Assembly: GCF_023638035.1 (NCBI RefSeq)
Contig: NZ_JAKRVX010000013.1
Span: 1 to 39,692 of the forward strand
Reading direction: 5' to 3'
Length of the DNA stretch: 39,692 nt
Origin: Natronocalculus amylovorans
Lineage (GTDB): Archaea > Halobacteriota > Halobacteria > Halobacteriales > Haloferacaceae
Below are positions 1-39,692 of this stretch, piece by piece. Each line of letters starts with the position of its first letter. Position 1 is the first letter of the stretch. The position numbers and the translations under genes are program-made. The notes beneath the pieces are model-generated. The model did no database searches, had not been told where the DNA came from, and saw only the letters and a list, made by a program, of their open reading frames with translations.

Positions 1-484
1 GCGTCCACGTCGTCCGGTGTTTCTGCAAGCGAAGTTCCCCCACTTTCGTACTCGATTCGCCATCAAGCAGCTCGTCCCACAGTTCCTCTTGCTCGGGATT
101 TAGCCGAAGAGGTATCCAAAAGTTGGTTCCCCGACCGGGTTGCGGAACGTTCCAGCAGATTTCGTACTCGCGTGAGGAGTCTCGATCGAACTTTCCGGCT
201 CGGTTCACGAAGCGGAGCGGGTGTTCGTCGTCCAACTCGTTGGCGTTGTACGTGTTGTGGAGTTTCGGGACGTAGGATTTGAGGGCGTCTTTCGCTTGGT
301 ACGGCAGGTTGTACGGCGTTACCACGTCGTTCGTGGCGCTCATCGTCGTACAGTTTTGCTCGAAGGCGTCTTCGAGTGCGTCTCGGTATTCAGACAGCGT
401 TTGCTGAAGGCGTTGCTCTTTGCACCGTGTTGGCGGTGCGAGCGTGGCTTCCAGCGTCTTATTCGCTGTCTGAGTCGTTGACAT
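1..484 (-). CDS. tnpB: TnpB (IS1341-type RNA-guided nuclease), 5' part, runs off the window
   Basis: The reverse strand from the ATG at 484 is open to the left edge, giving about 161 residues of the N-terminal half of a haloarchaeal TnpB. It begins MSTTQTANKTLEATL, and the segments DAFEQNC, YNLPYQAKDAL and EYEICWNVPQP are typical of the N-terminal and wedge regions of this family. The RuvC and zinc-finger parts lie outside the window. By family knowledge TnpB is an RNA-guided DNA endonuclease carried by IS200/605 elements and guided by an omegaRNA from the element's 3' end. No TnpA transposase is seen upstream, so the element is of the stand-alone IS1341 type. The start codon lies inside the 3' end of a 53-codon upstream ORF. 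I see no frameshift in the visible part, so it may be intact. Confidence 0.85.
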   Translation of the reverse strand, partial: MSTTQTANKTLEATLAPPTRCKEQRLQQTLSEYRDALEDAFEQNCTTMSATNDVVTPYNLPYQAKDALKSYVPKLHNTYNANELDDEHPLRFVNRAGKFDRDSSREYEICWNVPQPGRGTNFWIPLRLNPEQEELWDELLDGESSTKVGELRLQKHRTTWT

Positions 485-620
485 CGTAGCCTTCGGATTC
501 GAGTCCTTTGCGGAGGAGTTCGGAGTATGCTCGTGGGTGGCGTACCCCGTTATCGCGGGCGTATTGCTTCACGGCTTCATGAAGTGACCCACCTCGCTCC
601 ATATCGAAATCAGCTCTCAT
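459..620 (-). CDS. 53-aa small protein overlapping the start of tnpB
   Basis: This short reverse-strand ORF runs from ATG at 620 to TAA at 459 and encodes 53 residues starting MRADFDMERGGSLHEAV. Its last 26 bases overlap the start of tnpB in another frame, an arrangement that suggests translational coupling. The protein is mostly predicted helix with many charged residues (HEAVKQYARDNG, AYSELLRKGLESEG) and ends in an acidic tail rich in Asp and Ser. From memory, similar tiny ORFs precede some other haloarchaeal IS1341-type tnpB genes; I cannot verify this here. No function is established. It could be a small regulator or a TnpB partner, or simply a leader ORF. Confidence that it is translated rests on the overlap and the good acidic composition. 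Confidence 0.6.
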   Translation of the reverse strand: MRADFDMERGGSLHEAVKQYARDNGVRHPRAYSELLRKGLESEGYDVNDSDSE

Positions 621-699
621 CCATTAGAATGTAAGTTTCTGCGTAACATAAAGATGACGGTTGGCATTCAGGCAGGCCGTTTGAAGGTGGTTAGTTCAG

Positions 700-745
700 T
701 AGTTGCCGGATTCCCTCCCGCCGTGAACGGCAGGATTCCCTCCTT
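700..745. repeat. Left-end hairpin of the tnpB element, flanked by an 11-bp direct repeat
   Basis: The motif GGATTCCCTCC occurs twice in direct orientation, at 708-718 and 733-743. Between the copies lies a small hairpin GCCG-tgaa-CGGC (720-731). The same layout (GAATCC, GC hairpin, GGGAGG) recurs at the other tnpB element ends in this window, so this is probably the left end of the element whose tnpB runs off the left edge. Confidence 0.5.
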
Positions 746-779
746 GTAGGAAGATGGGTTCCAACAGAACCGACTTCGC

Positions 780-1607
780 CTATCTATCGTTCCACTCGGG
801 ATCTCGATCGTCAAAGAACGCGTCTATGCCCTCATTTTTATCTTCAGTTGCGAACAGCTGTGCGAATAGCTCCGCTTCGTACGCAATTCCATCTTGGAGT
901 GACATACTCTCGCTTGCAGTAACTGCTGTTTTTGCAAACTCGACTGCGATCGCACTTTTTGCTGCGATCGACTCTGCCAGTGTGTACACCTCGTCAGCCA
1001 ATTCATCACGTGGGTGCACGGCGTCGACGAGCCCGATCTCTTTTGCTTCGGCTGCCTCAATGAGCTCGCCGCTTAGGATAAGTCGCATTGCAGTGCCAGT
1101 TCCGACAAGCTTCGGAAGTCGCTGTGTTCCGCCACCACCCGGAATCAATCCCAGGTTTATTTCTGGCTGACCCAGTTTTGCTTCGGCGGCCGCATATCGA
1201 ATATCACATGCCATCGCAAGCTCACAGCCACCACCGAGTGCATGGCCGTTTACCCATCCGATAACCGGTTTTGAGAGCTCAGCAACACGTTCATACACAC
1301 GCGGGCGTTTGCTCGCTTCTCTCTGTTCGATCGCATTGCGTTCGCGAAGCTCTGTAATATCTGCCCCTGCAACGAATGCTCGCCCATCATTGTCACCGGT
1401 AAGCACGACAACACGAACATCGTCATCGGTTTCGACTGTGGTGAGCACCTTTTTCAGCTCCGATCGAAGCTGTGCGTTGAGCGCATTCCGTGCATCCGGC
1501 CGCGAAAGTGTGAGTGTTGCCACACCCGCAACTCGATCGCCTACTGTTACGGAAACGGTTTCACAGTCTGCTGCGGCAACTTCGGTTTGTGTCTGTGTTT
1601 CACTCAT
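780..1607 (-). CDS. Enoyl-CoA hydratase / crotonase family protein
   Basis: A 275-residue crotonase. It should hydrate trans-2-enoyl-CoA to 3-hydroxyacyl-CoA in fatty-acid or branched-chain beta-oxidation in the cytoplasm. The fold signature VNGHALGGGCELAMACDIRYA is present, as is the downstream GQPEINLGLIPGGGGTQRL. Both catalytic glutamates of the family (in GGGCE and in GQPEI) are therefore retained. The GADI motif of the acyl-CoA pocket is seen near residue 90. I chose the ATG at 1607 over the upstream TTG at 1631, because the ATG overlaps the stop of the preceding dehydrogenase gene by 8 bases, typical of coupled genes. The gene is second in a two-gene operon, and the exact acyl chain preference cannot be read from the sequence. 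Confidence 0.9.
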   Translation of the reverse strand: MSETQTQTEVAAADCETVSVTVGDRVAGVATLTLSRPDARNALNAQLRSELKKVLTTVETDDDVRVVVLTGDNDGRAFVAGADITELRERNAIEQREASKRPRVYERVAELSKPVIGWVNGHALGGGCELAMACDIRYAAAEAKLGQPEINLGLIPGGGGTQRLPKLVGTGTAMRLILSGELIEAAEAKEIGLVDAVHPRDELADEVYTLAESIAAKSAIAVEFAKTAVTASESMSLQDGIAYEAELFAQLFATEDKNEGIDAFFDDRDPEWNDR

Positions 1608-2484
1608 CAAATCGCCCTCCACTGACTCCAACTATCTCACCATCTTCCCAGACATAGAATCCTTCACCGCTTTTTTTGCCATACTTTCCGGCACGGACTT
1701 TCTGCTTGAGCAGTTGTGGTGGCCTGAACCGATCGCCAAACTCTGTCTGTAGGTACTCCAAAATATCTAGTCGTACGTCAAGCCCGACAACATCTGTTAG
1801 CTCCAGTGGACCCATTGGATGCCCATACCCAATCGTCATCGCGTTGTCAATATCTTTCGGGCCTGCAACACCTGTTTCAAGTATTCTGATTGCTTCTGCA
1901 CCCAGTGTGACGCCAAGCCGAGAGGATGCAAAGCCTGCGGAATCACGGACTACGATCGGCTCCTTCTCGATCGACTCTACAAATCCGATCGCCTGTGATT
2001 CAGTCTCTGTACTGGTTTGTTCAGCAACAACAACCTCGACAAGCCCCATGATATGTACTGGATTGAAAAAATGGAGGCCGATTGCACGTTCTGGATTTGC
2101 AAGCACACTTGCGATTTCCGTCACCGAAAGCGACGACGTGTTTGACGCGAGTATTGCGGATTTTGGAGCTGATTCTTCGACGGCAGTAAATGTCTCCTGT
2201 TTGACGGCCATCTGCTCTGGGACGGCTTCAATCACAAGGTCGGCGGTGGATACTGCAGTTGCCAGATCGGTTGTTGTTTGAATCCGATCGAGCGTTGCGG
2301 CCATCTCTTCCGCTGTCAATTTGTTTCGATCGACACCGCCTTTGAGATTCGATTCGATCGATTCGACACCGGATGTAAGAATGGGTGCTTCGAGATCACG
2401 AATTATCACCTGATTTCCTGCCATCGCTGCCACTTGTGCGATACCGTGGCCCATTGTTCCAGCGCCAAGTACTGTGACCTGCAT
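1600..2484 (-). CDS. hbd: 3-hydroxyacyl-CoA (3-hydroxybutyryl-CoA) dehydrogenase
   Basis: This 294-residue protein is the usual length of a single-domain 3-hydroxyacyl-CoA dehydrogenase. It oxidises 3-hydroxyacyl-CoA to 3-ketoacyl-CoA with NAD. The N-terminus carries the dinucleotide-binding motif LGAGTMGHGIAQ (residues 5-16). ASNTSSLSVTEIA and GLHFFNPVHIMGLVEVV supply the active-site region with the catalytic His and the following Asn-Pro. The C-terminal domain has GYGHPMGPLELTDVVGLD, characteristic of the family. It overlaps the downstream enoyl-CoA hydratase, so the two enzymes performing successive steps are likely co-expressed. The upstream region to about 2560 is AT-rich and should hold the promoter. 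Confidence 0.93.
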   Translation of the reverse strand: MQVTVLGAGTMGHGIAQVAAMAGNQVIIRDLEAPILTSGVESIESNLKGGVDRNKLTAEEMAATLDRIQTTTDLATAVSTADLVIEAVPEQMAVKQETFTAVEESAPKSAILASNTSSLSVTEIASVLANPERAIGLHFFNPVHIMGLVEVVVAEQTSTETESQAIGFVESIEKEPIVVRDSAGFASSRLGVTLGAEAIRILETGVAGPKDIDNAMTIGYGHPMGPLELTDVVGLDVRLDILEYLQTEFGDRFRPPQLLKQKVRAGKYGKKSGEGFYVWEDGEIVGVSGGRFDE

Positions 2485-2576
2485 GTTGGCTACTGTTTTC
2501 GTTTGTTCTCTCTTAAACTATAATAATCGATAAATACATTTCTGATATAAGTGAACGGAATTGCTATATGTCCAGG

Positions 2577-2610
2577 TAAACGACCACGGGCGCGGTGGCC
2601 CGTGGCTTTT
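2577..2610 (-). repeat. Right-end hairpin of the second tnpB element
   Basis: A perfect 8-bp stem CCACGGGC (2584-2591) / GCCCGTGG (2598-2605) lies just beyond the 3' end of the tnpB remnant. In IS200/605 elements the right end carries such hairpins, which also form the 3' part of the omegaRNA scaffold. On the reverse strand the flanking sequence past about 2577 would be the guide. Confidence 0.55.
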
Positions 2611-2624
2611 GTAGTTCTCTCACC

Positions 2625-3698
2625 CTACGTCGCAAGTACTCCACGCGAAGCGATTTCGCGGGATGAGGATGGGCGGTTTACTGAACGCCCCGACCCGGAC
2701 AGACGCACCAACCGAACTTGTGGTTGGGTTTTGTGAGTCCGGTAAGTAACCGATTCAACATCTACGCCAGCGTGTTTTGCCCACGCTCGCCACGCCACGT
2801 TCACACTCGCGTTCCGGTCAGCATGGTCTTGCTGAACCTCACACGAATCGTTCGTACACCGGAACCGCCGACCTTGGCGGTATCCACGGTGTCCACAGCA
2901 CGAGCAGGATTTCGAGTTGTACGGTGATTCGACCGTTTCACACGAAATCTGGTTCCACGTTGCTTTGTAGCGAACCTGTTGCTCAAACTTGTGGAATGGC
3001 AGCTTGTGCAGACGCCGATTCATATACGTGCCGTACTTGATGGCGTCCCGAATCCCGCTCAAGTCCTCGAACACGATACCTGGATTCGAGAACTGTTGGG
3101 CGAACTCCACCACAACCCGAGACAGCCGGTGAAGAACCCACTCAGTATAGCGTTCTTCTTTCTCCCCGAGTTGGTGGTGGATGGAGTGTTTCCCATGTTC
3201 CTGACAGCGTTTGGTGATGGTGTGGTAGCGTTGGCGTTCGGCTTTCACCGTACCGTAGTCAAGCACGAGTGTTCCGAGCGTGTCCATCGTCTCACGGTTA
3301 AGAGCGGTGAGAGCGATGTTGCGCTCGTTAATATCGACGCCGACGAGTGTGTCAGCGTCTTCCGGTTTAGGCACTTCGAGTTCTGTTTTGACCGTGACGT
3401 GTAGGTAGTACACGCCATCTCGGTACAGAAGTTCGGCCTGTCCCAACGACCACTCATTTTCAGTCAAGGTTCTGGGGCGGTGGATTCTGGAAGGTAGGAT
3501 ACTACGTCGGGACAACGGGTGCGGTATCCGAAGAAGTGGTTCAACGGTACATCGAACAGACGGAACATTAAGCGGAGTGTCGGGCTTCACCCCCGCGTGT
3601 CCGGTGACGCGGGGAACTCGCCCTTGAAACCAGTTTAGATACCTATACAGTATGTCTTCCCGGATTTCGGTCCTCCACGTTGATGATAATCCGGTCAT
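2625..3698 (-). pseudogene. tnpB: TnpB remnant, N-terminal part degraded
   Basis: The reverse-strand reading frame encodes the RuvC half of a TnpB. The RuvC-I aspartate is in LVGVDINERN, the RuvC-II glutamate in IVFEDLSGI, and the RuvC-III aspartate in DHADRNASVNVAWR. A zinc ribbon (SCSCCGHRG, then RCTNDSC) lies between the last two. The normal N-terminal ~100 residues are missing. Residues 1-30 of the open frame overlap the 5' end of a response-regulator gene in antisense, and residues about 35-75 look scrambled. I therefore regard it as a 5'-truncated remnant even though no stop interrupts the frame. If expressed, it would lack the recognition lobe. Right- and left-end hairpins at 2584-2605 and 3591-3614 bracket it. 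Confidence 0.75.
3591..3614. repeat. GC hairpin at the 5' side of the tnpB remnant
   Basis: A perfect 8-bp stem CCCCGCGT (3591-3598) / ACGCGGGG (3607-3614) with an 8-base loop lies inside the distorted 5' part of the tnpB remnant, 38 bases before the start codon of the response-regulator fragment. It is probably what remains of the element's left end. A role in transcription of the adjacent gene cannot be excluded. Confidence 0.4.
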
Positions 3699-3780
3699 TG
3701 GTGAGCTTACTACTATTTTTTAGAACGCGCAAACAGCCGATTTGCTGTCACACTGTTCTACCCTGACCTGCCTGTTATGG
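3652..3780 (+). pseudogene. Receiver-domain response regulator, 5' fragment (split by an IS)
   Basis: The ATG at 3652 opens with MSSRISVLHVDDNPVIGEL, a typical receiver start with the acidic DD pair of the phosphorylation pocket. After 23 codons the frame hits TAG at 3721. The stop falls in a run of six T (3716-3721). With one extra T the frame would continue as FLERANSRFAVTLFYPDLPVM, which is good receiver sequence. After about AVT the text jumps to PDLPVM, normally just ahead of the LFTGKG segment, so about 40 residues including the phospho-acceptor aspartate are deleted. The tnpB element then interrupts the gene; the other half resumes at 5301. Together these lesions make it a pseudogene. 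Confidence 0.8.
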
Positions 3781-3933
3781 AAGATTCAAGGCTAAAACCC
3801 CGTCCTTCAGGGCGAGGATACAGCCGACAACACTTCCACTACCCACGGTCGATGGCACGACTGGATATTCCACGAATTAAACCAAACATTTACAATAGAA
3901 AGCAGCATAACCAGTTATGGAGACGTTTCACGA

Positions 3934-5250
3934 ATGCACATCCACCGTACCTACCGAGCGAAAATCCGCAACCACTCGCAAGTGGAAAGGATGCTCGACC
4001 TGCATGGATGGAGTGCATCGAAACTGTGGAACGTTGCGAATTATCACTCCCGTCAAGTGTGGGAAGACACAGGGGAGATTCCCGACGACTCAGACTTGAA
4101 GCGTGAGTTGAAAGGCCACGACAACTACAAAGGACTGCATTCTCAGTCCAGTCAGCGCGTTCTGGAAGAACTCGCTGAAGCCTTCAACTCGTGGTACGGC
4201 AAACGCAAGTCAGACAGTCGAGCGAATCCGCCCGGCTACCGCAAAAAAAACTACTACGACGACCAAGGCCGTCGCGTCCACGAAGAACACCCGCGTTCGA
4301 CGGTGACATGGAAGCAGAAAGGCATCCGACACGACACGAAACACAACCGTGTCCGGCTCTCGAAAGGTGCGAACCACAAAGACCACCCGAGGGACTGGGA
4401 CTACATTCTCGTTGAGTACGAGACACGTCCTGAAGTCACGGTTGAGAACCTGCAACAAGTCAGAGCCGTTTACAGCAAATCAAAGGGCCAATGGGAACTT
4501 CACCTCGTCTGCAAACACGAAGTGGAGACGCCTGACGCACCCGGAAACGAGACGGTTGGTGTTGACCTCGGTATCTGCAACTTCGCAGCGGTTGCGTACA
4601 GCACCGATGACGCCGACCTGTACCCCGGCAACCGCTTGAAGCAGGATGGGTACTACTTCCCGAAGGAAATCGCCAAGTGTGATGATTCGAGTGGTTCTGA
4701 GGTGACTCGTCTGCATCACAAGTGGTCGGAGCGCCGCACCCACTTCTTCCACAGCCTCGCAAAACACATTGTTGAACAGTGTGTAGAGCGTAATGTCGGT
4801 CGCATCAATGTCGGGAAACTCGCGGGTGTCCGTGAGGATGAGAACGGCGACTCGAAAAACTGGGGGCGGCATGGAAACCTCGACTTGCACGGGTGGGCAT
4901 TCGACCGCTTCACGAAGATTCTCACTTACAAGGCGAAAGTCAAGGGAATCGAAGTCGTAGAAGTGTCTGAGCGCGACACGAGCAAGACGTGTTGCGTCTG
5001 CGGTAGAGAAGATGATAGTCAGCGTGTTGAACGCGGCTTGTACGTTTGCGAGGAGTGCGATGCAGCGTTCAACGCTGACGTGAATGGGGCGGAGAACATC
5101 CGTCTCAACTTGAATCAAAGTAACTCCGAGTCTGCATCCAATTTGGGTGGAGATAGGAGTACCGGCTGGTTGGCACAGCCCGGAGTCTACCTTTACGACT
5201 TGTCCCACGGATTCTCACCGAGGGAACAGGTGGTAGACTGCAAACCTTAA
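3934..5250 (+). CDS. tnpB: TnpB, RNA-guided nuclease of the inserted element
   Basis: A 438-residue TnpB that looks full length, with the N-terminal HIHRTYRAKIRNHSQVE and HSQSSQRVLEELAEAF segments typical of one haloarchaeal subgroup. RuvC-I is at ETVGVDLGICNFA (Asp near residue 214). The zinc ribbon is at TCCVCGRED and YVCEECD, and the RuvC-III aspartate is in FNADVNGAENI. At the RuvC-II position, where most TnpBs read VxEDLxG, this protein reads INVGKLAGVREDENG. The canonical glutamate is therefore absent, and any catalytic acid must come from the VRED segment just after it. From memory, relatives in haloarchaea share this shift. The protein should act with an omegaRNA made from the 3' end of the element. 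Confidence 0.88.
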   Translation: MHIHRTYRAKIRNHSQVERMLDLHGWSASKLWNVANYHSRQVWEDTGEIPDDSDLKRELKGHDNYKGLHSQSSQRVLEELAEAFNSWYGKRKSDSRANPPGYRKKNYYDDQGRRVHEEHPRSTVTWKQKGIRHDTKHNRVRLSKGANHKDHPRDWDYILVEYETRPEVTVENLQQVRAVYSKSKGQWELHLVCKHEVETPDAPGNETVGVDLGICNFAAVAYSTDDADLYPGNRLKQDGYYFPKEIAKCDDSSGSEVTRLHHKWSERRTHFFHSLAKHIVEQCVERNVGRINVGKLAGVREDENGDSKNWGRHGNLDLHGWAFDRFTKILTYKAKVKGIEVVEVSERDTSKTCCVCGREDDSQRVERGLYVCEECDAAFNADVNGAENIRLNLNQSNSESASNLGGDRSTGWLAQPGVYLYDLSHGFSPREQVVDCKP

Positions 5251-5299
5251 TATCCCAACGCTCGGGAATCCTCGCCCTTCAGGGCGGGGAGGATGTCAA
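5251..5299 (+). repeat. Right end / omegaRNA 3' hairpin of the inserted tnpB element
   Basis: Immediately after the tnpB stop lies an 8-bp stem CCTCGCCC (5270-5277) / GGGCGGGG (5282-5289) with loop TTCA, followed by AGGATGTCA. By analogy with characterised IS200/605 elements this is the right end and the terminal part of the omegaRNA. The guide would then start around 5300 inside the interrupted receiver gene. The RNA itself is inferred. Confidence 0.5.
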
Positions 5300-5300
5300 A

Positions 5301-6209
5301 CTGTTTACCGGAAAGGGCTCAGAAGAGGTTGCAAGCGATGCAATTTCCGCTGGCGTCACAGACTACCTTCAGAAGGGAACAAACGTTGAACAGTACACTG
5401 TTCTTGCAAATCGGGTCCAGAACGCAGTTCAATCTTATCGGTCCCAACAGCGCTTAGAAGAACGAGAAAAACAGCTTTCGTTATTTTTTGAGGAGTCCCC
5501 AATAGGTGTTATCGAATGGGACACAGCGTACAAACTTGTCCGAATCAACAAAGCAGCGCGAAATATTTTTGCCTATACAACTGACGAACTACAGGGTGCA
5601 GATTGGGAGAAGGTTCTGCCACCACTTGAGCGCAATCATGTCACTGGCGTCTTTGCATCGCTACAGTCCGATCACCAACAGAGACAGAGTATCAATCTGA
5701 ATCTCACAAAAGGAGGGAGTGAGATCATGTGTGAGTGGCATAATCACGCACTCACAAATGCTGAAGGTGACCGTATTGCAATCTACTCACATGTTTATGA
5801 CATAACAGATAATCTCGAAAATAAACGTCAATTAGAGGGATTGGTCGATCGGCTTCCCGGAATTGTCTACCGGCATCAAAATGAACCTGGATGGCCACTT
5901 GCGTTTGTCAAAGGATCGTGTGTGGAGCTAACCGGATATACAAGCGAGGAGCTAGCAGACGAGGTTCTGTTGGCTGAAGAAATCATTCATCCTGATGATC
6001 GTACATATGTCCAAACCGAGACGGAACAGTCACTTGCAGAACACCAGTCCTACAACCTCACATATCGAATCCGTATGAAATCCGGTGTGACAAAATGGAT
6101 CTGGGAGTGTGGTGGTAAGGTGACGCTTTCAAATGGTGACAGCGTGCTTGAGGGGTTTCTTATCAGCGTGGATACGGTTGATCTCGATCGCCTTTCACAG
6201 TTTTCTTAG
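5301..6209 (+). pseudogene. Receiver-PAS-PAS protein, 3' fragment (split by an IS)
   Basis: The frame is open from the IS junction to the TAG at 6207. It begins with the C-terminal part of a receiver domain (LFTGKGSEEVASDAISAG, then DYLQKGT with the conserved lysine). A coiled linker and two PAS domains follow: FFEESPIGVIEWD...AYTTDELQG, and LVDRLPGIVYRH...VELTGYTSEELAD...IHPDDR. No histidine-kinase domain follows, so the intact gene was probably a receiver-PAS signalling protein or a kinase that had already lost its end. The fragment lacks a natural start; an internal ATG at 5727 could give a 160-residue product with the second PAS domain. It converges on htpX with 17 bases between them. Confidence 0.8.
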
Positions 6210-6226
6210 ATTTTTCGCCCACATCC

Positions 6227-7201
6227 TTACTGCTGTTGTCGTTCCATCCGGGTCAGCGTCTCCACTCGCGATTCAGTCGGCGGATGCGTTCCAAAGAACC
6301 GTCGTTCAAGATAGAACAACCGTTTTCGAAGCTGCCAATATGCTGGCTCAACGTCCCCTTCAGGGCCAAGCATAATTTTTTGTGGCTCACATGGCTCGAG
6401 TGGTAGAATAGATAGTGAGGAGATGCCGGATACTTCTCTGAGGTCTCGATCCGGTGTATTGTGGATCTCTGTGTCAAGCGTTCGGAGTGCACTCGCAAGT
6501 GCTGCTGGTGAGCCACTCACGGCTGCGGCTGTTCGATCGGCTGCTTGCTCTCTGGCGCGAGAAAGCCGTGCTGTAATCGTCTTTCCAACGAACCAAACGC
6601 CGCTTGAGACAAAGAGCAATGGAACAATGACAACCACAAACCACCCTGGGTCTTCGATCGACTGGAGTCGATGTCGAAGCCCCGCCGCAATCATCACTGG
6701 AAGTGAGAGCACGGTCATTACCATCGCATCTTGATTTTTCACATGAGCTAACTCATGTGCAATAACCGCTTCCAACTCTTCTGGAGACAGTGCGTCGATT
6801 AATCCGGTTGAAAGCACAAGGTGAATGTTCTGTGGTCGAAACCCGACTGCAAGCGCCTCCGGTGTGTCTCGATTGGAGATTGCGATCGTTGGTGCAGGAA
6901 TGTTCAACTGTGTCGCTACTTTTGTTGTGAGCTGATACAGCTCTCCTGCGTCGGATTCAGTAACAATATCTGCATCAGCAATGCGTTCGATCGTCTCAAG
7001 CTGTTGGTACTCAAGGTAGCCAACAACGATAATGAGGCCACTGGTCACGATCGTCGCAACACCGACTCCATCAAAACCAACACTAACAAGAATCAGATAC
7101 AACGATCCCCAGATACCAGCTAAAAATATGGCTGCAACAAGAACCATTGCAATCGTTGTTGTGAGCATTCTCACAACGAGCGTTGTGCGATGGGAGGGCA
7201 T
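6227..7201 (-). CDS. htpX: HtpX-like M48 family membrane metalloprotease
   Basis: A 324-residue membrane protease for quality control of membrane proteins. Two N-terminal transmembrane segments lie within residues 10-60 and two more around 165-205. The zinc site HELAH is near residue 150, and the third ligand is in REQAADRTAA near 220. The length and layout match archaeal HtpX homologues. The ATG at 7201 is used; an internal ATG 11 codons later would still keep both N-terminal helices. It is preceded by about 50 bases before the FAH gene, which runs the same way, so cotranscription with the FAH-cupin group is possible. Confidence 0.9.
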   Translation of the reverse strand: MPSHRTTLVVRMLTTTIAMVLVAAIFLAGIWGSLYLILVSVGFDGVGVATIVTSGLIIVVGYLEYQQLETIERIADADIVTESDAGELYQLTTKVATQLNIPAPTIAISNRDTPEALAVGFRPQNIHLVLSTGLIDALSPEELEAVIAHELAHVKNQDAMVMTVLSLPVMIAAGLRHRLQSIEDPGWFVVVIVPLLFVSSGVWFVGKTITARLSRAREQAADRTAAAVSGSPAALASALRTLDTEIHNTPDRDLREVSGISSLSILPLEPCEPQKIMLGPEGDVEPAYWQLRKRLFYLERRFFGTHPPTESRVETLTRMERQQQ

Positions 7202-7252
7202 ACAAAACTGTTCGCACAGTGAACAAAAATTGTTCTGATTGATTTTCCGCGC

Positions 7253-8062
7253 TTATTTTACGCCTGCCGAGAGCGTTCCAACGCCATGAACCCGAGCTTC
7301 AACAACATCACCCGATCGGATTACTCCGGCTCCCGGAGTCCCTGTTGAAATAATATCACCCGGCTCAAGCGTCATCACGCTTGAGTGGAACGACAGCAGT
7401 TCCGGTGGTGAGAAATGCATTGCATCCAGCCCATTTTTTGCAACGACTTCATCATTGATCACGGTCTCAACATTCATTTCTTCCAAGGTATCTGTTGTTG
7501 CTGGTGCAGTCATCCATGGACCCACGACAAGGAAGCTGTCGAAGCTTTTTGATCGTGTCAGAAACCGCGGATTTCGCTGGAGGATGTCCTCTGCAGTCAT
7601 GTCGATCACAGGGACAAAGCCGGCGACAACATCAGCAAACTCAGTCACCGAAACGTCTGTGCAAGTGCGGCCAATAACAATCGCTAGTTCCGCCTCTGCC
7701 GTCACCCGATCGCTCTGTTCTGGAAGCCGGATCGGACCACCGGGCGGTGCAAGCGCGGTTTGGGGTTTCATAAAACTGGCCGGCTCTGCGGGCCGTGTTT
7801 CATCCAGATCTGCTGCATGATCTGCATAGTTGAGCCCAATTCCCCAGAGCTTCCCCGGTGTAAACGGAATCCCGAACTGTAGCTCGTCGGCAGGCATCTT
7901 CGCCGCCGGAGCCGCATCAATATCGATTGACGCTGCCTGCTGCGCTGCGGTTACGATATCATCACAGTCAGGTGCGGCTGCTGACAGCGGAATAAACCCG
8001 TCTGCATCTCCAACCAATCGCCTCCCAGTCACATCTGTCGCGAACCGAAGATGTGCGGTCAT
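7253..8062 (-). CDS. Fumarylacetoacetate hydrolase (FAH) family protein
   Basis: A 269-residue FAH-fold protein, a family of Mg-dependent C-C hydrolases and decarboxylases acting on 2-keto acids (for example acylpyruvases and oxaloacetate decarboxylases). Evidence is WGIGLNYADHAAD near residue 73, KPQTALAPPGGPI, the metal-binding acidic residues in TAEAELAIVIGR and DMTAEDI, and STGTPGAG near the end. Its start codon overlaps the stop of the upstream cupin gene by one base, so the two are translated in tandem. The neighbouring FAD/Fe-S 2-hydroxyacid dehydrogenase suggests a role in downstream keto-acid metabolism. The exact substrate cannot be assigned. Confidence 0.88.
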   Translation of the reverse strand: MTAHLRFATDVTGRRLVGDADGFIPLSAAAPDCDDIVTAAQQAASIDIDAAPAAKMPADELQFGIPFTPGKLWGIGLNYADHAADLDETRPAEPASFMKPQTALAPPGGPIRLPEQSDRVTAEAELAIVIGRTCTDVSVTEFADVVAGFVPVIDMTAEDILQRNPRFLTRSKSFDSFLVVGPWMTAPATTDTLEEMNVETVINDEVVAKNGLDAMHFSPPELLSFHSSVMTLEPGDIISTGTPGAGVIRSGDVVEARVHGVGTLSAGVK

Positions 8063-8409
8063 TATTCCTCGCGATCGGTCCAGAAATCAAACGATCGACC
8101 CGGTGCAAACACATCTAATCCGACAGCACGCTCATCACCTGTGTTTTCAACGCGATGTGACTCCCAACTTTCTAACCAGACAGAGTCATACTGTTTGAGT
8201 GTAACCGTACGCTCTTCGGTGTGAATCGTTAACTCCCCTTCTAAACAGACACACACCTGCTCATTTTCGTGGTCGTGCATCGGTGAGCTATGCTCTGGTG
8301 GCTTCTCGAACCACTCAAACGTGAATTTATCACTGCCTGCAAGCGCAGCACGCATCCATCCAGCATCCGGCTCATACCTCTCTGCGTCATCAAACGCGAC
8401 GTGATCCAT
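8062..8409 (-). CDS. Small single-domain cupin protein
   Basis: A 115-residue cupin. The double-stranded beta-helix metal site is visible as HDHENEQVCVCLEGEL (His, His, Glu) and the second motif as ESWESHRVEN (His). I chose the ATG at 8409, giving MDHVAFDDAERYEP. The reading frame is open further upstream to 8625, but that extension is basic, antisense-looking sequence overlapping the dehydrogenase gene and is unlike the cupin family. It sits 58 bases after the FAD/Fe-S dehydrogenase and one base into the FAH gene, consistent with a three-gene operon. Small cupins may be metal-dependent isomerases, dioxygenase-like enzymes or ligand sensors, and nothing here decides which. Confidence 0.85.
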   Translation of the reverse strand: MDHVAFDDAERYEPDAGWMRAALAGSDKFTFEWFEKPPEHSSPMHDHENEQVCVCLEGELTIHTEERTVTLKQYDSVWLESWESHRVENTGDERAVGLDVFAPGRSFDFWTDREE

Positions 8410-8467
8410 ACCGAGCGTTGTCGTACTCCCGCAAAATTGTACCGTTAGCTGATACCGTTGCTGGGTT

Positions 8468-11400
8468 TTATGATACGACGCTTGCGAGTGTTTCGATCGG
8501 ATGCGGCGGCTCAGTGTCATCATCCGGTCTATCACCCAGCTGTGTCCGGCACGAGGCACCCGGTGCGACAACCATGTCACCCTCGCTTTTATCCACCTGT
8601 TCGTACAGGATGTTCCCGATCGCACGGCTCATCTCTCTGTGCTCGGCTTCGTATCCGAATGACCCAGCCATTCCACAGCAGGTTGAATCAAGCGGATCAA
8701 CTGCATAGCCTGCTCGTCGCAGGACGCCAACTGCATGATGGTCTTTCTTTGTCGATTTCTGGTGGCAGTGTCCGTGATAGGTGAGTGCTGTCTGTCCAGC
8801 GGTATCTGTATCAAACGCGATCGACTCGTCCAGTCTAAACGTATCAATGTATTCGAACACACCGTAGGTGTTGCCCGCGATCGTTTGGACATCCTCTCCG
8901 CTGAGGAGGTCAAGATAATCCGACTGGAACATTACTGCATCCGATGGCTCAACGAGCACGATATCATATCCATCCGCTACGAGTGGTGCGAGTGCATCTA
9001 CATTCCGCTGTGCGATTTCGCTTGCAATGTCAATGAAGCCTTTTGAGTGCGGTGGTCGTCCGCTTCCTGTAATCTCTTCGGCAGGTAGTCGAACGTGAAT
9101 GTTCGCTGCTTCAAGAACTTTTACCGCTGCCTTTCCTGCATCCGGGTGATTGTAGTTTGTGTACGTATCCGGGAACAACACCACGCTTCGATCGGCCTCT
9201 GCACGATTGACTGTTGATCCGCCCCGTGCTTCAAACCAGTCAACAAACGTTGTTCGATGGAACGTTGGCAGCGATCGATCCTTTGCAATGCCGATCGTTT
9301 TTTCCATTACCGCTCTCGATCCTGGAATCTTTGTTGCCGCATTTGCAAGCGGTGCAAACGTGCTACCAAGCGAGGAGAGCGAGTCAATGTTTGCAAAGAT
9401 CTTGTCTCGGAGTGATGCACCATGCTCTTCATGACGAGCGTGTGTGATCTCCGCTTTCATTTTCGCCATATCAACACCGCTCGGACAGTCTTTTGTACAG
9501 CCCTTACACCCGATACAGAGATCAAGTACCTCGTTTGCAAACTCATCTGAGAGGAGTTCGGCTTCCGGGAGCTCGCCACTCATTGCTTGGCGAAGCATAT
9601 TTGCCCGCCCACGAGTTGCTTGGATCTCCTCTTGGCTCGCTCTGTAGGTTGGGCACATCACACCACCGACCGTCTCTTGAGCACCTCGACAGCCACCACA
9701 GCCGTGACAAAGCTCAACCATCCCTTGATAACCGTTCTCGTTATCCCAGTTCAGCGCTGGTTCAAATCCGGAGTCGAACTCGTACTCAGGCGAGAATCGA
9801 AGGTTTTCAGTGAGGTCGTGATCGCCACAGATGTTTCCTGGGTTCAGAATCCACTGTGGATCGTATGCTGTTTTCAGCTCACGGAACGCATTCCAGAGCT
9901 CATCTCCATACAGCTTCCGATTCCACTGTGTGCGTGCTCGTCCATCTCCGTGCTCACCAGAGATTGAGCCACCGTACTTTACAACGAGATCTGTGACCTC
10001 GTCAGCGATCGCCTCGTATGTCTCTAACCCCTCAACTGTTTTTGTGTTGACAAGCGGGCGAATGTGCAGTACACCTGGGCCAGCGTGTGCATAGTAGCTC
10101 GCAAACGTGTCGTGTTTGTCGAGCACGTCTTGGAAGTCCGAAACATATGCTGGGAGGTTCTCTGCGGGGATCGCTGTATCTTCGATGTATGCAATGTGTT
10201 TTGAGTCAGACGTCCGAGAGAGCAAGATTGGAAGCCCCGATTTTCGCATCTTCCAGAACTTCGCTTTTGTCTCCTCGTCGTATGCTTCCATCGCAGTCGT
10301 TGCAAACGTCCCCGTGCCTGTCGTCTCTGCTGCACCATCTGTTGGTTCGACAACTGCTGAGACATGCGGGACACGATCGGCAAATAGATCCGCAACCTGC
10401 TGTTTTCCATGCGCAGTATCGTCCGCATAGAACTCTACAAGAAGCACCGAATCGGTCTCCTCAGGCAGGAGTCCGACCACATCACTGAACTCTGCAGTTT
10501 GTGATGCAAGATCTAACAGCACATCATCCATGATCTCAACTGCTGCTGGGTCGTGTTCTAGAATTGGTGCAACATCCGAGAGTGCCGTAATTACGTCCGG
10601 GTAGGTTAACAACGCGACTGCGGTTGTATTTGGTACTGGCTCAAGCGAGACGGTTGCTTCTGTAACGATCGCAAGCGTCCCTTCACTCCCTGCAAGCAGC
10701 CGTGCAAGATTGACGGTTCCTGGTTCGCTCTCCGGATCAAGTCCTGAGTTGTCCGGCAGCCGGCGCTTTCCATTCGCCTCATCCAGCAGCATATCTAAAT
10801 TATATCCAGAGACGTTCCGTTTCAGGTCAGGATACTGGGACTCGATCTCAGCTGCTTGCTCATCGAGAATGGTGACAATCTCCGCATAGATCCGTGGAAT
10901 GAGTGTGTCGGCAGTCGGGTCTGCCTCTTCTCTGAGTGTCTCTACGTCGACCTCACCGAACGTTGTCACCGTCCCATCGGCTAAGACTGCCTCAACTTCT
11001 TCGATGTAGTAATCTGTTTTTCCGTATTTTAGTGAGTGTGCTCCTGTCGAGTTGTTGCCGATCGCCCCACCGAGTGCGCTTCGATCGCCCCATGCAGGGT
11101 CCGGTGCGAATTTCAGCCCATGCTCGCCCAGTGATTGGTTGAGTTCGCCAAGTCTGACACCTGCCTGTGCAGTCGCTCGTGCGTTTTCTGGATCGATCGA
11201 GACAACTGAGTCAAGATGTCGTGTAAAATCAAGGACAACCGCTTCGTTTACCGTTTGACCTGCAAGACTGGTTCCGCCACCTCGCGGTAGTACCGGAATT
11301 TCGTGTTTTGAACAATATGAAACAACTTCTGAAACGTCTTTCGTTGACTTTGGCATCACAACGCCGATAGGGACGGCCTCATAGGCAGATGCATCAGTTG

Positions 11401-11560
11401 CATAGAGCTGCCGTGAGTAGCTATCAAATCGGACTTCCCCATCAATTAGCTTACGAAGATCAGAAACGAGCGCAGGTCGATTGATCTCATCGCTCACATA
11501 GTCGTATCCTGCATCCACTGCTGCGGGATCTCTATGTGAATCAGAAAGCGGTGTCGACAT
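8468..11560 (-). CDS. FAD-linked 2-hydroxyacid (D-lactate-type) dehydrogenase with Fe-S and CCG domains
   Basis: A 1030-residue fusion. Residues about 60-230 form a PCMH-type FAD-binding domain (VLPRGGGTSLAGQ near 91, then ALGGAIGNNSTGAHSLKYG). An FAD-oxidase C-terminal domain follows to about 570 (SISGEHGDGRARTQW). Next come two Fe-S cluster motifs, CHGCGGCRGAQ near 620 and CIGCKGCTKDCP near 683. The C-terminus carries a CCG (GlpC/LutA-like) region with YHGHCHQKS near 930 and CCGMAGSFGY near 963. The first half of the CCG pair reads LFPDTYTNY and lacks its cysteine. The length and order match membrane-associated D-lactate or D-2-hydroxyglutarate dehydrogenases of the YdiJ/Dld type. The lactate permeases nearby favour lactate, but the substrate is inferred. 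It leads the operon with cupin and FAH. Confidence 0.88.
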   Translation of the reverse strand: MSTPLSDSHRDPAAVDAGYDYVSDEINRPALVSDLRKLIDGEVRFDSYSRQLYATDASAYEAVPIGVVMPKSTKDVSEVVSYCSKHEIPVLPRGGGTSLAGQTVNEAVVLDFTRHLDSVVSIDPENARATAQAGVRLGELNQSLGEHGLKFAPDPAWGDRSALGGAIGNNSTGAHSLKYGKTDYYIEEVEAVLADGTVTTFGEVDVETLREEADPTADTLIPRIYAEIVTILDEQAAEIESQYPDLKRNVSGYNLDMLLDEANGKRRLPDNSGLDPESEPGTVNLARLLAGSEGTLAIVTEATVSLEPVPNTTAVALLTYPDVITALSDVAPILEHDPAAVEIMDDVLLDLASQTAEFSDVVGLLPEETDSVLLVEFYADDTAHGKQQVADLFADRVPHVSAVVEPTDGAAETTGTGTFATTAMEAYDEETKAKFWKMRKSGLPILLSRTSDSKHIAYIEDTAIPAENLPAYVSDFQDVLDKHDTFASYYAHAGPGVLHIRPLVNTKTVEGLETYEAIADEVTDLVVKYGGSISGEHGDGRARTQWNRKLYGDELWNAFRELKTAYDPQWILNPGNICGDHDLTENLRFSPEYEFDSGFEPALNWDNENGYQGMVELCHGCGGCRGAQETVGGVMCPTYRASQEEIQATRGRANMLRQAMSGELPEAELLSDEFANEVLDLCIGCKGCTKDCPSGVDMAKMKAEITHARHEEHGASLRDKIFANIDSLSSLGSTFAPLANAATKIPGSRAVMEKTIGIAKDRSLPTFHRTTFVDWFEARGGSTVNRAEADRSVVLFPDTYTNYNHPDAGKAAVKVLEAANIHVRLPAEEITGSGRPPHSKGFIDIASEIAQRNVDALAPLVADGYDIVLVEPSDAVMFQSDYLDLLSGEDVQTIAGNTYGVFEYIDTFRLDESIAFDTDTAGQTALTYHGHCHQKSTKKDHHAVGVLRRAGYAVDPLDSTCCGMAGSFGYEAEHREMSRAIGNILYEQVDKSEGDMVVAPGASCRTQLGDRPDDDTEPPHPIETLASVVS

Positions 11561-11704
11561 AGTTTATTCTGATAGTTTATGACTAATGAACCCCTCGAAT
11601 TTGCACCATTATTGCCTATCAAATTCTCGCCATATTCCTCAAGTAGCGGCCATTTTGTTCTGCTTCACGAATGGTTTAATCCCCGTAATTTGTTACTGTT
11701 GATT
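11561..11704. promoter_or_regulatory. Divergent promoter region between the FAD dehydrogenase and the SDR gene
   Basis: A 144-bp AT-rich stretch separates two divergent start codons. The text GGTTTAATCCCCG lies about 30 bases before the SDR start and could be its TATA element. No long palindrome is seen here, in contrast to the permease region. Confidence 0.3.
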
Positions 11705-12502
11705 ATGGACTTAGAAATTGCAGGTAATGCAGCGCTCGTGACTGCATCTAGTCGAGGGCTCGGTAATGCATCTGCCACTGCACTTGTTCGCGAGGGTGTC
11801 AACGTTGTTATCAACGGTCGGGATGCGGAAACACTTGAAGCCGCAGCCGAAGAACTTCGTGCGGAAGCGGCTGACGGTGCTCGTGTCGTTCCAGTTGTTG
11901 GTGACCTTACTGATGAAGACGATATTGTAACTCTCGTTGAGACAACCGTTGACGAATTTGGAACGATAGACCATCTGGTTACATCCGCTGGTGGCCCACC
12001 AAGCGGCACATTCCTTGACACCGATGATGAGGACTGGTATCAGGCGTATGATCTCCTCGTGATGAGCGTTGTTAGACTTGTGCGCGAGGCTGCGGAGCCG
12101 CTCGCCGCAGATGGTGGTGGGACGATCGTCAACATTACATCCCGGAGTGTCAAGGAGGCGATCGATTCGCTTGTGCTTTCGAATGCTGTTCGTATGAGTG
12201 TTATCGGACTCGAAAAAACGCTTTCAAAAGAGTTTGCACCTGATGTCCGGGTTAATGCAGTTCTCCCCGGATCACACGAAACATCTCGGATCAAAGAACT
12301 CATCGAACAGGGTGTTGAACGTGGTGACTTTGAAAACTACGAGCAAGGCCTCGAACAGTGGGGTTCATCCAACCCACTTGGACGAATTGGTGACCCAATG
12401 GAACTCGGTAATACAGTTGCCTTCCTTTCGTCGCCAAACTCCGGTTTCATCAATGGCCAATCGATTGTCATTGACGGCGGTTCAGGAAACGCAAACTTAT
12501 AA
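11705..12502 (+). CDS. SDR-family protein lacking the canonical YxxxK active site
   Basis: A 265-residue Rossmann-fold protein resembling 3-oxoacyl-ACP reductases. The cofactor motif is ASSRGLG near residue 14, with the HLVTSAGGPPSG segment near 90 and a C-terminal INGQSIVIDGG. At the active site, where family members have Tyr-x-x-x-Lys, it reads LVLSNAVRMSVIGLEK; neither the tyrosine nor the lysine is in place. A divergent SDR subgroup with this LSN motif exists in bacteria (recalled, not checked). Whether it still reduces a ketone is open. The ATG at 11705 is chosen because the upstream in-frame extension has no SDR similarity and runs through the promoter region. It is divergent from the FAD/Fe-S dehydrogenase. 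Confidence 0.85.
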   Translation: MDLEIAGNAALVTASSRGLGNASATALVREGVNVVINGRDAETLEAAAEELRAEAADGARVVPVVGDLTDEDDIVTLVETTVDEFGTIDHLVTSAGGPPSGTFLDTDDEDWYQAYDLLVMSVVRLVREAAEPLAADGGGTIVNITSRSVKEAIDSLVLSNAVRMSVIGLEKTLSKEFAPDVRVNAVLPGSHETSRIKELIEQGVERGDFENYEQGLEQWGSSNPLGRIGDPMELGNTVAFLSSPNSGFINGQSIVIDGGSGNANL

Positions 12503-12631
12503 TAATACAGGTGTGCTTCAGGTTTCGTCGCTTTTTCGCGAATTAAAACAGTACGCTTACACTTACTGAATTAGAGAATAACATACCGATTGAAATACCC
12601 GGATGAACACGGGTCCTCAAATACGTTCATT

Positions 12632-13006
12632 ATGACAGAGACAGCAACACAAGCAACTCAAACAGATGCAGAACCGGATCCTGAAGAGAATAATGACAAT
12701 AAAAAAACAGGAATTGTCGGTCGAGTGTGGTCCAAACGGGGATCAGCGCTTGCGTACATTGCGGGCGGGATCGTGCTTTATATCGCCGTCACGAACCTAC
12801 AAAATAACACTATCGCAGGGATCCTTGGAATTCTTTTAGGTGTTGTTACACTTCCAGTTGTACGCTCGCGGTTACCACTGTCTACTCGCGTACTGATTAC
12901 CAGATACGGGAAAGTCCTAGTCGTGATCTTTGTCGCAATCTTCAGTGGTGCGATCGTCGATCCGGATTCGCTCTTTATGTCGATTGAAGCACTTCTTGGA
13001 GTATAA
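12632..13006 (+). CDS. Small membrane protein with three predicted helices
   Basis: This 124-residue protein is not recognised as a named family. It has an acidic soluble N-terminus of about 35 residues (MTETATQATQ, then PDPEENNDN). Three hydrophobic segments follow: ALAYIAGGIVLYIAVTN, AGILGILLGVVTLPVV and VLVVIFVAIFSGAIV. The ATG at 12632 gives a normal acidic N-terminus, and an upstream in-frame ATG at 12590 would add a poor 14-residue leader. It converges with the potassium-channel gene (10 bases apart), so an operon with it is excluded. A haloarchaeal hypothetical. Confidence 0.7.
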   Translation: MTETATQATQTDAEPDPEENNDNKKTGIVGRVWSKRGSALAYIAGGIVLYIAVTNLQNNTIAGILGILLGVVTLPVVRSRLPLSTRVLITRYGKVLVVIFVAIFSGAIVDPDSLFMSIEALLGV

Positions 13007-13016
13007 ACAGAATTAG

Positions 13017-13826
13017 TTATCGGCTTTTATTCGGTAGTTCCTCTCCACAATGTGGGCAATAAACATACGGCCGTGGTTTTTCTTCTTGTGTCGCCTCCTC
13101 AATAAAGCCACTTGCAAGAATCGATGCAGGAAGGGCAAACAGGCCAATTCCTAAAAATGCTACAAGCGATCCGATTATTCTGCCAGCAGTCGTAACTGGA
13201 GTTACGTCACCATATCCTACGGTCGTCATTGTGACTACCCCCCACCAAAACGATGCAGGAATACTACTGAACTCCTCAGGTTGTACCGGACCTTCAATAA
13301 AATAGATTGCACTAGATGCCAGAACTAATAAAATTCCAGTGGCGATCGTGCTTATAATCAAATCCGGTTTTTTCTTACGGAGCACATACCCCATCGTTTG
13401 CAATGATTTTGAGTAGCGAGCGAGCTTGAAAACACGTATGATTCGAAAGATCCGAACAACACGGAGGAACCGAAGGTCAACAAATCCACCAATAAAGAAT
13501 GGGAGGACCGCAAGCAGATCTATCACCATGTGATAGCTTGTCATATACCGTAGCCGTCCACGGACTGAACTGTATCCTTCTTTTGCCGTAATCGTCCAGA
13601 TACGCAAAATGTACTCAATCGTGAATACTGCGACAGTAAATACTTCGAGTCGGTCGAACCACAGACCGTACTGCTGTCGTATTGGTGCAACTGTTTCTAA
13701 AATAATCGACAGTATTGAGAGGAAAATAAGCCCCATAATGAAGAAATCAACCGCTCTCCCTTTTCGACCGCCACGCTCTGGGTCCAACAGCGCGAACATT
13801 CGGCCCCGAACTGCAATATAATTCAT
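13017..13826 (-). CDS. Voltage-gated-type potassium channel (6-TM)
   Basis: A 269-residue ion channel of the Kv type. Six transmembrane segments are visible. The fourth has the regularly spaced arginines of a voltage sensor (RFLRVVRIFRIIRVFKLAR). A pore loop with the potassium selectivity filter TTVGYGDV lies between the last two. A short C-terminal tail contains YCPHCGEEL, a single CxxC that resembles half a zinc ribbon. The protein would sit in the cytoplasmic membrane and conduct K+, which these salt-in organisms accumulate to molar levels. No RCK/TrkA domain is attached, so gating would depend on voltage or unknown partners. The ATG at 13826 fits the first cytoplasmic helix. Confidence 0.9.
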   Translation of the reverse strand: MNYIAVRGRMFALLDPERGGRKGRAVDFFIMGLIFLSILSIILETVAPIRQQYGLWFDRLEVFTVAVFTIEYILRIWTITAKEGYSSVRGRLRYMTSYHMVIDLLAVLPFFIGGFVDLRFLRVVRIFRIIRVFKLARYSKSLQTMGYVLRKKKPDLIISTIATGILLVLASSAIYFIEGPVQPEEFSSIPASFWWGVVTMTTVGYGDVTPVTTAGRIIGSLVAFLGIGLFALPASILASGFIEEATQEEKPRPYVYCPHCGEELPNKSR

Positions 13827-13911
13827 TTGGTTCTGATGTGTCTTTGTTTATGATACTAATAAACAATACCCATAATGCACCCCGTTACGCACACCTGACA
13901 CGATTTTATTT

Positions 13912-15690
13912 TTAGAACGTTGTTGGGAAGAGTAGATATGTGAAAAGCAACGTTACCATCCCCGCACAAACCAGGTAATACAACAATGGGATCAGCGTGA
14001 GCCTGATCACCCGTCCTTCTTCACCGACAAGTCCAACAGTTGCCAACGCGGCCACTACATTATGAATTGCAACAAGATTCCCAATCGCGCCTCCAACCGC
14101 TTGGGCACCGACCGTGAGTTCACGTGATATTCCAAGGCTATCGGCTGCAAAGAACTGCAGTGGTCCAAACGTGATGTTGCTCACCGTATTTGACCCGACA
14201 AGCGCTGCACCTAGTGCCCCAATAAGCGGTGCAACTAACGGATACGCTGGTCCAAGTACATCTGCGATCACAACCGCCAGAACAACAATCATACTGTCTA
14301 ATCCTGGGGCATGAGAACCGGATTGCAACATCACTTGAACCATCGCAAGAACAAATGAGAGCGCAATAAGTGGCGTAATTAATTTAATTGCTGCTTCTTT
14401 CCAAACCACCGAAACCGCATCTGTTGGCAGTTTGTATAGTGGTACTGCAATCATTGCACTAGCGAGAAGCCAAATGCCAGGTACGTATAACAGATTGATA
14501 CTGTTCCCAATTGTTGTTCCTGCGATTTGTGTCCACTCAAACAGCAGAACCCCAACTGTAATTTCGCCGACTACCGTAGATGTAGATGCTACCTGCAGCG
14601 ATATAGGCGTTCCAAGTAGAATAATCGTGTCACCCTGTAGTAGCGATGACATTGGGTCAATGCTTCTAGTGAGTAGCAAACTCGAAATAAGGAAAATATA
14701 CGGGAACCACGCCTTGAGCAGCGACATCTCCCGATCCTCGGATAACACGGACTCTACATCAGTTGGGTGAATCGATCCGAGCCAATGTTGGGGCCACTCT
14801 TCTTGCGGTGGGAAGTCCCACTCTGTTGATGGCTTGAAATATCCCGCTCGGAGCGCAGCAATAACAACTGCGGCACCAAGCATTGACCCAACCAAGGCAG
14901 GAAGTTCAGCGCTCACTTGTGCTGTTATCCAATATGGAATGACGAATGCGAAACCTGCAAACAAACAAAGCGGTACTACCTCAATGATCGGCTCCATGGT
15001 TCGAGACCCTTGTGGTGTAAAGAAGTAGACGACAATCCCAACTGCAAATAATGGCATCATAAATCCGATCAAAAGATGATATGTTGCAGCCCACGCTGCG
15101 ACATTGATTGCGAACTCTGCTGCGGTCTGGTCATTACCAGCAAGCACCTGGTTGATATATCCAACATTTTCCAATGGTTCTCGAATCCCGACAATAATTG
15201 GCGTCCCAACTGCACCATACGTCACTGCGATCGCATGACCAATGAGTGCGGCTACAACTGCTGCAAGTGCAGGAAACCCAAGCCCTAAAAGAAGCGGTGC
15301 CACCACCGCAGCAGGGGTTCCAAACCCGGCTGCACCCTCAATGAATGCAGATAAAAAGAATGCAACTAGGACAATTTGGACTCTCCGATCCTCGCTTACT
15401 GTCGTAAAACTTCGATTGAGTGTACTGAATGCTCCCGCCCGAAGCATTGTGTACAACAATACCAGCGCTCCAAACACGATGAATAAAATCTGAATTGCAG
15501 TGAGAACCCCGCTAATGCTTGCAGCAACAATCCATGATGCAGGCATCCCCCATACAACTGCACCAATCACAACTGCAGATAGCCATGCAACAGGCATTGT
15601 CCGGGTCGCTGGCCACAACAACCCGATTAACAATAATCCAACAATAAATAGCGGTAACGCAGCGAAAAATACGGTTACAATACTCGTCAT
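13912..15690 (-). CDS. lctP: L-lactate permease family protein (first copy)
   Basis: A 592-residue polytopic transporter of the lactate permease family, which imports lactate or glycolate with protons. Characteristic segments are FLSAFIEGAAGFGTPAAVVAPLLLGLGFPALAAVVAALIGH (in the first third), VTYGAVGTPIIVGI, GALGAALVGSNTVSNITFGPLQ near residue 500 and GAQAVGGAIGNLVAIHNVVAA near 535. About 13 or more hydrophobic segments are spread over the length, as expected. It is clearly paralogous to the permease at 16515-18308. It is divergent from the winged-helix regulator at 15911, and the intergenic region contains a perfect 18-bp palindrome. Substrate choice between D- and L-lactate cannot be read from the sequence. 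Confidence 0.92.
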   Translation of the reverse strand: MTSIVTVFFAALPLFIVGLLLIGLLWPATRTMPVAWLSAVVIGAVVWGMPASWIVAASISGVLTAIQILFIVFGALVLLYTMLRAGAFSTLNRSFTTVSEDRRVQIVLVAFFLSAFIEGAAGFGTPAAVVAPLLLGLGFPALAAVVAALIGHAIAVTYGAVGTPIIVGIREPLENVGYINQVLAGNDQTAAEFAINVAAWAATYHLLIGFMMPLFAVGIVVYFFTPQGSRTMEPIIEVVPLCLFAGFAFVIPYWITAQVSAELPALVGSMLGAAVVIAALRAGYFKPSTEWDFPPQEEWPQHWLGSIHPTDVESVLSEDREMSLLKAWFPYIFLISSLLLTRSIDPMSSLLQGDTIILLGTPISLQVASTSTVVGEITVGVLLFEWTQIAGTTIGNSINLLYVPGIWLLASAMIAVPLYKLPTDAVSVVWKEAAIKLITPLIALSFVLAMVQVMLQSGSHAPGLDSMIVVLAVVIADVLGPAYPLVAPLIGALGAALVGSNTVSNITFGPLQFFAADSLGISRELTVGAQAVGGAIGNLVAIHNVVAALATVGLVGEEGRVIRLTLIPLLYYLVCAGMVTLLFTYLLFPTTF

Positions 15691-15801
15691 TACCCACCTT
15701 TGTGACGAACCCTACCTGTGTTATATATGTGAAAAAAATAACAACTGAGACTACAGTCCATTATCATTATACTCTGTGTAAATTAGAAATAAATAGCTGT
15801 C

Positions 15802-15819
15802 GGAGATGTATACATCTCC
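15802..15819. promoter_or_regulatory. Perfect 18-bp palindrome, probable operator for lctP and the regulator
   Basis: GGAGATGTATACATCTCC is perfectly self-complementary and lies about 112 bases before the lctP start and 92 before the start of the divergent HTH gene. Its position, and the fact that the neighbour encodes a DNA-binding protein, suggest autoregulation and control of the permease. Binding is inferred. Confidence 0.55.
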
Positions 15820-15910
15820 CGTAGTATCTCCAGCCCAACCGTTGTTTATTTCATCAGCAGATATGATATTTTAACAAGCATTGATATACAGTTGTCTGTA
15901 ATGGCTTGGT

Positions 15911-16492
15911 ATGAGTAGCGATCGTGAGCGGAACACCAATGGTCAATATACAGCACAGATCCCAGCTGAAGCTGCTTTGGACGCATTTGAGAACCGAGAC
16001 GATCTTGCAAGACCCGTAACTGCAAGTGATGTCATGGAGGTGCTGGACTGCTCGCGGCGGACTGCACATAACAAACTGAGTGCCCTCGTTGAAACAGGAC
16101 AGTTAGAAACTCGGAAAGTCGGTGCACGTGGTCGTGTGTGGTGGCAACCAATTCCGGCACACCAACCGACATCAACATCGACACAAGCACCGGACCCTGT
16201 TCTGGACGCAATCGCAGCCGTTTCCCTGCCTGGAAGCGGTGAAACGCTTACAAAACGACAGAATGCGTTATATGCGGCATACGAGTATCTCGTTGAGCAT
16301 CCGAGTGCAAAAAAGTCCGATTTCTTAGAAACGGTGTATCCAGAGCACCCAGCAGCGTTTGAAACGCCTGAAGGGTGGTGGAATGCGATTCAACCCGCCC
16401 TCAAAGAACTCCCTGGTGTTGATCCGCCTGAAGAACGCGGGCAGATCTGGAAGTTCCTCGGCGGCGATCGATTCACGCCAACGTTAGGCTAA
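15911..16492 (+). CDS. Winged-helix DNA-binding regulator between two lactate permeases
   Basis: A 193-residue protein. Residues about 15-75 form a winged helix common in haloarchaeal regulators: PVTASDVMEVLDCSRRTAHNKLSALVETGQLETRKVGARGRVWW. The HTH lies around LDCSRRTAHNKL and the wing around RKVGARGRVWW. A proline/threonine-rich linker (HQPTSTSTQAP) leads to a C-terminal helical domain (LTKRQNALYAAYEYLVEHPSAKKSDFLE, then WWNAIQPAL and GQIWKFLG) that I do not recognise. It could sense an effector or make dimer contacts. The gene is divergent from lctP at 13912-15690 and converges on the second lctP with 22 bases between. This position makes it the likely local regulator of lactate transport. 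Confidence 0.85.
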   Translation: MSSDRERNTNGQYTAQIPAEAALDAFENRDDLARPVTASDVMEVLDCSRRTAHNKLSALVETGQLETRKVGARGRVWWQPIPAHQPTSTSTQAPDPVLDAIAAVSLPGSGETLTKRQNALYAAYEYLVEHPSAKKSDFLETVYPEHPAAFETPEGWWNAIQPALKELPGVDPPEERGQIWKFLGGDRFTPTLG

Positions 16493-16514
16493 ATCATTAA
16501 CGAATGGTTCGTGT

Positions 16515-18308
16515 TTAGAACAGCGTTGGGAACAACACGTAAGTAAACACTGTTGCGACAACACCAACCATGACTGCATAGTAGGCCAGTGGAATGAGGT
16601 TGAGCCGAATGACACGACCCTCTTGTCCAACCAACCCAACAGTTGCGAGCGCTGCAACAACGTTGTGGACTGCAACAAGGTTACCGATTGCCCCACCAAC
16701 TGCTTGTGCACCAACCATAAGCTGAGTTGGGATGCCAAGCTGTGATGCAGCTTCAAACTGGAACCCACCGAACGTAATGTTTGAGACGGTGTTCGATCCA
16801 GCCATTGCTGCCCCGAGTGCACCAATCAGTGCTGCAACAAATGGATAGAGCGGCCCAACGGTGTTTGCCGTTGCTTGTGCGAGGACGAAAATCATACTCT
16901 CAACGCCCTCTGCGTGTGCACCAGACTGGAGCATGATTTGAACCATCGCAATCACGAACACCAGCGCAATGAATGGTGCAACGAGTTTCTCACCTGCTTC
17001 ATACCATGCAGCCTTGACTTCGGCACCATTCATCTTGTACAGTGGAATTGCGATCAACGAACAGAGAACCAACCAGAATCCGGGTACGTAGGCCCACTCA
17101 ATACCACCGGAGAGTGAGGTCCCGAGGATACCTTCCCATGTCGTTGTGAATATGAATTGGTGGGCAGTGATTGTCGTTCCTCCGATCGTCAGTGGCTCGC
17201 CCTGCAGGAATCCCGGAAGTGGATCTACAACTCGAGTAATTACTAACATCACAACAAGCAGGATGTATGGTGTCCATGCTCTGAATAGTGAGATATCTGC
17301 TGCCTTCGGGTTCACTGTACCACCGTCTGCAGCTGCCTCGTTACCTGTTTTGTGTGGTGCGACATCCGTCTCTACTTCACCCGGCTCGATCGTTCCGACC
17401 CAGTGTGTTGGCCACTCCTCACGCGGTGGGAAGTCCCATTCTTCCGCTGGGACAAAGTAGCCTGCTTTCAGCGCTCCAACAACGATCGCTCCACCAACCA
17501 TCGAACCGATGAGTGCTGGGAACTCCGCGCTAATCTGCGCTGAGAGCCAGTACGGAACGACGAATGCAATGCCGGCAAACAGCGCAAGTGGTGCAACCTC
17601 CCACGCTGGCTTGAGGCTCCGATCATTTGGATCGCCAAAGAAGTAGACGATCATCCCAACTGCAAATAGTGGCATCATAAATCCAACAAGTGCGTGGTAC
17701 GTTGCGGCCCACACTGCAACTTCGACAGAGTATTCTTGTACAGTAAACCCTCCGCCGGTGATTGCTGTACTTATTGACTCGCTTGCTGCGAGCGGATCTT
17801 CAATCCCAATGATGATCGGTGTTCCAACTGCGCCATACGTAACCGCGATAATGTGACCGATCAATGCGGCGATCACTGCAGCGAGCGCCGGGAACCCAAG
17901 TGCGAGAAGCAGTGGTGCAACCACTGCGGCTGGTGTCCCGAATCCTGCAGCCCCCTCGATGAATGCCGAAAGGAAGAAACCGAGGAGAATTACTTGCACA
18001 CGCCGATCATCACTGATCCGTGCGAATCCTTGATTGATCCGATCAAACGCTCCTGCTTGAGAGAGTGTATACAGCAATAATAACGCTCCAAAGACAATCC
18101 ATAGAATCTGTATCGCAGTCATTCCGCCGACAATTGACGCTGCGATAATCCAGTCAAGTGGCATCTGCCAAACAAAATATCCGACTAATACAGCAGTTAC
18201 CCATGCGATCGGCATCGCACGTGTGGCAGGCCACAAGAACCCCACAAGGAGAACCCCTGCAAGCACTAACGGTGTGGTCGCAAGGAATAGCTCCACAGTA
18301 CTAACCAT
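16515..18308 (-). CDS. lctP: L-lactate permease family protein (second copy)
   Basis: A 597-residue lactate permease paralogue with the same hallmark segments as its neighbour: FFLSAFIEGAAGFGTPAAVVAPLLLALGFPALAAV, VTYGAVGTPIIIGI, GALGAAMAGSNTVSNITFGGFQ and GAQAVGGAIGNLVAVHNVVAA. The ATG at 18308 is preferred over an upstream GTG at 18317. A hydrophilic insert near residues 330-345 (ETDVAPHKTGNEAAADGG) is absent from the first copy. The two genes run in the same direction with the regulator between them, which points to tandem duplication followed by separation of expression or substrate. Its upstream region faces lutC across a 625-bp gap. Confidence 0.92.
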   Translation of the reverse strand: MVSTVELFLATTPLVLAGVLLVGFLWPATRAMPIAWVTAVLVGYFVWQMPLDWIIAASIVGGMTAIQILWIVFGALLLLYTLSQAGAFDRINQGFARISDDRRVQVILLGFFLSAFIEGAAGFGTPAAVVAPLLLALGFPALAAVIAALIGHIIAVTYGAVGTPIIIGIEDPLAASESISTAITGGGFTVQEYSVEVAVWAATYHALVGFMMPLFAVGMIVYFFGDPNDRSLKPAWEVAPLALFAGIAFVVPYWLSAQISAEFPALIGSMVGGAIVVGALKAGYFVPAEEWDFPPREEWPTHWVGTIEPGEVETDVAPHKTGNEAAADGGTVNPKAADISLFRAWTPYILLVVMLVITRVVDPLPGFLQGEPLTIGGTTITAHQFIFTTTWEGILGTSLSGGIEWAYVPGFWLVLCSLIAIPLYKMNGAEVKAAWYEAGEKLVAPFIALVFVIAMVQIMLQSGAHAEGVESMIFVLAQATANTVGPLYPFVAALIGALGAAMAGSNTVSNITFGGFQFEAASQLGIPTQLMVGAQAVGGAIGNLVAVHNVVAALATVGLVGQEGRVIRLNLIPLAYYAVMVGVVATVFTYVLFPTLF

Positions 18309-18670
18309 GCAGCTCACCCCTGTTCGTGTGAGTCGCTCTTCGGTTCAGCTCGATGCCATCAGTCAGTATGTCTGGCATGGATTTGGCATTGTACTTGTCG
18401 TATATATAATTATCGTTCACTCACTTACATTCAAACAGCTAATATGTACTCTAAAGACTTGAAACGGCTGAAAATGCACTAATTGCGGTTGTTCATATTT
18501 ATTATTTTCAGTATCAGCCCCCTGTTTTGTTCATATATTGGGTGTTTGGTAACCTTCCTCCACTCCTCTGTCACCAGTTCATTTGTGTATCAAGACTACT
18601 GCTTGCGATTATCGCGTCTTGACTAACTAGCTATCGGTTCTCTTTTGACCACTCAACTATATTTCGACGT

Positions 18671-18692
18671 CCAATATACACGTGTATACTGG
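18671..18692. promoter_or_regulatory. 22-bp near-perfect palindrome upstream of lutC
   Basis: CCAATATACACGTGTATACTGG is self-complementary except for one position per half-site (A-C opposite). The centre is CACGTG. It lies 242 bases before the lutC start and about 360 before the lctP start. It could be an operator for the lactate genes. It shares only the ATACA/TGTAT element with the 18-bp palindrome at 15802, so the same regulator need not bind both. Confidence 0.45.
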
Positions 18693-18875
18693 ATGTAAAT
18701 ACAAAGGCACTGGCCAATACAGTCAAAAGTTATGGATTGATGGTTTGTAGAAACGACCGGCTGCGTGGGTTATTTTCGGTTTTTTGGTAACTCGTTACTC
18801 GTGCGCTGGTAGTCTCTGACGAGACCTCAATTTTGGTGCTACTTGACGACCAAATTTTTCCCAACAGATACTCCA

Positions 18876-18888
18876 CGAAATAAAATAT
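18876..18888 (+). promoter_or_regulatory. Probable BRE/TATA promoter of lutC-lutBA
   Basis: CGAAATAAAATAT matches the archaeal purine-rich BRE followed by an AT-rich TATA box. It ends 45 bases before the lutC ATG, which would leave a leader of about 20 bases. Confidence 0.45.
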
Positions 18889-18933
18889 GTGAACTAACAG
18901 AACACCCATACGTCGTCACGATAATACCGATTC

Positions 18934-19467
18934 ATGAGCATAAATCAAGATAATAACGTAACGGATTTCCAGCAATCGCTTGCTGCGCTGGATGTTGACG
19001 TTACCTATACCGCTCCAGCAGCGTTTGCTGAGACGCTTGCATCTATTGTGCAGGGAGAGACGATCGGTGTTCCACTGCCGTTCGACAGTATCTCGCAGCC
19101 AGAGTGGATTGATACTGAGGTTACTCCCGCAAAACTAAACGCTGCACAGACAAGCGTTACGCCAGCATCACTGGGGATTGCTGACTACGGGAGCGTCGTA
19201 CTTGATTCAACAACTGATGGCGCAGAACAGATTAGTCTTTTTGTCGATCTACACATTCCTGTACTCTCTGCGGAAGATATTGTTCGATCGATGTCCGACG
19301 CAGTTGGCCATCTTGGCCCAAAACTCCGAGCGGGTGGAAGCTCGATCATTGCGACTGGCCCGAGCGCAACCGCGGACATGGGCGCGCTCGTGAAGGGTGC
19401 GCATGGACCAAAAGATGTCCATGTCATTGTACTTACTGACGAAACAGACGGGGGTAACAATGAGTAA
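18934..19467 (+). CDS. lutC: LutC/LldG-type LUD-domain protein
   Basis: A 177-residue LUD-domain protein, the LutC/LldG subunit of the three-part L-lactate oxidation complex (LutABC) in other organisms. The family core SIIATGPSATADMGALVKGAHGPKDVHVIVL is seen at the C-terminus, together with TPASLGIADYGSVVLDS near residue 75. Its last 8 bases overlap the start of lutBA, giving coupled translation. The LUD domain shares its fold with the N-terminal part of LutB encoded next. The complex would donate electrons from L-lactate to the respiratory chain at the membrane. Confidence 0.9.
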   Translation: MSINQDNNVTDFQQSLAALDVDVTYTAPAAFAETLASIVQGETIGVPLPFDSISQPEWIDTEVTPAKLNAAQTSVTPASLGIADYGSVVLDSTTDGAEQISLFVDLHIPVLSAEDIVRSMSDAVGHLGPKLRAGGSSIIATGPSATADMGALVKGAHGPKDVHVIVLTDETDGGNNE

Positions 19468-21667
19468 CGCGCGCGAAGAGAAAGCGGCTAAGATTAGACA
19501 CCTGTTGGAGACAGAAGGTCCTGCTGTCGAAGAGAACACGCTCGGGTTCAACAGCGGTCGATATGAATCGGTGAGCAAACTCTCGGACTATGAAGAGCTG
19601 AAAACGCAAGCTCGGTCGATCAAGGAGGACGCCATCGAACGGCTCCCTGAACTCATCGATGCATTGACTGAAACTGTTGAGGCAAACGGTGGGACCGTCT
19701 ACATTGCAGATGATGCGGCCGACGCAAACCAGTACATTCGATCGATCGCATCGGAAAACCAGGCAGCACGGCTTGTCAAATCGAAATCCATGACGAGCGA
19801 GGAGATAGATGTCAACGAGGCTCTTGAAGAAGATGGGGTTGACGTTGTTGAGACTGACCTCGGTGAGTGGGTGTTACAGCTTGCAGATGAAGCACCATCG
19901 CACATCGTCGCCCCTGCGTTACATAAATCCCGATCGGAGATCGCAGAACTGTTCAATACTACGTTTGATCCCGATGAGCCGCTCGAAACGGCTGAAGAGC
20001 TCACGATGTTTGCACGCAAAGAACTTGGCGCGCTCATCGAAGATGCCGATATTGGGATGACTGGTGCAAATTTCATCACCGCAGACTCGGGCTCGATCAT
20101 GCTGGTTACAAGCGAAGGTAACGCCCGAAAATCCGCGGTTGTCCCAGACACTCACATTGCTGTTGCTGGTGTTGAAAAGATCGTCCCAACTGTCGAGGAC
20201 CTCTCACCATTTATTGAACTGATCGGCCGATCGGGAACCGGACAAGACATTACCTCATATATTTCGCTACTTACGCCGCCCGTTGATTCTCCAGTCGTTG
20301 AGTTTGCGGATTCGAATACTGCATTCGCCGATCGGGAGGATGACCGATCGTTCCACCTTGTCTTGATCGACAACGGTCGGTTGGCAATGCGCGAGGACGA
20401 TGAGTTGCGTGAAACGCTCTACTGTATCCGCTGTTCTGCGTGTGCAAACTCCTGTGCAAACTTCCAAAGCGTCGGAGGACACGCGTTTGGTGGTGAGACG
20501 TACTCCGGCGGGATTGCAACCGGCTGGGAAGCTGGCGTCCACGGCTATGACAGTGCGGCTGAATTTAATGATCTCTGCACCGGTTGTAGCCGCTGTGTCA
20601 ACCAATGTCCAGTTAATATTGATATTCCATGGATCAACACTGTTGTTCGCGACCGACTCAATCATGGGCAGGACGACAGTCGATTTGACTGGATGTACGA
20701 CACACTGGTTCCTGATGAGGAATCCGGATCGATCGATCTGCAAAAACGACTGTTTGGAAACTACGAAACGCTTGCAAAAGCTGGCAGTGCAACGGCACCG
20801 CTTTCAAACTGGATCGCATCACAAGGGCCGGTTCGAACGGTACTTGAGCGAGTCGCTGGGATTGACTCACGGCGTGACCTTCCGAAATTCAAACGAAACA
20901 CACTTCGAGACTGGTTCGACAGCCGCGGTGGCTGTCAAATAGCCCCTTCGAGCGCCGATCGAGAGGTTGTGCTCTATCCGGATGTGTATACGAACTACGT
21001 TGCAGTTAGCCGTGGAAAATCCGCCGTCCGAGTCCTTGAGGCCCTCAACGTACACGTAACGATTCCTGCGGTTCCAGAGAGCGGTCGTGCCCCACTCTCA
21101 CAAGGGATGGTTTCGACCGCAAGCGATCGGGCAAGTAGTGTCTTTGCGGCGCTTGCAGAACCGTTGGATGCTGGCCGAGATGTTGTCGTTATCGAACCAT
21201 CCGATCTTGCGATGTTCAAACGCGAGTACGAAAAACTGCTTCCAGCCGCGTCATACGATCGACTCAGCGAGAACAGTTACGATGTCTTAGAGTACGTCTA
21301 CGGCTGTCTTGAGAACGGTGGCGATCCGGATTCGCTACGTAGTCGGGAGATTAAGGTGGCTTACCACTCACACTGCCAACAGCGAACGCTTGGCCTTGCA
21401 GTCTACACGACTGCAGTGCTCGAACAACTTGGGTATGATGTACTGGAAAGCGATGTCGAGTGCTGTGGGATGGCCGGTAGCTTCGGTTATAAAAGCGAGT
21501 ATTATGAGCTCAGTATGGACGTTGGCGATCGGCTCAAAGACCAGTTCACAACCGATGATGCACAGAGCCGGACGGTTGTTGCGAGCGGAACATCTTGTGG
21601 TGAGCAACTTGATTCACTGCTCCGGCGCAGCCCAACGCATCCGTTGGAGCTTATTGACCCAATATAA
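19460..21667 (+). CDS. lutB: LutB-LutA fusion: LUD, Fe-S and CCG domains (L-lactate oxidation)
   Basis: A 735-residue protein that joins LutB and LutA. Residues about 60-300 are the LUD domain (MTGANFITADSGSIMLVTSEGN). Two 4Fe-4S motifs follow, CIRCSACANSC near 323 and CTGCSRCVNQCP near 373. The C-terminal part is the LutA-like CCG region with YHSHCQQRT near 634 and CCGMAGSFGYKSEYYE near 668. As in the large FAD enzyme, the first CCG half reads VVLYPDVYTNY without the usual cysteine. The ATG at 19460 overlaps lutC by 8 bases; the longer frame from 19397 begins inside lutC and is rejected. In bacteria LutA and LutB are separate proteins. With LutC this would form the complete L-lactate oxidation complex. 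Confidence 0.9.
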   Translation: MSNAREEKAAKIRHLLETEGPAVEENTLGFNSGRYESVSKLSDYEELKTQARSIKEDAIERLPELIDALTETVEANGGTVYIADDAADANQYIRSIASENQAARLVKSKSMTSEEIDVNEALEEDGVDVVETDLGEWVLQLADEAPSHIVAPALHKSRSEIAELFNTTFDPDEPLETAEELTMFARKELGALIEDADIGMTGANFITADSGSIMLVTSEGNARKSAVVPDTHIAVAGVEKIVPTVEDLSPFIELIGRSGTGQDITSYISLLTPPVDSPVVEFADSNTAFADREDDRSFHLVLIDNGRLAMREDDELRETLYCIRCSACANSCANFQSVGGHAFGGETYSGGIATGWEAGVHGYDSAAEFNDLCTGCSRCVNQCPVNIDIPWINTVVRDRLNHGQDDSRFDWMYDTLVPDEESGSIDLQKRLFGNYETLAKAGSATAPLSNWIASQGPVRTVLERVAGIDSRRDLPKFKRNTLRDWFDSRGGCQIAPSSADREVVLYPDVYTNYVAVSRGKSAVRVLEALNVHVTIPAVPESGRAPLSQGMVSTASDRASSVFAALAEPLDAGRDVVVIEPSDLAMFKREYEKLLPAASYDRLSENSYDVLEYVYGCLENGGDPDSLRSREIKVAYHSHCQQRTLGLAVYTTAVLEQLGYDVLESDVECCGMAGSFGYKSEYYELSMDVGDRLKDQFTTDDAQSRTVVASGTSCGEQLDSLLRRSPTHPLELIDPI

Positions 21668-21842
21668 TTTACTTTTGATTCGGTGTATTGGTCATTTCAT
21701 CTGGTACAATACTATTCGGCAATCAGACAGCTTCTGTTTGATTACCATTTTTAATCAGTATCGGAACGTATGTAATTATAATAGCAAAATACCTTCTCTC
21801 AGGTGACAATTTACAAACAGTGGTACACCGGCACCTATTGGT

Positions 21843-22721
21843 ATGGTTTCGCAACCAAACCATGACCGAACAGATGCAAGTCGTCGAACATATCTCCACA
21901 TTGCTGGGGCCGCGCTTGGGGCATCAGCGCTTTTGAGCGGGACTGCAGTTGCTGGGCATAAAAAAGAGAAATCTGAGGGTGTACCGAAGCCTTGTGATGA
22001 TGTCCCAGACTCATCGACTGGATTAGAACCATTGCGAGTCATAGATGAACCTGGTATTTACACGCTCGAGTCGGATCTTTCAGTCGAGGAAGATGAGGTT
22101 GGTATTCTGATACTCTCCGGTGATGTTACACTTATTGGATCTGGTAATTCGATCACCGGTGATGATACAGGGACTGGTATTTTCATTGATGGTGACCTCC
22201 CGACAGCGGATGTAACCATCACTAATCTTGAATTTGCTGGTCTTAGTAGAGCAATCGATCTCTTTGAAACCGCCGAATGTGTGATTGTTAATATCTTGGC
22301 TGAGGACTGTGGAACCGGTGTATTCCAGTCAAATGATGCACAAGATAACACGATCGTAAAATCTACATTCTTAAATAGCCCAATTCAAATAAACCAATCA
22401 AGCAGAACTACTGCTGTTAGGAATACAATCACTGGATCAAGTTCCAGTGGTGTTACCCTATTTGATGAAGGAGGACACATTTTCGTTGATAATACAATAT
22501 CAATGCATGATGAAGCAGGTGTGCTCATCAGTCCGTCAACAAATAATATTTTCATTCGTAACGAAATCACCGAAAATGGTACCGTTGGAATCGAGTTGGA
22601 AGGTGGGGAGGGGAACACATTTATTGACAATATTCTTGAGGATAACGAGGATGGACCGTGTTCTGTAGATGGCAGCTCAGAAGACAACCGTTTCGAAGGG
22701 AACGACCCTGAGTGCGAATAG
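21843..22721 (+). CDS. Tat-exported right-handed beta-helix protein (NosD-like repeats)
   Basis: This 292-residue protein carries an N-terminal Tat signal: SRRTYLHIAGAALGASALL followed by SGTAVAG near residues 14-38. After a short linker the rest is made of beta-helix repeats with regular N/D-rich turns (GNSITGDDTGTGIFID, ITNLEFAGLSRAIDLFE, NTIVKSTFLNSPI, NTISMHDEAGVLI, NEITENGTVGIELEGGEGNTFIDN). Such solenoids occur in pectate-lyase-like and NosD/copper-binding periplasmic proteins, and none of the catalytic residues of pectate lyases is evident. It is probably an exported surface or envelope protein. Several cysteines (C51, C147, C156, near C273, C291) could form disulphides. The ATG at 21843 places the twin arginine at the correct distance. 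Confidence 0.85.
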   Translation: MVSQPNHDRTDASRRTYLHIAGAALGASALLSGTAVAGHKKEKSEGVPKPCDDVPDSSTGLEPLRVIDEPGIYTLESDLSVEEDEVGILILSGDVTLIGSGNSITGDDTGTGIFIDGDLPTADVTITNLEFAGLSRAIDLFETAECVIVNILAEDCGTGVFQSNDAQDNTIVKSTFLNSPIQINQSSRTTAVRNTITGSSSSGVTLFDEGGHIFVDNTISMHDEAGVLISPSTNNIFIRNEITENGTVGIELEGGEGNTFIDNILEDNEDGPCSVDGSSEDNRFEGNDPECE

Positions 22722-22811
22722 GTTGATTGGTCTCACTTTATATTTTACCGGTCAAGCGACTCCTCAGTGTGAATCGAAGTACATTACCAGTTGAATAACA
22801 GTCATTCAGGT

Positions 22812-23285
22812 ATGAGCATTGAGCCGGGTGATTTTGTAACGATCGACTACGTTGGTCGTTTCGAAGATGGTACGCTCTTTGGAACATCAAAATGGGATGT
22901 TGCATCCACGAGCGGCCTTGCAGCGGCACAAGGAAGAGGCGAAGATGAGTACGTCCCGCTGTCATTCACCGTTGGTGAGAATGCAGTTATCGAAGGGTTG
23001 GATGAGCGACTGATCGGCCTCACAGAGGGCGAGTCAACGACCATCACAATCCCACCGGAAGAGGCATATGGGGCTGTTGATCCCGATCGGATTCGAGAGT
23101 ACGACAAAGAGGTGTTTGCAGGGATGGTCGGCGAAGAGCCGGAAGTGGGCCTCCACGTGCACGCTGAAAATGGACTCCATGGTGACGTGATTGCGATCTA
23201 TGATGACTCCGTCGAGATCGACTTCAACCATGAACTCGCTGGTCGTACGCTTGTTATTGACGTTGCGATACACTCGATAGCATAA
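22812..23285 (+). CDS. slyD: FKBP-type peptidyl-prolyl isomerase (SlyD-like)
   Basis: A 157-residue archaeal FKBP. The N-terminal GDFVTIDYVGRFEDGTLF, FTVGENAVIEGLDERLIGLTEGE and ITIPPEEAYG are the FKBP fold and active-site segments. The insert-in-flap region VFAGMVGEEPEVGLHVHAENGLHGDVI follows, giving the SlyD-like chaperone domain. The C-terminal NHELAGRTLVIDVAIHSI closes the FKBP sheet. The ATG at 22812 is used; an upstream TTG at 22791 would add only seven residues. It should catalyse prolyl isomerisation and help folding in the cytoplasm. No His-rich metal tail is present. Confidence 0.92.
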   Translation: MSIEPGDFVTIDYVGRFEDGTLFGTSKWDVASTSGLAAAQGRGEDEYVPLSFTVGENAVIEGLDERLIGLTEGESTTITIPPEEAYGAVDPDRIREYDKEVFAGMVGEEPEVGLHVHAENGLHGDVIAIYDDSVEIDFNHELAGRTLVIDVAIHSIA

Positions 23286-23337
23286 CGTTCTCGTCAAAAA
23301 ATCAGCAACAGGTTTGCTCGTTCTCTCGTTGACTGTA

Positions 23338-23571
23338 CTATTGCCGGACGTGAATCTCGTCGTCAGTGACCCGATCGATCTGATGATTTGAGAGCGCATA
23401 GTCTCCCTCTTCAGCGTCGTCCCATCCGAGCATGGACTTCACCTTGTCTGTCACGCCTGGGTCCGGGTCAACATGTGCGGTTCCGCCGCTGACTTTCGAG
23501 ACCATTCCAATCGTCTCGCCGTTCTGGTTGATCACTTTCTTCCCTTCGTCTGAGCTTGTTAGTTGTGCCAT
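23338..23571 (-). CDS. Small PRC-barrel-like protein
   Basis: This 77-residue acidic protein has a PRC-barrel-type beta pattern (GKKVINQNGETIGMVSKVSGGTAHVDPDPG, then NHQIDRVTDDEIHVR). Such proteins are common in haloarchaea and are thought to act as small structural or RNA-associated modules; the function is not known. The motif GWDDAEEGDYALSNHQID is typical of the group. It converges on the FKBP gene with 52 bases between. Confidence 0.8.
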   Translation of the reverse strand: MAQLTSSDEGKKVINQNGETIGMVSKVSGGTAHVDPDPGVTDKVKSMLGWDDAEEGDYALSNHQIDRVTDDEIHVRQ

Positions 23572-24120
23572 GGTTTCTTTCTGCGATTATCTCTTGTCCG
23601 AATACGGTGTTTGTTAGTTTGATTGAACACTGTCACGTAGAAAGAAACGTGCGCTTGAATCGACACTGCACTAAGGGATGGTTACATCTTCTGCGTTTCG
23701 TATCTATTTGAAAACTGACCTGTTATATAAAACAGTTGCAACAGTGTCGATATGCTATTTTCAACCGTTACTTTCCGCTAACCGACTCTTTGTGGTACGT
23801 CTGAACCCTCCTCTAGTCTCGCTGTTTTCTCCGGCTGTAACCTGTCCCATACATAGTAAAACGATCAACCGATCAGAAACAATGGCAATTTACTACCAAA
23901 TTATGATCGAGTAATCATATCCAATTAACAATGGCTATGTCTCTTTTTATACTATGTTGGTCCAATCAAAACCACTCAATATTACGCCATATTTTTGAAA
24001 TAATGTTGTCGCTCAGAGTGTCGATTATCAGTTGGTGCTGAATATATAATTCGAGTCACAACACGTCTTGAACGAAACTAACAAATTATCCCCATAGAGT
24101 TGCTTTCAGTGGGGCCATCA
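23572..24120. other. 549-bp intergenic region without a supported gene
   Basis: The stretch is AT-rich and no reading frame in it looks haloarchaeal: the longest forward frame, at 23678-23914, is basic and of unlikely composition. TGAATATATAATTCGAG near 24040-24056 is a possible TATA element for the gene at 24121, which would give a leader of about 50 bases. The 5' part should contain the promoter of the PRC-barrel gene on the reverse strand. No strong hairpin or long repeat was noticed. Confidence 0.5.
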
Positions 24121-25203
24121 ATGCGTATTCAATTCGATGTCACACATCCTGCTCATGTTCACCTCTTTCGGTTTGCAATATCGTCTCTTGTGCGCGACGG
24201 TCATACTGTGGCTGTGACCGCTCGGAAAAAAGAGATGACGACCGATCTACTGGACTGGTATGGAATTGACCACACTGTCCTCTCAAAAAAAGGAACATCG
24301 AAACCCGCATTGGCCAGCGAGTGGCTCCTTCGAGAGGCCAGAGGTATCGTGTTTGCACGGAAATTCCAGCCGGATATTGTCGTCAGCCGGTTGAACCCCC
24401 CTGCAATACACGGTGCCGTTGCAGTGGGTGCTAAAAGTATCGTCTTCCACGACTCAGAACCCGCAAATCAACTGCTTAAGATCATGTATCCATTTATCGA
24501 CGTACTCTGTACGCCTGTTTCGTTCACTCCTGACCACGGTGACAAACAGATTCGATACAATGGATTCCATGAGCTTGCGTATCTCCATCCAAACTGGTTT
24601 ACACCCGACGATTCGGTCCTCACTACCTATGGTGTTGACCCAACCGAGCCATACGCAGTCGTTCGGTTTGTTTCGATGGGTGCTCACCACGATGTGGGAT
24701 ACAACGGGTTCTCTCCCGCAGCGAAAACAGAACTGGTATCGAGCCTCTCTAATCGAATGACGGTGTATGTCTCGAATGAGAGTGACACAGACTTGGTTGA
24801 CGCAGTCTCTGGAACACACGTCGTCCCAACGCCTCCAGCAGCGATCCATACGCTGCTGGCTGGTGCCTCAATTTTTGTAACAGATTCGGATACAATGGCT
24901 GCTGAGGCAGGGCTTCTCGGCACACCAACCGTCAGACTCCATACCTTTGGTAAGAATGAACTTGGTAACTTCACTCGACTCTCGGAGTCTGGACTGGTAT
25001 TTTCAACACCGGATGAAGACACTGCGATCGAAAAAGCAGTAACACTCGTCTCGGACCCTACAACACAAACACTGTGGGACGAACGGCGTGAGACATTCCT
25101 TGCAGAGTGTATTGACGTCACCGAATTCATGCTTGACCTGATCACATCCGACGGCGACGTTGATGCGGTATCATATATTGAAACGGCTCCACCAACCTCC
25201 TAA
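24121..25203 (+). CDS. DUF354-type glycosyltransferase-like protein
   Basis: A 360-residue protein of the DUF354 family, which is related to GT-B glycosyltransferases and UDP-GlcNAc 2-epimerases. It starts MRIQFDVTHPAHVHLFRFAI, the family N-terminal signature. KKEMTTDLLDWYGIDHTVL, GAKSIVFHDSEPANQLLKIMYPFID and FVTDSDTMAAEAGLLGTPTVRL (nucleotide-sugar site) follow. The ATG at 24121 is preferred because the upstream extension to 24100 adds seven residues outside the conserved start. It lies 93 bases before a polysaccharide flippase gene, so it probably serves surface glycan or S-layer glycosylation. Donor and acceptor are unknown. Confidence 0.85.
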   Translation: MRIQFDVTHPAHVHLFRFAISSLVRDGHTVAVTARKKEMTTDLLDWYGIDHTVLSKKGTSKPALASEWLLREARGIVFARKFQPDIVVSRLNPPAIHGAVAVGAKSIVFHDSEPANQLLKIMYPFIDVLCTPVSFTPDHGDKQIRYNGFHELAYLHPNWFTPDDSVLTTYGVDPTEPYAVVRFVSMGAHHDVGYNGFSPAAKTELVSSLSNRMTVYVSNESDTDLVDAVSGTHVVPTPPAAIHTLLAGASIFVTDSDTMAAEAGLLGTPTVRLHTFGKNELGNFTRLSESGLVFSTPDEDTAIEKAVTLVSDPTTQTLWDERRETFLAECIDVTEFMLDLITSDGDVDAVSYIETAPPTS

Positions 25204-25296
25204 GGCCGTTCGATCAATTATAGTCAGCACACATTTATTTCATTCCGACGTACCTGTAGATAGTGGTCACTACTCTCGGTACTGGTTGGTGGTTCG

Positions 25297-26787
25297 ATGC
25301 CGAGTGAGACTGATTCTACAAGCGATTCTGTTCGGTCGATCGCCAGGGGTGCATCCCTGTACACGATCGGAAAAATCATTTCTGATGCCGGTGAGTTTGC
25401 GCTTCATTTGCTCGTTTCGCGTCTCCTTGGCGCTAACCTCTACGGAATGTACGCCTACGGAAAGACGATCGCGTTCATGGCGCTGCTGGTGACGAATGTT
25501 GGGGCCAATAAATCATTATTAAAGTATCTACCGCAGTACGAGCATCAACCAGCGAAACAGGAGTTTGTTCTGGCACTGGCATATGGCACATCACTCGTTG
25601 GTGCGGCGACGGTTTCCGGTGGCTTGTTCCTCTTTGCACCTGCCATTTCTGCATTCACGATCGCAGACGATCGATTCATTCCTATTCTTCGACTGTTTGC
25701 CGCGATTCTCTTCATCGACACGCTTGCAAATGTTGGCTATGCAACGTTTCGGGCGTTAGAAATAATTGAATACGAGATTCTCACGAAGCGAATTCTTAAA
25801 CCGCTCTTTCGGGTCTGTTTTGTTGGGCTTGCACTGTTGTACGGTGCATCGGTGTATGGCGTTGTTGTAGCGCTTGCGGTTGGAAGCCTGCTTGCGTTTT
25901 TTATAATGACCTACTTCTTTTTGACCCGGGTGTCGATTCGGCCGCGGCTCAACTCCCCAGCAGCAAGCCCGGAGACCGTCAAATCATACTACAACTACTC
26001 AGTACCTCTCACTGCGAAAGATGCAGGCAACCTCTTGCAAGGCCGCGTCGACATTCTTATGGTCGGATTTTTTCTTTCTGCAAGCACCGTCGGTGTGTAT
26101 AATGTTGCTGTCGTTGTCTCTGGGTTGTTGTATATTCCACTGCTTGCGTTCAACCAGCTGTTTCCACCGGTTGTGAGCCGGCTGTATACGTCAGGGAATC
26201 TTGCTGAACTGCAGCGGCTGTTTAGTGCAATTACGCGGTGGATATTCACCGTCAGCCTCTTTTTCGGCCTATTTGCGATCGTCTTCCGATACGATATCCT
26301 GCTCTTGTTCGGTGAAGAGTTCACTGCTGGTACAACTGTGTTGGTGCTCTTTGTGATTGGACAGCTGCTGAATGCAGCAACTGGCCCGAGCGGATACGTT
26401 CTCATGATGACCGAGCATCAGTATGTGGTCATGGCTAACGAGTGGGTCTTTGGAATTCTCAATATTGTTCTCAATTTGTTCTTTATCCAAGCATTCGGTA
26501 TTCTTGGTGCTGCAGCCGCCACAGCCGGCGTGCTTGCACTTCGGAACATTGTCAAGGTAGCTGAGGTTTGGTATTTTGAGCAGCTGTTTCCATACCATCG
26601 ATCGTTTCTAAAACCGATCGGTGCAGGGGTGCTCGCAGCGATCGGGATGCTCGTAGTACAGCTCATGCTTCCGTCGCTCATTGGGCTTGTCTTTGGGGCA
26701 CTCGTTGGCTGTCTGCTGTATGGTGGTTCGCTGTGGGTGCTTGGAATCTCGCAGCTCGACCGGCAACTGCTCACCGAATTTCGATGA
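25297..26787 (+). CDS. Polysaccharide / lipid-linked oligosaccharide flippase (MOP superfamily)
   Basis: A 496-residue membrane protein with about 14 hydrophobic segments, a member of the oligosaccharide flippase group (Wzx/AglR-like). Evidence is the N-terminal RSIARGASLYTIGKIISDAGEFALHLLVSRLLGANLYGMYAYGKTIA, the KDAGNLLQGRVDILMVGFFLSASTVGVYNVA segment starting the second half, and YVLMMTEHQYVVMANEWVFGILNIVLNLFFI. It would move lipid-linked glycans across the membrane. The DUF354 protein upstream is the natural partner. Start at 25297 (ATG) agrees with the onset of similarity. Confidence 0.9.
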   Translation: MPSETDSTSDSVRSIARGASLYTIGKIISDAGEFALHLLVSRLLGANLYGMYAYGKTIAFMALLVTNVGANKSLLKYLPQYEHQPAKQEFVLALAYGTSLVGAATVSGGLFLFAPAISAFTIADDRFIPILRLFAAILFIDTLANVGYATFRALEIIEYEILTKRILKPLFRVCFVGLALLYGASVYGVVVALAVGSLLAFFIMTYFFLTRVSIRPRLNSPAASPETVKSYYNYSVPLTAKDAGNLLQGRVDILMVGFFLSASTVGVYNVAVVVSGLLYIPLLAFNQLFPPVVSRLYTSGNLAELQRLFSAITRWIFTVSLFFGLFAIVFRYDILLLFGEEFTAGTTVLVLFVIGQLLNAATGPSGYVLMMTEHQYVVMANEWVFGILNIVLNLFFIQAFGILGAAAATAGVLALRNIVKVAEVWYFEQLFPYHRSFLKPIGAGVLAAIGMLVVQLMLPSLIGLVFGALVGCLLYGGSLWVLGISQLDRQLLTEFR

Positions 26788-26866
26788 GCACGCACGGACA
26801 TCGCTATTGAGTGTGTGGTAACCGGTATGCTGATATCGGCTTCAAGACATACTCTTGGTATACTGT

Positions 26867-27433
26867 ATGAATCTGTGGCGAGTAGCGAGAGTCAGCGTGC
26901 TGGTCGGTAGTTTGTGGCTGCTATGTGAGCGACTGCTCCCAATGTGGCGGCTTCGATTAGCCAGTGCACAACTGTTTCTCTTGTTCCCAAACAGCGTGTT
27001 GCCAACGTCACTAACCGTACTCCCACCACCACAGCGGGAGTATGTTGGCGTGTGGAATGTCTCTCCGACGGAAGCGCGGCGGCGGCTTACGGATGAGCTT
27101 CCATTTAGACAGGTTGTTCGGGCATATCTTCACGCATACGATCGGGCTGGATTTCAGACGTACGAAGTCGGCAGCTGCGTGTATCGGCCGCGGGGGCTCT
27201 TTGGACGCTGGCAGCTGCATGTCCGGCTCTTTCCGACCCCTGATGGAATGACCGATGTGTGGTGTCACTGGGAGCTGAATCCAAATGTCGCACCGATCGC
27301 CCACCTAAAAAAAGAAGGCTACGACACCGATCGTGGCAAAAAAGAGCTCAAAGCGCTCCTTGATGATCCGATCGAGCCACCTGAAGACCTCTCATTTGGA
27401 AAGGGGTCTTCGCTGACACGTGACAACGATTAA
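26867..27433 (+). CDS. Unassigned 188-aa protein with N-terminal membrane helix
   Basis: I do not recognise this protein. Its N-terminus is hydrophobic (ARVSVLVGSLWLLCERLLPMW and LASAQLFLLFPNSVLP), suggesting one or two membrane segments. It then has a soluble domain of about 130 residues: VSPTEARRRLTDELPFRQVVRAYLHAYDRAGFQTYEVGSCVYRPRGLFGRWQLHVRLFPTPDGMTDVWCHWELNPNVAPIAHLKKEGYD. Many aromatic residues and HWE/PN features hint at a small beta-rich domain. The ATG at 26867 replaces an unlikely TTG at 26855. It follows the flippase gene by 79 bases and precedes a zinc-ribbon membrane protein by 26, so these may be cotranscribed. Confidence 0.7.
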   Translation: MNLWRVARVSVLVGSLWLLCERLLPMWRLRLASAQLFLLFPNSVLPTSLTVLPPPQREYVGVWNVSPTEARRRLTDELPFRQVVRAYLHAYDRAGFQTYEVGSCVYRPRGLFGRWQLHVRLFPTPDGMTDVWCHWELNPNVAPIAHLKKEGYDTDRGKKELKALLDDPIEPPEDLSFGKGSSLTRDND

Positions 27434-27459
27434 AAACGATCGGCCGATAATATACACAT

Positions 27460-28299
27460 ATGGTGCCCTCCACGCGCCCAAACTACTGCCATCAGTGTGG
27501 ATCTAGTGTCCAGTCAACTGCAGTGTTCTGTTCTTCATGTGGGACGCAACTCGTTGATGAACCTCAGGTTGAGACACCTTCGTACTCTGGCCCGCAACGT
27601 GACACGTTCGAAAATTGGATCCAAACGTATGTTTCAGAGGGATGGGAGGTAGAATCACGACTGGAAGATCGTGCAGTGCTTGTCGATCGAGATATCGGAT
27701 CAATCCCATTGCATGTCGTCCTTCTTATCTTTACTGGTGGTGTTGGAAATCTGTTGTATGGGTGGTACCGATACAGCTATGATACGACTCGAATCGAACT
27801 CAGCGAAGATGGCACAAAACAACTGCTCAGTAGCACACGTTCACACTCACAGTCGGATACTGACCTTTCGACCGTTCTTGGTATTGTCGTTGGATTCATT
27901 CTGCTTCCGTTTGTATTGATGGGGCTCTTTGCTGTTGCATCAAGTTCTGCCACCGGGAGCTTTCTCGTACTTCTCATGTTGCTGTTACTTGGAGGCGTTC
28001 TCGGGAAGGAGTTGTTGTCTGCATCTGATTCTGGATCACAGAAGCCATCGCTGACGACATTTGGCCGATCGAAAACGGTAAGTGAAAACGCCGTTGACGA
28101 TCCAACTAGCCGATGTACTGAGTGTGGGATGGGGGTCACAAACGGCGTGAAACGGACCTACAGCGATCGGTTCTACATCGCTGGACAAGCAATCAAGACG
28201 TACCAGGAGGGAGAGAACATCTACTGTCGGTCGTGTATCGAGTCAGAATCCAGTGCGGTATCTACAGAACTTGATCATAACACCACATCTACAATATAA
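27460..28299 (+). CDS. Membrane protein bracketed by zinc ribbons
   Basis: A 279-residue protein. The N-terminus carries a double-CxxC zinc ribbon (YCHQCGSSV, then FCSSCGTQL, residues 9-31). A soluble segment (NWIQTYVSEGWEVESRLEDRAVLV) and a hydrophobic stretch (IPLHVVLLIFTGGVGNLLYGWYRY) follow, then two more transmembrane segments (VLGIVVGFILLPFVLMGLFAV and FLVLLMLLLLGGVLG). The C-terminus contains a second cysteine set (SRCTECGMGV, then YCRSCIES). The type is common in haloarchaea as 'zinc ribbon domain-containing protein', with no known function. The 36-residue segment around residue 50 resembles a domain found in other haloarchaeal proteins that sits before a transmembrane helix. Confidence 0.8.
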   Translation: MVPSTRPNYCHQCGSSVQSTAVFCSSCGTQLVDEPQVETPSYSGPQRDTFENWIQTYVSEGWEVESRLEDRAVLVDRDIGSIPLHVVLLIFTGGVGNLLYGWYRYSYDTTRIELSEDGTKQLLSSTRSHSQSDTDLSTVLGIVVGFILLPFVLMGLFAVASSSATGSFLVLLMLLLLGGVLGKELLSASDSGSQKPSLTTFGRSKTVSENAVDDPTSRCTECGMGVTNGVKRTYSDRFYIAGQAIKTYQEGENIYCRSCIESESSAVSTELDHNTTSTI

Positions 28300-28333
28300 C
28301 ACAGGTAATTAATCCGTCTGTTCTGTGTAGTAG

Positions 28334-28705
28334 ATGGTAATGTCTGCAAAAGATTGGGAACTGTATCTTGACGAGAATGTATTAGTTGCAAACTTTTCCG
28401 AAGGAATGCCATCCGACGGGGACGAGTACGCAAAAGTCAACGCACGTTTTGAAGAGCTTGCGAAACAGGATGGGGCTACTGCACATCTTTCCCTGCTCAA
28501 CATGTCCTCATCACTGAACAAAGATGTCTTTGAAAAGGCTCGAGAAGCCGCTGAAGTTGGTTCGGAGTACGGGATCACCAAATGGGCAATTGTCTCCGAT
28601 GGCATCAAGAGTATGGCACTGTCGAGCCAGGTCCGCGATGTTCCGGGCGTGGATGTCATGACTGCAAACAACGTTGAGGAAGCCCTTGAGTGGGCAAAAC
28701 AGTAG
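28334..28705 (+). CDS. SpoIIAA-like (STAS/SEC14-type) small protein
   Basis: This 123-residue protein fits the SpoIIAA-like family, small alpha/beta proteins related to STAS and SEC14 domains that may bind lipids or take part in regulation. The sequence pattern (WELYLDENVLVANFSEGMPSD, LSLLNMSSSLNKDVFEKAREAAEVGSEYGITKWAIVSDGIKSMALSSQ, and DVMTANNVEEALEWAKQ at the end) gives alternating strands and helices. Start could be the ATG at 28334 or 28340. The intergenic spacing to the dehydrogenase downstream is 43 bases, so they could share a transcript, but function is not linked. Confidence 0.75.
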   Translation: MVMSAKDWELYLDENVLVANFSEGMPSDGDEYAKVNARFEELAKQDGATAHLSLLNMSSSLNKDVFEKAREAAEVGSEYGITKWAIVSDGIKSMALSSQVRDVPGVDVMTANNVEEALEWAKQ

Positions 28706-28748
28706 CAAGTAGGAATATTCAACACATAGCAGACCTGCTCTGGTAGCA

Positions 28749-29729
28749 ATGACTGTACCGGAGTCACCTGATATTGTTGTACTGCGAGAGGGGACCGAAG
28801 GGCTTTCGATGGAGTCGTATGCTGAGACACTTCACAAGCGCCTTCCGGAATATACTGTCTTTCATGCACAAACCCCATCCCAAGAGCGAGAAGCGATTCC
28901 GAACGCACGGGTTGTAACCGGTATCTCGATCGACGAAGAGCTACTCGCTGACGCCGATCGGCTGTCATTGTTTGCCTGCACATTCTCCGGCACCGATCAC
29001 CTTCCAACTGACGCACTTCTCGACCATGGCGTCACTGTCACTAATGCAGGTGGTATCCACGCTCCGGGCATTGCCGAGCAGGTTGTAGGCAACATGCTTG
29101 TGTTCTCACGACGGCTCCACGAGGGATGGCGGCGCAAGCAACAGGCACAGTGGCGGCATTTCCAATCCGGGGAACTCCTTGGGAGTACGGTCACTATTGT
29201 CGGCCTCGGCTCGATCGGTACTGAGGTCGTGAAACGTCTCTCTGGCTTTGGGGTTGAGACGATCGGTGTTCGATACACGCCGTCAAAAGGCGGCCCAACT
29301 GATTCTGTAATCGGGTTTGAGAGCGACCAACTCCACGATGCACTTGCACGAAGTCAGTATGTCGTGATGGCCTGTCCACTAACTGAGACGACACGTCATC
29401 TTATCGGAGCCGAGGCGCTTGCCACGCTTGATCCTGACTCCGTCATCATCAACGTCGCCCGTGGTGGCGTCATTGATACGGATGCATTGGTTAGTGCACT
29501 CCAATCAAGTTCAATTCGTGGTGCTGCGCTCGATGTTACAGATCCCGAGCCGCTTCCGGCAGACCATCCACTGTGGGGGCTCGAAAACTGCCTCATCACC
29601 GCCCACACTGGTGGTCACACGCCGAAGCATTGGGATCGGCTTGCAGAGATTGTGGCACAAAATATGGCCGCGATCGAATCCAGCGGCGAACTTGTAAATG
29701 TCGTTGCGGAACCGGATACGAACGCGTAA
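28749..29729 (+). CDS. D-isomer-specific 2-hydroxyacid dehydrogenase
   Basis: A 326-residue NAD(P)-dependent dehydrogenase of the D-2-hydroxyacid family (D-lactate, glyoxylate/hydroxypyruvate, phosphoglycerate relatives). The Rossmann motif VGLGSIGTEVVKRL is near residue 150. The catalytic triad is present: Arg in NVARGGVIDTD, Glu in DVTDPEPLP, and His in CLITAHTGGHT. The total length is usual. It could interconvert 2-oxoacids and D-2-hydroxyacids and so complement the membrane-bound lactate oxidation region, but the specific substrate is not evident. The following DUF1028 gene begins 37 bases downstream. Confidence 0.9.
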   Translation: MTVPESPDIVVLREGTEGLSMESYAETLHKRLPEYTVFHAQTPSQEREAIPNARVVTGISIDEELLADADRLSLFACTFSGTDHLPTDALLDHGVTVTNAGGIHAPGIAEQVVGNMLVFSRRLHEGWRRKQQAQWRHFQSGELLGSTVTIVGLGSIGTEVVKRLSGFGVETIGVRYTPSKGGPTDSVIGFESDQLHDALARSQYVVMACPLTETTRHLIGAEALATLDPDSVIINVARGGVIDTDALVSALQSSSIRGAALDVTDPEPLPADHPLWGLENCLITAHTGGHTPKHWDRLAEIVAQNMAAIESSGELVNVVAEPDTNA

Positions 29730-29765
29730 CGACACGGCTTTTGTGTGTCTCTTTCATTACTGCGT

Positions 29766-30692
29766 ATGCCACCACGACCATCTACATTCTCGATCGTTGC
29801 ACGTGACCCTGACACAGATGCGATTGGCGTTGCTGTACAGTCAAAATTCATCAGCGTTGGGTCTGTTGTCCCATTTGTGAGTGCAGACGCGGGTGCGATC
29901 GCAACGCAAAGCTTTGCAAACGTTGCGTATGGGTCTGATGGCCTCTCACTACTTCGGGATGGGCACTCCGCAGAAACAGTTATTGAGAAACTCACAGCGG
30001 TTGATGACGAAGCGCCATCACGACAGGTGGGCATTGTTGGACAGGACGGCTCTGTCGCAGGATACACCGGAACCGAATGTTTTGATGTTGCTGGTGATCT
30101 CCAAGGTGATACGTACACCGTCCAAGGAAACATTTTGGAAAATGAGGAGACGCTTCACGCAATGGCTGACGCGTACAAAACAACCAGCGGAGGGCTTCCA
30201 GAAAAGCTCCTTGCGTCACTACACGCCGGAAATGAGGCTGGTGGTGATAAACGCGGCGAACAGAGCGCAGCACTCTACATCGCCAAACCGAACGGTGGCT
30301 ACGATGGTCTGAACGACCGGTGGGTCGACGTCCGAGTCGATGACCATGAGTCACCGATCGATGAGCTGGAGCGCGTGTTCAAAATATACGACGTGACGCT
30401 CCTTGAGCGTGAGACCCCATCCGATCTCAAATCCCTTTCAGGAGCGCCCGCAGAGGCGGTGTTAGAGATTTTATCTGCCCTTTCGTTATACGATGGAACG
30501 CCTAAATCAACATTTAGTCAAAAAGAACAGGATGCACTTGTGGCGTTTCGTGGACTGCATAATTTTGAAAATCACTCGCTTTCGCTGCTTGAAGATTCAA
30601 TTCAGCGCGGCTGGGCGGCTGCAGACGGGACTGGAGAGGACAGAATTGTAGACGCAATCTGGCATGGCCTCTCCCGTTTGGATCGATTATAG
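29766..30692 (+). CDS. DUF1028 family protein (Ntn-hydrolase-like)
   Basis: This 308-residue protein has the DUF1028 N-terminal core: TFSIVARDPDTDAIGVAVQSKFISVGSVVPFVSADAGAIATQSFANVAYG. GIVGQDGSVAGYTGTEC, VQGNILENEETLHAMADAY and GGDKRGEQSAALYIAKP follow. The family is thought to be related to Ntn hydrolases, often linked to peptide or amide metabolism, but no reaction is firmly known. The C-terminal ~85 residues (RETPSDLKSLSGAP onwards) form an extra helical part. The ATG at 29766 is chosen, since the upstream GTG at 29745 adds seven residues. It follows the hydroxyacid dehydrogenase closely and is probably cotranscribed. Confidence 0.87.
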   Translation: MPPRPSTFSIVARDPDTDAIGVAVQSKFISVGSVVPFVSADAGAIATQSFANVAYGSDGLSLLRDGHSAETVIEKLTAVDDEAPSRQVGIVGQDGSVAGYTGTECFDVAGDLQGDTYTVQGNILENEETLHAMADAYKTTSGGLPEKLLASLHAGNEAGGDKRGEQSAALYIAKPNGGYDGLNDRWVDVRVDDHESPIDELERVFKIYDVTLLERETPSDLKSLSGAPAEAVLEILSALSLYDGTPKSTFSQKEQDALVAFRGLHNFENHSLSLLEDSIQRGWAAADGTGEDRIVDAIWHGLSRLDRL

Positions 30693-30752
30693 ACCGCTAT
30701 TTGCATCAAAATGCCGATAGACTCATTGAGGATGCCATCTAAATAGTAGCTG

Positions 30753-31154
30753 ATGGACGTTTCAGACGATCTTCTTTGTTTGTATACTGCGACGACTAAG
30801 CGCGATGGTGACCGTGTTATTTTGGAAATTCCCGAGCGAGAGGTCTCGCTTGGTACTGTTGATGAGGGGGAGACTGTTCGTGTCGCACTTATTTCGGATA
30901 TCTCAACACCCGAGACTACAACAGAGAGTCCACAGGAGCACCAACCTGCTCCAGATGAACCACCAGTCTCGGAAGGAGAAATCCACCGCGTAGAGATCGA
31001 ATCAATCGGTGAACAGGGAGATGGCATTGCGAAAGTTGACCGTGGCTATGTACTTGTGATTCCAGATGGAGAGCCTGGCGATCAACTCACTGTCCGAGTT
31101 GATACTGTGACACCAACCGTTGGTTTCGCTGAAATTGTGTCTGGACAAGAGTGA
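30753..31154 (+). CDS. TRAM-domain protein (two-part)
   Basis: A 133-residue protein with a C-terminal TRAM domain: GEIHRVEIESIGEQGDGIAKVDRGYVLVIPDGEPGDQLTVRVDTVTPTVGFAEIV. This is an RNA-binding fold found alone in many archaea (cold-shock-like chaperones). The N-terminal 45 residues (LLCLYTATTKRDGDRVILEIPEREVSLGTVDEGETVRVALIS) form a small beta domain, linked by a flexible acidic spacer (TPETTTESPQEHQPAPDEPP). Its TGA stop codon lies exactly at the tip of an orphan IS end (TGACATCC), so the original C-terminus may have been one or a few residues longer. The domain itself looks complete. Confidence 0.85.
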   Translation: MDVSDDLLCLYTATTKRDGDRVILEIPEREVSLGTVDEGETVRVALISDISTPETTTESPQEHQPAPDEPPVSEGEIHRVEIESIGEQGDGIAKVDRGYVLVIPDGEPGDQLTVRVDTVTPTVGFAEIVSGQE

Positions 31155-31200
31155 CATCCTCTCCGGCGTAAACGCCGGGATTCTCTCGCTGTTTAAAGAT
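31152..31200 (-). repeat. Orphan right-end of an IS1341-type element
   Basis: On the reverse strand this reads AGAGAATCCCGGCG-ttta-CGCCGGAGAGGATGTCA, with a perfect 6-bp stem (31163-31168 / 31173-31178). The core and the terminal GAGGATGTCA match the right end of the tnpB element at 5270-5299. No tnpB is attached, so it is a relic or a minimal non-autonomous copy. Similarity to the copy at 36491-36540 extends into CTATCTTT upstream. Confidence 0.6.
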
Positions 31201-31296
31201 AGGATCCCCAGACGACCGTACCGAACTGTATATTCTCTTGACATGTGTAAGTAAGTAGCAAACAATAATACAGATGCGAATAAATTGGCTACCAAT

Positions 31297-31731
31297 ATGG
31301 TTAAAAGCACGATTCGATTCTCCGAATCTGTTGTTTCGGAGGTAGACTCTCTCGTTGAAGAGGGCTATTTTGAGAGCAAATCCGAGTTTTATCGGTTTGC
31401 ATCGGATTATGTTCTTGAGCAACTCGTTGAGTCGTATGAACCAGTCTCAATCGATTATGACGAAATAAAATCTGAAATTACCCCTCAGCAAGGGGCAGCT
31501 GTCGAGCACTCCCCTGGTGAGGTGCCATTTTTTGAATCCGCAGTTATCCTTCGCAAGTATGCACTTCGTGGAAATCTTGCTGACGCTGAAGATTTTATTG
31601 ATCACCACTATGAGCCAAACCACCCACACGCAGTGGTTTTAGAAGAATTACTTGAACTGTATCGCAAACGAGACGAACGTGCTCAATCAACTGCAAAACC
31701 ACCAAGACAGTACCACGAGAGCCGTCGATAG
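31297..31731 (+). CDS. Ribbon-helix-helix transcriptional regulator
   Basis: A 144-residue protein. The first 45 residues, VKSTIRFSESVVSEVDSLVEEGYFESKSEFYRFASDYVLEQLV, form a classical RHH DNA-binding domain with the strand KSTIRF and two helices. The remainder is helical and acidic (YDEIKSEITPQQGAAVEHSPGEVPFFESAVILRKYALRGNLADAEDFIDHHYEPNHPHAVVLEELLELY) and may serve oligomerisation or ligand sensing. The ATG at 31297 gives the RHH domain directly; a TTG at 31285 would add four residues. It lies 82 bases upstream of pspA and might control it. It is longer than the ~50-residue CdrS type of haloarchaeal RHH factor. Confidence 0.87.
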   Translation: MVKSTIRFSESVVSEVDSLVEEGYFESKSEFYRFASDYVLEQLVESYEPVSIDYDEIKSEITPQQGAAVEHSPGEVPFFESAVILRKYALRGNLADAEDFIDHHYEPNHPHAVVLEELLELYRKRDERAQSTAKPPRQYHESRR

Positions 31732-31812
31732 TCTGCCTCCGAAATAAATCGTCACACACTATTATTTTATCTGTCACCACGGTTTTTGGTTGAAGGCGCC
31801 CAAGAGAGTTAT

Positions 31813-32553
31813 ATGGGATTGTTCTCTCGCATTTCAAACCTCCTTGGTTCCAAAACAGCGGCACTGCTTGATGAGTATGAAGACCCCGGCGAGGCACTTG
31901 ATTTTGCGCATGAGCAGATGCGTGACGAACTCTCGCGGGTTGATGAGCGGCTGACAACATTTGTAACGCAAAAAAAGCGACTTGAGCGGAAACGATCGGA
32001 GCTTGAAACGGATATTCAAAAGTACAACGAGGATGCACGAGCGGCAGTAGCCAACGACGATGAAGAGACTGCAAGAACACTTCTCAAACGTAAAAAGGCG
32101 ATAACAGAAGAAGTGAATACGCTGTCAGATCAGATTATAGAGCTTGAGTCTGTGCAAGAAGAGTTGGTTGGAAAACGAACTGCTCTCAAAAATAGAATTC
32201 AGACCTTCGAGAGCGAGAAAGAGATCCTGAAAGCACAGCTCACCGCTGAACAATCGGTACAAACAGTAGACCAGCTAACTACCGATACGCAGGGCCATGA
32301 AATAACAGATGCACTCAACCGTGTCGAAGATGCAACCGAGACCGCAATCGCCCGTGAAGAAGCAATTGAAGAGCTGACTGAAAGCGGTGCATTTGACGAT
32401 AAAAACACGCTTGATGAACAGATTGATTCGCTCAGCACTGATGCCGAAATTGACGACGAGATCGATGCACTAAGATCCGAACAGCGTCCTGATTCTGATG
32501 GAGATCAAACAGATGAACCAGATCAATCTGATAAAGATGCACGTGACCAATGA
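31813..32553 (+). CDS. pspA: PspA/IM30 (ESCRT-III-like) family protein
   Basis: A 246-residue, almost fully helical, highly charged protein. It begins MGLFSRISNLLGSKTAALLDEYEDPGEALDFAHEQMRDELSRVDERL, the PspA/Vipp1 N-terminal helices. A long coiled coil (KKRLERKRSELETDIQKYNEDARAAVANDDEETARTLLKRKKAITEE and following) comes next, ending in an acidic low-complexity tail. These proteins bind and remodel membranes, and the bacterial homologues respond to envelope stress. The ATG at 31813 gives the amphipathic first helix; the frame extends nine codons upstream without similarity. It converges on the truncated histidine kinase with 17 bases between. Confidence 0.9.
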   Translation: MGLFSRISNLLGSKTAALLDEYEDPGEALDFAHEQMRDELSRVDERLTTFVTQKKRLERKRSELETDIQKYNEDARAAVANDDEETARTLLKRKKAITEEVNTLSDQIIELESVQEELVGKRTALKNRIQTFESEKEILKAQLTAEQSVQTVDQLTTDTQGHEITDALNRVEDATETAIAREEAIEELTESGAFDDKNTLDEQIDSLSTDAEIDDEIDALRSEQRPDSDGDQTDEPDQSDKDARDQ

Positions 32554-32570
32554 AGTAGTGTAGAACGTTG

Positions 32571-33482
32571 TCAGCGCTGCTCTTCGCTTAGATTACTGTG
32601 TTTTACTTTACTGAAATTAAACTGCGCCCCACCAGTCTCGCTTTCCGTAATTGAGACTTCCCATCCAAATGCATCGACGATCTGTTTGACAATTGCAAGA
32701 CCGAATCCAGTCCCCGATCGTCGTGTACTATATCCGTTTTCAAACACTTTTTCTCGGTTTTTTTCCACAATCCCCGGTCCAGAATCCGCAATATAGAAGC
32801 CATCATCGTGCTCGCCGACTGTCACCGTAATACTGTTGCCACCGTGTTCGATCGCATTGCGAAACATATTTTCGAGGAGCTGTTCCATCCTCGAATAATC
32901 TGCATTGATATGAATGTCTGTCTCGACACACAGGGTCGCATCATCTGTCGAAACGGTACGCCAACACATATTTGCCACCTCATCCAGCGCTACCGGCTCA
33001 AACGAGAGCACCGCCTTCCCATTTCGCGCGTACACCAGTAGGTCGTCAATCAATGCCCGCATACGGAGATGAGCCTGATCAACTTCTTCTAATAACTCCG
33101 GTTTATGTTCACTGCTGTGTTGTGCGAGATGTAAGTTACCCATTGCAACTGTGAGTGGACTTCGGAGGTCGTGTGAGACAACGCCTGCGAACTCTTCTAA
33201 ACGCTTTGTCTGTCGTTCTAGCTCTTTTTCGCGTCGTCTCGACTCCGTTACTTCATATGCCAGCCCTGTTACGCCTCTAATATTTCCTGATGGCTCCCTG
33301 ATTGGCTCATACCAGACCTCAAATATTTCATTATTTATTTTGAGTGTTGTCTCAATGGACTCACCATCAAGCGATCGAGTCACCAACTCACAAATCTCTG
33401 GGCGGGAGCTATAAACATCAAACACCGATGTTCCTACTAACTGGTTAGGTTTGATTCCAATTGACTCCAGTGCGGACCGTTC
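32571..33482 (-). pseudogene. PAS-histidine kinase, 5' end cut off by an IS607 element
   Basis: The remaining frame holds the C-terminal part of a PAS domain (ALESIGIKPNQLVGTSVFDVY, then FEVWYEPIREPSGNIRGVTGLAYEVTE). It continues through a HisKA dimerisation domain with the phospho-acceptor histidine (VVSHDLRSPLTVAMGN) and an HATPase domain. The N box is NMFRNAIEHGG, the G1 box DSGPGI, and the G2 box GTGFGLAIVKQIV. The first residues of the PAS domain and any earlier domains are missing, because the IS607 right end joins at 33483. No matching N-terminal remnant is found on the far side of the element (35842-35927). A GTG at 33425 could initiate a 284-residue product, so a truncated kinase may still be made. 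By domain order it is a typical haloarchaeal sensor kinase. Confidence 0.82.
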
Positions 33483-35219
33483 CTATTTTCCGCAGTAAAC
33501 AGCAGTCTGCTTAACAAAGCGAGACGTGCCGTGTGTCGCTGGGCTTGACACTGAAACAGGTTTACTGCTATCGTTTTTCGTCTCTGTCGGGGTGACGGCG
33601 GGCGCTATCAAGCACGACCCACCACCAGCAGCCACCTCACTCGACTGTTCAGTAAACACGATTGGCGCTTCACCAAACGTGAGACGCGGGCCAGCGGAAC
33701 GGCTTGCTGGCACGATTTCAACATCTCCCGTATAGGAAGACGTGAAATCGCGTTCCAGTGTTGCCGTTTCGCTGAAGAACACGCGGGCCACGTTGACAGC
33801 ACCAACGTAGTCCCGGTCGGCTTGATACCCACACCGTGCGTTGTCACAGCGGAAGTGACTGCCCCACCACACTTCAAACGAGTGGTCAGGTGACTTCGTA
33901 GTGTGCCCCGTCGCGCCACACCGAGGGCACGACCGCGACGTGTTACCCGGATGCACTCGCTCAACGTGCAGTCCAGCGATGTCTGCCCGGTACTCGATTT
34001 TCGAGATAATGTCTCGACGCGCCCATGAGGAGAGTTCCCACGACAACTGACCTTCACCACGAGGAGGTGACAGACTCCGCAAGTCTTCGTGGACGATTGC
34101 ATCCACGTCGTACACCAGCGCGAGTGCGAGGACTTGGTTAGCTACGTCGTGTACGAGTTGCTCTCGCTTGTGGCGAATCTTGTTGTTCACGCGCCTGTAC
34201 TCCGCGTGAACCTGTGTGAACGAGTCTGTGTGGTCACGCCCGTTTCGACGCAGAGACGCGAGTTTTGAGTTGAGCTGATTACGTTCACGAGCGAGATTCC
34301 GCATCCGTTTGCGCTCCGTATTCTGAATGAAATACGGGACAGAGAGTTGTTCTCCATCTTCGTTCACCACAACAGCAGTAGCGTCTTTTCGGAGCCCACC
34401 GTCAATTGACAAGACGGTTTCCACGTCGTCAGATTTCTCGGCGTGTTCGACTTCGATGGGGAACGAGAGTTCGTGATAGTCGTCCCCGGTTTTTGTTTGT
34501 GTAGGGTGGAACGAGGGGGCGGAGAGGCTTCCGTGTTCAAGCAATTCATGGAATGCTTCGTAGCCTTCGAGGGTGTGTTCTGTCCACGTCCAATCACCTC
34601 TTGTTTCAGGTTCGAGCGTATCAGGTGTTTTGAGTTTGACTGTAAGTATCTGTGTGTCTTCTTCGTACTCGTATTTCACCGCCTGTCCTGATGTGGGGCC
34701 ATCGTCTGCGGAATACGGCAACACGCCCTTCGAGTACGTTGGGCAGTCCTGCATATCGAAATACGATTCAGGGAAGCGACCGTGTCGGTCGTAGTACGAG
34801 TTGAGTTGTCCGATAAGCAGGTCAACGTACCCTGACTTGAGATATTCTTCTGAGTCACAGAGTTGTTCTTTAATTATCCGAGTATGGATTCGTCGAATCT
34901 TGTGGTTGGGGAGTACAGATTGGATAGTTTCGAAGGCTCCTCGTTTGTCGGCGTGGCTCCGAAGCGTCTCCCCGACTTTCTGCATCACACACCGCTTGTA
35001 CCGACTCGGAAGGTACAGGTCAAAATCATCGAACGCTTCGCTCTCGTCAAAGTATTTCCACGCCTGATACGAGAAATCGTCAATCCCTGTGAGATGTTCA
35101 GTCGTCCAGTATCGCTCGATAAGCGTGTTTGCAACCGTAATTGTGAGCATGTCTAACCGATCGTGACGCTCTCGCTCCTCAAACGGGAGGCGAATTGGAA
35201 GCGAGAGATGGCTACTCAT
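33483..35219 (-). CDS. tnpB: TnpB of the IS607 element, long form
   Basis: A 578-residue TnpB. Residues 1-270 form the recognition part, starting MSSHLSLPIRLPFEERERHDRL. The RuvC-I aspartate is in VLSIDGGLRKDAT, the RuvC-II glutamate in AIVHEDLRSLSPPRGEG, and the RuvC-III aspartate in YQADRDYVGAVNVARV near residue 470. The zinc ribbon is at RSCPRCGATG and FRCDNARCG. All catalytic acids are in place, so it is probably active. A tail of about 105 residues of low complexity (PASRSAGPRLTFGEAP, AAGGGSCLIAPAVTPTETKND) follows RuvC-III. In this family the omegaRNA overlaps the tnpB 3' end, so the tail may be a by-product of RNA coding. The stop TAG is the last codon before kinase sequence begins in the same frame. 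Confidence 0.9.
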   Translation of the reverse strand: MSSHLSLPIRLPFEERERHDRLDMLTITVANTLIERYWTTEHLTGIDDFSYQAWKYFDESEAFDDFDLYLPSRYKRCVMQKVGETLRSHADKRGAFETIQSVLPNHKIRRIHTRIIKEQLCDSEEYLKSGYVDLLIGQLNSYYDRHGRFPESYFDMQDCPTYSKGVLPYSADDGPTSGQAVKYEYEEDTQILTVKLKTPDTLEPETRGDWTWTEHTLEGYEAFHELLEHGSLSAPSFHPTQTKTGDDYHELSFPIEVEHAEKSDDVETVLSIDGGLRKDATAVVVNEDGEQLSVPYFIQNTERKRMRNLARERNQLNSKLASLRRNGRDHTDSFTQVHAEYRRVNNKIRHKREQLVHDVANQVLALALVYDVDAIVHEDLRSLSPPRGEGQLSWELSSWARRDIISKIEYRADIAGLHVERVHPGNTSRSCPRCGATGHTTKSPDHSFEVWWGSHFRCDNARCGYQADRDYVGAVNVARVFFSETATLERDFTSSYTGDVEIVPASRSAGPRLTFGEAPIVFTEQSSEVAAGGGSCLIAPAVTPTETKNDSSKPVSVSSPATHGTSRFVKQTAVYCGK

Positions 35220-35841
35220 CGGTTTCCACCTCGGATTCTACGGTTTCAACGATGCGCTTGCGTTTCGAGGAACGCATCCCATACAGTTTGCCTGCGAAGC
35301 TGGCAACGAGTTGCAAAAGGTCGTCAACGAGTTCTTCATGTGCAGTTTTGTCAGTTTCCTCATTGATAACCGTAATTTCGATTCCGTACTGGTCGAGGAG
35401 GCGTTCGAGATAGGTGAATCCAAATCTGGTGAGTCGGTCTTGGTATGTGACGAGGACGCGCCCATAGTCGGCGGTCTCTGCATCGTCCAAGAGTTTGTTC
35501 AGTCCACGACGATTCTCGTTGAGGCCACTTCCCACGTCGGAGTATTTATTTTCGATACTCCATCCGTGGTTGTGTGCGTATTCAGTAAGGGAGTTGAGTT
35601 GGCGGTCAAGGTCGCCATCTTGTTTCTGAGTGTGTCCTGAAACACGCGCATAGATGGCGACTTTATCGGTTCTCCGTGATGGCTCGCCAGTGAGTCGTTG
35701 GAGTTCGGTATGTGGAATCCGTCGATGCCCGCCTGGAGTTCGTGAATACGATATTTGGTCTTCTCGGCACCACTTTTTGACGGTTTCCGGGTGGACTCCA
35801 AGTTCGTCTGCGAACGCTCCAATGGAGTACACCTTTGTCAT
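35212..35841 (-). CDS. tnpA: IS607 TnpA serine recombinase with MerR-type HTH
   Basis: A complete 209-residue IS607 transposase. Residues 1-50 are a MerR-like DNA-binding domain: YSIGAFADELGVHPETVKKWCREDQISYSRTPGGHRRIP. The serine-recombinase catalytic domain follows, with the nucleophile in VAIYARVSGHTQKQDGDLDRQ, the DVGSGLNENRRGL segment and the arginine motif YQDRLTRFGF. The C-terminus is helical with FAGKLYGMRSSKRKR. All the motifs needed for strand exchange are present, so the enzyme is probably active. It overlaps tnpB by 8 bases. Confidence 0.92.
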   Translation of the reverse strand: MTKVYSIGAFADELGVHPETVKKWCREDQISYSRTPGGHRRIPHTELQRLTGEPSRRTDKVAIYARVSGHTQKQDGDLDRQLNSLTEYAHNHGWSIENKYSDVGSGLNENRRGLNKLLDDAETADYGRVLVTYQDRLTRFGFTYLERLLDQYGIEITVINEETDKTAHEELVDDLLQLVASFAGKLYGMRSSKRKRIVETVESEVETDE

Positions 35842-35895
35842 TACTGCTAATTACTGCTGCTCACTACTTAAGAAAGCCGATTTTTGTAGCAGTTA

Positions 35896-35933
35896 CGATA
35901 CCCCTTATCGTCTGGAAATAAGCGCTCTTATTT
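35896..35933. terminator. Two small hairpins behind the DHFR gene
   Basis: CGATA-ccccT-TATCG (35896-35910) and AAATAAG-cgct-CTTATTT (35916-35933) are adjacent perfect stems. The second includes the DHFR stop codon on the reverse strand. They may terminate or stabilise the DHFR transcript, or the first could belong to the IS607 left end. Confidence 0.35.
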
Positions 35934-36404
35934 TCGTTGCCACTCTTCGAGTGTAAACCGATCGTACTCCGTTTTTGTTAGTATCTCCCAGTCGGATGCA
36001 TCCCACTCAGGGTAGTAGCTATCACCCTCATATTCACCGTGGACTCTGCTTAGCACCATTTGATCAACATACGGTTGGAAAAGCTCGTATATTTTCCCTC
36101 CCCCGATCACATAGATAGTCTCGGAACCAAGATGCTCACCGTATTCAATTGCTTCCGCAACCGTTCCTGCATGATGTGCTGTTGGGACGGAAAACGTCTT
36201 TTCGGTCCTACTCAGCACGATTTGTTCGGTTCCTGGAAGATCGTCTAGCATTGATTCGAATGTCACACGCCCGAGAATGATTGGGCTCTCCGATATGCGA
36301 GCACGATACTGTTCTTTGTCCGCCGGAATTGATGGCCATGGTAGTTCGCCATCGTTTCCGATCACACGATTTGACGAGAGTGCTGCGACAGATACAAGCT
36401 CCAT
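35928..36404 (-). CDS. folA: Dihydrofolate reductase
   Basis: A 158-residue dihydrofolate reductase, reducing dihydrofolate to tetrahydrofolate with NADPH. Seen in the sequence are [23 protein letters not shown] at the N-terminus, [26 protein letters not shown] (with the catalytic acidic residue in the ADKEQY helix) and [12 protein letters not shown] with the NADPH-binding glycines. The C-terminal part is acidic, as in the haloarchaeal enzymes. It does not neighbour thymidylate synthase here, although that pairing is frequent. The ATG at 36404 fits the conserved start. Confidence 0.93.
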
Positions 36405-36490
36405 TATCAGTATCTACGTATTCTATCTACATACGGATTATTCTCTCCGCGCTCTTTTTGCGATGCAATTGATGAGGTACCGGAGCCATC

Positions 36491-36540
36491 TATCTTTCTG
36501 CGAGGAGAGAATTCCGTCGTTTACGGCGGGGAGGATGTCA
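36491..36540 (+). repeat. Orphan right-end of an IS1341-type element upstream of cetZ
   Basis: TATCTTTCTGCGAGGAGAGAATTCCGTCG-ttta-CGGCGGGGAGGATGTCA with a 6-bp stem (36514-36519 / 36524-36529). It is the mirror-image counterpart of the copy at 31152-31200 and is not associated with a tnpB gene. It ends 46 bases before the cetZ start, so it lies where the promoter should be. Confidence 0.6.
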
Positions 36541-36586
36541 CCCGTGATGTAAAACTACTTTACCAGCTTCAGACAACGGATTGTGT

Positions 36587-37693
36587 ATGCGGATTCACGC
36601 AACTGGGATTGGTGGTGCTGGCTGCCGAGTGGTCAATACACTCGCAGGCGAATATGGTGGCCGTTCTTTCTTGAATGGTGCTGTAGCGTTCGATACAGAT
36701 GTAAACACGCTTGAGCAACTATCTGCAATCGACCCTGAGCAACGATATCGTTTTAGTGATGAAGCAGGCGGGAACGGACTGTCTGGTGATCTTAGCCGTG
36801 GGCAAGCGCTTGGCGAGGAATACGTCTCCGAATTGAGCCGCGTAATCGATCGAGGAACACTATCCCGTGCGGAAGGGTTTCTACTGGTTATCGGGCTTGG
36901 AGGTGCAACCGGTGGTGGTGTGGCCCCTGAGTTGATTCGGAATCTCAACCGACTCACGGAGGAGCCTGTCTATGTGTTGGGTATCCTTCCTGCATCAACG
37001 GAGGCCGACACCGAAATCGATCCTGCAGCATATCGACCACAGGCTGCTGCAAACACACAAGAGACGCTTGCTGAACTCACCGGTCTTGCCACTGCAATCA
37101 TCTGCTTTGATAACGATAACTGGCTTTCAGGTGGGCAACAGTTCTCCTCTGAGCGTGACCGAATAAACAATGTCCTCGTCGAACACATTGCTGCCGTATT
37201 TGGTGCTGGTGATGTTGATGACACTACCGCTACGGCCCAACAGGTAGTCGATGCAAGCGATATTAACCGTGCGCTGGGTAGCGATTCATCTATTGCGACG
37301 ATCGGCTATGCAACGCAAACAGTCAAAACTCAACAGGCAAAATCCCGGTTTGGTCTCGGGATTTTTAAATCCAAAACCCCACCGGAGGTCGATACTTCCG
37401 AAGCAGTACGCGCTATTGAAACCGTTATCCGAAAGGCTGCACGTGGAAAACAAACGCTTGAAACGACCGATGGACATGCCGATCGAACACTTCTCATTGT
37501 CGGTGGTCCCCCAGAGTGGCTCAATCGACAAGCGATTGCACAGGGCAGAACATGGCTCACTTCAGAAACAGGATCAAGCGCATTACTCAGTGGAGATGCG
37601 CCGGATGAATCACGAGATGATGTGTTTGCGATCGTTCTTCGTTCAGGAATCACACCACAGAATTGGCTTGCAGAGGGACCAAAACAGTCCTAA
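36587..37693 (+). CDS. cetZ: CetZ family tubulin-like protein (divergent paralogue)
   Basis: A 368-residue CetZ-like protein. It starts MRIHATGIGGAGCRVVNTLAGEYG (nucleotide-binding loop). The tubulin signature is GLGGATGGGVAPELIRNL near residue 105; the typical CetZ text is GLGGGTGSGGAPVL, so two of the glycine-loop positions are changed (G to A and S to G). EPVYVLGILPAS, NDNWLSGG, FGAGDV and VVDASDINRALGSDSSIATIGYA (T7 loop region) follow. VIRKAARGKQTL and GGPPEWLNRQAIAQGRTWL complete the C-terminal domain. CetZ proteins are cytoskeletal GTPases of haloarchaea that affect cell shape. The ATG at 36587 is used, since the upstream TTG would add two residues. It converges on the transporter gene. 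Confidence 0.87.
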   Translation: MRIHATGIGGAGCRVVNTLAGEYGGRSFLNGAVAFDTDVNTLEQLSAIDPEQRYRFSDEAGGNGLSGDLSRGQALGEEYVSELSRVIDRGTLSRAEGFLLVIGLGGATGGGVAPELIRNLNRLTEEPVYVLGILPASTEADTEIDPAAYRPQAAANTQETLAELTGLATAIICFDNDNWLSGGQQFSSERDRINNVLVEHIAAVFGAGDVDDTTATAQQVVDASDINRALGSDSSIATIGYATQTVKTQQAKSRFGLGIFKSKTPPEVDTSEAVRAIETVIRKAARGKQTLETTDGHADRTLLIVGGPPEWLNRQAIAQGRTWLTSETGSSALLSGDAPDESRDDVFAIVLRSGITPQNWLAEGPKQS

Positions 37694-37699
37694 ACAGTC

Positions 37700-39523
37700 T
37701 TAGACACCCCAAATTGCGACAATTCCGAGCGTCGTAACCACTGTCAAAATAAGCTGCAGTGGTGCACCCACTTTTGCATAGTCACCAAACGTGTAGCCCC
37801 CAGGACCGTACACCATGAGGTTTGTCTGATAGCCGATCGGTGTCAAAAACGGTGTTGATGCTGCAAACGTTACTGCCAGTGCAAACGCAAATGGGTTTGC
37901 ACCCAACTGTAGTGCGGCTTCAACAGCAACGGGGATCATTACGACGACACTTGCATTGTTGCTTAATACGTTTGTGACGACTGCCGTCACAAGATAGAAC
38001 AGCGCTAGCACAATAACTGGGTCAATATTCACTGAAAACAGTACAATTGCTGTCGCCATCCACTCTGCTGCACCACTTTGTTCGAGCGCAATCCCCAGTG
38101 GGATTAATCCTGCAAGCAAAAATATCACGCTCCAGTCGACTGCATCGTACATCTCGTTTGGTCTCACACAGCCAGTTGCGACCATCGCTATTATTCCACC
38201 AATTGCTGAGATGACGATCGGAAGTACCTCAACCGCAGCAAGTCCAACGACTGCTGCAATAATCCCGACTGCAAGCGGAATTTTGTGGTACTGATACGTT
38301 GGCGGAGTTAAATCCTGTGCGACAATAAAATGGCGGTCATCAATAAACCGCTGTACGGTGTCTTCAGCTGCTTGTACTAACAGCGTGTCACCACCCCGTA
38401 GTCGACGCTCATCCATTCTTGCATGAATGATTTTGCCACCACGGCGAATTGCAAGCACTGTCGCATCGTACCGCTGTCGAAATCGGATCGTCTCCAACGT
38501 TCCGCCAATAATTGGTGAATCCGGTGTTATGACTATCTCTACGAGCCGCTGATCTGTACTCTCATCGATTCGTGGCTCGTCTGCATCAAGTAGCGTATCG
38601 GTTACCTCCGCATCCGGTGCAAAGGTGAGCCCCTCTTCTTCCATGAGTCGTAGTAGACTATCTCGGTCAGTTCGGAGTACAAGAATATCGTCTGCACGAA
38701 CCTCTTTCGGTGCAAGCGGTTCACTGAATGCTCGTTTATTTCTAATCAGTTGAACAATGTCGGCATCCATATCCAGCGTTGAGAAGCACTCATCAACCGT
38801 CTTCCCAACAAACGGTGAATCGCTCTTCACGACGACCTCTGTCAGGTACTGGGTCATCTCGAACTCCGCAGTAAGCGCATCATCCATTTTGATTCGCTCA
38901 GGAACGAGATATGGGCCCGCAATAATCAGATAGAGTACGCCAGTTACCAATACGAGTAAACCAAGCTGTGTAAACTCAAACATTGAGAACGCTGAGAGCG
39001 ATTCAATGCCCTCCTCTTGCCCGATTCGGGCAACGATATCGGATGCTAAAATATTCGTTGAGGTCCCGATCACGGTCAACATCCCACCGAGCATTGCCGC
39101 AAAAGAGGCTGGCATCAGCAGCTTTGATGGTGAGATTCCCGTCCGATCGGAGATTTCCGTGATCATTGGGATCATCACGGCGACCACTGGTGTGTTGTTG
39201 ATGAATCCTGCGGTCCCACCAGAGAGTCCAAGCACCGCCAATAACTGTTTAAATTGGCTATCACCAAACGATGTTGCAATCTTCTTTCCAAGTAGATTTA
39301 TCAACCCTGTCTGTCTGATCCCCTCGCTCAGGATAAACATTGCAAGCACCGTTACCGTCGCGGTGCTTGCAAATCCTGAAATTCCAGTCGTCGAGTCAAC
39401 GCCGGTAAACGGCTCAAGTACGACCAACGTAAACAACACGCCGATTGCAATGACATCGATCGGAAGCGGTTCAGTGACAAATAACGCCAACGCCACAAGC
39501 ACAATGGCAAAGACTACAATCAT
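37700..39523 (-). CDS. DASS/SLC13-type transporter with two TrkA-C domains
   Basis: A 607-residue membrane protein. An N-terminal half of about six helices includes the family hairpin FINNTPVVAVMIPMI and MLTVIGTSTNILAS. Two TrkA-C (RCK_C) domains (about residues 215-290 and 315-395) lie in the middle, for example SPFVGKTVDECFSTLDMDADIVQLIR and SPIIGGTLETIRFRQRYDATVLAIRR. The C-terminal membrane half contains TNVLSNNASVVVMIPVAV and TPFLTPIGYQTNLMVYGPGGY. The layout matches sodium-coupled transporters of the SLC13 type, annotated elsewhere as sulfate/citrate or dicarboxylate permeases; the substrate cannot be told. The ATG at 39523 starts the first helix directly, while a GTG at 39580 would add 19 residues. 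Confidence 0.9.
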   Translation of the reverse strand: MIVVFAIVLVALALFVTEPLPIDVIAIGVLFTLVVLEPFTGVDSTTGISGFASTATVTVLAMFILSEGIRQTGLINLLGKKIATSFGDSQFKQLLAVLGLSGGTAGFINNTPVVAVMIPMITEISDRTGISPSKLLMPASFAAMLGGMLTVIGTSTNILASDIVARIGQEEGIESLSAFSMFEFTQLGLLVLVTGVLYLIIAGPYLVPERIKMDDALTAEFEMTQYLTEVVVKSDSPFVGKTVDECFSTLDMDADIVQLIRNKRAFSEPLAPKEVRADDILVLRTDRDSLLRLMEEEGLTFAPDAEVTDTLLDADEPRIDESTDQRLVEIVITPDSPIIGGTLETIRFRQRYDATVLAIRRGGKIIHARMDERRLRGGDTLLVQAAEDTVQRFIDDRHFIVAQDLTPPTYQYHKIPLAVGIIAAVVGLAAVEVLPIVISAIGGIIAMVATGCVRPNEMYDAVDWSVIFLLAGLIPLGIALEQSGAAEWMATAIVLFSVNIDPVIVLALFYLVTAVVTNVLSNNASVVVMIPVAVEAALQLGANPFAFALAVTFAASTPFLTPIGYQTNLMVYGPGGYTFGDYAKVGAPLQLILTVVTTLGIVAIWGV

Positions 39524-39609
39524 ATCTACCGTCAAGGGTGGGAGCGATGAGCCTACCTGCCAGACCAGTAATCGATGCACTGCAGAAACCTACAACTGCG
39601 AGGTGAAGT

Positions 39610-39632
39610 GCCTCGGGGTCAAGCCCCGAGGC
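39610..39632 (-). repeat. Right-end hairpin of a fifth tnpB element
   Basis: A perfect 9-bp stem GCCTCGGGG (39610-39618) / CCCCGAGGC (39624-39632) with a 5-base loop. It includes the stop codon of the partial tnpB to its right, as expected for an element whose omegaRNA overlaps the end of tnpB. It ends about 85 bases upstream of the transporter start. Confidence 0.55.
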
Positions 39633-39692
39633 TTCCTGTTTCAACGACGCGCTTTGCAGACACCGAATGAGTGTCCGTAGGGAGCGCAGTCT
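39619..39692 (-). CDS. tnpB: TnpB C-terminal end, continues beyond the right edge
   Basis: On the reverse strand the last 23 codons before the TGA at 39619 read TALPTDTHSVSAKRVVETG and a few more residues. The ending SAKRVVETGS is, as I recall, typical of the C-terminal tail of haloarchaeal IS1341-type TnpB proteins. The terminal hairpin over the stop codon supports this. Nothing can be said about completeness, since the rest is outside the window. Confidence 0.6.
   Translation of the reverse strand, partial: TALPTDTHSVSAKRVVETGSLGA

What the first reader, a model, noticed from the sequence alone, without database searches (positions are those of the whole stretch)
3934..5250. TnpB without the canonical RuvC-II glutamate
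At the VxEDLxG position this protein reads INVGKLAGVREDENG, while RuvC-I and RuvC-III aspartates and the zinc ribbon are intact. Either the acid is supplied by the following VRED segment (rearranged active site) or the protein is nuclease-dead and works as an RNA-guided binding protein. Both possibilities have precedents among TnpB relatives, and the other TnpBs here with visible RuvC regions (2625-3698, 33483-35219) have the normal glutamate.
Basis: partly seen in the sequence, partly recalled or inferred. Interest (0 to 1): 0.55.

Follow-up and report, generated by a model that had tools for sequence, protein, structure and literature searches.

The report
TnpB with relocated active-site glutamate
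This haloarchaeal transposon protein lacks the usual RuvC-II glutamate but has a conserved glutamate at a second, already described position just before its zinc finger, so it is most likely an ordinary RNA-guided DNA nuclease rather than a dead or newly rearranged one.

Summary
The 438-aa TnpB at 3934-5250 has Gly294-Lys295 where canonical TnpBs have Glu-Asp. The missing acid is most likely not "VRED" (E301/D302) but E346 (codon 4969-4971), which sits exactly at the published alternative RuvC-II position, E-x6-CxxC, of Ealt TnpBs and Fanzors (Yoon et al. 2023, PMC10711439). G294, E346 and D211 occur in 121 of 121 family rows. Of 142 aligned TnpB frames, 125 have Glu only at the alternative column, 14 only at the canonical one, none at both, 1 at neither, 2 are gapped. 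In 41 distant relatives (22-33% identity) E346 is kept in 38; E301 is never E. An AlphaFold2 model puts E346 right after strand 340-345, before the zinc ribbon. The locus looks like a complete tnpB-only element, 3779-5299, with TTAT on its left, an omegaRNA resembling Rfam sot0042 with covarying pairs, and a variable guide at its right, inside a decayed sensor-kinase gene. Best reading: RNA-guided nuclease of the known D-phi-G Ealt class. Cleavage is inferred, not shown.

The parts
3775..3778 (+). TTAT left-flank tetranucleotide (presumed TAM / insertion target)
   Evidence: TTAT lies within 24 nt upstream of the left-end anchor in 43 of the 44 copies where the anchor was found, of 79 examined; at the same point 3 of 10 homologous kinases read TTAT, the rest TCGT, TCAT or TCTT
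3779..5299 (+). tnpB-only IS element (IS200/IS605, IS1341-type), left end to right end
   Evidence: conservation between copies starts just after TTAT and stops after GATGTCAA (a few copies such as L084 and L085 have an altered right end); no Y1 transposase match inside
3934..5250 (+). TnpB, 438 aa, alternative-Glu (Ealt) RuvC
4564..4566 (+). RuvC-I catalytic Asp D211 (VDLG, D-phi-G type)
   Evidence: 121 of 121 family rows, 41 of 41 distant relatives
4813..4818 (+). G294-K295 in place of the canonical RuvC-II Glu-Asp
   Evidence: G294 in 121 of 121 family rows, 41 of 41 distant relatives
4834..4839 (+).
   Evidence: E301: E in 108 and D in 10 of 121 in the family; E in 0 of 41 distant relatives
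4969..4971 (+). E346, alternative RuvC-II Glu (ERDTSKTCCVC = E-x6-CxxC)
   Evidence: 121 of 121, 38 of 41; matches the Ealt expression of PMC10711439
4990..5058 (+). zinc ribbon C353-x2-C356 ... C372-x2-C375
   Evidence: Pfam PF07282 residues 323-389, sequence
5077..5079 (+). RuvC-III catalytic Asp D382 (NADVNGAEN)
   Evidence: 117 of 121 family rows (2 gaps, 1 N, 1 A)
5118..5299 (+). omegaRNA scaffold (sot0042-like) overlapping the 3' end of tnpB
   Evidence: RF02656 at 5118-5290, full model, 84.7 bits (gathering 88), E 2.5e-22; 14 of 49 predicted pairs show double-sided changes in 38 copies
5300..5319 (+). guide region (first ~20 nt right of the element; exact length not determined)
   Evidence: sequence differs between copies immediately after GATGTCAA
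3652..3778 (+). decayed 5' remnant of the interrupted sensor-kinase gene (receiver-domain start)
   Evidence: translation MSSRISVLHVDDNPVIGELTTIF then stop
5300..6209 (+). 3' remnant of the interrupted kinase gene (receiver end and PAS-like part; open frame from 5301)
   Evidence: translation LFTGKGSEEVASDAISAGVTDYLQKG...; domain names by inspection

Best explanation
This is a TnpB RNA-guided DNA endonuclease of the already described alternative-glutamate (Ealt), D-phi-G class, carried by a tnpB-only IS200/IS605 element of haloarchaea. Its RuvC catalytic triad is D211-E346-D382. The RuvC-II glutamate comes from the loop after the strand at 340-345, just before the zinc ribbon, instead of from the end of the preceding strand (288-295). 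The 3' end of tnpB doubles as the omegaRNA (sot0042-like). The RNA scaffold ends at the right end of the element and the flanking host sequence becomes the guide, so TnpB would cut the empty copy of its own insertion site next to TTAT and so help the element persist. Shown here: sequence conservation, mutual exclusion of the two Glu positions, RNA family resemblance and covariation, element ends, insertion site. Inferred: metal binding by E346, TAM function of TTAT, cleavage, and the persistence role (reported for other TnpBs; recalled).
For: E346 fits the published Ealt expression ExxxxxxCxxC (PMC10711439: passages, section 23 read). G294, D211 and E346 in 121 of 121 family rows; 125 rows with Glu only at the alternative column, 14 only at the canonical one, 0 both, 1 neither, 2 gapped, of 142. 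E346 in 38 of 41 distant relatives, G294 and D211 in 41 of 41. E346 is kept in three own-genome TnpBs (L005, L006, L009) of another lineage, 29-31% identical over the RuvC part; model (pLDDT 77.2, pTM 0.65) with strand 288-295 at the canonical site and strand 340-345 ending just before E346; PMC11423790 (passages) places the catalytic Glu in the loop between the fifth strand and the TNB domain; nearest solved folds include Cas12f, ISDra2 TnpB, ISFba1 TnpB and mimivirus Fanzor2; omegaRNA match and covariation; element ends, TTAT, variable guide.
Against: No coordinates of the model were available to me, so I measured no active-site distances; placement of E346 rests on sequence, secondary structure and published descriptions of relatives. 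The omegaRNA match is just below Rfam's gathering score (84.7 against 88). 3 of 41 distant relatives lack E346: two read P and look canonical with a poorly aligned RuvC-II part, one reads K. The acid of VRED is conserved as E or D in 118 of 121 family rows, so an accessory role is not excluded. TTAT stands at the insertion point in only 3 of 10 uninterrupted kinases shown and no exact empty site was found. PMC12558985 (passages) says that H. [quoted passage not shown] No cleavage data.
Confidence: 0.9

Rival explanations
1. The acid is supplied by E301 or D302 of the VRED segment right after the canonical position (first reader, option 1).
For: Position 301 is acidic in 118 of 121 family rows (E 108, D 10); R300 and E301 are invariant in the ten-sequence alignment.
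Against: E301 is E in 0 of 41 distant relatives that share the loss of the canonical Glu (D in 10) and G/Q/K in three family rows, while E346 is in 121 of 121 and 38 of 41. In the model residue 301 follows strand 288-295 in a low-confidence stretch (block 301-310 pLDDT 58).
Confidence: 0.04
2. The protein is nuclease-dead and works as an RNA-guided DNA-binding protein (first reader, option 2; compare TldR, recalled).
For: The missing canonical Glu alone.
Against: All three acids of an Ealt triad are kept (D211 121 of 121, E346 121 of 121, D382 117 of 121 with two gaps, one N, one A). The family is multicopy in single genomes (for example several copies at 84-86% identity to the window protein in G135 and G063), and the guide region differs from copy to copy, unlike a domesticated regulator with a fixed target.
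Confidence: 0.04
3. The gene is a decaying pseudogene and the substitution is drift.
For: The host kinase gene is decayed and the neighbouring TnpB at 2625-3698 matches only positions 163-388 of the family profile.
Against: Full-length open frame, 93% identity to a protein in another genus, conserved residues intact, full-length omegaRNA match and ends.
Confidence: 0.02

Closest known systems
Ealt TnpBs of the D-phi-G clade (Yoon et al. 2023, PMC10711439)
   Same: Glu six residues before the zinc-finger CxxC, no canonical Glu, Asp-hydrophobic-Gly at RuvC-I (DLG)
   Different: No feature found that takes it out of the class; a word search of that paper for 'archaea' gave no occurrence in the main text
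Fanzors and pro-Fanzors (DPG, Ealt)
   Same: Same Glu relocation; fold similar to mimivirus Fanzor2 9b0l (Z 20.2, rmsd 4.1, 351 aligned)
   Different: RuvC-I is DLG, not DPG; archaeal tnpB-only element
ISDra2 TnpB and Cas12f (canonical Glu)
   Same: Overall fold (ISDra2 8exa Z 22.5, rmsd 4.2, 312 aligned; AsCas12f 7wju Z 25.4, rmsd 4.7, 361 aligned)
   Different: AsCas12f has the canonical Glu (MEDL) and DPQYTS at the column of E346 (alignments)
Haloarchaeal sot0042 sotRNA / omegaRNA elements (RF02656; Gomes-Filho et al. 2015 as cited in PMC12558985, passages)
   Same: Full-length match of the RNA model at the 3' end of tnpB; two ~60% paralogs in the same genome pass the gathering score (102.5 and 163.6 bits)
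   Different: The window copy (84.7 bits) and 16 of 16 closer relatives given to stay below the gathering score; another close copy (at the place of L152) passes at 88.2, so the difference is of degree

Membership tests
TnpB (RNA-guided endonuclease family) | TnpB family profile over its cut-off | tested here: met
   NF040570 204.7 bits, cut-off 100
Ealt TnpB, D-phi-G clade | no Glu at the canonical RuvC-II position | tested here: met
   G294
Ealt TnpB, D-phi-G clade | Glu followed by six residues and the zinc-finger CxxC, then RuvC-III Asp | tested here: met
   E346-RDTSKT-C353CVC356, D382 (definition)
Ealt TnpB, D-phi-G clade | D-hydrophobic-G at RuvC-I | tested here: met
   D211-L-G
Ealt TnpB, D-phi-G clade | place in the published Ealt clade of a TnpB tree | not tested
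   no tree was built
Ealt TnpB, D-phi-G clade | alternative Glu at the metal site | not testable with these tools
   model coordinates not available; secondary structure only
pro-Fanzor / Fanzor | DPG at RuvC-I | tested here: not met
   DLG; P at that place in none of the 59 rows printed
TldR-like nuclease-dead TnpB regulators | loss of RuvC catalytic acids without replacement (recalled definition) | tested here: not met
   D211, E346, D382 retained
omegaRNA family sot0042 (RF02656) | score at or above the gathering cut-off | tested here: not met
   84.7 against 88 bits, though E 2.5e-22 over the full model
IS200/IS605 element, IS1341 type | tnpB without tnpA, shared ends, insertion next to a fixed short motif (recalled definition) | tested here: met
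   no Y1 transposase match in 3779-5299; ends and TTAT

The most novel reading that the evidence does not exclude
The haloarchaeal branch keeps an additional acidic residue at position 301 (E or D in 118 of 121 rows), a few residues after an invariant G294, that assists the E346-based site (for example a second metal or the lid), giving a four-acid variant of the Ealt active site adapted to high salt.
Probability: 0.07. Interest if true: 0.4.

Novelty: new member of a known kind. Interest (0 to 1): 0.2.

Why it matters
It removes a false lead (a dead or newly rearranged TnpB) and points to a useful fact: haloarchaeal elements with sot0042-type omegaRNAs, a family first found as transcripts in Halobacterium salinarum (PMC12558985, passages), carry the Ealt active site in the copies examined here. 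Genetically tractable haloarchaea could therefore be used to ask what the Glu relocation does to target and trans cleavage, a question raised for pro-Fanzors and Fanzors in PMC10711439.

Tried and rejected
Explanations considered and dropped: VRED as the replacement acid; nuclease-dead regulator; pseudogene (see rivals).

A first regular expression for the zinc ribbon was too strict and printed only three canonical proteins; it was replaced by an HMM search and alignment. The default Rfam scan did not list the omegaRNA of this gene, which lies just under the gathering score; the relaxed scan did. Mimivirus Fanzor2 did not come among the five alignments that the tool prints, so identity of E346 with the Fanzor2 Glu was not shown residue by residue. 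No exact empty site (TTAT plus 18 nt of guide) was found in 147 genomes, the own one included; the best places have 2 mismatches, those with 2 mismatches that I compared lie in homologous kinase genes, and the window's own right flank is itself one of the 2-mismatch hits. My first reading of the left kinase remnant as one open frame was wrong: the frame is broken. For the omegaRNA alignment I used 38 of the 42 copies; L084 and L085 (altered right ends) and L102 and L107 (near duplicates) were left out. For the protein alignment A2 I chose 60 of the 160 loci and lost two to stop codons. Three papers that I looked for by DOI are not held (the PNAS 2023 TnpB/Cas12 classification, a 2023 Science Advances Fanzor paper, and the TldR paper); what I say of TldR is recalled. 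Searches for print on haloarchaeal TnpB active sites listed nothing on the point in their titles or abstracts, within a library that lacks most subscription papers; of the listed papers I opened only PMC12558985 (passages).

Full report
What was claimed.

Observation. The 438-aa protein is a TnpB by Pfam and NCBIfam. In an alignment of 142 unique TnpB-related reading frames from the own genome and relatives, the canonical Glu column holds G294 and the next K295. The window's two other TnpBs have the canonical Glu (VFEDL, VHEDL). It is a family trait: 121 of 121 rows scoring over 300 bits against the family profile have Gly there. The rows include the window protein and, in L010, a truncated second copy of it. 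K295 is one of several residues found at the next place (D 67, K 30, N 14, E 7, R/S/T one each).

Where the acid is. Yoon et al. 2023 (PMC10711439; passages, section 23) separate TnpBs into those with a canonical Glu about 50 residues before the zinc finger and those with an alternative Glu six residues before it (expression ExxxxxxCxxC). The alternative group splits into D-phi-G and DPG (Fanzor-like) clades. The window protein reads E346-RDTSKT-C353-CV-C356: an exact match, with DLG at RuvC-I. E346 is present in 121 of 121 family rows. Over all 142 rows, 125 have Glu only at the alternative column, 14 only at the canonical column, none at both, one at neither (L156, an opposite-strand frame that aligns poorly) and two are gapped. 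One of the 125, L004, matches the family profile only in its C-terminal part (positions 315-433), so its canonical column is not reliable. Three further TnpBs of the own genome (L005, L006, L009), 29-31% identical over the RuvC part, show the same pattern.

Distant relatives. In 41 proteins from viral contigs, 22-33% identical, G294 and D211 are kept in 41 of 41 and E346 in 38. The exceptions are L209 and L217, which read P and look canonical, with a poorly aligned RuvC-II, and L193, which reads K. E301 is E in none of the 41 (D in 10). These 41 and 17 haloarchaeal proteins are 58 of 60 loci that I chose from the 160; two were lost to stop codons (L158 haloarchaeal, L220 viral). The loci were found with motifs in the N-terminal and RuvC-III regions (ASKLWNV, NADVNGA), not around E346.

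Structure. The AlphaFold2 model (mean pLDDT 77.2, pTM 0.65) has a strand at 288-295, which ends at the canonical site, and a strand at 340-345, which ends just before E346 and is followed by the zinc ribbon. A Fanzor structure paper describes the catalytic Glu in the loop between the fifth strand and the TNB domain (PMC11423790, passages; it says so for Fanzor, TnpB and Cas12a alike). Solved folds near the model are AsCas12f (7wju: Z 25.4, rmsd 4.7, 361 aligned), ISDra2 TnpB (8exa: Z 22.5, rmsd 4.2, 312), ISFba1 TnpB (8iaz: Z 22.4, rmsd 4.3, 339) and mimivirus Fanzor2 (9b0l: Z 20.2, rmsd 4.1, 351). AsCas12f has the canonical Glu (MEDL) and DPQYTS at the column of E346 (alignments). I had no coordinates and measured no distances.

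The element. Copies share sequence from just after TTAT on the left to GATGTCAA on the right, then diverge; a few, such as L084 and L085, have an altered right end. An anchor just inside the left end was found in 44 of 79 copies examined (window included); TTAT stood within 24 nt upstream in 43 of the 44. The right-end motif or a near variant was found in 73 of 81. In the window this gives 3779-5299, with TTAT at 3775-3778 and the guide from 5300. The flanks belong to a decayed sensor-kinase gene, with a receiver-domain start before and its end after the element. Ten related kinases align across the same point; 3 of them read TTAT there, the others TCGT, TCAT or TCTT. No Y1 transposase match lies inside the element; the genome has four long Y1 matches, one of them with an internal stop, and one remnant at 3455-3559 of the window.

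The RNA. A relaxed Rfam scan finds sot0042 (RF02656) at 5118-5290, full model, 84.7 bits against a gathering score of 88, E 2.5e-22. The two ~60% paralogs L002 and L003 pass at 102.5 and 163.6 bits; the other 18 of the 20 loci given in the same call do not (16 closer relatives, and L005 and L006 of the other Ealt lineage). Whole-genome scans of three relatives list matches from 24.6 to 97.7 bits, among them one at the place of L152, a close copy, that passes at 88.2. An alignment of 38 of the 42 copies gives a consensus fold with 49 pairs, 14 with at least one change on both sides that keeps the pair, although most of this stretch is also coding.

Mechanism. Most likely the protein binds its own mRNA-derived omegaRNA, recognises TTAT next to the guide-matched site and cuts with D211-E346-D382, which would favour persistence of the element. 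The triad is strongly supported by sequence; metal binding, TAM role and cleavage are inferred. VRED keeps an acid in 118 of 121 family rows, so a supporting role is possible but not needed. A dead protein is unlikely: the acids are retained, the family is multicopy in single genomes and guides differ between copies.

Against. No exact empty site was found in 147 genomes, own included; TnpB proteins of H. salinarum are reported as barely or not detected by mass spectrometry (PMC12558985, passages); and the RNA match is under the curated threshold.

Verdict. A new member of a known kind: an Ealt, D-phi-G TnpB.

Noticed in passing
window 2556-3698 (-): A second TnpB on the opposite strand with its own omegaRNA (RF02657 sot2652, 119.9 bits at 2556-2746) and a Y1 TnpA remnant at 3455-3559. 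It matches only positions 163-388 of the family profile, and the start of the listed ORF overlaps the kinase remnant, so its N-terminal part seems to be missing.
   Followed up: partly
window 33483-35841 (-): What looks by eye like an IS607-type pair: a recombinase with an HTH start (35212-35841; not tested by a family search) and a canonical-Glu TnpB (33483-35219).
   Followed up: no
L130 (RuvC-III): One family member reads FNANVNGAEN, Asn for the RuvC-III Asp, the same substitution reported as active in GtFz1 Fanzor (PMC11423790, passages).
   Followed up: no
window 5161-5309 (+): The omegaRNA also matches HgcC (RF00062) weakly (24.1 bits, gathering 50, E 0.0016): the archaeal HgcC family may be related to TnpB omegaRNAs.
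   Followed up: no
L167-L243 (viral contigs): 37 of 41 distant relatives from viral contigs lack the first zinc-ribbon cysteine, yet nearly all of these keep the alternative Glu (ESYTSK-like motif), so the Ealt site seems not to depend on the zinc finger. The published expression ExxxxxxCxxC would miss them.
   Followed up: partly
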